44,088 nt of DNA from assembly GCA_026991135.1 (NCBI GenBank), contig JALXCD010000129.1:1-44088 (forward strand). Direction: 5' to 3'. Shown piece by piece: positions 1 to 44,088 of the stretch. This DNA is from Deltaproteobacteria bacterium. Lineage in GTDB: Bacteria > Desulfobacterota > Dissulfuribacteria > Dissulfuribacterales > QOAL01. The notes beneath the pieces were generated by a model, which worked only from the letters and a program-made list of their open reading frames with translations, was not told the DNA's origin and did not search any database. Both the position numbers and the translations under genes were made by a program. Position 1 is the first letter of the stretch; each line of letters opens with the position of its first letter.

Positions 1-1
1 T

Positions 2-1705
2 TTTTTTGAAAGAAATAGATCAAGTCTATTTATATCAAAAGAAAAAGCTACAATTAGAAGATTAATTTTAGAAAATGATAGATATAGCTCGATTTTTAGT
101 TTAGATGGTGAAATCGGAAAGAATAAAAAATCTTTTGATATTCTTTTAAGGTCTATTCCTCTTTCCCTTTTTTCTAAATTTTTAAGTAAAAAAGATATTA
201 AGTTTTCAGGGCTTTTGAATGGAAGGATAAATTTTTTTCAAACGTATAGTGAGTATCCAAAGGGCACCGTTAATTTTTCCACAAAAAATGCACAGATTTT
301 TTTACCCTATTCCCAGAAATTACATAAATTTCCTGCCCATTTAAGATTTAATGCAAAATTTAAAAAGGGTAAATTTTCAGGCAACGGAAATGGGAAGATA
401 AAGGGACTTGGGGAGATTTTTTGCAATATCTATTTTAATTTCCTTCCTGAAAATCCCTTTTATATTGATCAAAAAACCCTCAGGACGGATATTCAATTTA
501 AAGGCAATGACTTTAGTTTACTTCCAGAAATTTTACCGGAAATATCAAATCCTCGTGGAAATATTGATTTTAAGCTTAGAGTAGAAGGTCCACTTGATAA
601 ACCTAAATTTTTCACTAAAGGCTTCATCAAAGAACTTGGATTTGAGATTCCTAAACTTGGAATTTCTCCAAGTATCAATAGGCTTGAAATAAATGGAGAT
701 AATAACGAAACTAAAATTTTTTCAAAGATATATTCCGGAAAGGGTTTGATAAACCTTTATGGCCGCATATCCCTATCAAATGAACCAAGGATTAAAATTC
801 AAATAGAAGGGAAGGATTTTAGAGCATTTGATCTTCATGAGATCGTAACTGACATCTCTCCTCAAGTTGAAATCACTCTAAACAAAAATCAGCTAAAAAC
901 AGTTGGAACGCTTCTAATTCCCTTTACAAATATCATCATAAAAAAGCTGCCAAAGGGAATAACCGCTCCTTCTTCAGATATCATTATAGTTGATTCAAAG
1001 GCTCATAAAAAAGACAACAAAAAGAGTAAGCTTGAAATTTCAACAGACTTAAAAGTAGTTCTGGGGGATAAAATTTTCTTTGATGGCTTTGGCCTTTCAG
1101 GGAAACTGGAAGGAAGTATCAGTATCCATTCAAAAACCGATGAAGTGGTTCTTGCCAATGGCACCCTTTATCTAAAAGATGGATCATATAGTGCCTTTGG
1201 GACAAAACTTGATATCACAAGGGGAAAGCTCATCTATTCTGAAACGCCAATTGATAACCCCCTAATTGATATAGAGGCCTTAAGAGAGATTGGAGAAAAG
1301 ACAGTTGGTCTCAAAATAACAGGAAGGCTTAAAAGCCCTGAACTTACCCTTTTTTCAGAGCCTGAAATGCCAGATAGCGAAATACTTGCTTTTTTGATAG
1401 GCAAATCAGATTCTGACCACCAAAAGACAGATGTAATTGCAAGCGGAAGCAATATACTCCTTTCAAAGATTCGAAAGGCTATTGGCCTTAAAGAGTTAGA
1501 GCTTGAAACAACAAGGGATACAAAAAACCTTTCTCTAATTTTGGGAACTTACATAACACCAAGGCTTTATATAAAATTCATAAATGACATTGAAGATAAG
1601 ATGACCAAGATAAAAATAAGATATAATCTCACCAAACATATTGAAATACAAACTGAATCAGGAGAAGATCCATCAGTAGATATCTTTTATAAGATAACAA
1701 AATGA
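2..1705 (+). CDS. tamB: Translocation/assembly module TamB (DUF490) C-terminal part, truncated by the left window edge
   Basis: Frame is open from position 2 through the called TTG start at 215. Protein has the TamB-type C-terminus (GTLYLKDGSYSAFGTKLDITRGKLIYSETPIDNPLIDIEA...GLKITGRLKSPELTLFSEPEMPDSEILAFLIG). Confidence 0.9.
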   Translation, partial: FFERNRSSLFISKEKATIRRLILENDRYSSIFSLDGEIGKNKKSFDILLRSIPLSLFSKFLSKKDIKFSGLLNGRINFFQTYSEYPKGTVNFSTKNAQIFLPYSQKLHKFPAHLRFNAKFKKGKFSGNGNGKIKGLGEIFCNIYFNFLPENPFYIDQKTLRTDIQFKGNDFSLLPEILPEISNPRGNIDFKLRVEGPLDKPKFFTKGFIKELGFEIPKLGISPSINRLEINGDNNETKIFSKIYSGKGLINLYGRISLSNEPRIKIQIEGKDFRAFDLHEIVTDISPQVEITLNKNQLKTVGTLLIPFTNIIIKKLPKGITAPSSDIIIVDSKAHKKDNKKSKLEISTDLKVVLGDKIFFDGFGLSGKLEGSISIHSKTDEVVLANGTLYLKDGSYSAFGTKLDITRGKLIYSETPIDNPLIDIEALREIGEKTVGLKITGRLKSPELTLFSEPEMPDSEILAFLIGKSDSDHQKTDVIASGSNILLSKIRKAIGLKELELETTRDTKNLSLILGTYITPRLYIKFINDIEDKMTKIKIRYNLTKHIEIQTESGEDPSVDIFYKITK

Positions 1706-1977
1706 TCCCTCATTGCTCTATCCCGTTTTTCATGTGACTAAAAAGATAAGTAGCTCACTTGAAAAGTAGTTAATTTTTTGTTAGGCTCACATGAAATTGA
1801 TCAAAAAAAACACCAGGGCCTTTTAAGTTTTATACCTTTTTAGCGCTTGGGCAACATATCCAGCCCTCCCAACAAATTTATTAAATAATATTTTTTCTCG
1901 GCTGATTAAGGGAACGAAGAGAAAAGGCCTTCCATGTGCCTAGTCTAAAAAGGCACTGGCAGAAAAGGAGCAAGATT

Positions 1978-3435
1978 ATGTCTGATACTATCAAAAAGAT
2001 GTTAATCGCCAACAGAGGGGTACCGGCAGTACGCATAATGCACACATGCCGAGACCGAAGGGTTCCCACAGTTGCAGTCTATAGTACACCGGACAGGCTT
2101 TCACAGCATGTCATGATGGCTGATGAGGCCATTCACATTGGGGAAGCCCCGCCAATCGAATCCTATCTCAATATGGAAAAGATGATAGAGGCAGCTCTCC
2201 GAACAAAGGCAGACACAATAAATCCTGGCTGGGGATTTCTTGCAGAAAATGCTGACTTTGCAGAAATGGTCCTTGACGCAGGGCTTAAATGGGTTGGGCC
2301 AAGCCCAAAGGTCATCCGTATGATGGGTGACAAGATCGAAGCAAAACGAATTGCTCAAAAGGCCAATGTCCCCACAATACCAGGTATTAGCGATGTAAAG
2401 GAAGTTGATGAAATAAAGGAATGGATGGACAGAGACAATGTTGACTATCCCCTTATGATAAAGGCGGCCTCTGGAGGTGGTGGAAAGGGCATGGTAAAGG
2501 TCTCTAACGATGCAGAGCTACCCATGGCCCTTGCCCAGGCAAAATCTGAGGCCAAAAAGGCCTTTGGTGATGATACCCTTCTTGTGGAAAAATATATAGA
2601 AAGGGGACGCCATATTGAGGTCCAGATTGTAGCGGACAACTTTGGAAATGTTTTTCATCTGTTTGAAAGGGAATGTACTCTTCAGAGAAGAAATCAAAAG
2701 ATAATTGAAGAAGCCCCTTCTCCCTCAATAGATGAGAATATTAGGCATGAAATATGTTATACAGCAAAAAGATTAATGAGGGAGATAGGATATACAACAG
2801 CAGGAACCGTTGAATTCATCTTTGATATTAGTACCAAAAAGTTTTATTTCCTTGAGGTAAACACCAGACTTCAGGTGGAACACGGTGTTACCGAGCTCAT
2901 AACTGGTCTTGACATCGTTGGGCTCATGATGGATGTAGTTGAGGGTAACCAATTGCAACTTACCCAGGAAAAAATCCACATGAATAGATGGGCATTGGAA
3001 GTTCGAGTAAATGCAGAAGACCCAAAGACCTTCAGCCCTTCCTTTGGCACCATAACAAGGCTTCAGACTCCAACTGGCCCTTGGATTAGAGTTGCTCCTG
3101 GCGTCTATGAAGGCGCAGATGTTCCACCTTACTATGACTCGCTTATAATGCTCATAATGGCAAGTGGAAGAACAAGGGAAGGGGCAATAAAGGTCATGGA
3201 CAGAACCTTGAGCAGAAACCTTAGAATTGAAGGTGTAAAAACCCTTACCCCCCTTCTTCTTAGTATCATAAGACATGAGGCATTTAAACGCGGAGAGTTT
3301 TCAACCAAGTTCATTGAAAGCCATTTGGATGAACTTGTATCCATGTTCAAGGAAAAGGACAGTCAGGATGAAGTCCTTAAAATTGCAAAGTTTGTCGCAG
3401 AAATAACGGCCCTTGGCCCACAGGAGTGGATGTAA
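1978..3435 (+). CDS. Biotin carboxylase subunit of a biotin-dependent carboxylase (acetyl-CoA/pyruvate carboxylase subunit A-like)
   Basis: MLIANRG start, ATP-grasp loop (AASGGGGKGM), EVNTRLQVEH motif. ATG at 1978 follows AAAGGAG; the track start at 1936 is probably too long. Confidence 0.92.
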   Translation: MSDTIKKMLIANRGVPAVRIMHTCRDRRVPTVAVYSTPDRLSQHVMMADEAIHIGEAPPIESYLNMEKMIEAALRTKADTINPGWGFLAENADFAEMVLDAGLKWVGPSPKVIRMMGDKIEAKRIAQKANVPTIPGISDVKEVDEIKEWMDRDNVDYPLMIKAASGGGGKGMVKVSNDAELPMALAQAKSEAKKAFGDDTLLVEKYIERGRHIEVQIVADNFGNVFHLFERECTLQRRNQKIIEEAPSPSIDENIRHEICYTAKRLMREIGYTTAGTVEFIFDISTKKFYFLEVNTRLQVEHGVTELITGLDIVGLMMDVVEGNQLQLTQEKIHMNRWALEVRVNAEDPKTFSPSFGTITRLQTPTGPWIRVAPGVYEGADVPPYYDSLIMLIMASGRTREGAIKVMDRTLSRNLRIEGVKTLTPLLLSIIRHEAFKRGEFSTKFIESHLDELVSMFKEKDSQDEVLKIAKFVAEITALGPQEWM

Positions 3436-3436
3436 A

Positions 3437-5473
3437 ATGAAGGCACATGAAATAACAAAAGACAACTGGATTAAGCCTGGCATGACACCAGGTGAGATCG
3501 TTAGTTTTTTAAGAGAACTTGAAGGCGTAGCCCTAACTTGTACAGGCATGAGGGATGCTGGCCAGTCTGATTTTAAAAATCGTCACAGGATATATGACCT
3601 TTCCACCTTGTGCGAATATTACGAGGATATGCTTCTTTTTAGCTCTGAGTGTCATGGAGGGGCAAGGTGGCATGTTGGCATCATGAACAGAAAGGAAAGC
3701 CCCTTTGAAGAGATTGAGATTCTCAGGGAAAAAATGCCAAGTGTCATGCTTCAGACCCTCATCCGTGAAACAAATCTTTGGGGCTATAGACCCTATCCGA
3801 AAAACGTAATTGAATATGTGGTGGAAAGGGTTGATATTGATGTCTGGCGCTGCTTTTCCTTCTTAAACGATGTACGAAACATGCGCACAGTGGCAGAAAT
3901 CGTAATGAAAAGAGGAAGGCTTTTTCAGCCTGCCATTTCCTTTACCCAAGCAGAGTGGACTACAAATGAATATTATATGAGTGTTGTTGATGACATTGTA
4001 AGCCTGTGCGGAGGCGTAGATGAAATAATCCTTTGCATCAAGGACATGGCAGGTGTTGGAAGCCCTGAAAGGATTAGGAGCCTTGTTGATGCCATAAAAC
4101 AGAAATATCCAGAGCTAATTATTCAGTATCATCGCCACGCAACCGACGGCCTTGCCATGCCTGCCCTTCTGGCAGCAGCCCAGGCAGGAGCAAAGATACT
4201 TGATGCAGAAGAAGACTCTCTTACAAGGTTTTATGGCCAGGCACCAATCCTTGGCCTTCAGGCATATCTGGAAGAATCCGGGATACCTGTTGTTTTAAAT
4301 AGAGATGCGGCCATTGGTGCAGTCCAAAAGGTTAGAGAGTGGATTGGTCACTATGAGTGGGCAGAATCTCCCTTTAAGGGATTTGACCATCAGGTCACAT
4401 ATCACAGGATGCCAGGCGGTGCCTTTCCAAGCTCCTTTGAACAGGCTGAGAAAAATGGCTTTTTGCATCTCATGCCGGCGATCCTCAAGGTCATGTCCCT
4501 TTATAACAAGATAATCAAATACTTTGATGTGACCCCTGGTTCCCAGATTACCTGGGTTACCTGTAGCGGAATAGTGAATAAGTATGAAAAGGAGCAGGGA
4601 GAGTCTGGTGTAAGGCATGTAATCAAGCTCCTTACGAAATTTGTGGAAGAAAAGAACCAAGACTTTGATGCCATGGAACCCCACGAACAGGAGGAGCTTC
4701 TCCAGCTTTTCAGGCATGCACCAGGGGATTTCAGGAATCTTCTCCTTGGTGGGTATGGTAGGCTTCCGCAGGGTTGGCCTGCTGACTGGGTCTATAAGTC
4801 CACCTTTGGAGACGAGTGGGAAGAAAAGATTAAAGAAAGGGACGACTCTTCACCCCTTGATTCAGTTAAACAGGATGATCTTGAAAGGATAAAGGCCGAT
4901 CTTGGAGTAACCCTTGGTAGAGAACCCACCAGTGAAGAATTTACCCTTTATCTCATGCATCCCAAGGATGCAATTAACTACATTGATTTCAGAGAAAAAT
5001 ATGGGGATGCCCCTCTGGTCCTTCCCACAAATGTCTGGCGTGAAGGTTTAAAAACACCTGGAGACAAGGTGGAATTTGAGCTCTACGGAAAGCCCTACAG
5101 CATTGAGCTACTTTCTGTAGGCGCTGAGCACGAAGGCCTTATCCATGTGGTTGTAAAAATAAACAACAAGACAAAGGTCTATAAGGTAGAAACTCCAAGG
5201 GCCAAGAAGGTCGAAATCCGCATGGCCAAGGGAGAAAATGAAATTGGCGCCCCAATAAATGGAAATGTCTGGAGGATAGGAAATCCGGACCGCGGGACCA
5301 TAAAGGTTGGAGACATTGTCCATCAAGGTGAAGAAATAGCAAATCTTGAGGCAATGAAGATGGAAAATGCCATTGTGGCACCTTTTGATGCAGTAGTAGA
5401 AGAAATCGCCATAAAACTAAACGACCAAGTCCAGGAAGGGCAGCTTCTTTTTGTCTTAAAGAAACTAGACTAA
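3437..5473 (+). CDS. Carboxyltransferase (pyruvate carboxylase B / OadA-like, divergent) fused to C-terminal biotinyl domain
   Basis: Carboxyltransferase motifs RDAGQS, ICIKDMAG-like LCIKDMAG and YHRHATDG. C-terminal biotin attachment site NLEAMKMENAIVAP. ATG at 3437 sits 1 nt after the upstream stop. Confidence 0.88.
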   Translation: MKAHEITKDNWIKPGMTPGEIVSFLRELEGVALTCTGMRDAGQSDFKNRHRIYDLSTLCEYYEDMLLFSSECHGGARWHVGIMNRKESPFEEIEILREKMPSVMLQTLIRETNLWGYRPYPKNVIEYVVERVDIDVWRCFSFLNDVRNMRTVAEIVMKRGRLFQPAISFTQAEWTTNEYYMSVVDDIVSLCGGVDEIILCIKDMAGVGSPERIRSLVDAIKQKYPELIIQYHRHATDGLAMPALLAAAQAGAKILDAEEDSLTRFYGQAPILGLQAYLEESGIPVVLNRDAAIGAVQKVREWIGHYEWAESPFKGFDHQVTYHRMPGGAFPSSFEQAEKNGFLHLMPAILKVMSLYNKIIKYFDVTPGSQITWVTCSGIVNKYEKEQGESGVRHVIKLLTKFVEEKNQDFDAMEPHEQEELLQLFRHAPGDFRNLLLGGYGRLPQGWPADWVYKSTFGDEWEEKIKERDDSSPLDSVKQDDLERIKADLGVTLGREPTSEEFTLYLMHPKDAINYIDFREKYGDAPLVLPTNVWREGLKTPGDKVEFELYGKPYSIELLSVGAEHEGLIHVVVKINNKTKVYKVETPRAKKVEIRMAKGENEIGAPINGNVWRIGNPDRGTIKVGDIVHQGEEIANLEAMKMENAIVAPFDAVVEEIAIKLNDQVQEGQLLFVLKKLD

Positions 5474-6279
5474 TGCCCTCCTTTTGGGATATAACTCCTC
5501 TTTTTAGGGACCATTCCTTTGCAGGAAGGTCCCTTATTTTTTTTGATTCCCTTGATTCTACAAATCTATTCCTCTTAAAACACCCTGAACTTTTGAAAGA
5601 AAAAGGGCTTGTGGTGGCCACTAAAAGACAGACTGCTGGAATAGGAAGAAAGGGAAGAAAATGGGAGGAAGGATGTGGGAGACACCTTTTTTGCTCTTTT
5701 GTGGTGCATTCAAGGCTTCCTTCCAGTTTTATTTCTTCAATCACATTGATTGGTGGCCTAAGTGTCTATGAAGCACTTTTAAGAATTGGTGCAAAGGGAC
5801 TTTCAATCAAATGGCCAAATGACATCTTGATAAATGGCAAAAAGGTTTGTGGCATACTCTGCCAGAAGCCTACAATTGAAGATATTGAAGCAATTATCAT
5901 TGGAATAGGCGTAAATATCTCTGGTGATTCAAGCCAGTTTTCTAAAAACTTACATAAGAAGGCTACAACCCTTGAAGAAAATGGCATAAAAATTACAAGG
6001 CATGAACTTTTAAAGACCGTTTCTAAAAAACTTGAAGAAAATCTAAGAGTTGCCCATAAAGATGGCCTTACGCCTCTCATTTCAAGATGGAAAGAGGCAT
6101 CTGATTCCATTGGGAAAAGAGTACGATTTTTAAAAAATGGAGATTCTTCAGCTGGGACCATATTGGATATTGACTTCGATGGCGCCTTGATAGTAAGGAC
6201 TGATGCTGACAAAATACTGAGGGTGGAATCAGGAGAGATAGAATACAGAGAATACCAGCGGGAGAAACCTTTTATCTAA
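5473..6279 (+). CDS. birA: Biotin--[acetyl-CoA-carboxylase] ligase
   Basis: FFDSLDSTNLFLL, KRQTAGIGRKGRKWEEGCGRHLFCSF, SIKWPNDILINGKKVCGIL, IIGIGVNI motifs. Starts at the stop codon of the biotinylated subunit. Confidence 0.93.
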   Translation: MPSFWDITPLFRDHSFAGRSLIFFDSLDSTNLFLLKHPELLKEKGLVVATKRQTAGIGRKGRKWEEGCGRHLFCSFVVHSRLPSSFISSITLIGGLSVYEALLRIGAKGLSIKWPNDILINGKKVCGILCQKPTIEDIEAIIIGIGVNISGDSSQFSKNLHKKATTLEENGIKITRHELLKTVSKKLEENLRVAHKDGLTPLISRWKEASDSIGKRVRFLKNGDSSAGTILDIDFDGALIVRTDADKILRVESGEIEYREYQREKPFI

Positions 6280-6315
6280 CCAACTTGACACACCCTTTTG
6301 CCAGCACTATTTTTT

Positions 6316-6341
6316 GAGCCAAAAGGCACTCTGGCTCTTTT
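6316..6341 (+). terminator. Weak candidate hairpin GAGCCA-N10-TGGCTC followed by TTTT, downstream of birA
   Basis: Perfect 6-bp inverted repeat 6316-6321/6332-6337 followed by a short T run. Confidence 0.35.
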
Positions 6342-6346
6342 AAACG

Positions 6347-6868
6347 ATGGAACGGTATTTTTTACCTTATCATCTTGAGATATTATCAAGGGCAGTAGAG
6401 GTGTCAGAAGATATTGTCAGTGACAGCTTCGGACTCACAACTGACTACTGGAAGAAAAACCCATTTGAGGTAAAAACACTTTTACAGGAAAAGATAAAAA
6501 AGATTCCTGAAAATGCCTATGCCCATCTTAGCAAGTATGAGAATACGCCTTTTTTAAAGGCCTTTGGTTCAGATATCAAAAGTATCTATAAAATAGTGAT
6601 ATTTGACCCAAGGGTCTTAAGGGCTACCATGGGCATAAGTCATATTATCGAGCCCTTTTTGATCTATGTCATTGCCCATGAGCTTATTCATATCTTAAGA
6701 TTCAGCAGATTCGAATGCTGCGTTAACCTTGATGAAAAAACAAGGGAAGAAGAAATTGTCCACAAATTGACAAATTCGACCCTTAAAAAGGTAAAGATTC
6801 CACATCTTTCTGAAGTAATAGACTATTTTGAAGGAAAGATTGAAACACTTCATCCATCAATAAACTAA
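6347..6868 (+). CDS. Uncharacterised protein with HExxH zinc-metallopeptidase-like motif
   Basis: Intact 173-aa ORF with [17 protein letters not shown]...EEEIVHKLT. Confidence 0.65.
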
Positions 6869-6881
6869 AGGAGGTACAAAG

Positions 6882-7160
6882 ATGCCAATTTATGAATATC
6901 AGTGCCAATCATGCGGAGTAATCGTAGAAAACTGGCAAAAGATTTCTGACCCTCCACTTGAAACTTGTGAAGCCTGTGGTGGAAAAATGAAAAAGCTCAT
7001 TTCCCAATCCACCTTTCATCTTAAAGGTTCAGGATGGTATGTAACAGATTATGCCAGAAAAGGATCAGACTCTGGAAAAGGCGATACTACTAAAACAGAT
7101 TCAAAGAAGAAAAGTGCCAGTACATCAAGTTCAAAGACTTCATCTTCCAATAATAGTTAA
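6882..7160 (+). CDS. FmdB-family zinc ribbon protein
   Basis: [65 protein letters not shown] upstream. Confidence 0.93.
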
Positions 7161-7186
7161 AATATCTTTTTCACAAAGAGGCTTTG

Positions 7187-7239
7187 AGCTTCTTGCAAGG
7201 TGCGGTTATCCTGACCTTGCAAGAAGCTTTTTATTTTTT
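7187..7239 (+). terminator. Intrinsic-terminator-like hairpin directly upstream of the aroF ribosome-binding site
   Basis: Perfect 15-bp inverted repeat AGCTTCTTGCAAGGT (7187-7201) / ACCTTGCAAGAAGCT (7214-7228), 12-nt loop, then TTTTATTTTTT. Confidence 0.85.
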
Positions 7240-7249
7240 GGAGGAAAAT

Positions 7250-8266
7250 ATGCTCATAGTAATGGATAAGGGTGCTACCCCTGAAGAACTCAATGCAGTA
7301 GTTGAAAGAATAGAAAAATACGGCTGGGAGGCAAAACCAATCCCTGGCGGGGAAAGGACTGCCATTGGCATTCTCAGAAATAAGACACCTATTGACCCTG
7401 CACTATTTGTTGATATGCCTGGGGTCAGGGATGTCATTCCAGTCTCAAAGCCTTATAAGCTTGTCAGCAGGGAAATGCACCCTGAAGACACCGTTATTAC
7501 CCTCGAAAACCAGGGGAAGAGACTGGAGATTGGCTCTGGTAAACTGGTCATCATGGCAGGGCCTTGTGCAGTTGAATCCGAAAACCAAGCCCTTGAAATC
7601 GCACATGCTGTAAAGGACGCAGGCGCCACTATCTTTCGTGGCGGGGCATTTAAACCACGATCCTCCCCCTATTCCTTCCAAGGACTTGGGACAAAAGGGC
7701 TTGAAATATTGGCAAAGGTAAGGGAAGAAACAGGGCTTTTCATAGTCACAGAGGCAACAGATCATGAGGTTCTTGATCTCGTTGAAGAGGTAACAGATAT
7801 AATCCAACTTGGGACAAGGAATATGCAAAACTATCGTCTCCTTAGACGGGCCGGCCAGGCAACAAAACCCGTTCTTTTAAAAAGGGGCATGTGGGCCACA
7901 ATGGATGAATTCCTTATGGCTGCCGAATACATAATGTCAGAAGGAAATGATCAGGTAATGCTTTGTGAAAGGGGCATAAGGACCTTTACCAGGCACTCAA
8001 GAAATACCCTTGATATAAATGCCATTCCCTACATGAGGAAGGAAAGCCACCTGCCCATTGTAGTCGATCCCAGTCATGCAGCAGGGAGAAGAGACCAGGT
8101 AATACCTCTTGCAAAGGCAGCGGCTGCAGCAGGAATTGATGCTTTGATAGTTGAAGTTCACAATCACCCTGAAAAGGCACTTTCTGACGGACCTCAGTCA
8201 CTTTACCCAGAACAATTTGTTAAAATGATAGATGAGCTAAAAAATATGGGTATGGAAATAGGTTAA
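7250..8266 (+). CDS. aroF: 3-deoxy-7-phosphoheptulonate (DAHP) synthase, type I-beta with N-terminal ferredoxin-like regulatory domain
   Basis: VIMAGPCAVES, FRGGAFKPRSSPYSFQG, QLGTRNMQNY, VVDPSHAAGRRD motifs. ATG at 7250 after GGAGG; the track start at 7184 lies before and runs through the hairpin. Confidence 0.93.
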   Translation: MLIVMDKGATPEELNAVVERIEKYGWEAKPIPGGERTAIGILRNKTPIDPALFVDMPGVRDVIPVSKPYKLVSREMHPEDTVITLENQGKRLEIGSGKLVIMAGPCAVESENQALEIAHAVKDAGATIFRGGAFKPRSSPYSFQGLGTKGLEILAKVREETGLFIVTEATDHEVLDLVEEVTDIIQLGTRNMQNYRLLRRAGQATKPVLLKRGMWATMDEFLMAAEYIMSEGNDQVMLCERGIRTFTRHSRNTLDINAIPYMRKESHLPIVVDPSHAAGRRDQVIPLAKAAAAAGIDALIVEVHNHPEKALSDGPQSLYPEQFVKMIDELKNMGMEIG

Positions 8267-8309
8267 ACTGGATAAAAAAGTTAAAAAAACAGTATGGGCA
8301 ACTATTTGA

Positions 8310-8346
8310 GATTGTGGGCATCTCACTTACGTTTGTTCCCACAATC
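8310..8346. repeat. 9-bp perfect inverted repeat GATTGTGGG/CCCACAATC between convergent genes, possible bidirectional terminator
   Basis: Arms 8310-8318 and 8338-8346, 19-nt spacer, between aroF and the convergent PIN toxin gene. Confidence 0.5.
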
Positions 8347-8366
8347 CAAACTTATTTATTAGCTTC

Positions 8367-8741
8367 CTATTCTTTTGGAAAATACTTTACTCCTTGAATT
8401 TCTTTGAAATCTGAATCCATGGTCCAAAGAACCGCCTTATATTTTTTAGCAGTTGCAAGGATGATACTATCTGCCATTGGCAACTTATGTATTATGCTAA
8501 GTTTTGAAGCACTCATTGCAAGTGACACAGTAAGATCAATAACGTGACCTTTTTGCATAGCAGCAACCGCTTGGAGCGCTTCATTTTCTGTAGATTCACG
8601 CAATACAACTTTGAATACTTCGTAAATTGATATTGTTGGAACAATTAAAGTAGAAGTTTCACAAATCTGTTTGGAAAAATATTCGGCCTCTGGTTCATCT
8701 GCGAAATATGCAAGCCAACCCGAAGAATCGACAAGATTCAT
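8367..8741 (-). CDS. PIN-domain ribonuclease toxin (VapC-like)
   Basis: MNLVDSSGWLAYF start, acidic PIN residues, PMADSIILATAKKYKAVLWTMDSDF motif. Confidence 0.9.
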   Translation of the reverse strand: MNLVDSSGWLAYFADEPEAEYFSKQICETSTLIVPTISIYEVFKVVLRESTENEALQAVAAMQKGHVIDLTVSLAMSASKLSIIHKLPMADSIILATAKKYKAVLWTMDSDFKEIQGVKYFPKE

Positions 8742-8944
8742 AACCTATCATTCTCTCTAAGAAAATTTGTATTGATTCCTTTCAAAAAACCACGAAGTTC
8801 CTTTATATCTTTATCAGGAATTAATTCTATCCTGCCTTCAAATTCTACAACATGCATTTTTTGACCAGGCTTAAGACATAAGGCTTTTCTAATTGATTTG
8901 GGTATGACAATTTGAAATTTAGGTGACAATGTTACTGTTTGCAT
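8738..8944 (-). CDS. AbrB/MazE/SpoVT-type antitoxin (VapB-like)
   Basis: MQTVTLSPKFQIVIPKSIRKALCLKPGQKMHVVEFEGRIELIP swapped-hairpin motif; 4-nt overlap with the PIN gene. Confidence 0.9.
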   Translation of the reverse strand: MQTVTLSPKFQIVIPKSIRKALCLKPGQKMHVVEFEGRIELIPDKDIKELRGFLKGINTNFLRENDRL

Positions 8945-9090
8945 GACATTTATAATTTCTTTTTTATTTTGTAATACAATACTATAATGGATAAGAATAT
9001 GTCAAACCTATTTTGACCAACCAGGTATTGTTTTCTTTAGGCAAGACTTGTCAAAATCTTTTGGTTATGTTAATGAAGCTATTGCTCTAA

Positions 9091-9166
9091 GGCGGCGTAG
9101 CCAAGTGGCTAAGGCGACGGTCTGCAAAACCGTTATTCCCCGGTTCGAATCCGGGCGCCGCCTCCA
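9091..9166 (+). tRNA. tRNA-Cys (anticodon GCA), CCA encoded
   Basis: GGCGGCG...CGCCGCC acceptor stem, anticodon arm ACGGT-CTGCAAA-ACCGT, T arm with GGTTCGAATCC, terminal TCCA. Confidence 0.96.
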
Positions 9167-9248
9167 TTTTTCAAGCAGTTTTCTGAAATCATGCCTTTTA
9201 TGAATCCACCTTTAAAAAATTTCACTGGGTAATAAAAAGGGGGCGTAA

Positions 9249-9545
9249 ATGGCCTGTATGGAAATAAGTGTTGTGCCATTAGGCACCAAAACCACGAGTC
9301 TTTCAAGTTATGTGGTAGATGTTTTAAAAATCGTTAAAGATTCAAACCTTGATTATCAACTTACAGATATGGGCACCACCATTTACGGAGACATATCCTC
9401 ACTCTTTAATGTGGCACAAAGGATGCACGAATCGGTATTCTCAAAAAATGTAAAAAGGGTCTATACGATAATTAAAATTGATTACAGACGGGATAAATCA
9501 GTAAGACCAGGAAGCAAAAAACAATCGGTAGAAGAAAAGCTATGA
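9249..9545 (+). CDS. MTH1187 family thiamine-binding-like protein (DUF77)
   Basis: MEISVVPLGTKTTSLSSYVVDVLKIVKDSNLDYQLTDMGTTIYGD...VYTIIKIDYRRDK. Confidence 0.85.
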   Translation: MACMEISVVPLGTKTTSLSSYVVDVLKIVKDSNLDYQLTDMGTTIYGDISSLFNVAQRMHESVFSKNVKRVYTIIKIDYRRDKSVRPGSKKQSVEEKL

Positions 9546-9676
9546 AAAAAAGGGTTCCCATAATACTGCTTTCTATTTCCATCCTTTTGACCATAATAGG
9601 CGTATTTTCAGGTGGCCCAGGTGATGTCTTCAAAAAGGCTGTTAACCTCTGTCTTAGCTGCATCGGGATTGGCTAA
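9542..9676 (+). CDS. 44-aa CXXC-motif membrane microprotein (CD1871A-like)
   Basis: Manual translation MKKRVPIILLSISILLTIIGVFSGGPGDVFKKAVNLCLSCIGIG*. ATGA overlap with the upstream stop; stop abuts the next ATG at 9677. Below the ORF-track size cutoff. Confidence 0.75.
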   Translation: MKKRVPIILLSISILLTIIGVFSGGPGDVFKKAVNLCLSCIGIG

Positions 9677-10579
9677 ATGCAAAAGATTCGATTACTTGTC
9701 CAAATCCTTTCAAGCTTTATATCCAATCCTAGGTTATGGATTACACCAGAAAACCCAATATATAAGGGCCCATTAAAGCATTTGTGTTTCCCAGGAATAA
9801 ACTGCTATTCCTGCCCGGCAGCGGTTTTTGCCTGCCCATTGGGTGCACTCCAAAATGCATTTACTACTCTAAGATTCAACTTAAAGCTTGGAGCAAGCCA
9901 TTTGGGCCTATATGTTATTGGGTCCCTTGGAATTATTGGGTCTTTAGTAGGAAGGCTTCCATGCGGATGGTTTTGCCCCTTCGGCCTTTTTCAAGATTTA
10001 TGTTTTAAAGTAAGGCTTCCAAAGGTCGGATTCCCGAGATTTTTAGATTGGGGGCGATATTTCTTTCTAATTCTTTTTGTTATTGTCCTACCAATCTTTT
10101 TTTTGGACAGCACAGGATTTGGACAGACATGGTTTTGCAAATATGTCTGCCCGGCTGGAACCTTGGAAGCAGGCCTTCCTCTCATAGCCATTGTGCCTGA
10201 TCTAAGAAGTGCAATTGGCACACTTTTTTTTAGCAAGTTTGTCATCCTAATAATCTTTATCCTTTGGAGTATAGTAACACTAAGGCCTTTTTGCAGGGCA
10301 GTGTGCCCTCTTGGGCTTATATTTGGCCTTTTTAATAGATTTAGCTGGCTTAGACTTAAATTTAACAAAGAAACTTGCGTTGAATGCCATGCTTGTGAAC
10401 TTATTTGCCCCACGGGGGTCTACTTTGCCAAAGGCGAGGATGATATTAATTCCACTAAGTGCATTAGGTGCCTAAAATGCCTGAGTCTTTGTCCTGGTGG
10501 AGCTGTTGAACTTGAATTTTCATCTATTTTAAAGGAGTGCAATGAATATGAAAAAGGCTGTGCTTGCAACCAAAAATAA
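9677..10579 (+). CDS. Polytopic 4Fe-4S membrane protein (NapH/CcoG/YccM-like)
   Basis: Hydrophobic segments with CGWFCPFG, CKYVCPAGT, CRAVCPLG and ferredoxin-like CVECHACELICPTG / CIRCLKCLSLCPGGAV. Confidence 0.88.
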   Translation: MQKIRLLVQILSSFISNPRLWITPENPIYKGPLKHLCFPGINCYSCPAAVFACPLGALQNAFTTLRFNLKLGASHLGLYVIGSLGIIGSLVGRLPCGWFCPFGLFQDLCFKVRLPKVGFPRFLDWGRYFFLILFVIVLPIFFLDSTGFGQTWFCKYVCPAGTLEAGLPLIAIVPDLRSAIGTLFFSKFVILIIFILWSIVTLRPFCRAVCPLGLIFGLFNRFSWLRLKFNKETCVECHACELICPTGVYFAKGEDDINSTKCIRCLKCLSLCPGGAVELEFSSILKECNEYEKGCACNQK

Positions 10580-11141
10580 GGGAAAGTTAAAGGAATTACA
10601 GGAACTATTGAGGGAACTTGATATTGAAATACTCTCACTTGATGACTTCCCAGAAGTTGGCAAGATTGTGGAAGACGGAAAAAGCTTTTTTGAAAATGCA
10701 ATGAAAAAGGCAAAAACTGTCTCTGAAAAAACAGGGCTATTGGCCATTGCCGATGATTCAGGACTAGAAGTTGATGCCCTTCAGGGAAAGCCTGGAATTT
10801 ATTCAGCTAGATTTGCCGGAGAAGATGCCACAGACGCAAAAAATAATGAAAAGCTCCTTTTGGAAATGAAGGATATTCCCATTGAAAAAAGAGGGGCACA
10901 ATTTAGATGTGTTATAGTTGCCTATCGCCCCGACGGGAAATGGATAAAAACAGAAGGAATCTGTAGAGGGACCATCACCACAGAACCGAGAGGGGAAAAG
11001 GGTTTTGGATATGACCCAGTTTTTTTGCCCGAAGGCCTTAATAAAACTATGGCTGAACTTAGCATGGAAGAGAAAAACAAAATCAGCCATAGAGGCAAGG
11101 CGCTGCTAGAACTAAAAAGAGAGATAAAAACCCTTCTTTAA
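10542..11141 (+). CDS. rdgB: Non-canonical purine NTP pyrophosphatase (RdgB/HAM1)
   Basis: AVLATKNKGKLKEL, LAIADDSGLEVDALQGKPGIYSARFAG, GEKGFGYDPVFLPEG...SHRGKAL motifs. 38-bp overlap with the upstream CDS. Confidence 0.95.
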   Translation: MNMKKAVLATKNKGKLKELQELLRELDIEILSLDDFPEVGKIVEDGKSFFENAMKKAKTVSEKTGLLAIADDSGLEVDALQGKPGIYSARFAGEDATDAKNNEKLLLEMKDIPIEKRGAQFRCVIVAYRPDGKWIKTEGICRGTITTEPRGEKGFGYDPVFLPEGLNKTMAELSMEEKNKISHRGKALLELKREIKTLL

Positions 11142-11161
11142 CAAATAGAAAGAGGTATATA

Positions 11162-11332
11162 ATGGGATTAAACAGCTTTGAAAAGGAAGAATGTCTGAAA
11201 CAAGCAGTTGAAATCACCAAGGCCTATGCACGTTCCGGTGAAAATAAGCACGGACCTGTTGCAGATTTTCTTGAAATGGTTTACAGAAGGCTTCTTTCCC
11301 TTAGAAAAGAGATATCTGGGGAAAATGAATAA
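11162..11332 (+). CDS. 56-aa hypothetical protein
   Basis: ATG...TAA, MGLNSFEKEECLKQAVEITKAYARSGENKHGPVADFLEMVYRRLLSLRKEISGENE; AGAAAGAGG upstream. Below track cutoff. Confidence 0.6.
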   Translation: MGLNSFEKEECLKQAVEITKAYARSGENKHGPVADFLEMVYRRLLSLRKEISGENE

Positions 11333-11353
11333 TATTTTTTAAGGAGAAAAAGA

Positions 11354-11914
11354 ATGACAGAACGTTCAGATTACACCCTATATAGCGGAGGTCTCAGGGG
11401 TGCAGAAGCGGAATTTGGAAGGTGTGCTGAAAAATGGGGAATAAATGAGGTCAATTTCTCGTTTAAAGGCCATAAAATGGATAGGGTAAAGGACGTCAGG
11501 GTCCTTTCTGAAGAAGAGCTCAAACAGGGTGATATTAGCATGGAGATAGTCTCAAAAAGGATGGGGAGGACATATGCTGAAGCAGACAAAATAAGACGAG
11601 TGATACAGTCCATTTTCCACGTGGTTAACAATGGCTATCAGGTTTTTGCAGTTGGCTGGATAAGGCCAGACGGAACCGTAAAGGGTGGAACCGGCTGGGC
11701 AGTCGAACTTGCAAAGCTATTTAACAGACCTGTAAGCGTATTTGACCAAAATGAGAACAAGTGGTTCACTTGGAAGGAAGGAAAATGGGTGGAAGACATT
11801 CCCAAAATAGAGCATAAGACCTTTGCAGGCACAGGCACCAGATATCTTACCGAAGAGGGCAAAAGGGCCATTGAAGATCTTTTTGAAAGGTCTTTTGGGC
11901 CAGCAGAAGGATAA
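11354..11914 (+). CDS. Hypothetical protein, possible SLOG/Rossmann-type nucleotide-binding protein
   Basis: TLYSGGLRGAEAEFGRCAEKWGINEVNFSF...GGTGWAVELAKLFNRPVSVFDQNENKWF resembles SLOG-type Gly-rich segments; good RBS. Confidence 0.55.
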   Translation: MTERSDYTLYSGGLRGAEAEFGRCAEKWGINEVNFSFKGHKMDRVKDVRVLSEEELKQGDISMEIVSKRMGRTYAEADKIRRVIQSIFHVVNNGYQVFAVGWIRPDGTVKGGTGWAVELAKLFNRPVSVFDQNENKWFTWKEGKWVEDIPKIEHKTFAGTGTRYLTEEGKRAIEDLFERSFGPAEG

Positions 11915-11917
11915 GAA

Positions 11918-13012
11918 ATGCTTTTTGGTCACGGTGGAGATGTATATTCCATAGCAGAAAAACTCGGAATAGAGCCGGGGGAGGTGTTGGACTTTAGCTC
12001 AAATTGCAGCCCCCTCCCCTATCCAAAGGGCTTTCACGAATATCTTTGTAATAATATTGACCAGATGCATCTTTTGCCCGAGGTTGACTCCAAGACCATT
12101 CGAACAATCCTTGCCAATAGATATAATCTTTCTCATGAAAATTTCCTGATTGGAAATGGAACCACTGAGTGGATTTTTGCCATACCAAGGCTTCTTATGC
12201 CCAAAAGGGCCTTTATCTGCCTTCCCACCTATGCCGATTATGAAGATGCATGTAAGGCCGCAGGGGTTGAGGTTCAATTCGTAGGAACCTTTTCGGACGG
12301 CTCTAAAAAAACTACCCAAAGGCTTGTTGCCGAACTTTTAAGCATTGACAGGAAAGACCTTGAAGGTGCCTTGTTATTCTTGTGTAACCCTAACAATCCT
12401 ACAGGGCTTTTTATTGAGCCGGACGAGCTCCTTGAAGTTATAAAGGCCCTGCCTGTAACCCTGACATGGCTCATTGACGAGGCCTACGCCCCCTTTGTGG
12501 CAGAAGATGAAAAAAGCTCCATCCTCTCTAGGGATATGCCGAAAAACCTAATTGTCCTAAGGTCCTTTTCCAAGATCTACGGAGTGCCCGGGATCAGAAT
12601 TGGCTGCCTTGTAAGCAAGGGTGCCATCATCAAGGCCCTTTGGGAAGAACTAAGGCCCTGGTCTGTAAACAGAATGGCCCAACTTGCTGTGTCATTTCTT
12701 TTAAACCGGCCTGATTTTGAAGAAACTGTTAGGGAATACTGTAAGACCGAAAAAAACAACATCGTAACAGGCCTTAAACAAATTGAGGGTATAAGCTATG
12801 TTCCTGGAAGATGCCATTTTGCCATGTTTTCACTGGATGAAACCGGTATTTCTGCAGAAGACCTGACAGAAAGGCTTAAAGAAAAGGGAATCCTTATAAG
12901 GAATTGTGCAAATTTTAAGGGGCTTTCAGGGGAAAATATCAGAATAAGTCCAAGGCTTAGTGAGGATAACCTTAAGCTTTTACTGGAAATAGGAGAAATT
13001 CTAAGGGATTAA
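11918..13012 (+). CDS. PLP-dependent aminotransferase (threonine-phosphate decarboxylase CobD / histidinol-phosphate aminotransferase-like)
   Basis: FGHGGDVYSIAEKLG N-terminus typical of CobD-like proteins; FLCNPNNPTG, WLIDEAYAPF, RSFSKIYGVPGIRIGCLV motifs. Confidence 0.85.
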   Translation: MLFGHGGDVYSIAEKLGIEPGEVLDFSSNCSPLPYPKGFHEYLCNNIDQMHLLPEVDSKTIRTILANRYNLSHENFLIGNGTTEWIFAIPRLLMPKRAFICLPTYADYEDACKAAGVEVQFVGTFSDGSKKTTQRLVAELLSIDRKDLEGALLFLCNPNNPTGLFIEPDELLEVIKALPVTLTWLIDEAYAPFVAEDEKSSILSRDMPKNLIVLRSFSKIYGVPGIRIGCLVSKGAIIKALWEELRPWSVNRMAQLAVSFLLNRPDFEETVREYCKTEKNNIVTGLKQIEGISYVPGRCHFAMFSLDETGISAEDLTERLKEKGILIRNCANFKGLSGENIRISPRLSEDNLKLLLEIGEILRD

Positions 13013-13564
13013 AAATCTTTCAATCCATGGCCGATTGGGCAATATCACTTCCTTTAAATATATTTTAGCCCGAGGGCTTAACCTTTTTAAGCCCCACATA
13101 GCCCTTCGCCTCACCTCTTTTTCCGCTTCTCTTTCCATGTAAAAGATGAGATTTGTATTAAAAAAAGAAAGGGAATCTGCATCCTTTAGGATGTCGGCTT
13201 CTGGTGTTCCACCAAATTCATGTAGTCTTACAAGTTCAATAACCTTTTTAAGTGTGCTGCCATTTATGCCTGCCTTTTTTAAAAGGCAGCCAAGAAGCCT
13301 TGCACTATTTTCACTATGCGCCCTTTTAAAAAGATCATAATCTGGGAAATCCTCCCTTTTTATTCTTATCTCTAGTGGGTAAGCCCTTTCAATATCATGT
13401 CCCAGTGCGGCAATCTGAAGGGCCAGATCGGCCTCTGGATATAACCTTAGAAGAATATTCAGGGTGTCTTCCCCGTGAATTGGATCTTCTGGAATCTTAG
13501 AATACTTGAGAATTCGCTTTATCTTTTCAAATACCTGGCCCTTTAAGCAGTTCTCAACTGCCAT
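13001..13564 (-). CDS. HD-domain hydrolase in inositol-phosphate operon
   Basis: H...HD...D pattern: DPIHGEDT, IAALGHDIERAYP, ILKDADSLSFF. Start overlaps the upstream gene by 22 nt. Confidence 0.75.
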   Translation of the reverse strand: MAVENCLKGQVFEKIKRILKYSKIPEDPIHGEDTLNILLRLYPEADLALQIAALGHDIERAYPLEIRIKREDFPDYDLFKRAHSENSARLLGCLLKKAGINGSTLKKVIELVRLHEFGGTPEADILKDADSLSFFNTNLIFYMEREAEKEVRRRAMWGLKRLSPRAKIYLKEVILPNRPWIERFLIP

Positions 13565-14883
13565 ATCCTTCTAATATTTTCCGTATGCATGATACCGGCA
13601 AGCATGATGAGAAGCTCTACTGGCCTATAAAAAATTCCACTTAAAAAAACCAAAAATATCCTAACATCCCTTCCAAGACGAATCCTTTTGCGTCTTTTTT
13701 GCCTTCTCATCCATCCATCGTATTTATCCGCTGTATAGCTATTAATAAAAGAACCAATAAGGGCAAAGATTCCCAAAAGCCAGCCAGTATTCCCAAGCAT
13801 CTTGTAGTTTGCCACATGCCAGGTTACGGCAGCAATCAAAAAGGCATCGGCATATCTATCTAACACTGCATCAAGCCAGGCTCCATAATCTGATTGAAGC
13901 CACTTAAGACGGGCTATCTCGCCGTCACATCCATCGATAATACTTGCAATTTGCGCCATTATTCCTCCCATAGCAAACCAAAGATAGGACTCCCTTGCCA
14001 GGAAAAAGGATGCAACAACTGCAAGAAAAAAGCTAATAAATGTAATTTGATTTGGAGTAACAGGGGTATTTACTAAAAGGCTTGTAAGCCTTATAGAAAT
14101 TGGCCTGTTTAAAAGCCTTGATATTGGCCCGTCTCTGCCTTTACTCCTTAAAAGCACAAAAAGCATCTTTTCAGCCCTCTTAAAGGCCCTTTTATCGTCA
14201 AGATCTGCCCAAAATCCCCTTTTGGTTTCAACGGAACGAATAAGCCCCTTTTTACAAAGTCTTGCAACCAAATTACTAAGGGTCAAAGGGACAGCTTTTT
14301 TTAGGTCTTCTTCCTCAAAATTTTCAAAAACATCATATGAACAAACAAAAAGACCTGTATCATATCCGTTAAAACCTGTTATTTCCTTTCCAATGGCCTT
14401 TATGTTTCCATTTTTTACTATAACTTTTGTAACATCATCTCTATCAACCATGGAATTTTTAAGACGTTTGTCAACCAAAAGACACATGCCACCCTTGGGA
14501 GGACTGACAAAAAGCATCCTTTCCATAAGGTCCTTTGAAAAAACATGGTCGCACATGGAAAGAATAAAATCCCCTTTAAGTTTTGCCCTTTTTATTGAAA
14601 GAAAAGAGCTTCCATTTCCCAACTCCCATTCTTCATTCCTGATGTAGCCGATATCTATTCCACCCAATTTTCCATTTAGACCATCGAGGAAACCTTCCAC
14701 TTCATCCGCCTTATATCCAGTAACCACCAATACTTTCTTGATACCGCAGGCCGCAAAACCCCTTATGGCCCTTTCAATTAAAGGCATTCCCAAAAAGGGC
14801 ACAAGGGGCTTGGGACGCCCCCTGTGATTCAGTCTGCTACCTCTGCCTGCTGCCAGGATAACTGCTTGTTTTATCTTGGCCAT
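13543..14883 (-). CDS. Bifunctional inositol-1-phosphate cytidylyltransferase / CDP-inositol:inositol-phosphate transferase (IPCT/DIPPS-like)
   Basis: N-terminal nucleotidyltransferase (AVILAAGRGSRLNHRGRPKPLVPFLGMPL), C-terminal CDP-alcohol phosphatidyltransferase motif DGCDGEIARLKWLQSDYGAWLDAVLDRYAD. Likely start 14883 after AGGAAAGA (track start 14910). Confidence 0.82.
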   Translation of the reverse strand: MAKIKQAVILAAGRGSRLNHRGRPKPLVPFLGMPLIERAIRGFAACGIKKVLVVTGYKADEVEGFLDGLNGKLGGIDIGYIRNEEWELGNGSSFLSIKRAKLKGDFILSMCDHVFSKDLMERMLFVSPPKGGMCLLVDKRLKNSMVDRDDVTKVIVKNGNIKAIGKEITGFNGYDTGLFVCSYDVFENFEEEDLKKAVPLTLSNLVARLCKKGLIRSVETKRGFWADLDDKRAFKRAEKMLFVLLRSKGRDGPISRLLNRPISIRLTSLLVNTPVTPNQITFISFFLAVVASFFLARESYLWFAMGGIMAQIASIIDGCDGEIARLKWLQSDYGAWLDAVLDRYADAFLIAAVTWHVANYKMLGNTGWLLGIFALIGSFINSYTADKYDGWMRRQKRRKRIRLGRDVRIFLVFLSGIFYRPVELLIMLAGIMHTENIRRIWQLRTA

Positions 14884-14899
14884 TGGTCTTTCCTGAAAG

Positions 14900-16045
14900 T
14901 TAGGCAGCAATGACGTCTTTACCGTTGGTCACCTCTTCTTCTCTGGAGTATATCTTGCCCTTTATAAAATCCTCTGTCATACGCCACGCCACATCATCTG
15001 GATATTGTCTAGGAGGATGCTTCATAAAAAAAGCACTTGGCCCCTCCACAACTCCAGACTCTCCTCTATCAAGGGCAACCTTACAACACCTTATGGCATC
15101 AATAGCAACTCCAGCAGAATTTGGTGAGTCTTCAACAGACAATCTAAGTTCAAGATTCATTGGAACATCGCCAAAAAGTTTTCCTTCCATTCTGATAAAG
15201 GCAATTTTATTGTCCTTTTGCCACGGTACATAGTCGCTTGGTCCAATATGTATATTTTCCCAGTCCATTCTTTCTGGAAGGACAGACTGAACTGCCTCTG
15301 TCTTGGACTCCTTCTTGGACTTCAGTCTTGAGCGGTTAAGCATATTCAAAAAGTCAGTGTTTCCACCAGTGTTTAACTGATAGGTGCGTTCAACCTTTAC
15401 TCCACGTTTTTTGAATAAATCTGCAATGGTCCTATGGGTAATTGTTGCGCCAAGCTGTGCCTTGATGTCATCGCCAACTATTGGGATTCCCCTCTGCCTG
15501 AATCTGGCCTCCCAAGTAGGGTCAGATGCTATAAAAACGGGCATACAGTTTACAAAACCAACACCTGCCTTTAAGGCACATTCGGCCCAAAAACGTACTG
15601 CCTTTTCAGAACCTACAGGCAAATAATTGACCAATATTTCAGTACCCGTTTTCCTTAAATGCTCAACTATCTCCTCCATTGTCATTTCCTTCTCATCAGA
15701 CACTACAAAAGTATGGCTTTCAGGATAATCCTTCATATGGTCAGATACTCCATCAAGAACAGGACCCATTTTGACGGTTACTCCCATCTTTGGGATGTCC
15801 TTACAAAAGATGGTTGTGCAATTTGGCTTAGCAAAAATGGCCTCGCTCACATCTTTACCAACTTTCCTTTTGTCAATATCGAAGGCAGAAACTACCTGTA
15901 AATCATGGGGTGCATAACCACCAATATCCCAATGCATAAGGCCAATTGCCTTATCTTTCATGGAAGGATTGTAGTAATGAATCCCCTGAACAAGGGAACT
16001 TGCGCAATTTCCTACGCCTACGATACCAATTCTTACCTTCTTCAC
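14900..16045 (-). CDS. myo-inositol-1-phosphate (inositol-3-phosphate) synthase
   Basis: RIGIVGVGNCASSLVQGIHYY, FVNCMPVFIASDPTW, VGDDIKAQLGATITHRTIADLF, LNTGGNTDFLNML motifs; GGAGG RBS upstream. Confidence 0.93.
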   Translation of the reverse strand: MKKVRIGIVGVGNCASSLVQGIHYYNPSMKDKAIGLMHWDIGGYAPHDLQVVSAFDIDKRKVGKDVSEAIFAKPNCTTIFCKDIPKMGVTVKMGPVLDGVSDHMKDYPESHTFVVSDEKEMTMEEIVEHLRKTGTEILVNYLPVGSEKAVRFWAECALKAGVGFVNCMPVFIASDPTWEARFRQRGIPIVGDDIKAQLGATITHRTIADLFKKRGVKVERTYQLNTGGNTDFLNMLNRSRLKSKKESKTEAVQSVLPERMDWENIHIGPSDYVPWQKDNKIAFIRMEGKLFGDVPMNLELRLSVEDSPNSAGVAIDAIRCCKVALDRGESGVVEGPSAFFMKHPPRQYPDDVAWRMTEDFIKGKIYSREEEVTNGKDVIAA

Positions 16046-16234
16046 CTGATTACCTCCTAAATTTCTTTAATTTTTGGGGCCTTCCCCAGATAAAAAGACA
16101 GAAAATTTAGAAAGTAAAAACAAATGAAAGAAGGCTTGCAGGCAGAGGAAATCTGTTCAGAAAATTGTCAAAATCCAATAATAATATTTATCATTACTTT
16201 CCGTTTGTCAAGTTATTTTGGGTTTATGATTACT

Positions 16235-17107
16235 TTAAGACAATCTTTTTATATGAATTTTATCTCCAGAATGAAGTTTCAAAGAATCCTGGGCACTTCC
16301 ACAATTTATTGAAATTTCAAGATGTCCAAAGCTACCAATAAGAGCTACTGGAAAACCTCTAGACACATCTGAATAGGTCTTTTTAAAGGGAATGTCGATA
16401 TCTCTACCTTTAAGATAAATCAGAAGCTCACACTTAGGTCCAAAATTGGTGGCTATATCTTTCACTGTTATATTGGTAATGGCACTTCCAAAATGATCAA
16501 AATAAAGGATTTCACCCCAAAGGCCATCTTCTTTAAAAAATGGCCTTGGGATATCTAACCCTTTGATGACATCTATCTTTCGGGAAAACTCATCAACTTT
16601 TATATGTAAACTTAAAAGGGAGGCAGCAGGTGCGAAAATATCTCTTGCATGAAAGCTTGAACTGGGACGATTTCTTTTAATTCCAAAGCTGGAAACAGTG
16701 TTCTTTAATTTATCCCAGAGTATCTCATAGGCCTTATAAGAAGAAAACCTGGATAATGCCTTAGAAAAAATTCCATTATCAGGCCCAACAAAAAAATATT
16801 TATCTACCTCAATAATAATGGCCTTCCTTTTTCCCCCCACCCCTGGATCCACGACCGCTAAGAAAATGGTACCTTCTGGAAAATCTTTAAGACTTGCATC
16901 TAAATAAATGGCTGCCTGAAGGATATTCTGTGGATAAACCCCGTGTGTAATATCAATGATATTCACATCTGGATTAATTCGGGATATTACTCCTTTGCAT
17001 ATCCCCACATAAGGATCTATGTAACCAAAGTCTGTTAAAAAGGCTATGATAGCCTTTGATTTTACATCACCAGTAGGAAGGGGTTTCCACCGGGACCTTT
17101 CCGTCAT
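16235..17107 (-). CDS. SAM hydroxide adenosyltransferase / SAM hydrolase family (DUF62)
   Basis: IAFLTDFGYIDPYVGICKGVI, DITHGVYPQNILQAA, LAVVDPGVGGKRKAI, FVGPDNGIFS motifs. Confidence 0.9.
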   Translation of the reverse strand: MTERSRWKPLPTGDVKSKAIIAFLTDFGYIDPYVGICKGVISRINPDVNIIDITHGVYPQNILQAAIYLDASLKDFPEGTIFLAVVDPGVGGKRKAIIIEVDKYFFVGPDNGIFSKALSRFSSYKAYEILWDKLKNTVSSFGIKRNRPSSSFHARDIFAPAASLLSLHIKVDEFSRKIDVIKGLDIPRPFFKEDGLWGEILYFDHFGSAITNITVKDIATNFGPKCELLIYLKGRDIDIPFKKTYSDVSRGFPVALIGSFGHLEISINCGSAQDSLKLHSGDKIHIKRLS

Positions 17108-17945
17108 CTTGAAAATTATCCAGTAAATCCATCCACCAGTTTGGAAGGGTAAAAGAAGATTTATGAATCAAAGGATTGTAGTATCTTCCTGAAAATTCTC
17201 TTTTGGGCTCACTAATCAAAAGCCCCTTATCCTTAGTTCCTGCTACAAAGGCAATCTCTCCTCCATAAGTTGGCATTGGCGCCAGATAGACAGAGACATT
17301 TTCAAAGACATCCAGGAATCTCTTTCTGATAAAGGGCATTACCTTTGGCATTGTAACAGGAAGACCTGACTGTCTAACAACAATTCCGTCATCAGTAAGG
17401 ATTGCAGATAGATCTTCATGAAATGGTCTTTCAAAAAGGACAATGGCCGGGCCAATGGGGTCTGTAGAATCAAGGATGATTACATCGAACTTTTCACCCC
17501 TTTCCCTTGCCTCTTTAACATATTTGGCGCCATCTCCAATGATGAGCTCGACCCTTTCATCGTTCCAGTCACCACAAATCTCTGGAAGATATTTCCTACA
17601 CGCAATTATCACGTCTTCATCAAGCTCAACCTGAACTATGCGCCTAATTGATTTATATTTCTGGACTTCCCTTAAGACACCGCCATCGCCCCCGCCGATG
17701 ATAAGGACAGATTCAGTATCCTTGTTGCGGGCAAGAATTGGCACATGGACCATCATTTCATGGTAGATGAATTCATCGCCCAGGGTGGTCTGGACAATGC
17801 CATCCAGAATAAGGCCCTTGCCCCATTGTTCATTTGAAAAGATTAACAGGCGCTGAAACTTTGTGCGTTTCTCATAAAGGGGGCAAATCTCATAGCCATG
17901 GATGTAGCCTGGCCCGATTCTCTCAGACCAAAGATAGCGAGTCAA
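17067..17945 (-). CDS. speE: Polyamine aminopropyltransferase (spermidine synthase)
   Basis: ILDGIVQTTLGDEFIYHEMMVHVP, LIIGGGDGGVLREVQKY, DVIILDSTDPIGPA motifs. Confidence 0.93.
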   Translation of the reverse strand: MTRYLWSERIGPGYIHGYEICPLYEKRTKFQRLLIFSNEQWGKGLILDGIVQTTLGDEFIYHEMMVHVPILARNKDTESVLIIGGGDGGVLREVQKYKSIRRIVQVELDEDVIIACRKYLPEICGDWNDERVELIIGDGAKYVKEARERGEKFDVIILDSTDPIGPAIVLFERPFHEDLSAILTDDGIVVRQSGLPVTMPKVMPFIRKRFLDVFENVSVYLAPMPTYGGEIAFVAGTKDKGLLISEPKREFSGRYYNPLIHKSSFTLPNWWMDLLDNFQDDGKVPVETPSYW

Positions 17946-18397
17946 GTGTCCTCCATATCTAGAAGTTGTCCTCTGGTTATCTCAATGACTTCCACATGGC
18001 CTGGATTTAAAATGGCCTTCAAATTTTCAAGGACCATGTGTGCATGGCCTTGATTGCGGGCAAATATGTCAAGGGCTGCATATTCCCTTTCTGGCCATGT
18101 ATGAATCAATATGTGAAGCACCGGATTTGATACAGTAGCCGAAACTCCATATGGATCAAATTGATAGGTATTGACCCTTAATTCAGAATCTCTTTCTAAA
18201 TTTTCAAATCCTGAGGCTGCCCTCTCCAGGATATCACCTATGACTTGGGCATTTGCCAGGGAAGAAAAAGGCGCCTTCCACATCTCAACCAAAAGGTGGG
18301 TACCAAGGCCAGTTGAAAAGGAACTATCCAACATATTGACCTTTTGCTTGGCTTCTGCCAATTCCTTATGTATTGGGGTCAGACTTGCTGTAGCCAT
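17942..18397 (-). CDS. SpeD-like (S-adenosylmethionine decarboxylase homologue) lacking the canonical pyruvoyl-forming Ser
   Basis: FDPYGVSATVSNPVLHILIHTWPEREYAALDIFARNQ aligns ungapped by eye with bacterial class 1b SpeD (PYGVSG...SESHxTIHTWPE..YAAxDxFTCG), but Ser and Cys are replaced by L and R. Confidence 0.8.
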   Translation of the reverse strand: MATASLTPIHKELAEAKQKVNMLDSSFSTGLGTHLLVEMWKAPFSSLANAQVIGDILERAASGFENLERDSELRVNTYQFDPYGVSATVSNPVLHILIHTWPEREYAALDIFARNQGHAHMVLENLKAILNPGHVEVIEITRGQLLDMEDT

Positions 18398-18615
18398 AGG
18401 CAGCCTCCTGTTCCAAAGCTATAGGCCATGCATACTTACACTCCACATTGCCCAATATAATCCCTCCAGGGATAAAAAAGGCCTAACAAACAAAAAAACA
18501 CCCTGAAACGGCGTGAAATCTAACCACTTTAAAAAAGAGTTGTCAATGAAAAACAGATAAGATTTTCTTGGCAAATGCCCTTTAAAAAATGGCTTTCATT
18601 GTTAAAATCAAGCCC

Positions 18616-19068
18616 ATGAAAATAGGCGTACTCTCAGATACCCATGGAATAATTCCAGATACGTGTTTGGAAATATTAAAAGATGTAAAGCTACTGATTC
18701 ATGCCGGTGACATTGGCGGACTTGGAGTAATTGAAAGGCTTAGAGAATTGGCAGATGTTAAAGCAGTCTGCGGCAATATGGATTCAGGTGCCCTTTGCAA
18801 AAGATTCCCAAGGACATACCTTTTTGAGATAAAGGGAAAATACTTTTATCTCATGCATGAACCCTATCTGCTTGATATTGACCCAAAGGCGGCAGGGGTT
18901 GACTGCGTTATCTACGGCCACACGCATATTCCCAAAATAGAGGAAAGGGACGGGGTGCTCTATCTGAATCCTGGAAGTGTCGGGGTCCCAAAACTTGGTC
19001 TAGGACCAACTGTGGCCCTTCTAGAAATCACAGAAGATAAAATAAATGCAAAAATTGTTGAATGTTAA
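18616..19068 (+). CDS. Metallophosphoesterase (YfcE/MJ0936-like phosphodiesterase)
   Basis: IGVLSDTHG, IHAGDIGG, GNMDS, VIYGHTHIPKI, NPGSVGVPK motifs. Confidence 0.92.
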   Translation: MKIGVLSDTHGIIPDTCLEILKDVKLLIHAGDIGGLGVIERLRELADVKAVCGNMDSGALCKRFPRTYLFEIKGKYFYLMHEPYLLDIDPKAAGVDCVIYGHTHIPKIEERDGVLYLNPGSVGVPKLGLGPTVALLEITEDKINAKIVEC

Positions 19069-19126
19069 TGGTGAAATATTTAGAATGTTTTGGTAATTTG
19101 ATTTGTGTCGTCAAAGTCAAAAATTA

Positions 19127-20722
19127 ATGATGAAAAGAAACTCTAGGCAAAGTCTTTCACATCAAGATCTTATAGATTTTTTAGAACATGCAAATGACCT
19201 TGTCCAAAGTGTATCCCCCGACGGTCACTTTCTTTATGTCAATAAGGCATGGAAAGAGACGCTTGGCTACACAGACGAAGATTTAAAAAATATCACCTTT
19301 TTCGATATCATAGCTAAAGAATGTCATGAAAAATGCATTTTAATTTTCCAAGAAGTTCTTTCTGGCAAAGAGGTTGAACATGTTGAGACGGTATTTTGCG
19401 CCAAGGATGGAAGGCTTGTTCATCTTGAAGGAAGCTGCAATTGCAGATTTAAAGATGGAAAGCCCATAAGCACTCGTGGAATATTCCGGGATATTACAGA
19501 GAAAAAACGCATAGAAGAAGAAAAGATCCGCCTTCAAAAAAGGCTAGAACGTGCACAACTCTTTGAAAGCCTTGGCATAATGGCTGGCGGCATTGCTCAC
19601 GACTACAATAACATATTAATGGGAATCCTTGGTTTTACTGAGCTTTTAAAAATGAAGGCAAGCTCAACTGAAGACGTCCTGCGCCTTGCCCAAAAGGTGG
19701 AAAGCTCTGCCTTGAAAGCAGCAGAGCTCACCAAACAAATGCTTGCCTTTTCAGGAGCTGGAAATATCTCTTTAGTCTCAAAGGACCTTTCATCTCTCAT
19801 AGAAGGTGTTGCTTCACAACTAAAGGCCATTATCCCTACAAATATTAGACTTTCCTTTGAATTGGATAAAAGTCTCCCTGAAATAAATATTGACGAATCA
19901 CAAATTGTCCAAGCACTCAAAAACACAATCAAAAATTCAGTTGAAGCCATTGGGACAAATAAAGGAGAGATAAAGATCCGCACAGGGAAAATCACAATCC
20001 ACGAGACCTTTTTTGATGATACATTTGTAGTTAATTATCCTTCACCTGGAGAATATGAGTTCATTCAGATAACAGATACTGGTCACGGGATTAATGAGAA
20101 GGATGCCCAGAAGGTCTTTGAGCCCTTTTATACAACAAAATTTCAAGGACGGGGCCTTGGACTTTCAGCCGCTCTAGGTATCGTCAGGGGTCATGGTGGT
20201 ACAATAAGACTATCGAGCTCAAAAAACAAAGGCACCACGCTGACCATGTATTTCCCTATAAAAAAGCTTGCAAAGGCAAAATTTTCAAGGAACCAGTCAA
20301 TTAGTATTGAGGCATCAAAATACGATTTCAAAAGTCCCGTTCTCCTAATTGACGATGAGACCATGATTAGGCAACTTTTAAGCCTTTATTTAAAGGACAT
20401 GGGCCTAAATTCCATAGAGGCGGAAGATGGTCTTACGGGTATCGAACTTTTTAAAAGGTTTCACAAATCCCTCAAATTGGTAGTCCTCGATTGGCTTATG
20501 CCAGGGCTCGATGGGGCAAAGGTATTAGATGAAATAAAAAAGATAGATAAAAATATTCCTGTTCTTGTCATAAGTGGATATGACAAATCAAAAACCCTGA
20601 AGGAATTTCCACGAGATGTCATCGCAGATTTTTTGCAAAAACCCTTTAGCTCAGTGACCTTTAAAGAAAAAGTCCTTTCTCTAATAAGTCCTTCTATCCT
20701 TACAGCTAGTGCAGCTTTCTAA
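19127..20722 (+). CDS. PAS-domain hybrid sensor histidine kinase with C-terminal receiver
   Basis: PAS/PAC N-terminus, GIAHDYNNILMGILGF H-box, GHGINEKDAQKVFEPFYTTKFQGRGLGLS, receiver LIDDE...VLDWLMPG...QKPF. No obvious TM. Confidence 0.9.
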   Translation: MMKRNSRQSLSHQDLIDFLEHANDLVQSVSPDGHFLYVNKAWKETLGYTDEDLKNITFFDIIAKECHEKCILIFQEVLSGKEVEHVETVFCAKDGRLVHLEGSCNCRFKDGKPISTRGIFRDITEKKRIEEEKIRLQKRLERAQLFESLGIMAGGIAHDYNNILMGILGFTELLKMKASSTEDVLRLAQKVESSALKAAELTKQMLAFSGAGNISLVSKDLSSLIEGVASQLKAIIPTNIRLSFELDKSLPEINIDESQIVQALKNTIKNSVEAIGTNKGEIKIRTGKITIHETFFDDTFVVNYPSPGEYEFIQITDTGHGINEKDAQKVFEPFYTTKFQGRGLGLSAALGIVRGHGGTIRLSSSKNKGTTLTMYFPIKKLAKAKFSRNQSISIEASKYDFKSPVLLIDDETMIRQLLSLYLKDMGLNSIEAEDGLTGIELFKRFHKSLKLVVLDWLMPGLDGAKVLDEIKKIDKNIPVLVISGYDKSKTLKEFPRDVIADFLQKPFSSVTFKEKVLSLISPSILTASAAF

Positions 20723-21218
20723 TAAAGACCCCAAAGAAATTGTCCTTTCAAGGATATCAAAGGCCAACGAACTTTTTGAACAATATGGCCAAAGGCTTCT
20801 AAAGGACAAATACCTTAAAAACAGGCTTGCACTTTTGGCAATTGAAATAGAAAAAAGTAAAAATCTTATGTCAGAGCTCCATGTGCCAGAAACATGCAGT
20901 TTTTGCGCAACAAGGATTAAAGGAGGTGGCTGTTGTGGAGAGCAGATTGCCACCTGGTTTGATCCCATCCTCTTGTTGTTAAATCTCTTAATGGGAGTTC
21001 CCCTTCAAAATAAGGGATACTATGAAAACTCGTGTATCTTTCTTGGAAGGGATGGATGCACTTTAAAGGCAAGATATCATTTTTGCGTAAACTATCTTTG
21101 TAAAAGACTTATTGAAATGCTAGGAGAAAATGGTGTAAATGCCCTAAAAAGGCAGTATGGAAAAGAGCTTTTTCTATCATGGGAACTTGAGATCTATCTC
21201 AAAAAGTTGCTCCCCTAG
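20709..21218 (+). CDS. Cysteine-rich protein, possible distant YkgJ (CxxCxxCC)-like metal-binding protein
   Basis: CSFCATRIKGGGCCGEQIATWFDP...CIFLGRDGCTLKARYHFCVNYLC; GTG start overlapping the kinase stop. Confidence 0.6.
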   Translation: MQLSNKDPKEIVLSRISKANELFEQYGQRLLKDKYLKNRLALLAIEIEKSKNLMSELHVPETCSFCATRIKGGGCCGEQIATWFDPILLLLNLLMGVPLQNKGYYENSCIFLGRDGCTLKARYHFCVNYLCKRLIEMLGENGVNALKRQYGKELFLSWELEIYLKKLLP

Positions 21219-21257
21219 CATTTACTTTTTATAGAACCATCTTAAAATCGGTCTCAA

Positions 21258-21284
21258 CATTTTTAAATGCATGTTTTAAAAATG
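21258..21284. repeat. 10-bp perfect inverted repeat CATTTTTAAA-N7-TTTAAAAATG upstream of mqnB
   Basis: Arms 21258-21267 and 21275-21284, in the intergenic region before mqnB. Confidence 0.6.
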
Positions 21285-21308
21285 CTACTCAATATTTAAG
21301 ATATCTTG

Positions 21309-21950
21309 ATGAGACTAAAGATAGCGCTTTTTTGTCCAACAGATTTTGAACTTGAGGCCTTAAAGGGCGTTAATAAAGATATCCCTATTTCCTATTTCAC
21401 TATTGGCTATGGGCCTCCTCAGGCAGCCTTTTCAACATGCAAGATACTTTGCAGGTATGACTTTGACCTGGTGCTTCTTTGTGGTATTGCTGGCATTTAT
21501 AAAGATTTTGACAATTATAAAAAGGAAATTTTTATTGCAAGTGAAGAAATCTTTGGAGACCTTGGACGATGTGATGACAACCTCATTGAACCAATAGAAA
21601 TAAAAGGAATGAGCCAAAAAAGAAAATTTTATCTTGATAAAAATATAAAAAATTTCCTGGGAAGTTCCCTTAAGGAATTTTTTATTACACCAATGGTCAC
21701 TGTTTCATGTTCAAGCGGCGACTATTTAAGGTCACAGATGATATTTGAAACTACCAAGGCACCCATAGAAAACATGGAAGGGGCATCATGTGCACTTGTT
21801 TGTGAACATTTCAAGGTTCCACTGATTGAAATGAGGACAGTCAGCAATATTTCAGGAGTTAAAGACAAAAGCCAATGGGACATTGATGGAGCCCTTGAGA
21901 GGCTGTCAAGAGGAATAAAAAAACTATTTGATATACTTGAATATGACTGA
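21309..21950 (+). CDS. mqnB: Futalosine hydrolase (MqnB)
   Basis: Nucleoside phosphorylase-like fold (TIGYGPPQAAFSTCKIL, LLCGIAGIY, NMEGASCALVCEHFKVPLIEMRTVSN) with 8-nt overlap to mqnD. Confidence 0.85.
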   Translation: MRLKIALFCPTDFELEALKGVNKDIPISYFTIGYGPPQAAFSTCKILCRYDFDLVLLCGIAGIYKDFDNYKKEIFIASEEIFGDLGRCDDNLIEPIEIKGMSQKRKFYLDKNIKNFLGSSLKEFFITPMVTVSCSSGDYLRSQMIFETTKAPIENMEGASCALVCEHFKVPLIEMRTVSNISGVKDKSQWDIDGALERLSRGIKKLFDILEYD

Positions 21951-22773
21951 TTTTACTCTTGGCATCTCACCATGTCCTAATGACACCTTTATCTTTTACC
22001 ACCTCTTATTTAAGAGCCACTTTAAGTTTAAGACCTTGATAAGGGACGTGGAAGAACTAAACAGACTTGTTCTGGAAAAAAGACTTGACATAAGTAAGGT
22101 ATCCTTCGCATTGGCAGGTAAGACCCTTAATAATTACTTGATATTAAGGTCTGGAGCTGCCCTTGGAAGGGGCTGTGGCCCCCTTGTCTTATCTAGGGAA
22201 AAGATGGAGATTCGTGAACTTAAGGGGAAAAGGATTGCCATTCCAGGTGAAAATACTACTGCTACACTTTTACTAAGGCTTTTTCTCAATGAAAAAAACG
22301 AATTTATTCCTATGCTTTTTAGTAAAATACCTTTGGCCATTAAGGAGGGAAAGGTCGATGCTGGCTGTGTAATACATGAGACCCGCTTTACTTATAAGGA
22401 TATGGGGTTACATCTTGTAATGGATCTAGGAAAATGGTGGGAACAAGAAACAGGGCTGCCAATCCCACTTGGTGGTATTGTTGCAAAAAGGGATATTCCA
22501 GAGGATTTTTTACTTGAACTTGAAATGGCCATCAGAAAAAGTATTGAGTATTCAGAACAGAACTTCGATGAAGTTTCAAAATTTATAACAAGCCATGCCC
22601 AGGAAATATCAAAAGAGGTTCAAAAAAAACACATCGGTCTTTATGTCAATGAATTTTCCAAGGACATTGGAGACGAGGGCAAAAGGGCAATAGGAGAACT
22701 TTTTGCGAGGGCTCACAAAAAAGGACTTATGGATTTAGATTCGAAATTTAAAGAAAAAATCTTTCTAGATTAA
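21943..22773 (+). CDS. mqnD: 1,4-dihydroxy-6-naphthoate synthase (MqnD)
   Basis: LGISPCPNDTFIFYHLL, ISKVSFA, GRGCGPLVLSRE, IPGENTTATLLLRLF, AGCVIHETRFTY. Confidence 0.92.
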   Translation: MTDFTLGISPCPNDTFIFYHLLFKSHFKFKTLIRDVEELNRLVLEKRLDISKVSFALAGKTLNNYLILRSGAALGRGCGPLVLSREKMEIRELKGKRIAIPGENTTATLLLRLFLNEKNEFIPMLFSKIPLAIKEGKVDAGCVIHETRFTYKDMGLHLVMDLGKWWEQETGLPIPLGGIVAKRDIPEDFLLELEMAIRKSIEYSEQNFDEVSKFITSHAQEISKEVQKKHIGLYVNEFSKDIGDEGKRAIGELFARAHKKGLMDLDSKFKEKIFLD

Positions 22774-22783
22774 AGGGAAAACC

Positions 22784-23518
22784 ATGGAAAACTCCTTTAG
22801 TATATTTCAAATTGTTTTAGGAGCGGGACCTGTAGTTCAGCTTGTCCTTCTCATCCTTGTTTTGATGTCAATTCTTTGTTGGACCATAATAATCTTTAAG
22901 GCACGGATTTTTAGCCGTGCCAGAAAGACAAACCAAGAATTTGATACTTTTTTTGCTGAATTGAATGATCTTTCTCAGGTTGAAAGTAGAGCGAGAAGGA
23001 TGCTTGACTGCCCTATGGCCCAGGTTTTTTTAACTGCCTATCTGGATTATTTAGCACTTCAGAAGGATGTAAAATTTGAAAACACTAAACTTAACAGAAA
23101 GGCATGGATAGAAATCATCTCAAGAAGCATTTCAAAAGGCATAAAACAAGAAATACAAGACCTTGAAACCACGCTCCCTCTTCTTGCCACAACTGGAAAC
23201 TCTGCACCCTTTATAGGGCTTTTTGGAACTGTATGGGGTATAATGAAAAGCTTTCACAATATTGGCCTCCAGGGGAGTGCAAGCCTTGCAACAGTGGCAC
23301 CTGGAATTTCCGAAGCCCTTATTGCCACTGCTGTTGGCCTCGCTGCAGCCATTCCAGCAGTAATTGCCTATAACATCTTTACAAGCTCTACCCTTGACAT
23401 GGAAAAAGACCTTGAAACCTTTGGAACCGATCTAATAAACGTAATTGAAAGAGAATTGTTAAAGAGGGAATCTGCCGCTACCATTAGATACAATGATGTC
23501 CCTAGAATAAGGACTTAA
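22784..23518 (+). CDS. tolQ: TolQ/ExbB-like proton channel
   Basis: LPLLATTGNSAPFIGLFGTVWGIMKSF, VAPGISEALIATAVGLAAAIPAVIAYN. Confidence 0.93.
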   Translation: MENSFSIFQIVLGAGPVVQLVLLILVLMSILCWTIIIFKARIFSRARKTNQEFDTFFAELNDLSQVESRARRMLDCPMAQVFLTAYLDYLALQKDVKFENTKLNRKAWIEIISRSISKGIKQEIQDLETTLPLLATTGNSAPFIGLFGTVWGIMKSFHNIGLQGSASLATVAPGISEALIATAVGLAAAIPAVIAYNIFTSSTLDMEKDLETFGTDLINVIERELLKRESAATIRYNDVPRIRT

Positions 23519-23520
23519 AA

Positions 23521-23961
23521 ATGGGTATGTCAAACGGTAGCCCCAGAGGGCTTTTATCAGACATAAATGTCACTCCCTTGGTTGATGTAATGTTGGTCCT
23601 TCTAATAATCTTTATGGTGACTGCACCAATGATGACCAAGGGCGTTCCAGTTAATCTTCCAGAGACTACAGCCAAATCCCTTCCTCAAAAAAAGGAACAC
23701 ACTGAAGTAATTGTTACAAAGGAAGGGAATATTTATATTGACGGCATCCCTGCTGATGAAACAAGCCTAAAAAAACAGTTAAAGCTATCAAAGGAAAAGG
23801 ATGGCTCAAAGCAGGTCCTATTAAGAGCAGATAAAGACGTCTCCTACGGACTGGTAGTAAAAGTAATGGCCGCCATAAGGGAAGCTGGAATCAACAATTT
23901 AGGGCTTGTAACAGCACCTGAAAAGGTTTCTCCGCCTCAAAAACTTTCCTTAAAGAAATGA
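23521..23961 (+). CDS. tolR: TolR/ExbD-like biopolymer transport protein
   Basis: SDINVTPLVDVMLVLLIIFMVTAPMM; VLLRADKDVSYGLVVKVM. Confidence 0.93.
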   Translation: MGMSNGSPRGLLSDINVTPLVDVMLVLLIIFMVTAPMMTKGVPVNLPETTAKSLPQKKEHTEVIVTKEGNIYIDGIPADETSLKKQLKLSKEKDGSKQVLLRADKDVSYGLVVKVMAAIREAGINNLGLVTAPEKVSPPQKLSLKK

Positions 23962-24869
23962 CAACTAAAAGGCGCAAAAATCTATTTAGATTCTCCTTCT
24001 TTCTTGCCCTTGTTCTTCATCTTACACTCATTTCCGGAATAATATGGGGAATTCCATTTTTAAAGACGAAAAAAGAGCTGGAAATACCCTATTCTGTAAA
24101 GCTATTTGAACCAAGGGAATTTTCTAAAAGGGAAGTTGCCAAAAATGTACCTCTAAAGGCCAATGCCAATGAAATAAAAAAACAACAAAAAAAAGAAATA
24201 AAAAAGGCAATAAAAGAAAAGAAAACGGTAAAAGTTAAGCACGTTAAAAAAACAAAGAAAACTATAAGCAAAAAAACTAAAAAAAATGTTAATAAAAAGG
24301 CAATATCCTTAAAGCCAAAAAAAGAAAAAAAGAAGGCAAAGAGAAAGGTCCAAAAGAAAAAAAAGAAAAAAACCAGAATAGCCTCAACAAAAAAGAAGAG
24401 CAAAAGTATTTCTCAAGAAGAAATTCTAAAAAAAAGAATAGAGGCAATCAAAAGAGAGATTAAGGAAAAACAGGAAGAAGATTATCTTAAAAGGCGTTTG
24501 GCCTCACTGGAAAAGAAGGTAAAAGAGCAAAACGATGGCATTGTTGGACAGGGCAGCAGCTCAGGTGGGTTAAATTACCAGTCAAAACTTTATGCCGGAG
24601 TCATTAAGAATAAGATTTGGAGAAATTGGCACTTTCCTGAAAGTCTTTTAAATAAAGGCTATGTAGAGGCCATAATATCAATTAAAATAGCGCCAGATGG
24701 AAGGATCATTTCAAAGCGATTCGAAAAGAAATCTGGTTTTCCAGCCCTTGACAGGTCGGTTCTAAAGGCCATTTCAGACTCAAATCCTCTCCCACCGTTT
24801 CCAATATCCCTTGGAAAAGGCCCAATAGAAATAATCATAAAGTTTAACCCAAAGAAGATGAATTATTAA
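23958..24869 (+). CDS. TonB/TolA-like protein with extreme Lys-rich linker
   Basis: Single N-terminal TM, long poly-Lys region, TonB-type C-terminus (YVEAIISIKIAPDGRIISKRFEKKSGFPALDRSVLKAI). Confidence 0.85.
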   Translation: MTTKRRKNLFRFSFFLALVLHLTLISGIIWGIPFLKTKKELEIPYSVKLFEPREFSKREVAKNVPLKANANEIKKQQKKEIKKAIKEKKTVKVKHVKKTKKTISKKTKKNVNKKAISLKPKKEKKKAKRKVQKKKKKKTRIASTKKKSKSISQEEILKKRIEAIKREIKEKQEEDYLKRRLASLEKKVKEQNDGIVGQGSSSGGLNYQSKLYAGVIKNKIWRNWHFPESLLNKGYVEAIISIKIAPDGRIISKRFEKKSGFPALDRSVLKAISDSNPLPPFPISLGKGPIEIIIKFNPKKMNY

Positions 24870-24870
24870 A

Positions 24871-26535
24871 ATGCTAAAATCCAACAAGGTATTCATCTAT
24901 ATCCTCTTTATAGTGATGGTCTTTTTGTTTGCAGGCCTAGGCTCTTTTCCGCTTACAGATAGGGATGAAGGAGAATACGCATCTTGTGCCCTAAATATGC
25001 TAAGGTCTCATGACTATATCCTTCCCACCCTAAATGGACGACCATATCTTGAAAAGCCAATTCTTTTTTTCTGGATTCTTTCTGGTTCCATCAGACTTTT
25101 TGGTGCCAACGAATTTGCCTTAAGACTTCCCTCTGCCATATCAGGAGTATTTCTTATTAGCCTTCTTTTCTCATTCATAAAGTTCACCACAAAGAAGAAG
25201 GAGCTTGCAGCTATCTCCTCCCTAATACTTCTTTCAAGCCCCCTTTTTCTGGTTCACTTTAGGGCGTGTATTACAGATCCCCTCCTTTGCCTTTTTATTG
25301 AAAGCGCCCTTTTCTCATTTTTCCTTTTTATGGAAGAGCAAAAGGGAAAGGAAGCCTTTTGGCTGATTGGCTCTTTTTCCCTTTCTCTAGCCTTTTTGAC
25401 AAAGGGCCCTATAGCACTAGCAATGGTCTGTCCAATTATGCTTTTTTATGGATTTTTAAAAAAAGACTGGGACTTTTTAGGGCCAAAGTGGCTTTTAATA
25501 GCTATAGGTTCATTTTTAATAATTAATCTTCCCTGGTTTTACCTAATTTTTAAAAGGACAGGAAAAGAATTTTTTGACACCTTTTTTGTCACCCAGAATC
25601 TCAAAAGGTTTACCACTGCCTTTTTGGGGCATGGAGGCGGCCCTCTTTTTTATTTATTGTTAATTCTGGTTGGCTTTTTCCCCTTTAGCGGGCTTTTACC
25701 CCTATCTTTTAAGGTAAAAGATAATGAAAAAAACGGAATCTTTAAATTTTCACTCCTTTCTTCCCTTTGGATACTGACAATACTGACAATTACTGCCACT
25801 AAACAGATAAATTATATCCTACCCATTAGCCCCTTTCTATCCATAGTGATGGCTTATATCTTTTTTTCTCTCTGGAAAGAAGGAAAAAGGCCAGCCTGGC
25901 CCAAGTCAGTAAAAATAACGGTTACTTTAGGTGCGTTTGTCCTTTTTACGGTCTTTCTTTTGGCCCTGTTTTCATCTCATTTCTGGGAAAAGCTTCTTTT
26001 AATGACAAAATTCAAAGCAACTGGCTTTGCCCTTCCAGACTATCCCATAAAAATAACTAGATGGGCCATCCTTTTTATGATCTTGATACTTTTTATTACA
26101 TCTAAGTTTTTCTATTCAAAAGAGAGAATGATGGTAATTGCAGGTACACTTACGTTTTCTTTTATAGTATCAGTCCTTTTTCTCCCTTCCCTTTCAAATA
26201 CTATTGAGGCGCCTTCAAAAAGTCTTAGTCTTAAGATAAAGAAAATTGCCCTCACCCACCCTGAAGCCAAAGTACACGCTGCATTTATCGGGCTCTGGAA
26301 GCCTTCAATGATATTTTATACTGGGATGAATTTTGAAAGATATAAAATTAAAAGGGTCTTTCTCCTAGAAAAAAGACTCCAGTCAAAGGAGCCAGTATTT
26401 GTGTTTTCAAAAAGACAATTGCTGAAATTTTTAAAGAAAAAATGTCCCCATTTTTATCCCATTGAACTTAAAGGAGGCTATCTTTTAGGTGGAAATATTG
26501 CGGCCAAAAACCTCTTTAACCTCAAGCCATTGTAA
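24871..26535 (+). CDS. PMT/ArnT-family membrane glycosyltransferase
   Basis: LTDRDEGEYASCALNML, RPYLEKPILFFWI, NEFALRLPSAISG, LTKGPIALAM; multi-TM. Confidence 0.87.
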   Translation: MLKSNKVFIYILFIVMVFLFAGLGSFPLTDRDEGEYASCALNMLRSHDYILPTLNGRPYLEKPILFFWILSGSIRLFGANEFALRLPSAISGVFLISLLFSFIKFTTKKKELAAISSLILLSSPLFLVHFRACITDPLLCLFIESALFSFFLFMEEQKGKEAFWLIGSFSLSLAFLTKGPIALAMVCPIMLFYGFLKKDWDFLGPKWLLIAIGSFLIINLPWFYLIFKRTGKEFFDTFFVTQNLKRFTTAFLGHGGGPLFYLLLILVGFFPFSGLLPLSFKVKDNEKNGIFKFSLLSSLWILTILTITATKQINYILPISPFLSIVMAYIFFSLWKEGKRPAWPKSVKITVTLGAFVLFTVFLLALFSSHFWEKLLLMTKFKATGFALPDYPIKITRWAILFMILILFITSKFFYSKERMMVIAGTLTFSFIVSVLFLPSLSNTIEAPSKSLSLKIKKIALTHPEAKVHAAFIGLWKPSMIFYTGMNFERYKIKRVFLLEKRLQSKEPVFVFSKRQLLKFLKKKCPHFYPIELKGGYLLGGNIAAKNLFNLKPL

Positions 26536-26539
26536 GGCC

Positions 26540-27112
26540 TTATATGGATTCACGCCTTCCCCTGTGAAACCTCATTTCTATCTTTCTCCACTTCCACATG
26601 AACTTTGCCTTTAGGTCCTTTGGAACCATATCTGTCATTATCCTGGAAAGATTACTGACTCTGGGATAGAGATAGGATTTTGCTAAAAGGGGACTCTTAT
26701 CAGGAAGCGTCAAGGTTAGGATAAATATTATGATTGCAGAAATCAAAAGGGCCTTTAAAAAGCCAAAGGCTCCTCCAAGGATTCTATCCATCCATGAAAG
26801 ACGAAGTACTCGAAAAAGACCTTTTATAATTATCCCTGCTATGGCAAAGACCAAATATACTACCACAAAGAGGAGAAAAAAGGCCAAAAGGTCGCGCCAC
26901 ATCTCATTTTTCATGAATATCTGAAGCTTTTGTGAAACAAAATAGTACTGATTTGCCGCAACCCAGAACCCGCAGATCACTCCGAGAAGACCGGAAATTG
27001 TCCTGCTAAAACCTACGAATAGACCCCGGATCACTGCAATAACAAAGATAAAGCCTAGAACTATATCGAGCCAGTTAAGGTTGATTGATGAAATGAAATT
27101 CAAGTTATCCAT
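26540..27112 (-). CDS. CvpA family membrane protein
   Basis: NWLDIVLGFIFVIAVIRGLFVGFSRTISGLLGVICGFWVA, WMDRILGGAFGFLKALLIS. Start at 27112 (MDNLNF) preferred over 27151. Confidence 0.87.
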   Translation of the reverse strand: MDNLNFISSINLNWLDIVLGFIFVIAVIRGLFVGFSRTISGLLGVICGFWVAANQYYFVSQKLQIFMKNEMWRDLLAFFLLFVVVYLVFAIAGIIIKGLFRVLRLSWMDRILGGAFGFLKALLISAIIIFILTLTLPDKSPLLAKSYLYPRVSNLSRIMTDMVPKDLKAKFMWKWRKIEMRFHRGRRESI

Positions 27113-27128
27113 GACATGATGATAATAA

Positions 27129-27419
27129 TCAGATCCTTCCCTTTCTTGCAAGAAATCTCAGTTCCTTTTGGGCAGGCTTTGTAAGCTCATAATAGGTGTG
27201 ATTCATGTGCTTTGGCCTTCTAAGACCGCGTTTAAACAAAAAGGTGCCCTGCACTCTTTTAAGCCAGCCAATCTTTTCAAGCCCTGAAAGAAGGAGCATG
27301 GTTTCTTTCAATTCCCTTTTTATCCTCCTAGACAAAAATTTTGCACAATCCGGCCCATTTTTCCTAATATCAAGTAAAATTTCTCTTTGAATATCATCGA
27401 GTGCATCCCAGCCGTTCAT
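27129..27419 (-). CDS. Small winged-helix-like protein (DUF2250-like)
   Basis: LDDIQREILLDIRKNGPDCAKFLSRRI...LLSGLEKIGWLKRVQGTFLFKRGLRRPKHMNHTYYELT. Confidence 0.55.
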   Translation of the reverse strand: MNGWDALDDIQREILLDIRKNGPDCAKFLSRRIKRELKETMLLLSGLEKIGWLKRVQGTFLFKRGLRRPKHMNHTYYELTKPAQKELRFLARKGRI

Positions 27420-28081
27420 TTTAATCTGCTACTTGCTCCAGAAATTCTTCTGGCCCTTTCGGTGGCCTTATTGAGCTCTTGTTGCAAAAGAAGTCTTTTT
27501 TCTTCAAGCTCCTTTCCCTTGCACTTCTTTTCCACATATATTGGTGGCCTATAAACCATGGAAACCTTTGAAAATGGCATAGGAAGTACCATTTTATCCC
27601 AGCTATTAAAATAATAGGCCCATTTTGCACCAAAGCCAACAGGGATAATAGGATAACCCGTATCTCTTGAAAGTATTAGTGCCCCAAGTTGGGCCACCTG
27701 ATTTGGCCCCTTTGAACCATCTGCCACAATGCCTGCAGAAAACCCCCGTTCCCTGAGCATCCTGGTCATCTCCCTTATGGCATGAAGTCCACCCTTAAGG
27801 CGCGAGCCTCGGACAGGATGCTGCCCCCATATCCTTAAGGCCCTTGCCACCCACTCGCCATCTTTGCTAGGGCTGACCATTATGGCTGCAGGAAACTTCC
27901 TGAAATGATAGAGAATATAAATTAACCCAGAGTGCCAGAGAGCAACTATTACCTGTTCCTTTCTAGAAAAAAACCCCTTTGACTGTTCATCTGCGTCAAG
28001 TGTCATCCTGCAGGTCGAAAGCCAAATCTCAACAAACCTTAGGGCAACTCTTAAACTTAGAGGGTTCTCTTTCTTATCCAC
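27416..28081 (-). CDS. Lysophospholipid acyltransferase family protein (DUF374)
   Basis: VALWHSGLIYILYHFRKF, VSPSKDGEWVARALRIWGQHPVRGSRLKGG, IVADGSKGPNQVAQLG. Confidence 0.87.
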   Translation of the reverse strand: MDKKENPLSLRVALRFVEIWLSTCRMTLDADEQSKGFFSRKEQVIVALWHSGLIYILYHFRKFPAAIMVSPSKDGEWVARALRIWGQHPVRGSRLKGGLHAIREMTRMLRERGFSAGIVADGSKGPNQVAQLGALILSRDTGYPIIPVGFGAKWAYYFNSWDKMVLPMPFSKVSMVYRPPIYVEKKCKGKELEEKRLLLQQELNKATERARRISGASSRLK

Positions 28082-29006
28082 TGATTTTAGCCTCTACTAT
28101 GCCAAAAGGGGTTATTATTGAATTTTTAAAATTTTTGCTTTCTAGAACCATTGTATTGGGCCAGATGATGGAATTTTCCAAAATTAGACTTCCTCCTATC
28201 TTGACCCCTTCCCCAATTACCGCCCTGCCCCTAAATTCCATTCTGCCTTCAATCTTGCACCCTTCCACCAGGGCGTCACTTTTAAGCTCTCTTTCCAAAA
28301 GATCAAAGTTTGCACTAAGATAGCCATGAAATGTGCCTATATCGTGCCAGAACCAGCCACTTCCCCCTCTAAAGTTCTCTTCGCCTCTAACAAAAAAGAC
28401 CCTTCCGCCCTTTTTCATATAATCTTCAAGGACCGTTACAAGAGAGATTGGGGACAAGGGGACATCCTTAAAAACCTGCGGAGAAAAAATCCCAATTCCT
28501 GTATAGGCAAGACCACCTTTGCCTTTGTTTTTAAAAGAAAAAACCCTGTCTCCTTTAACTTCAATCTTATTGAATCTGGGATAGTTATGAAGACACAAAA
28601 GGACCTTTGCCCCTTTTTTTTGATACTCAGAAAAAAGGGCGTTTACATCAACATTTGAAACTACATCTGAATTATAAACTAAGATTGGAAGTTCGTATCC
28701 AAGGTTTTCAAAGGCATTTTTAAGGGCACCACCTGTATCCAGAAGGGTCTCTTCATAAAGTAATTTAATATCTTTTTCAAGAGCTGCTGACTTTACCCAA
28801 CGTCTAATTTCTTCTGAAAGGTGATGGAGATTTACTGAAATTTCATTTGGATTATAAAGGGCCAAATACTCAACAACCCTTTCAATAGCTGGACGATTCA
28901 GGATGGGGAAGAGGGGTTTAGGAATCTTTTTGGTGAGTGGTAAGAGGCGTGTTCCTTTCCCTGCAGCAAGGACAAGACAATTAAAGGAAAACCCCTTACC
29001 CATCAA
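28074..29006 (-). CDS. Sugar-1-phosphate nucleotidyltransferase (mannose-1-phosphate guanylyltransferase-like)
   Basis: NCLVLAAGKGTRLLPLTKKIPKPLFPILNRPAIERVVEYL; C-terminal beta-helix-like repeats. Confidence 0.87.
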   Translation of the reverse strand: MMGKGFSFNCLVLAAGKGTRLLPLTKKIPKPLFPILNRPAIERVVEYLALYNPNEISVNLHHLSEEIRRWVKSAALEKDIKLLYEETLLDTGGALKNAFENLGYELPILVYNSDVVSNVDVNALFSEYQKKGAKVLLCLHNYPRFNKIEVKGDRVFSFKNKGKGGLAYTGIGIFSPQVFKDVPLSPISLVTVLEDYMKKGGRVFFVRGEENFRGGSGWFWHDIGTFHGYLSANFDLLERELKSDALVEGCKIEGRMEFRGRAVIGEGVKIGGSLILENSIIWPNTMVLESKNFKNSIITPFGIVEAKISG

Positions 29007-29027
29007 TTATGAAGGCTCAGTTATTCA

Positions 29028-29246
29028 TTAAGCAGCGGAATTTTTCTGTTGCCCGTGTTCTAAACTTGCCTTTTCTCCCTCTATCTTTTCTTCCTTTAGC
29101 TCATCCTCCACCTCACTAAGGCCCTTTTTAAAGGCCCTGAGCCCTTTACCTAGGCCAGCCCCGATTTCAGGAAGCTTTTTTCCGCCAAAAAGGAATAGAG
29201 CAATTACAAGGATAACAATAAGCTCTTGAGTACCTAGTCCAAACAT
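29028..29246 (-). CDS. tatA: Sec-independent translocase TatA/E
   Basis: MFGLGTQELIVILVIALFLFGGKKLPEIGAGLGKGLRAFKKG. Confidence 0.92.
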   Translation of the reverse strand: MFGLGTQELIVILVIALFLFGGKKLPEIGAGLGKGLRAFKKGLSEVEDELKEEKIEGEKASLEHGQQKNSAA

Positions 29247-29267
29247 GATTTCCTCCTTTTGGTCCCA

Positions 29268-30116
29268 TTAACTGGAACCATAACTGTGAAGGCCTGACAA
29301 CAAAAAGTTTACTCCAAAATATGTAAATATGACAGATATAAATCCAATTATGGACAGATAAGCTATCTTTTTACCTGCCCAGCCCCTTACAAACCTGGCA
29401 TGAAGGGCGGTTGCATATACAAACCATGTTATAAGTGACCAGGTCTCCTTTGGGTCCCAACTCCAGTAGGTCCCCCAGGCCTGATTTGCCCATACCGCTC
29501 CGGTAATTATTCCAACTGTAAGCCACAAGAACCCGAATATAATGGTCTGATGCATAAGGTCATCGATCACTCTTCTTGTGGGAAGGGCATCAAGCAAATA
29601 ATTTCCACTTTTGACCTTATCCCCCCTAATGAGATACATGATTCCCAGCCCACAGGCCACTGCAAAGGATGCATAACCCAAAAAACAGGTTATGACATGG
29701 GCCAGCAGCCAATTACTTTGAAGGGCAGGTATAAGGGGCTGTATGCTATCTTCCACATTGGGGCTAAAGGATGCATATGCAATTGCAAGACATGCAAACG
29801 GGGTGGCAAATGCACCAATAACCCTATTTTTGGTCTTAAATTCTATTACAAGATAGACAAGGATTGTAACCCAGGAAAAAAAGACCAAAGATTCATAAAG
29901 ATTTGAAAGTGGTGCATGGCCATAGCCCAACTGATAGGATTCTATCCATCTTAAAATAATGCCTGCTGTCTCCAACAAAAAGCCGCCCAGAGTTACTATA
30001 GTTCCAAGAATTCCAATCTTTTCCAGTCTGAAGATCCAATAAACCAGATATATTGCCGCAGCACCAAGATATACAAAGGTTGTCAGACTGAGAAGATAAG
30101 AACTGTTGACATCCAT
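29268..30116 (-). CDS. ccsB: Cytochrome c biogenesis protein CcsB/CcsA (System II)
   Basis: Multi-TM with WAN(Q)AWGTYWSWDPKETWSLITWFVYATALHAR. Confidence 0.93.
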   Translation of the reverse strand: MDVNSSYLLSLTTFVYLGAAAIYLVYWIFRLEKIGILGTIVTLGGFLLETAGIILRWIESYQLGYGHAPLSNLYESLVFFSWVTILVYLVIEFKTKNRVIGAFATPFACLAIAYASFSPNVEDSIQPLIPALQSNWLLAHVITCFLGYASFAVACGLGIMYLIRGDKVKSGNYLLDALPTRRVIDDLMHQTIIFGFLWLTVGIITGAVWANQAWGTYWSWDPKETWSLITWFVYATALHARFVRGWAGKKIAYLSIIGFISVIFTYFGVNFLLSGLHSYGSS

Positions 30117-31489
30117 TATGCCTCTCCTATCCTTTTTTGAATTTCATGGCTTAGCTTCTTAAACTCCTTTTCAAAGTGAACCTTATTTTTATTGGTCTGA
30201 CCTGCCAGGATAACATTCAGTTTCTTTCCATCTTCACCAAGCCACAACCAAAATCTGTTATGTCCAACCCAAAATACGATTGCAAAACCAGCAACCATCA
30301 TGAAACAACCAAGCCATACCACAAGGACACCAGGGTCCTTTTTCACCTGAAGGCCAGTCATATATCTTTCCTGGGCCTCCAAAAGGGAAAGTTTAAGATT
30401 TAAATCACCGAATTTTTCCTCTCGTTCATGCCCGGAAAGAAGCCAAATGGCGTCTCCATCCCTTCCGCCAATATCTCCAATATAGAGTCTTACTGCTGGT
30501 GCACCATGGACCTTTGGCAAAAATTTCATCATTCCAATTAGAAGTCCCTTTTCCTTCCATGTCTCTCTGTCCCTAAAGGCGCTAAGGTGAACAATCTTTT
30601 GCATCCCGTCGGAGGAGACCACCTTAATCTTTACGTCAGGCACTGACTGATAGGAAGATTGATAAAAAGTAACACCTTGATAGGTCAAAGGGTCATTTAC
30701 AAGGATGGATTTTTTTAGGACCTCTTTTCCATTATTCAGAATTACTAAGTCGGATTTAAAAAGTTTTGGGGCTCCATTTGGATAAAAATCAACCACAAAC
30801 TTTTCACATTTAACCTCAAATCCCAGGGGGATCTTTTTTATATTGCCGTGGGCATCCGTCTTTATGGCATGGTCAGTGCTTTCTCCTTCAAGAAGCATCA
30901 CCCTGCCCTTAAATCCCATGAAAGAGCCTATTATGGCTCCTGCAAAGATTACAAGGACACTTACATGAATAAGATAAACACCCCAGTAATTCCACTTCCC
31001 CTTTTCTACAAAGTGGAGTTCCCCTCCATCCACATTTTTTGATCTGCCCTTTCCAGCTCTTTCATAAAAGAGCCCTTTAATCTCTTTTTTGATATCAACA
31101 GGATTTGTCCTTTGAGGGACTAGCCAGCTATTTTTAAAGGGCCTTCTCAATATGTCGTCTTTACTAAGATTGAGTCCATCTTTCCTAAATAACCTGAGTG
31201 TATATGGAAGGCGCTTTATGGTGCAGACAATGAGATTGATGCTAAAAAGGGCCATAAGGGTTAGATACCACCAGGCATGATAGGTATCATAAAGATGAAG
31301 CGTCCTTATGACTTTGAACCAAAAAGGGCCATAATTTTCCAGATAAAATTGCAGTGACTCTCCCTGGGGAAGTACAGTGCCAATTATTGAGGTTATGGCA
31401 AGAACAATAAAAAGAAAGATGGCAAGCTTTACAGAGGAAAAAAATCTAATCACAATATTTCCATCTTGACTGGATTTATTTGATTTCAT
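30116..31489 (-). CDS. resB: Cytochrome c biogenesis protein ResB
   Basis: FFSSVKLAIFLFIVLAITSIIGTVLPQ, WYLTLMALFSINLIVCTIKRLP, NDPLTYQGVTFYQSSYQ. Confidence 0.92.
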   Translation of the reverse strand: MKSNKSSQDGNIVIRFFSSVKLAIFLFIVLAITSIIGTVLPQGESLQFYLENYGPFWFKVIRTLHLYDTYHAWWYLTLMALFSINLIVCTIKRLPYTLRLFRKDGLNLSKDDILRRPFKNSWLVPQRTNPVDIKKEIKGLFYERAGKGRSKNVDGGELHFVEKGKWNYWGVYLIHVSVLVIFAGAIIGSFMGFKGRVMLLEGESTDHAIKTDAHGNIKKIPLGFEVKCEKFVVDFYPNGAPKLFKSDLVILNNGKEVLKKSILVNDPLTYQGVTFYQSSYQSVPDVKIKVVSSDGMQKIVHLSAFRDRETWKEKGLLIGMMKFLPKVHGAPAVRLYIGDIGGRDGDAIWLLSGHEREEKFGDLNLKLSLLEAQERYMTGLQVKKDPGVLVVWLGCFMMVAGFAIVFWVGHNRFWLWLGEDGKKLNVILAGQTNKNKVHFEKEFKKLSHEIQKRIGEA

Positions 31490-31535
31490 GGCCTATGACT
31501 CTAAATGGAAGTTATTTTGAAGGGGGTTGGAATAA

Positions 31536-31727
31536 TCAGGATTCGTCTTTTTGAGTATTATCTTTTCCTTGGTTTGGGCTGTCTTCGTCATCTTGTTTTA
31601 GCGACCTCTTAAAATTACTTATTCCCTTTCCTAAACCTTCACCTATTTGGGGCAGTTTACCTGCACCAAATATTATAAGGATGATAAAAAGTATTACTAA
31701 AAGCTCCGGCAATCCCAGCCCAAACAT
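31536..31727 (-). CDS. tatA: Second TatA/E-family protein
   Basis: [41 protein letters not shown]. Confidence 0.92.
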
Positions 31728-32087
31728 AAATTCTCCCCACTATTAACTATGGTCAAAAAACCAAAGAAAAATCTAAAGATGAGGGCTACTTTACTGCCCG
31801 TCTTGTCATCTGTCAATGAAGGGATTGGGGCTAAAAAACCTTTTTCTGCTAAACCTTTCAAAAATTCCAGGCCATATAACTAACGACCGTCATGCCTTGT
31901 CTTTAAATATCTACCTAACCCGCCTGATAATTTACAGCCACTTAATTTTTGAAGAAAATTTAAACTGTACAGACAGATGTTGTCCATTGACTTGTTTAAT
32001 ATGGAAAAGTCCACTACTCTCAATAACAGGAGCTTTTGCAGGTTGAATATCCAATTTTTTAGGGCCCTTTCAAAAATGGAGGAGACC

Positions 32088-33512
32088 ATGAGTTCTTTTT
32101 TTCGTTTTACCATCAAACAAAAGATCCTGATATTCAACATGATGATTTTGTGCTTTTTCATCCTGTTATTTGGTTTTTTTTACCTGGAAATAATATCAGT
32201 TGAAAAACATCTTGAGACCATAGAACACTTCAACAAGATATTGCTGGATGCCTTGGAAATCAGGCGTTATGAAAAAGACATTCTTCTTAATATAGGTGAC
32301 GGCAATTTAGATAAACTCATGGATTATCTCCATCAGCTTAAAAAAGACATTAATTCTAGGCAGGATGATATAATTCGACTTACCAGTAAAGATGAATACA
32401 TTGATTTTTTAAATTTACTATCGAGGTATGAATCCTTTTTTAAGTATAAAAAATTTAAGAAAATAAATCCTACACTTGTAAGAAAATATGGTAAGCAACT
32501 TATTGATTATTGTAATAAAATACGAAAAAAGATTAGAACAAAAATACACGGGGAATTAAAGAATATTCTCTGGATCTGTGCTCTTATTCCTACTGTACTT
32601 GGAATAATCATGGCAGTAGCAATTCAGTTTCAGACCAAACTGGTCATTAAAAGGCTAAAACTCCTTGAAAAAGCAACAAAGGACCTTCTGGAAGATAAGT
32701 TTGTTCCTATTGAAGATGATGCCAGGATACAGGATGAGGTTTCTGATCTTATTAAGGCCTTCAACAAAATGGCCCGCGAACTAAATCATCAATATGAAGA
32801 GATGTTACAGGCAAAAAAGATGGCTGCCATTGGGACATTTTCTTCAGGGATTGCCCATGAGATAAACAACCCCCTGAACAACATTTCTCTATCAGCTGAC
32901 ATGTTATATGAAGAATATGACAACCTTTCCCCTGAAGAAGCCAAGGAGATCATAAAAGACATTCTTGAGCAGACAGAAAGGGCCAGCAAGATTGTCAGGA
33001 ATCTGCTTGATTTTTCAAGGGAAAAGGAACCGTCCATCAGGGAACTGACCCCCAGGGAAATAATTGAATCCACTGCAAAATTACTGGAAAATGAATTTAA
33101 GGTGAAAAAAATTTACTTTGGCTCCTGTGTACCCATTGATTTGCCCCACGTCCTGGGTGATCTCAATCAATTGCAGCAGGTCTTTTTAAACCTGTTTTTA
33201 AATTCCATACACGCCATGGACGAAGGCGGGATTATCCATGTAGATGCCAAAGAGGAACCCAAAGGATATGTGCGCATAGATGTTGCAGATTCCGGTAAGG
33301 GGATACCTGAATCTGAACTGGAAAAGATCTTTGACCCCTTCTATACCACAAAGGCAGTGGGCGAAGGCACAGGATTGGGGCTATCAATTGTTTATGGAAT
33401 TGTAAAAAAGCACGGTGGCCATATCGAAGTAAAGAGCAAGCTTGGGGAAGGAACGATTTTTTCTATCTTTTTACCTGTATATAAGGGTGAAAAAAAGGGA
33501 GAAAAGGCATGA
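32088..33512 (+). CDS. Membrane sensor histidine kinase (NtrB/ZraS-like, HAMP)
   Basis: Two TMs, HAMP region, GIAHEINNPLNNISLSADML H-box, GKGIPESELEKIFDPFYTTKAVGEGTGLGLS. Likely start ATG 32088 after GGAGGA. Confidence 0.92.
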   Translation: MSSFFRFTIKQKILIFNMMILCFFILLFGFFYLEIISVEKHLETIEHFNKILLDALEIRRYEKDILLNIGDGNLDKLMDYLHQLKKDINSRQDDIIRLTSKDEYIDFLNLLSRYESFFKYKKFKKINPTLVRKYGKQLIDYCNKIRKKIRTKIHGELKNILWICALIPTVLGIIMAVAIQFQTKLVIKRLKLLEKATKDLLEDKFVPIEDDARIQDEVSDLIKAFNKMARELNHQYEEMLQAKKMAAIGTFSSGIAHEINNPLNNISLSADMLYEEYDNLSPEEAKEIIKDILEQTERASKIVRNLLDFSREKEPSIRELTPREIIESTAKLLENEFKVKKIYFGSCVPIDLPHVLGDLNQLQQVFLNLFLNSIHAMDEGGIIHVDAKEEPKGYVRIDVADSGKGIPESELEKIFDPFYTTKAVGEGTGLGLSIVYGIVKKHGGHIEVKSKLGEGTIFSIFLPVYKGEKKGEKA

Positions 33513-34855
33513 GATTGGCTGTCATCGATGATGAGCAAACTGCTCGTCAAATGATGAAACGATTTTTAGAAAAAGAGGGGTTTCAAGTTGAAACATTTTC
33601 TCTGGCATCCACTTTTTTTAAAAGATTGAAGGAGACTGGTTTTGAAATAGTCTTTATTGATCTCAAGCTTCCTGATATGGATGGCCTTGAAGTTTTAAAG
33701 AATGTAAAACACCTTAGCCCAGATACTGAAGCCATTATAATCACAGGCTATGCCAGCATAGACACAGCAGTGGAAGCCACCAAAATGGGGGCCTTTCACT
33801 ATCTTTCCAAACCTTTGAAACGATATGACATAGTATTAATGGCAAATCGGGCACGGGAAAGGGTACGCCTTAAAAAGGAAAACAAGACACTTAGAATGGC
33901 CAATACGGGTGGGGAATTGATAGAAGGCTTTGTTGGCGCCGGCCCTGCCATGCAGGAAATTTTTTCACTGATAAAAAAAGTGGCCCTGGTTAATTGTAAT
34001 GTTCTTCTGCAGGCTGAGACCGGTACTGGAAAACAGATGGTGGCCAAGGCAATTCATCGCCTGAGTCCCAGACGGGGTATGCCTTTTGTATATTTCAACT
34101 GTGCAAGCTTCACAGAAGAGCTTATTAGCAGTGAGCTTTTTGGTTATGAAAAGGGTGCCTTTACAGGAGCAACCACTTCAAAAAAAGGGCTCTTTGAAAC
34201 CGCCAACGGAGGCACTGTGTTTCTTGATGAAATAGGGGAGATGCCCATGTCAATGCAGGTAAAACTCCTGCATGTGTTACAGGAAAGACAAATCCTGCGT
34301 GTAGGTGGCACCAAACCCATAGATTTAGATGTCCGAATTATTGCAGCAACAAATAGAGATTTGAAATCAGCAATTAAAAATGGTTCTTTCCGTGAAGACC
34401 TCTATTACAGGTTGAATGTGGTTAATATTCAACTTCCTAGACTTGCCGAAAGAAAAGAAGATATTCCGCTCTTGGTCACCTACTTCATTAAAAAATATTC
34501 ATCAAGATTTAAAAAGAAGGTTAAAAACATCTCTCCAGACGCCCTTAACATCTTGATGAAATATGATTTTCCAGGAAATGTCAGGGAGCTTGAAAACATC
34601 ATCCAAAGGGCAGTTGCCCTGACTGAAGAACTTTTTATTGAAAAAAAACACCTGCCACCAGAACTTCTTGAAATTGAAAATGAAGGTCTTGTGGATGACG
34701 ATTCATTGCTGTTGCCTCTAGAAGAGGTCGAAAAACTCCATATTTTAAAAGTCCTTAAAAAAACAGGATTCAACAAAAAGAAGGCCAGTAAAATTCTAAA
34801 TATCCCCAGGACCACACTCTGGCGTAGAATGAAAAAATTTGGAATCGACCATTAA
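33509..34855 (+). CDS. Sigma54-dependent NtrC-family response regulator
   Basis: Receiver, AAA+ with GAFTGA (YEKGAFTGATTSKKGLFETANGGTVFLDEIGEMPMSMQ) and C-terminal Fis-type HTH. 4-nt overlap with the kinase. Confidence 0.96.
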   Translation: MRLAVIDDEQTARQMMKRFLEKEGFQVETFSLASTFFKRLKETGFEIVFIDLKLPDMDGLEVLKNVKHLSPDTEAIIITGYASIDTAVEATKMGAFHYLSKPLKRYDIVLMANRARERVRLKKENKTLRMANTGGELIEGFVGAGPAMQEIFSLIKKVALVNCNVLLQAETGTGKQMVAKAIHRLSPRRGMPFVYFNCASFTEELISSELFGYEKGAFTGATTSKKGLFETANGGTVFLDEIGEMPMSMQVKLLHVLQERQILRVGGTKPIDLDVRIIAATNRDLKSAIKNGSFREDLYYRLNVVNIQLPRLAERKEDIPLLVTYFIKKYSSRFKKKVKNISPDALNILMKYDFPGNVRELENIIQRAVALTEELFIEKKHLPPELLEIENEGLVDDDSLLLPLEEVEKLHILKVLKKTGFNKKKASKILNIPRTTLWRRMKKFGIDH

Positions 34856-34885
34856 TGTTTCAATCTTGAACATAGCATAATGTTC
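34856..34885. promoter_or_regulatory. Candidate enhancer-binding site(s): TGTTTCAATCTTGAACA and overlapping GAACAT-N6-ATGTTC
   Basis: Dyad symmetry about 180-225 bp upstream of the sigma54 -24/-12 element, directly after the NtrC-type gene. Confidence 0.4.
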
Positions 34886-34947
34886 TTATCTGTTTTTGAT
34901 TTACATTTTTTTATTTATTTCAGCCTATAAACAATCTTTGTATCATT

Positions 34948-34962
34948 TTTCACTTTGAAACA
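34948..34962. promoter_or_regulatory. Candidate second enhancer-binding site TTTCACTTTGAAACA
   Basis: TTTCA-N3-TGAAA dyad, resembling TTTCAATCTTGAACA at 34858-34872. Confidence 0.4.
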
Positions 34963-35064
34963 CCCAAGATGCCATTTCTTTCTAATCTCCAAATTTATTA
35001 TTTGGCCCTTGTGGCTAACATCCTAAAATAACAGCTCTTTTTAAAAAAAATCGAATCTCTTTCC

Positions 35065-35081
35065 TTGGCATTTCTATTGCA
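35065..35081 (+). promoter_or_regulatory. Sigma54 (-24/-12) promoter TTGGCATTTCTATTGCA
   Basis: GG (35067-35068) and GC (35079-35080) separated by 10 nt; matches TTGGCA-N6-TTGCA. Lies about 100 bp upstream of the TSUP gene start. Confidence 0.8.
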
Positions 35082-35182
35082 CAAGCCCCAGTAGCCTAAA
35101 GTATTTCTTGTTGCCCCAAATGAATACGTGGCGGCTCTAATTTGAGGCGAAAAGACAAATTTAACAGGAGGTATATATTACA

Positions 35183-36109
35183 ATGTTTCACATGTATCTT
35201 CCCATAGCCGGGAATAGCGTAAACATTTTACTCATTTTTGGTCTAGGTGGTTTCGTAGGGTTGCTCTCAGGAATTTTTGGAGTTGGTGGTGGATTTTTAA
35301 TGACTCCCCTTTTAATCATGTTTGGAATTCCGCCAACTGTAGCAGCAGCTTCTGATTCAAATCAGATTGTTGGTGCATCTACTTCAGGAACCCTGGCCCA
35401 CTGGCGCCTTGGAAATGTGGATTTCAAAATGGGCATCCTTCTTCTAATTGGAGGCATTATTGGAGGGACATTTGGTGTTCAAATCATAAAGATCCTGCGT
35501 GCCATGGGTAATGCAGATTTCTTAATCAAAATAACCTATGTCATCATGCTAGGCGGCGTTGGAAGTTATATGTTCGTAGATAGCTTGAAAGGACTAAGAG
35601 GAAGCTCAGAAGCCACCTCCAAAAAAACTGGTGGCAAAGAGTCAACCTATGCAAAGATGTTAAAAAGCCTGCCGTTTCAAACCAGATTTGAAAAATCAGG
35701 CATTGAGATATCGCTGCTTCTTCCATTGATTTTCGGTGCATTTGTGGGCATTCTTGCCGCCATCATGGGTGTTGGCGGTGGATTTATCATGGTGCCCGTC
35801 ATGGTTTATTTGTTGAGAATGCCCATGCATGTAGTGGTAGGAACCAGCTTGTTTCAGATACTTTTCACCTGTGTTGATGTTACCATTATGCAGGCATATG
35901 CCAACCACACAGTGGATTTTGTTTTGGCCCTCTTACTCCTTCTTGGCTCCACAATAGGGGCACAGATAGGAACAAGCATTAATAAACGCCTTAAAGGTGA
36001 CCAGATAAAGATCTTGTTGGCTAGCCTTGTGCTTCTGGTCTGTGTCAAGATGCTCTATGGATTGCTAGTTCCCCCAGAGATTATGGTTGCACTGAAAGGA
36101 GGACACTAA
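35183..36109 (+). CDS. TauE/SafE (TSUP) family membrane permease
   Basis: GLGGFVGLLSGIFGVGGGFLMTPLLIMFGIPPTVAAASDSNQIV and second repeat FGAFVGILAAIMGVGGGFIMVPVMVYLLRMPMHVVVGTSLFQI; AGGAGG RBS. Confidence 0.93.
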   Translation: MFHMYLPIAGNSVNILLIFGLGGFVGLLSGIFGVGGGFLMTPLLIMFGIPPTVAAASDSNQIVGASTSGTLAHWRLGNVDFKMGILLLIGGIIGGTFGVQIIKILRAMGNADFLIKITYVIMLGGVGSYMFVDSLKGLRGSSEATSKKTGGKESTYAKMLKSLPFQTRFEKSGIEISLLLPLIFGAFVGILAAIMGVGGGFIMVPVMVYLLRMPMHVVVGTSLFQILFTCVDVTIMQAYANHTVDFVLALLLLLGSTIGAQIGTSINKRLKGDQIKILLASLVLLVCVKMLYGLLVPPEIMVALKGGH

Positions 36110-36111
36110 AA

Positions 36112-36900
36112 ATGAAAGTATCAAGCAAATGTATTAAGAAGCACTTTGTCTTCTTAGTATTTCTTTCCCTAAGCGTTTTTTTAATAAGTAACTGGGCTTT
36201 CGCATCTCAAGAAAACCTGAAATTAGAGTTGAATCCAAGTCATATAAATATTGGTACATTTTATAATGGCACTAAAGTCATAGCAAAGGGAAAGATACCA
36301 GCCGGCACCGAGGTAGTATTAAGAATTAGCGGTCATTACACTGAACTTCATCTAAAAAAGAAAGGAAAGATAGCAGGGCTTCTGTGGATGAATATCGGCG
36401 ATGTGACAGTAGGAAATGTGCCCGAGGTTTTCATGGTGGTTTGTTCTCAAAATATGAAGGACAGGATAGACGACCCAGAGTTAAACCTTGGTTATAAATA
36501 TCTGGAAAAGATGATGACCATAGAGCCAGAGGGTGAAGACAAAGGTTTTATCTTTAAAGAATTTGTAAAATTGCAGGAAAAATCCGGTACCTATGGAATT
36601 TTCAGTGGCAATGTGAAATATACAGGTGAAAGTGACGGCCTCAAAACATTTGAGGCAACAATTCCTGTTCCGCCAAAAATGAAACAGGGAGAATATAAGG
36701 TAGAGGCATTTGCAGTAAGGGGCAAAGAAATAATTAAATCCTCGGCCCAGGAGCTAAATTTGAAACAGGTTGGATTCCCGGCCCTTGTATCAAAACTTGC
36801 CTTTGGCTATTCTCTAATATACGGTATTGGTGCTGTAATTATAGCAATCTTTGCCGGTCTCCTGATGGGACTACTCTTTAAAGGGGGAGGTTCCCATTAA
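36112..36900 (+). CDS. TIGR02186-like exported/membrane-anchored protein
   Basis: Signal peptide, ELNPSHINIGTFYNGTKVIAKGKIPAGTEVVLRISG, C-terminal TM; directly follows the TSUP gene. Confidence 0.7.
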   Translation: MKVSSKCIKKHFVFLVFLSLSVFLISNWAFASQENLKLELNPSHINIGTFYNGTKVIAKGKIPAGTEVVLRISGHYTELHLKKKGKIAGLLWMNIGDVTVGNVPEVFMVVCSQNMKDRIDDPELNLGYKYLEKMMTIEPEGEDKGFIFKEFVKLQEKSGTYGIFSGNVKYTGESDGLKTFEATIPVPPKMKQGEYKVEAFAVRGKEIIKSSAQELNLKQVGFPALVSKLAFGYSLIYGIGAVIIAIFAGLLMGLLFKGGGSH

Positions 36901-36925
36901 TGCCTAGATCAAATCGGTACAATAA

Positions 36926-39514
36926 ATGGTGAATCTCAAACATATATTTAAAAAGATACTGGGAAAGGGCGGCACCGATGAAGGCCGCCCTTTTTCTTAT
37001 TTATTCCAGGTTTTCCAGCAGATTTTGACGTTGAACAACAAGATCCTGGATAAGATAGCAGAAGCCAATGAGAAGCTTGGAGGTGAATATGTCTTTGACA
37101 TAAGGTTTATTGAACAGTTTGTGGAAAGCATATCAAAGGATGTCCAACAGTTGATCTTTTCAATGAATGAAATGGTGCCTGGGCGATATGAAGGCCTTTT
37201 TGAGGCATACAAGGCAATAGAGCTCGATATCCAGGCTATAATGGCTGGCCAATATATTGGAGCAAAAACCCATGTATTGCATTTCGATGATGTTGAAAAG
37301 GGAGATGAAGATTCAATTGGTCCTAAAAATGCCTCGTTATGTCTTCTAAAAAAAGAACTCTCTTTAAATATCCCGGAAGGGTTTGCCATAACCTTTTATG
37401 CATATAAGGATTTTTTGTCTCAGAATGGACTTGAAGAAAAGATTCATGAGATAATGAATGAATGGGAAAAAGGACGGTATAGTACTAAAGAAGCAAGTCG
37501 AATGATTCAATCTGAAATACTTTCATCACCCATCCCTTCAAATTTGAAACACTCCATAAGCGACGCCTTGGCAATTCTCAGAAAAAAGATAGGTAAACAT
37601 TCACTTTTGGCTGTGCGCAGCAGTGCATGGGGAGAAGACAGTGAGCATTCTTTTGCAGGCCTCTATGACAGTGTCGTGGGCGTGAATGATAATGGCATAT
37701 ATGATGCATATAAGAAGGTAATAGCAAGTACCTTTCATTCAAAAGTCATGGAATATAGACGACAGATTGGGTTCAAAGAGGATGAAATACTCATGGCCGT
37801 GGGATGCGAACAGTTAATAGAACCTGAAGTTAGCGGAATAATTTATACGCTCAATCCTAATGAACCCAGTTGTGAGAACATGATCATCAACTCCACATGG
37901 GGATTAGGGGGGATACTGGTATCTGGTAAGACCACTGGAGATATGTTTTTCATCAACAGAGAAAGCAGGGAAATTGTGGGACTTGAAATAGCCTGGAAAG
38001 AGAAAAAAAAGGTGATAAAAAGGGATGGATCTTTCGAATATGTGGAGGTTGAAGACAACCGCAAAGAGATCCCATCCCTTTCCAAAGAACAAATTAAAAG
38101 GCTTGCCAAAACCGCAGTAACAATTGAACGATTCTTTAAAAAGCCCCAGGATATAGAATTTGCAATTGACAAGTCTGGTGAAATCATAATCTTACAGTCC
38201 AGGCCCCTTAAGATCAGGGAAAAGATTAAAACAAGCCAGCTGGATATCACTCACCTTGATAAAAGATATCAAATTCTCATAAAAAACTCAGGGCACACAG
38301 CCCAAGAAGGTGTCGGCATTGGCCCAGTTTATATATGCGCTGGCGATCACGTTTTAGATGACTTTCCAACTGGTGCCATAGCAGTTGCAAAATACGCTTC
38401 TCCAAGGCTTGCAAGGATTGTCCCAAGGGCTTCTGGCATAATTACTGAGATAGGTTCAGTTGCCGGTCACCTGGCCACCATATGCAGGGAATACGGCCTT
38501 CCTGCCGTATTCAATGTAAAAAATGCAATTGAAATCTTGGAGGATCAGGGCCAGATTACCCTGGATGCCACAGAAAAAACCGTTTATAAGGGCAAGGTAA
38601 AAGAGTTATTTTATTATACCTTGTCACAGGAGCCCATAGAAGAGTCCTATGAATACCGTCTTCTTAGACGGATCTTAAGAAAGATCGAACCACTTAACCT
38701 GGTGGATCCAAATTCGCCAAAGTTCAGGCCCGAAACGTGTAAAACATTTCATGATATAACCCGTTTTGTCCACGAAAAGGCGGTAGAAGCCATTATTGAT
38801 CTTCATTATGAGGGCATAGATCACTCCCAATCCATATCAGCAAGGATGAAATGGGATATTCCATTAGACCTTGTAGTCATAGACATTGGCGGTGGGCTTG
38901 ACGAAGAATCATTGAAAGTTGGAGTGGCACGCCCAGAAGATGTTCTTTCAATACCCATGCAAGGACTTATGCAAGGTTTGAGATGTCCAGGAGCATGGGA
39001 CAATGATCCTATGTCAGTGGATGTTTCAAGTTTTATGTCAAGTTTAACCCGAACTTTTTCTGCTGAACATGCTGACCCTAAAATGGTTGGCCAGAATTTA
39101 GCTGTATTAAGCAAACACTATGTCAATTTGAGTCTTAGACTTGGTTACCATTTTACAATGGTAGATAGTTATGTCTCACAAAATGTGATTGAAAACTATA
39201 TTTATTTTCGTTTTTTTGGCGGGGTCACTGATCTTAAACGAAGGTCCAGAAGGGCTAAATTGATTAGTGATATCTTAAGCTTTTATGATTTCAGGGTAGA
39301 GACCAGAGGAGATTTAGTAGTTGCTCGGCTAAAACGATTTGGGCAGGAAGACACACTTAGACGTCTTTATCTGGTTGGTATTTTAATAGGATTTACCCGT
39401 CAGCTTGATGTATTAATGGTTTCTGACGAGCACGTAAGCCAATTTGCAAAAAAAATTATCGAATTGATGGAGGGGGAAAATGGACAAAGAGAAGATAAAA
39501 ATTTTGATTCTTGA
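36926..39514 (+). CDS. PEP/pyruvate-binding-domain protein A: N-terminal helical domain, ATP-grasp, phospho-His swivel, novel C-terminal domain
   Basis: AVRSSAWGEDSEHSFAGLYDSV, DIEFAIDKSGEIIILQSRPL, ASGIITEIGSVAGHLATICREYGLPAVFNV. No PEP-utilizers TIM-barrel motifs seen in the C-terminus. Confidence 0.85.
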   Translation: MVNLKHIFKKILGKGGTDEGRPFSYLFQVFQQILTLNNKILDKIAEANEKLGGEYVFDIRFIEQFVESISKDVQQLIFSMNEMVPGRYEGLFEAYKAIELDIQAIMAGQYIGAKTHVLHFDDVEKGDEDSIGPKNASLCLLKKELSLNIPEGFAITFYAYKDFLSQNGLEEKIHEIMNEWEKGRYSTKEASRMIQSEILSSPIPSNLKHSISDALAILRKKIGKHSLLAVRSSAWGEDSEHSFAGLYDSVVGVNDNGIYDAYKKVIASTFHSKVMEYRRQIGFKEDEILMAVGCEQLIEPEVSGIIYTLNPNEPSCENMIINSTWGLGGILVSGKTTGDMFFINRESREIVGLEIAWKEKKKVIKRDGSFEYVEVEDNRKEIPSLSKEQIKRLAKTAVTIERFFKKPQDIEFAIDKSGEIIILQSRPLKIREKIKTSQLDITHLDKRYQILIKNSGHTAQEGVGIGPVYICAGDHVLDDFPTGAIAVAKYASPRLARIVPRASGIITEIGSVAGHLATICREYGLPAVFNVKNAIEILEDQGQITLDATEKTVYKGKVKELFYYTLSQEPIEESYEYRLLRRILRKIEPLNLVDPNSPKFRPETCKTFHDITRFVHEKAVEAIIDLHYEGIDHSQSISARMKWDIPLDLVVIDIGGGLDEESLKVGVARPEDVLSIPMQGLMQGLRCPGAWDNDPMSVDVSSFMSSLTRTFSAEHADPKMVGQNLAVLSKHYVNLSLRLGYHFTMVDSYVSQNVIENYIYFRFFGGVTDLKRRSRRAKLISDILSFYDFRVETRGDLVVARLKRFGQEDTLRRLYLVGILIGFTRQLDVLMVSDEHVSQFAKKIIELMEGENGQREDKNFDS

Positions 39515-39875
39515 TGACGAACCCATAGTTACCAAACGTCTAAAACCTGCCCTAGAAAAAAAGGGATATGAGGTAGAAACCTTTACCCAGAGTAGCTCTG
39601 CCCTAAAAAGAATTCAGGAAGAGAGATTTGATATAGTAATTACAGATCTTAAGATGGAAGGGCTTAGTGGAATGGAATTTCTTGAAAAGGTCAAGGAAAA
39701 GTGGCCACAAACTGAGGTCATAGTGATTACAGGTTTTGCTACCATGGAAACTGCAAAAGAATCCTTTAAAAAGGGCGTCTTTGACTTTCTGGCAAAACCA
39801 TTCAAGCTAGGAGAAATTATAGATATTGTGGCCAAGGCCGTTGATCATTTGAAGGGTAAAGAAGCTTCTAAATAA
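39480..39875 (+). CDS. Stand-alone response-regulator receiver domain
   Basis: ILILDDEPIVTKRLKPALEKKGYEVETF...DIVITDLKMEGLSGMEFL...VIVITGFATMETAKES...FLAKPF; 35-nt overlap with upstream CDS. Confidence 0.94.
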   Translation: MDKEKIKILILDDEPIVTKRLKPALEKKGYEVETFTQSSSALKRIQEERFDIVITDLKMEGLSGMEFLEKVKEKWPQTEVIVITGFATMETAKESFKKGVFDFLAKPFKLGEIIDIVAKAVDHLKGKEASK

Positions 39876-39898
39876 TTTCTTTTGATGGGAGACGACTA

Positions 39899-40726
39899 AT
39901 GGCAAGAGCGTTACTCTATTTAGACGAAAACTTGGCCTCAAGCATTGCCCTTAGATATATAGATTACTTAAGCACTATGATACAACTGACTCCATTCATA
40001 ATTCATGTTGTCGTACCTGAAGAGAAGGAACAGGCAGGCACAGGATGGGTACGCCGCACCTGGGAAAGTGGTATGATTGAATCGGGAAAGGCCACCATTT
40101 CAAGGCTTCTTAAGACAGAAAAAGTTAAATGTGCATTTGGCGGCACCCCGAAGATAAAGATAGGCAACAAAGATGATGAGATACTGGAAGAGCTAAGGAT
40201 CACTTCATACGATTTCTTTGCTGAAGGACACCTACCTACTTCTCGAAGTCAGGACTTTCACGACTTATTAGATTCAGAGCTCTATATAAAAGCCCCGTGT
40301 TCAATAATGTGCATTAAAAATCTGTCGGTGTCAAAGACAGTGGGTATCCTCCTTGGAAATGGTGTCGAGCCGGAAACAGTGGTGTCTGAATTGAAAAAAA
40401 TATGGGACAACTCGGTAATGGATATAGATTTGATTTATTACACGTTTAAAGATTCAGACAATCTAGAATTTCTTGAAAGATCACATGCAAGCAATTTACT
40501 TAATGAAACTGAAGAGTTACTTAAAAAAGGAGAGCTTCCTTGCTCAAACATCCATGTTATCGCTGGAACACCGGAAGCGGCTGGTGATTTTCTTATAAAT
40601 TATGCATTCATAGCCTCTAGTTTCCCACCTAAAAAGTCACTGGTAGCTGAAGTCCTAGCCTATACACCAAATTCAGTATTTTTATGCAAAGGTAAAAAGA
40701 GTAGAAAAAAGGGGACGGAGGCTTAA
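39899..40726 (+). CDS. Divergent universal-stress-protein-like protein
   Basis: MARALLYLDENLASSIALRYIDYL..., ITSYDFFAEGHLPTSRSQDFHDLLDSELYIKAPCSIMCIKNL has USP-like organisation; adjacent to another USP-like gene. Confidence 0.55.
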   Translation: MARALLYLDENLASSIALRYIDYLSTMIQLTPFIIHVVVPEEKEQAGTGWVRRTWESGMIESGKATISRLLKTEKVKCAFGGTPKIKIGNKDDEILEELRITSYDFFAEGHLPTSRSQDFHDLLDSELYIKAPCSIMCIKNLSVSKTVGILLGNGVEPETVVSELKKIWDNSVMDIDLIYYTFKDSDNLEFLERSHASNLLNETEELLKKGELPCSNIHVIAGTPEAAGDFLINYAFIASSFPPKKSLVAEVLAYTPNSVFLCKGKKSRKKGTEA

Positions 40727-40727
40727 T

Positions 40728-41573
40728 ATGCGTATATTAGGAGCACTAGACAGCAATATATATAGCTATAGAGCACTTGAAGACCTGGCAAATCTTTGTG
40801 CGAACACCTGGGCAGATGTAACGCTATTGATGCTGGCAGAAGAAAAACCAAAGCAAATAAAAAATGAAGACGTCCTTATTTCACTGGCCCAAAAATTCGT
40901 GGAAAAGACCGGTGGTGATCAAGGGCCGTATCACCTGCCGGATAATGTAAATTTTAGATTACAAAGTGATGGTTCCAAGACCTTTGTCTCACCTGGAAAA
41001 AAAGAGCTTATTTTAAGGATTCGAACAGGAGATTATGCCAAAGAAATACTGGAAGAGGCCCGGGAAATTGATAGCGATCTCATTGTCTTGGGATGCTCAA
41101 AAGGAATGGAGTGTGAGTGGGAAGGTATTCTGGGTCTTCCAAAGCAGATTGCTAGAGACGCAACATGTTCTGTTTTGGTGATTAAAGATACCACAAGGCC
41201 CAGTCAAATTATCTCTTTTTTAGATCAAAGCAATGTCAGTCAGGAATCGTTAGAACTCATAAATCAAATGGTGACAATCCACCATGCAGGGCTAAAAATT
41301 GTAGGACTAATGGGAGAAAAAGGCATAGTAGAAAAGGAAGATGTTCAGCGTAAGATGCTTGATATTATAAGTTATTATAATGAAAAGGGCATACATGCAT
41401 GGATTACATTTATCGAAAAGTCCTCAATAGAAGATTATGTTGCCAATGCCACACACGAAGGGATGGTAGCCCTTTGGATTGGCAAAAAATCATTTTTCTC
41501 AAGGATATTTTCAAGGGATCTTTTGGGAAAACTTATTGAATATGCAAGATCATCAATTTTAATACTTAGATAG
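40728..41573 (+). CDS. Universal-stress-protein-like protein (two USP-like halves)
   Basis: MRILGALDSNIYSYRALEDLANLC...SDLIVLGCSKGMECEWEGILGLPKQIARDATCSVLVIKD. Confidence 0.7.
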   Translation: MRILGALDSNIYSYRALEDLANLCANTWADVTLLMLAEEKPKQIKNEDVLISLAQKFVEKTGGDQGPYHLPDNVNFRLQSDGSKTFVSPGKKELILRIRTGDYAKEILEEAREIDSDLIVLGCSKGMECEWEGILGLPKQIARDATCSVLVIKDTTRPSQIISFLDQSNVSQESLELINQMVTIHHAGLKIVGLMGEKGIVEKEDVQRKMLDIISYYNEKGIHAWITFIEKSSIEDYVANATHEGMVALWIGKKSFFSRIFSRDLLGKLIEYARSSILILR

Positions 41574-41577
41574 TAAA

Positions 41578-44088
41578 ATGCTTAAATACTCCACTCATAT
41601 TGATGGCCCTGGCCGGATATTCAGACATTTTAGAAAGATATTAGACCTAAACAATCGTATCCTCGAAGAAATATCAGAAGCAGAACGGATCTTAAGTGGA
41701 AGCTATCTTTTTGACAGTGCCTATCTAAATTCATTTGTTACCAAAATCACAGAAGATGCACGAGAGGTTATCTATAATCTAAATGTCCTTTCTGAAGGTA
41801 AGTTTTTAATCCTTTACGACCGGCTAGATGAGATCAAACAAACGCTTGATGACATAATAGCTGGAGGTGTTGGGCCCTATGGCGAGGCCATAACCATTGA
41901 TTACCATCAAGTAAAAAGGGATTTTGACGAGATTGTAGGGGCTAAGAATGCAAATCTTGGAGAACTCTTAAACAGTTTCCAGGTCAAGATTCCTGATGGT
42001 TTTGCCGTAACCGTTAAGGCCTACAGGTTGTTCCTAAATTCAAATGATATCATAGACAAGGTTAAAACAGTCTATAAAAAATACCATGACAAAAAAGAGG
42101 ACCTTAAAAAAGAGTTAAAGACCATATTTAATGAAGCAAAGGTTCCAGAAGAGGTCAAGGACTCCATAAAAGGGGCCATAAAAAGGCTATATAAACGGAT
42201 AGGTAAAAAGGTGCCACTTGTGGTTAGAAGTAGTGCTGTGGGTGAAGATGCCGAACGGAGCTTTGCAGGCCAGTTCACATCTATTTTGAATGTATCCCCA
42301 GAAGATGTCTTTTCGGCATACAAACAGGTAATCATGGGGCGTTTTTTGCCAGAAGGCATGGATTACATAGGAGATGATGTGGACTTTGACCAAGTACCCA
42401 TGTCAGTGGGGATACAGGAGATGATTCATGCGACTGTTTCAGGCGTTGCATATTCAGTGGACCCAGTGGGTCGCTTTAAGGAAGGTTTGGTAATTTCTGC
42501 TGTTGAAGGTCTAGGAGAAGTTCTGGTGTCTGGTGAATCGACAGGAGAACAATATGTCCTTGACAGAAATTATCCATTTGACCCCATCTCATCCAAAATT
42601 GTACCAAAGGATATCTCAGCCACTCTTCCGCATGGGGATAGCCCTTTAGATATTACTGAAAGCGGATTAAAAAGAGGCTCTTCTTTGTTGAATATGTCAG
42701 ATCTTAAGGCCATAGCAGAGATTTCCATGTTATGCGAAAAGGCCTTTGGAACACCGAGAGATATAGAATGGGCCTTAGATGAAAATGGCGACTTAGTTAT
42801 ACTTCAAAATAGACAATTATCTGTAAGCCCAGGCCAATCCCAGGAGTCATTGAAAAATATAGATGAACTCCTTAGCCGCTTTCCTGTCCTTATGGAGGGT
42901 ATCGGGCAAACAGCCCAATCAGGGGTTGCCTCTGGCCGGGTGGTACACGTAAATCCAGATGATGAACCAGATCGGCTTCCAATAGGTGCAATAGCTGTGG
43001 CTCATTACGCCCACCCTGGTTTAAGCCGAATACTCAGACGGGCTGGAGCCATTATCACAGATATTGGAAGCGCTACAGGGCATCTGGCAACAATTGCTAG
43101 AGAATACAGGGTGCCTGCTATTTTTGGCACTGAAATGGCCACGAGCATCCTTAAGGAAGGAATGGAAGTCACTGTAGATGCCGATGATCGAAAGGTTTAC
43201 AAAGGAATAATAAAAGAGCTAGTGGAAATAGAATCAAGGCGTCAGTGGGAGTATCTGGAAGAGCCTGAATTCAAGACACTTAGGCGGATCTTAAGCCATA
43301 TTGCGCCCCTTTATCTCACAGACCCATCATCTGCACAATTTAGCCCTGAAAATTGTAAAACCATCCATGATATCATTCACTTCAGCCACGAAAAGGCAGT
43401 GGAAGCCTTGATCCATCAATTTTCGTCTAAAAAAGGCATCTCTAAAGAAAAAATCTATGAACTGGATATCTCCATTCCAATAAGGATAAAGGTTGTGGAT
43501 ATTGGAGGAGGAGTTAGCCCGTCGGATAGCGATGTGAACAAGGTCACTACAGATAGTATCTTGAGCCGGCCTTTTTCGGCCCTTCTTCGTGGGCTTTTGA
43601 GAAAAGATGCCTGGGATAGGGAACCAGTTCCTTTTGGACTGGGCGATCTTTTTTCAAGTATGATGCGCCCTATGAGTACCCTTACAAATCCTCCAGAATA
43701 TGCAGGCGACAATCTAGCCATTATAGCCGAAGATTACATGAACCTCAGTCTTCTTCTTGGTTACCACTTTAATGTAATTGACTCTTATGTTTCTGGTGAC
43801 CCGGATAACAATCACATCTATTTCCGATTTGCAGGGGGATTTGCCCAAGAATCCAAGAGAAAGAAAAGAGCAGAATTGATTAGGTGGATACTTGAGGCAT
43901 TGGGATTTAAGGCTGATATTAATGGAGACTTAGTCATTGGGAAATTAAAGGGGGTTGATGACGCCCATCTCCTGTCGCTTTTGGAGCAGGTGGGAGCACT
44001 TATTGCGTTTACCAGGCAGTTGGATGTAAGAATGGCCGATGAAGAGTCTGTTGAAAGATTCTTTAAACGCTTTTTTGCCATGTACAGT
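41578..44088 (+). CDS. PEP/pyruvate-binding-domain protein B, paralogue of protein A; truncated by right window edge
   Basis: Manual translation MLKYSTHIDGPGRIFRHFRKILDLNNRILEEISEAERIL...DEIVGAKNANLGELL...PLVVRSSAVGEDAERSFAGQFTSI...AIITDIGSATGHLATIAREYRVPAIFG...; open to 44088 and therefore absent from the ORF track. Confidence 0.88.
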   Translation, partial: MLKYSTHIDGPGRIFRHFRKILDLNNRILEEISEAERILSGSYLFDSAYLNSFVTKITEDAREVIYNLNVLSEGKFLILYDRLDEIKQTLDDIIAGGVGPYGEAITIDYHQVKRDFDEIVGAKNANLGELLNSFQVKIPDGFAVTVKAYRLFLNSNDIIDKVKTVYKKYHDKKEDLKKELKTIFNEAKVPEEVKDSIKGAIKRLYKRIGKKVPLVVRSSAVGEDAERSFAGQFTSILNVSPEDVFSAYKQVIMGRFLPEGMDYIGDDVDFDQVPMSVGIQEMIHATVSGVAYSVDPVGRFKEGLVISAVEGLGEVLVSGESTGEQYVLDRNYPFDPISSKIVPKDISATLPHGDSPLDITESGLKRGSSLLNMSDLKAIAEISMLCEKAFGTPRDIEWALDENGDLVILQNRQLSVSPGQSQESLKNIDELLSRFPVLMEGIGQTAQSGVASGRVVHVNPDDEPDRLPIGAIAVAHYAHPGLSRILRRAGAIITDIGSATGHLATIAREYRVPAIFGTEMATSILKEGMEVTVDADDRKVYKGIIKELVEIESRRQWEYLEEPEFKTLRRILSHIAPLYLTDPSSAQFSPENCKTIHDIIHFSHEKAVEALIHQFSSKKGISKEKIYELDISIPIRIKVVDIGGGVSPSDSDVNKVTTDSILSRPFSALLRGLLRKDAWDREPVPFGLGDLFSSMMRPMSTLTNPPEYAGDNLAIIAEDYMNLSLLLGYHFNVIDSYVSGDPDNNHIYFRFAGGFAQESKRKKRAELIRWILEALGFKADINGDLVIGKLKGVDDAHLLSLLEQVGALIAFTRQLDVRMADEESVERFFKRFFAMYS

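Follow-up and report, generated by a model that had tools for sequence, protein, structure and literature searches.

The DNA window analysed here, 44,088 nt of a Deltaproteobacteria bacterium, makes up contig C129 (metagenome-type assembly; 164 contigs, 2.32 Mb in all) and contains a sigma54-controlled gene set that is confirmed as a real and conserved system, shared by many sulfate reducers and sulfur disproportionators. Its core consists of a TSUP (TauE/SafE) permease, a TIGR02186-like membrane-anchored protein, a PEP-synthase-like protein (PEP-like protein A), and a stand-alone receiver (REC), which occur in constant order; a second PEP-like protein, B, is optional. We read the operon, with about even confidence, as a two-component- and sigma54-controlled sulfur-oxyanion permease system that depends on a PEP-synthase-derived, ATP-dependent phosphotransferase. 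No description of it as a composite system was found in the open-licence literature, nor was any experiment on the TSUP-TIGR02186-A-REC operon; the nitrate cluster of Desulfovibrio is its known relative.

All nine genes lie on the plus strand, at the positions given by the first-pass annotation. The sensor histidine kinase (HK; 31977-33512, HisKA and HATPase_c, with an internal ATG that may be the true start) is followed by an NtrC-type response regulator (33509-34855), which by domain match has the features of a sigma54 activator: a REC domain, a Sigma54_activat AAA+ domain with GAFTGA, and a Fis HTH. After a 327-nt gap, which holds the sigma54 site and in which no terminator-like site was found, the seven-gene set begins with the TSUP permease (35183-36109; PF01925, 174 bits, cut-off 32.6). 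It continues with the TIGR02186-like protein (36112-36900; PF09608, 141 bits, cut-off 24.5), A (36926-39514), REC (39480-39875; PF00072, 107 bits), USP-like protein 1 (USP1, 39899-40726), USP-like protein 2 (USP2, 40728-41573; PF00582, 36.7 bits), and B (41578-44088). The 3' end of B is cut by the contig end at 44088, which leaves an open frame of 837 aa. The junctions from TSUP through B are +2, +25, -35 (the overlap of A and REC), +23, +1, and +4 nt, and because they span only -35 to +25 nt the organisation is operon-like. The expected domains were recovered, including PPDK_N and PEP-utilizers in A and B, Response_reg in REC, and Usp in USP2, and with them the picture of two ATP-grasp/phospho-His proteins flanking a stand-alone receiver and two USP-like proteins. 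By profile, USP2 also matches USP structures. For USP1 the label 'USP-like' is fair but weak: Pfam gave no match and the protein is distant to USP2, yet the profiles of the two families align lengthwise (hhalign probability 80%, E 1.4e-5). An anti-phage defence system was considered as well and rejected, PADLOC giving only weak generic receiver matches.

The relatives of A were drawn from 40 relatives and 396 genomes of the phylum. Neighbourhoods were fetched for 60 loci and then for 80 named loci, and the counts take only loci with enough flank. TSUP lies upstream of A in 72/72 informative loci, TSUP and TIGR02186 together precede A in 70 of the 72, and REC follows A in 69/75 loci. At least one USP-like gene is present downstream in 50/57 loci, with both in 34, whereas a second PEP-like gene is found downstream in only 8/57. 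Many loci have an additional USP-like gene ahead of TSUP. An NtrC-type gene is nearby in 38 and an HK within reach in 37 of the 40 full loci. By name, the carriers belong to Desulfobulbaceae, Desulfocapsa, Desulfobacteraceae, Desulfovibrio relatives, Desulfofervidaceae, Syntrophobacteraceae, and one Nitrospirae bin. Adjacency to TIGR02186 needs 12 changes on the tree of the PEP family (192 members) as compared with ~63 in shuffles, and the A type is therefore inherited together with the operon. B falls in a PEP-B group of this tree. The co-occurrence of TSUP, TIGR02186, REC, and USP genes with an A-type protein, which the first-pass annotation proposed to look for across Desulfobacterota, is borne out by the locus counts, and homologues of A are not mostly found without these neighbours. 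B and other paralogues are also found elsewhere, most often still close to TSUP, HK, or REC genes. Among 19 further loci chosen from the paralogues, most contain TSUP alongside HK or REC genes.

The sigma54 -24/-12 promoter TGGCATTTCTATTGCA is located at 35066-35081 and has one mismatch. The window taken alone holds only a few more motif matches than chance predicts (32 versus 22.6 at two mismatches), and the site is accepted because it is conserved upstream of orthologous operons. Sites with at most one mismatch precede 31/72 of them (0.27 expected, maximum of 3 in 300 shuffles) and perfect sites precede 12/72 (0.017 expected), which supports the earlier view of one sigma54-controlled unit of seven genes behind an HK/NtrC-type pair. 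The sigma70-like matches in the 327-nt gap are at chance level. When palindromes upstream of TSUP were enumerated with no prior motif, TTTCA-N3-TGAAA was found in 53/76 regions against 0.4 expected, and the full palindrome GTTTCA-N3-TGAAAC, with up to one mismatch, in 56/75. Its density is 1.53 per kb upstream of TSUP and 0.018 per kb elsewhere in the same loci. Two copies spaced by ~80 nt are frequent, and the usual distance to the -24 box downstream is 80-260 nt. The palindrome is kept where the HK/NtrC pair sits downstream of the operon (loci L156 and L159). It is a putative binding site of the NtrC-type protein. The window has two candidate enhancer copies of this de novo motif: a distal one, GTTTCAATCTTGAAC, at 34857-34871 with two mismatches, and a proximal one, TTTTCACTTTGAAAC, at 34947-34961 with one mismatch, the -24 box lying 119 nt downstream. 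Another palindrome, GAACAT-N6-ATGTTC (34868-34885), was rejected as the activator site, being present in 1/76 regions with 0.9 expected.

A and B consist of an N-terminal domain (NTD), an ATP-grasp domain (PPDK_N, 262 and 224 bits), a mobile phospho-His domain with the catalytic His (PF00391), and a C-terminal domain (CTD) at about residues 560-850 of A. This architecture is near universal in the family, and no fusion to REC, HK, or AAA+ was found among the 216 family ORFs examined, so that fusions offer no proof of a relay. The catalytic His (H515 in A) is kept in 228/233 distinct members, and the CTD residues H609, D610, H616, H742, R776, D796, and D828 are invariant in all 233; the three His and three Asp among them may form a metal site or a catalytic one. 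The ATP-grasp and mobile phospho-His domains are arranged as in PEP synthase (pyruvate, water dikinase). In contrast to that enzyme, A and B have an extra N-terminal domain and no match to the PEP/pyruvate barrel (PEP-utilizers_C), either in the whole proteins or, with E up to 10, in the CTD by itself, and their scores of 298 and 267 bits against NCBIfam PEP_synth (TIGR01418) fall below its cut-off of 739.75. Judged from sequence, they are not PEP synthases, and the PEP/pyruvate domain is replaced by a C-terminal domain of a new kind. In profile comparison, the matches to solved structures end where the CTD starts, and the CTD itself has no sequence match. Its predicted structure, of moderate confidence (pLDDT 74, pTM 0.68), gave no hit in the PDB with E below 0.001. 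ATP-grasp is also combined with a swivelling phospho-His domain in rifampin phosphotransferase and further PEP-synthase-like kinases, where it serves an acceptor other than pyruvate. Rifampin phosphotransferase has the domain order ATP-grasp, RIF-binding, His, whereas A and B have a different acceptor domain, placed after the His domain, and reach only 196 and 163 bits in the rifampin phosphotransferase model (cut-off 999). Phenylphosphate synthase carries ATP-binding and phospho-His functions on separate subunits, unlike A and B, which have both in one chain.

The association with TSUP extends to the whole CTD family. In 19 near-complete genomes, 36/75 CTD-family genes are within 8 kb of a TSUP gene (2.6 expected), and none of 5000 circular shifts gave a value as high, the maximum being 14; within 12 kb the count is 48/75 versus 3.9 expected. 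This proximity, together with the genetics of the nitrate cluster (PMC4001038), supports the proposed link to anion traffic. TSUP (TauE/SafE) permeases, the family of the operon's permease, are abundant in sulfate reducers, where their function was judged not predictable, and a term search of the text of that study gave no mention of PEP-like, response-regulator, or USP partners (PMC5840216). The TIGR02186-like protein is, by its profile matches, a distant member of TIGR02186 / Alph_Pro_TM, which passes the Pfam cut-off but misses that of NCBIfam TIGR02186 (64.6 against 255). Its predicted structure (pLDDT 93) comprises an N-terminal helix, a beta-sandwich (Ig-like) body, and a C-terminal membrane helix, with weak matches to Ig-like folds. 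A direct literature search for TIGR02186 returned no paper.

The tie to sulfur respirers is strong. PF09608 is present in 75/396 genomes of the phylum, and 72-73 of these 75 have DsrA compared with 195/396 overall (Fisher p ~1e-22, uncorrected for relatedness). The window's own genome gave no match to DsrA, though genus mates have one. Dissulfurimicrobium hydrothermale, a member of the same order, is an obligate sulfur disproportionator (PMC8780430), and it carries the operon with three PEP-like genes (locus L106). Within the window's genus, the operon is adjoined by a second module containing TSUP, USP, and two CitMHS/DASS-type permeases. These permeases share 70-72% identity with neighbours of Desulfolithobacter proteins whose detection was probably confined to thiosulfate disproportionation; this tie is circumstantial. 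GF1_10730, 10760, and 10800 of Desulfolithobacter dissulfuricans are reported to be produced only during thiosulfate disproportionation (PMC9751629). They were rejected as direct evidence on the operon: the tags, placed by counting from the Dct genes, fit a different permease/USP/HK/REC cluster at ~1.21 Mb (L275), and the operon orthologue of this species is at ~3.55 Mb (L267). An enhancer common to that cluster and the operon is not claimed, as the site overlaps other repeats and has a mismatch.

The functional evidence comes from the nitrate cluster. Insertions in DVU0251 (TSUP), DVU0250, DVU0247 (REC), and DVU0246 (PEP-like) allow D. vulgaris to grow in 100 mM nitrate, and parallel nitrate-resistance results were obtained in D. 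alaskensis (Korte 2014, PMC4001038). Korte et al. proposed a leaky thiosulfate transporter and cite, as unpublished, a mild sickness of the G20 nitrate-cluster mutants on thiosulfate (PMC4001038). The PEP-like gene lies downstream of the TSUP gene, and the mutant of the last gene is not nitrate-resistant (PMC4001038), so polarity on TSUP does not explain the PEP-like mutants. Since the PEP-like mutant behaves as the TSUP mutant and the last-gene mutant does not, the phosphotransferase would be necessary for the permease. D. vulgaris Hildenborough (DvH) is absent from the searched genomes, and relatives of that genus were used instead. One close relative, probably of the same genus (its cytochrome c3 is 84% identical to an approximate query used only to find the genus), has the cluster order DUF169, TSUP, 221 aa protein, sCache HK, REC, and PEP-like. 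Its PEP-like protein is 27% identical to A end to end, CTD included (E 4e-93). Judged by gene order and domains in this relative, not by DvH sequences, the nitrate cluster is a paralogue of the operon, built from the same modules. The cluster (DVU0251-DVU0245 / Dde_0597-0605) shares with the operon TSUP, a stand-alone REC, an HK, and a PEP-like protein that joins ATP-grasp and phospho-His domains to this type of CTD, although its TSUP and PEP-like proteins are only distantly alike to those of the operon. It alone has a DUF169 protein, an sCache/PhnD-type sensor, and a DSP phosphatase, while TIGR02186, the NtrC-type regulator, and the USP-like genes are found only in the operon. Its full gene set does not occur in the window, where DUF169, the phosphatase, and the SBP/sCache-HK sensor are absent.

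In the proposed mechanism, the HK would sense the anion or redox state and activate the NtrC-type regulator, which would bind the conserved GTTTCA-N3-TGAAAC enhancers and turn on the conserved sigma54 promoter. TSUP would form the membrane pathway for a small sulfur oxyanion, most likely thiosulfate or sulfite, and the TIGR02186 protein, given its constant pairing with TSUP, may be an anchored periplasmic partner. With its conserved ATP-grasp and His domains, A is expected to move a phosphoryl group from ATP through His515 to an acceptor at the CTD, and by comparison with the Desulfovibrio relative this transfer may keep the permease working or open. The stand-alone REC, mutants of which copy the TSUP mutant in Desulfovibrio, would tune the phosphotransfer step at the protein level, and the USP-like proteins would be accessory, perhaps nucleotide-binding. 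For the operon itself, we infer transport direction, substrate, phosphoryl acceptor, and the roles of REC and the USP-like proteins; a protein, a small molecule, and REC are indistinguishable as acceptors of A from sequence. The proposal carries a caveat because the nitrate cluster is paralogous, has no TIGR02186, and uses a different sensor. Of the earlier idea of a phosphotransfer module for anion or sulfur traffic, the anion and sulfur links stand, and the phosphotransfer may serve sensing, gating, or substrate activation.

A different use of the phosphoryl group is conceivable. TSUP may import a sulfur compound or sulfonate that A and B phosphorylate with ATP at the CTD for metabolism, in the manner of rifampin phosphotransferase or phenylphosphate synthase. 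The CTD stands where PEP synthase has its substrate domain and its many invariant polar residues (H, D, R) resemble an active site, the ATP-grasp and His domains are intact, and one PEP/TSUP/REC locus of Desulfolithobacter lies beside a molybdopterin oxidoreductase and a 4Fe-4S gene. However, a downstream enzyme should be unnecessary for nitrate entry, yet mutation of the PEP-like gene in the nitrate cluster also gives resistance (PMC4001038). Permease, REC, HK, and USP genes recur constantly in the neighbourhood, but no dedicated catabolic gene does; we consider this reading unlikely. It is rather improbable that A instead acts in signalling, as a kinase that hands the phosphoryl group of its His straight to the stand-alone REC while the CTD senses a metabolite. 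The close placement of REC, which adjoins A in most loci and overlaps it in the window, speaks for such a relay, as do the many PEP-like paralogues beside REC or HK genes, but an HK able to feed REC is usually present, no REC- or HK-fused form was found among the 216 family ORFs, and we know of no PEP-synthase-type His domain that phosphorylates a REC.

Export would place the operon in stress relief, with TSUP removing toxic sulfite or another anion and the USP-like and PEP-like proteins forming a stress response. The TauE/SafE family name, the frequency of USP-like genes, and the strong tie to DsrA genomes agree with it. Nevertheless, the term 'exporter' in the first-pass annotation is only a family label, and loss of the related cluster raises anion resistance, which is easier read as import (PMC4001038); export thus appears quite improbable. 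That A and B are ordinary gluconeogenic PEP synthases, placed near transport genes by accident, is scarcely credible. Automated gene names say so, and several such genes are listed as phosphoenolpyruvate synthase in the Dissulfurimicrobium genome paper (PMC8780430), but the domain content of A and B, with no barrel and low PEP_synth scores, contradicts it, and the genome has a far better match to PPDK_N on another contig (C65, 836 aa frame).

Returning to the permease system, we tentatively extend it to a wider principle, doubtful as yet, in which TSUP permeases under two-component control are gated or energised by phosphotransferases that derive from PEP synthase and carry a new acceptor domain, similar to a PTS but ATP-driven and acting on inorganic sulfur anions. 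Such gating, if true, would explain the nitrate sensitivity of sulfate reducers and would feed thiosulfate or sulfite into respiration or disproportionation. The passage of these two anions through the membranes of sulfate reducers and disproportionators is poorly known, and a subset of their TSUP permeases can now be assigned conserved partners, a promoter code, and a phosphotransfer step that lends itself to testing. The operon is also tied to the unexplained nitrate-resistance locus of Desulfovibrio, which is relevant to nitrate dosing of oil fields. Moreover, the results suggest that many genes annotated as 'PEP synthase' in sulfate reducers and disproportionators are something else. Beyond the region from HK to B, the remainder of the window has ordinary gene content.

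A third PEP-like gene (ATP-grasp and phospho-His domains with a distinct C-terminal domain, CTD) is truncated at the end of contig C93 of the window genome (G000:C93:15585-17609, L113), and a TSUP-USP-two-permease-USP module comes after it. Shared synteny in the genus mates (L109-L111) suggests that C93, in reversed orientation, continues the window locus. The second TSUP module has a perfect GTTTCA-N3-TGAAAC palindrome in its upstream region, at 12297 in L109 and 4901 in L111, and neither copy has a same-strand sigma54 site beside it. Another perfect copy lies within the NtrC-type gene (window 33580-33594), as either a chance occurrence or an internal site.

A second layout recurs in L220, L222, L226, L229, L245, L260, L263, and L265, in which the PEP-CTD gene adjoins a long NtrC-like protein (~840-970 aa), and a TSUP of ~350 aa is divergent from this side. 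Dissulfurimicrobium hydrothermale (G023) carries three PEP-CTD genes in ~9 kb. Several genes of this organism are listed as phosphoenolpyruvate synthase (PMC8780430); the three probably belong to that list, and the label is likely a misannotation.

In Desulfolithobacter dissulfuricans GF1, L272 (~1.14 Mb) comprises a PEP-CTD gene, DSP phosphatase, NtrC-type, HK, REC, GAF-HK, and a TSUP-like frame, and directly precedes genes for a molybdopterin oxidoreductase and a 4Fe-4S protein, which are probably phsAB-2 (PMC9751629). In L275 (~1.21 Mb), USP, HK, and REC genes accompany a pair of CitMHS/DASS-type permeases, and the upstream repeat, GCAAC...GTTGC, is different-looking. This cluster probably corresponds to GF1_10730-10800; the USP and REC of that set were detected solely during thiosulfate disproportionation (PMC9751629).

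DsrA gave no convincing match across the whole window genome (best E 2.7e-14) and was present in each of the three genus mates that this search covered; its absence reflects either a missing contig or real loss. At window 13543-16045, the domain content (NTP-transferase + CDP-alcohol phosphotransferase and inositol-1-phosphate synthase) is as would be expected for di-myo-inositol phosphate, a thermophile solute.

Follow-up and report, generated by a model that had tools for sequence, protein, structure and literature searches.

On the basis of profile comparisons and a predicted structure, the C-terminal domain shared by proteins A and B is a domain without a known relative and not a TIM barrel. 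Both proteins are encoded in the window, which is the whole contig analyzed in the present study (44088 bases). We propose that they are reversible dikinase-type phosphotransferases with a regulatory role and an acceptor other than pyruvate. This reading as a whole draws on sequence features and on analogy with characterized enzymes, and we assign it a probability slightly below one half (approximately 0.47).

Domain organization of proteins A and B

Protein A (862 aa) is encoded at 36926..39514 and protein B, a second, B-type member of the same family, at 41578..44088, as indicated by the ORF list, Pfam, and an alignment of A with B. Both genes, and all other features described herein, are on the forward strand. 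The gene for B is cut by the contig end and gives 837 aa without a stop codon. Since its alignment reaches residue 847 of the 862 in A, little of B is missing. The two proteins share 37% identity across 828 residues (E 3e-178). Pfam recognized PPDK_N (PF01326; 1.2e-77 in A and 4.7e-66 in B) and PEP-utilizers (PF00391; 4e-16 and 5e-17, respectively) in both. The Arg segment of the ATP-grasp domain reads VRSSAWGED in A and VRSSAVGED in B, and the swivel motif reads GSVAGHLATICREY and GSATGHLATIAREY, respectively. The C-terminal regions share the motifs RRIL..PL.L.DP.S..F.PE.CKT.HDI..F.HEKAVEA, DIGGG, Y(V/M)NLSL.LGYHF, and FTRQLDV. The original prediction had assigned the Arg segment, a swivel with a candidate phospho-His, and this shared C-terminal motif set to both proteins; the ORFs and Pfam matches agreed with it, and each motif it quoted was present in the ORFs concerned.

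Protein A begins with a helical N-terminal domain (residues 23-108; 36992..37249), which is conserved in the family according to the family alignment, a module HMM, and the helices of the model, and which has no Pfam match. The ATP-grasp domain (PPDK_N, residues 117-430; 37274..38215) follows, supported by Pfam and by residue conservation (K134, R231, E237, D238, E411, Q424, and R426); its key residues agree column by column with canonical PEP synthase. The swivelling phospho-His domain (residues 450-556; 38273..38593) was delimited with PF00391 and an alignment to solved PEP synthases, in which the candidate phospho-His, H515 (codon 38468..38470), aligned with the catalytic phospho-His. The corresponding candidate in B is H502 (codon 43081..43083), based on its alignment to H515. 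The new C-terminal domain of A (residues 561-850; 38606..39475) contains Cx3HDx5HE, D653, YHF, GG, Rx2R, GD, and RxxD motifs and was defined by conservation, profiles, the AlphaFold model, and Foldseek. Its counterpart in B (43240..44088) was located by alignment with A and by the family search.

The claim that the PEP-binding TIM barrel is missing was also borne out. Pfam searches extended to E<=1 did not reveal PF02896 (PEP-utilizers_C) in A or B. As a positive control, the PEP synthase encoded on contig C65 of the same genome matched at 1.4e-63, and the gene for this protein and that for enzyme I were the only matches in the whole genome. In hhalign, a profile built from 88 C-terminal domain sequences aligned with TIM-barrel profiles at a probability of 0.1-0.2%, and the positive control, the PEP synthase barrel against that of enzyme I, reached 98.6%. 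The full-length family profile matched canonical PEP synthase at 100%, restricted to residues 116-565. AlphaFold predicted the C terminus of A as an alpha/beta domain with an antiparallel sheet and no barrel (pLDDT 85.1, pTM 0.74; strand order taken from the secondary-structure string), and the model of full-length A had a pLDDT of 85.2. Foldseek searches with the C-terminal domain returned zero matches at E<=1e-3 in the PDB and in the BFVD viral models. With full-length A, the top match was the PEP synthase 2ols, over 468 columns only, which is the length of the ATP-grasp and swivel domains. The Pfam, hhalign, and AlphaFold results, together with the PF02896 control, ruled out a divergent TIM barrel; hhalign, AlphaFold, and Foldseek were thus in line with the original prediction, for which a divergent PEP-utilizers_C barrel was the critical counter-case.

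The C-terminal domain had no Pfam, NCBIfam, PHROG, or significant PDB-sequence match, and the PADLOC and PHROGs searches gave nothing useful. Arginine kinases recurred among its weak Foldseek matches (best E 0.044; one with a probability of 0.82 and a TM of 0.17), all below significance. The arginine-kinase and RecJ matches were weak, with a TM of about 0.2, and did not enter our interpretation; we regard the arginine-kinase matches as no more than a lead. The phosphagen kinase family PF00217 was found in none of the sampled or control genomes.

Family, operon, and phosphatase partners

The C-terminal domain was present in 78 of the 198 sampled genomes of the phylum (36-39%), with up to 11 copies per genome, and the genome of the window encodes four family members. 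GTDB genomes contained at least 551 relatives of this domain, including those in Nitrospirae, Zixibacteria, Latescibacterota, and Abyssobacteria. This occurrence is far beyond chance. Many of the family loci are metagenome-assembled; the GTDB loci are skewed to the A-type, and the data on the C- and D-types come partly from loci of a single phylum. Our survey of the open-access literature (subscription journals were outside its scope) on the neighborhood, TIGR02186, and multi-copy PEP synthases revealed no description of the family. We concluded that the family is large and apparently undescribed, and that it is built on a known phosphotransfer chassis.

Nearly all members uncut by contig ends consist of the helical N-terminal, ATP-grasp, swivel, and C-terminal domains. 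Among the full-length members, H609, D610, and H616 were conserved in 190 of 190, H742, G765, G766, R776, and D828 in 189, and C605 and the swivel H515 in 187. Three variants were noted. Proteins of about 400-500 aa with the N- and C-terminal domains alone, and neither the kinase nor the His, were encoded at four independent loci, including one in a closed genome. Three of these four proteins, as read from their sequences, had lost H609 or H616, and two of the four adjoined the dual-specificity phosphatase. In one subgroup, members of ~1,060 aa carry a C-terminal extension of ~200 residues, for which the sole Pfam hint was a sub-threshold match to a 3-keto-disaccharide hydrolase (E 0.006). The third variant (1,259 aa; L204:5013-8789) has a dual-specificity phosphatase fused at its C terminus.

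Two further observations concern these sequences. The conserved extension of the ~1,060-aa members (L202, L203, L205, L206, and L208-L211) contains the motifs DGSKW, GGLAFGIKNVGNYFVFRINALEDN, and GLWTKADSVT and resembles a carbohydrate-binding jelly roll, below the Pfam cut-offs. The member at L055:8309-10939 has an in-frame tandem duplication of NLRLGYHFNMIVAYIG within the C-terminal domain, which was absent from the other sequences displayed and may be an assembly artefact or a real slip.

Judged from gene order and promoter-like sequences, A is encoded in a conserved sigma-54/NtrC operon. The conserved neighborhood begins with a membrane histidine kinase (HAMP, HisKA, and HATPase_c by Pfam; 31977..33512) and an NtrC-type response regulator (receiver, sigma-54 activator, and HTH_8 by Pfam; 33509..34855). 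A TauE/SafE (TSUP) membrane transporter (35183..36109; PF01925, 4.9e-51) and a TIGR02186/Alph_Pro_TM transmembrane protein (36112..36900; PF09608, 5.5e-41) precede A. Downstream are a single-domain response regulator overlapping the end of A (39480..39875; PF00072, 8e-31), a USP-like protein (39899..40726), which clusters with a double-USP family, and a universal stress protein (40728..41573; PF00582, 7.8e-09). Based on mechanical ORF calls around 107 family genes, the transporter gene was two positions upstream in 47 cases, the transmembrane protein gene immediately upstream in 51, and the receiver gene immediately downstream in 45. The order of histidine kinase, NtrC, (USP), TauE, TIGR02186, A, receiver, USP, and USP was conserved across Desulfobacterota, and the same parts occurred in a different order in Nitrospirae (L105, L109, and L111).

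A sigma-54 (-24/-12) promoter-like site with one mismatch, TGGCATTTCTATTGCA (35066..35081), lies 118 bp before the transporter gene. Of 55 homologous operons, 26 have a site scoring >=10, whereas 0.65% would be expected from shuffled sequences. The 44 kb window contained 32 two-mismatch sites, against 22.6 expected, and a single site of this type is worth little alone; the weight of the site before TauE comes from its position and from the other operons.

Several features of the neighborhoods are recorded here. The USP-like gene at 39899-40726 is kept in the operon across many genomes and is not recognized by any Pfam model. In one large subfamily (L143, L147, L178, and others), the position of TIGR02186, between the TauE and dikinase genes, is taken by a membrane protein of ~237 aa without a Pfam family above the cut-off. 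Family genes in several genomes (L097:7431-8249, L091, and L043) have a recurrent neighbor, which encodes a Cytidylate_kin2 protein with a BON domain. Opposite-strand ORFs inside GC-rich genes (e.g., neighbor clusters 9, 10, 12, 13, and 16) look like spurious shadow ORFs and were disregarded.

Other branches of the family are paired with phosphatases. C-type paralogues adjoin a PPP-type phosphatase at 16 loci, including contig C93 of the genome of the window, and D-type paralogues are followed by one particular family of dual-specificity phosphatases, a pair also found on contig C109 of this genome. In a search of 297 genomes for this dual-specificity phosphatase, 25 of the 27 strong matches adjoined a family gene; these 25 include one that is fused to a family member and one beside a kinase-less member (L229). 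Since a dikinase and a phosphatase are kept side by side, and were once fused, they may act in opposite directions on one substrate. The A/B pair in the window has no adjacent phosphatase, which counts against the reading that we prefer.

The ATP-grasp domain has decayed in some paralogues. Its residues are gone in one B-type branch of 11 proteins, all of which retain the swivel His (11/11); of four examined with Pfam, two had no PPDK_N match, one was sub-threshold, and one was weakened. Mean pairwise identity among ten of these proteins was 33% in the kinase module, 58% in the swivel, and 52% in the C-terminal domain, and the values for intact B proteins were 47, 64, and 56%, respectively. 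Nearly all of the decayed proteins adjoin an intact family member. The loss is confined to this branch and to one further pair of proteins; the B protein of the window itself has an intact ATP-grasp domain, as does A. As a separate observation, the ATP-grasp residues are missing from the first ORFs of L141 and L144, and Arg replaces the phospho-His; these two proteins retain the C-terminal domain and are next to an intact paralogue. HpeHI requires two components, of which the one bearing the His can transfer phosphate alone (PMC12167813). This precedent makes trans-phosphorylation of kinase-dead B-type paralogues plausible, and by analogy, their His is probably phosphorylated by the intact neighbor.

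Proposed mechanism and the nature of the acceptor

In PPDK, PEP synthase, and rifampin phosphotransferase (RPH), the beta-phosphate of ATP is transferred to the swivel His and then to a second site (PMC4844700). We infer a similar relay and direction of flow in the present family. The ATP-grasp domain would transfer the beta-phosphate of ATP to the swivel His (H515 in A), giving AMP and Pi, and the swivel would carry the phosphate to the new C-terminal domain, which would bind the acceptor and in which C605, H609, D610, H616, H742, R776, and D828 may form a second active site. Since the operons are regulated and phosphatases are beside several branches, the family probably phosphorylates something other than pyruvate, perhaps in a signalling circuit. 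The regulators, universal stress proteins, and phosphatases favor a regulatory target; therefore, the acceptor is most likely a protein or another regulatory target in a reversible circuit, from which, in other paralogues, the PPP-type or dual-specificity phosphatase would remove the phosphate. A more far-reaching proposal, which we regard as tentative at best, is that the family is a new class of bacterial signalling kinases derived from PEP synthase. Phosphate would pass from ATP through the phospho-His to an acceptor of the new domain, dedicated PPP or dual-specificity phosphatases would reverse the reaction, two-component and sigma-54 regulators would provide the wiring, and kinase-dead paralogues, phosphorylated in trans, would serve as relay partners.

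An unlikely, but serious, alternative is a small-molecule dikinase, in which the C-terminal domain binds and phosphorylates a metabolite or a transported anion, perhaps supplied via TauE, and the phosphatases recycle or detoxify the product. TauE and the transmembrane protein are directly upstream in most A-type operons. These two proteins favor a small ligand and point to small-anion transport as much as to signalling, which counts against a regulatory target. Small molecules are also possible substrates of PPP and dual-specificity phosphatases, and this weakens the regulatory reading further. To our knowledge, all characterized swivel dikinases with odd acceptor domains have small-molecule or glucan substrates, which we count in favor of this alternative. 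Examples of such enzymes acting on small molecules are RPH and HpeHI (PMC4844700, PMC12167813). However, the recurrent neighbors of the family are regulators and universal stress proteins, and not catabolic or biosynthetic enzymes. Moreover, up to 11 paralogues in a genome, several with their own histidine kinase and response regulator, are odd for a single metabolic step.

A polysaccharide-directed dikinase appears improbable. Plant glucan water dikinase is opposed by a dual-specificity glucan phosphatase, much as dikinases of the present family adjoin a dual-specificity phosphatase, and the extension of the ~1,060-aa members has its weak hydrolase-like match. However, this match is below the Pfam cut-off and limited to one subgroup, Pfam does not identify the phosphatase as laforin-like, and no glycogen or polysaccharide gene family recurs in the neighborhoods.

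We see a similarly small chance that the C-terminal domain is merely sensory or a scaffold, with the phospho-His donating in trans to a domain of another protein. The kinase-less proteins indicate some function of the C-terminal domain that needs no phospho-His in the same protein, which counts against the phosphotransfer reading, and the phosphatase beside two of them also fits a scaffold. The loss of H609 or H616 in three of the four may be read in either direction: it is in line with a scaffold, but the invariance of H609, D610, and H616 in all full-length proteins looks catalytic, and their loss in kinase-less forms agrees with this. It is very improbable that A and B are ordinary PEP synthases in which the barrel has diverged extremely; the ATP-grasp and swivel domains are clearly PEP-synthase-like, but the C terminus has neither profile similarity to the barrel nor a PF02896 match, its model is not a barrel, and a canonical PEP synthase is encoded elsewhere in the same genome.

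Comparison with known systems

PEP synthase (pyruvate, water dikinase; PRK06464/TIGR01418) has the same order of ATP-grasp and swivelling phospho-His domains as A and B. In contrast, A and B lack the PEP-binding TIM barrel and possess an extra helical N-terminal domain. They scored 298.2 and 266.6 bits against the PEP synthase NCBIfam equivalog (cut-off 739.75), and 39.9 and 25 bits against pyruvate phosphate dikinase TIGR01828 (cut-off 843), to which the missing barrel also applies. Family proteins are at risk of annotation as PEP synthase, although they match these models well below the cut-offs.

The ATP-grasp and phospho-His domains of RPH serve a non-pyruvate acceptor domain without a structural homologue, and its domain order is ATP-grasp, RIF-binding, and a C-terminal His (PMC4844700). 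The original prediction drew an analogy with this enzyme. The analogy holds for the mechanism, in which ATP-grasp and phospho-His domains serve a different acceptor domain, but not for membership: the His domain is central in A and B, ahead of the C-terminal domain, the score against the RPH model was 196 (cut-off 999), and Foldseek with the C-terminal domain alone placed no RPH structure in its 50 best matches and none at E<=1e-3.

The two-component dikinases HpeHI, CreHI, and phenylphosphate synthase PpsAB require two proteins for phosphotransfer from ATP, one of which carries the His (PMC12167813), and are a precedent for the kinase-dead B paralogues. However, these enzymes have phenolic substrates and are encoded in catabolic operons, whereas the present family is accompanied by regulators, universal stress proteins, and phosphatases and has a different C-terminal domain. 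A and B also each carry their own intact ATP-grasp domain, unlike HpeHI and PpsAB, in which it is a separate polypeptide. The domain order and acceptor of plant glucan water dikinase differ from those of A and B, which have no carbohydrate context.

Bacterial two-component/sigma-54 operons with universal stress proteins have the same wiring (histidine kinase, NtrC, receiver, and USP). The operon of A adds a dikinase-type phosphotransferase family, and we found no description of this family in operons of this type. More than one-third of the genomes sampled from the phylum encode the C-terminal domain, often in multiple copies, and the domain has no Pfam, NCBIfam, or PDB relative. Should the family prove to be a dikinase that serves a new acceptor, it would represent an extra branch of the swivel-phosphotransferases, a group with few known substrates. 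The pairing with phosphatases, including a natural fusion, and the paralogues with a decayed ATP-grasp domain make the question of a shared substrate directly testable.
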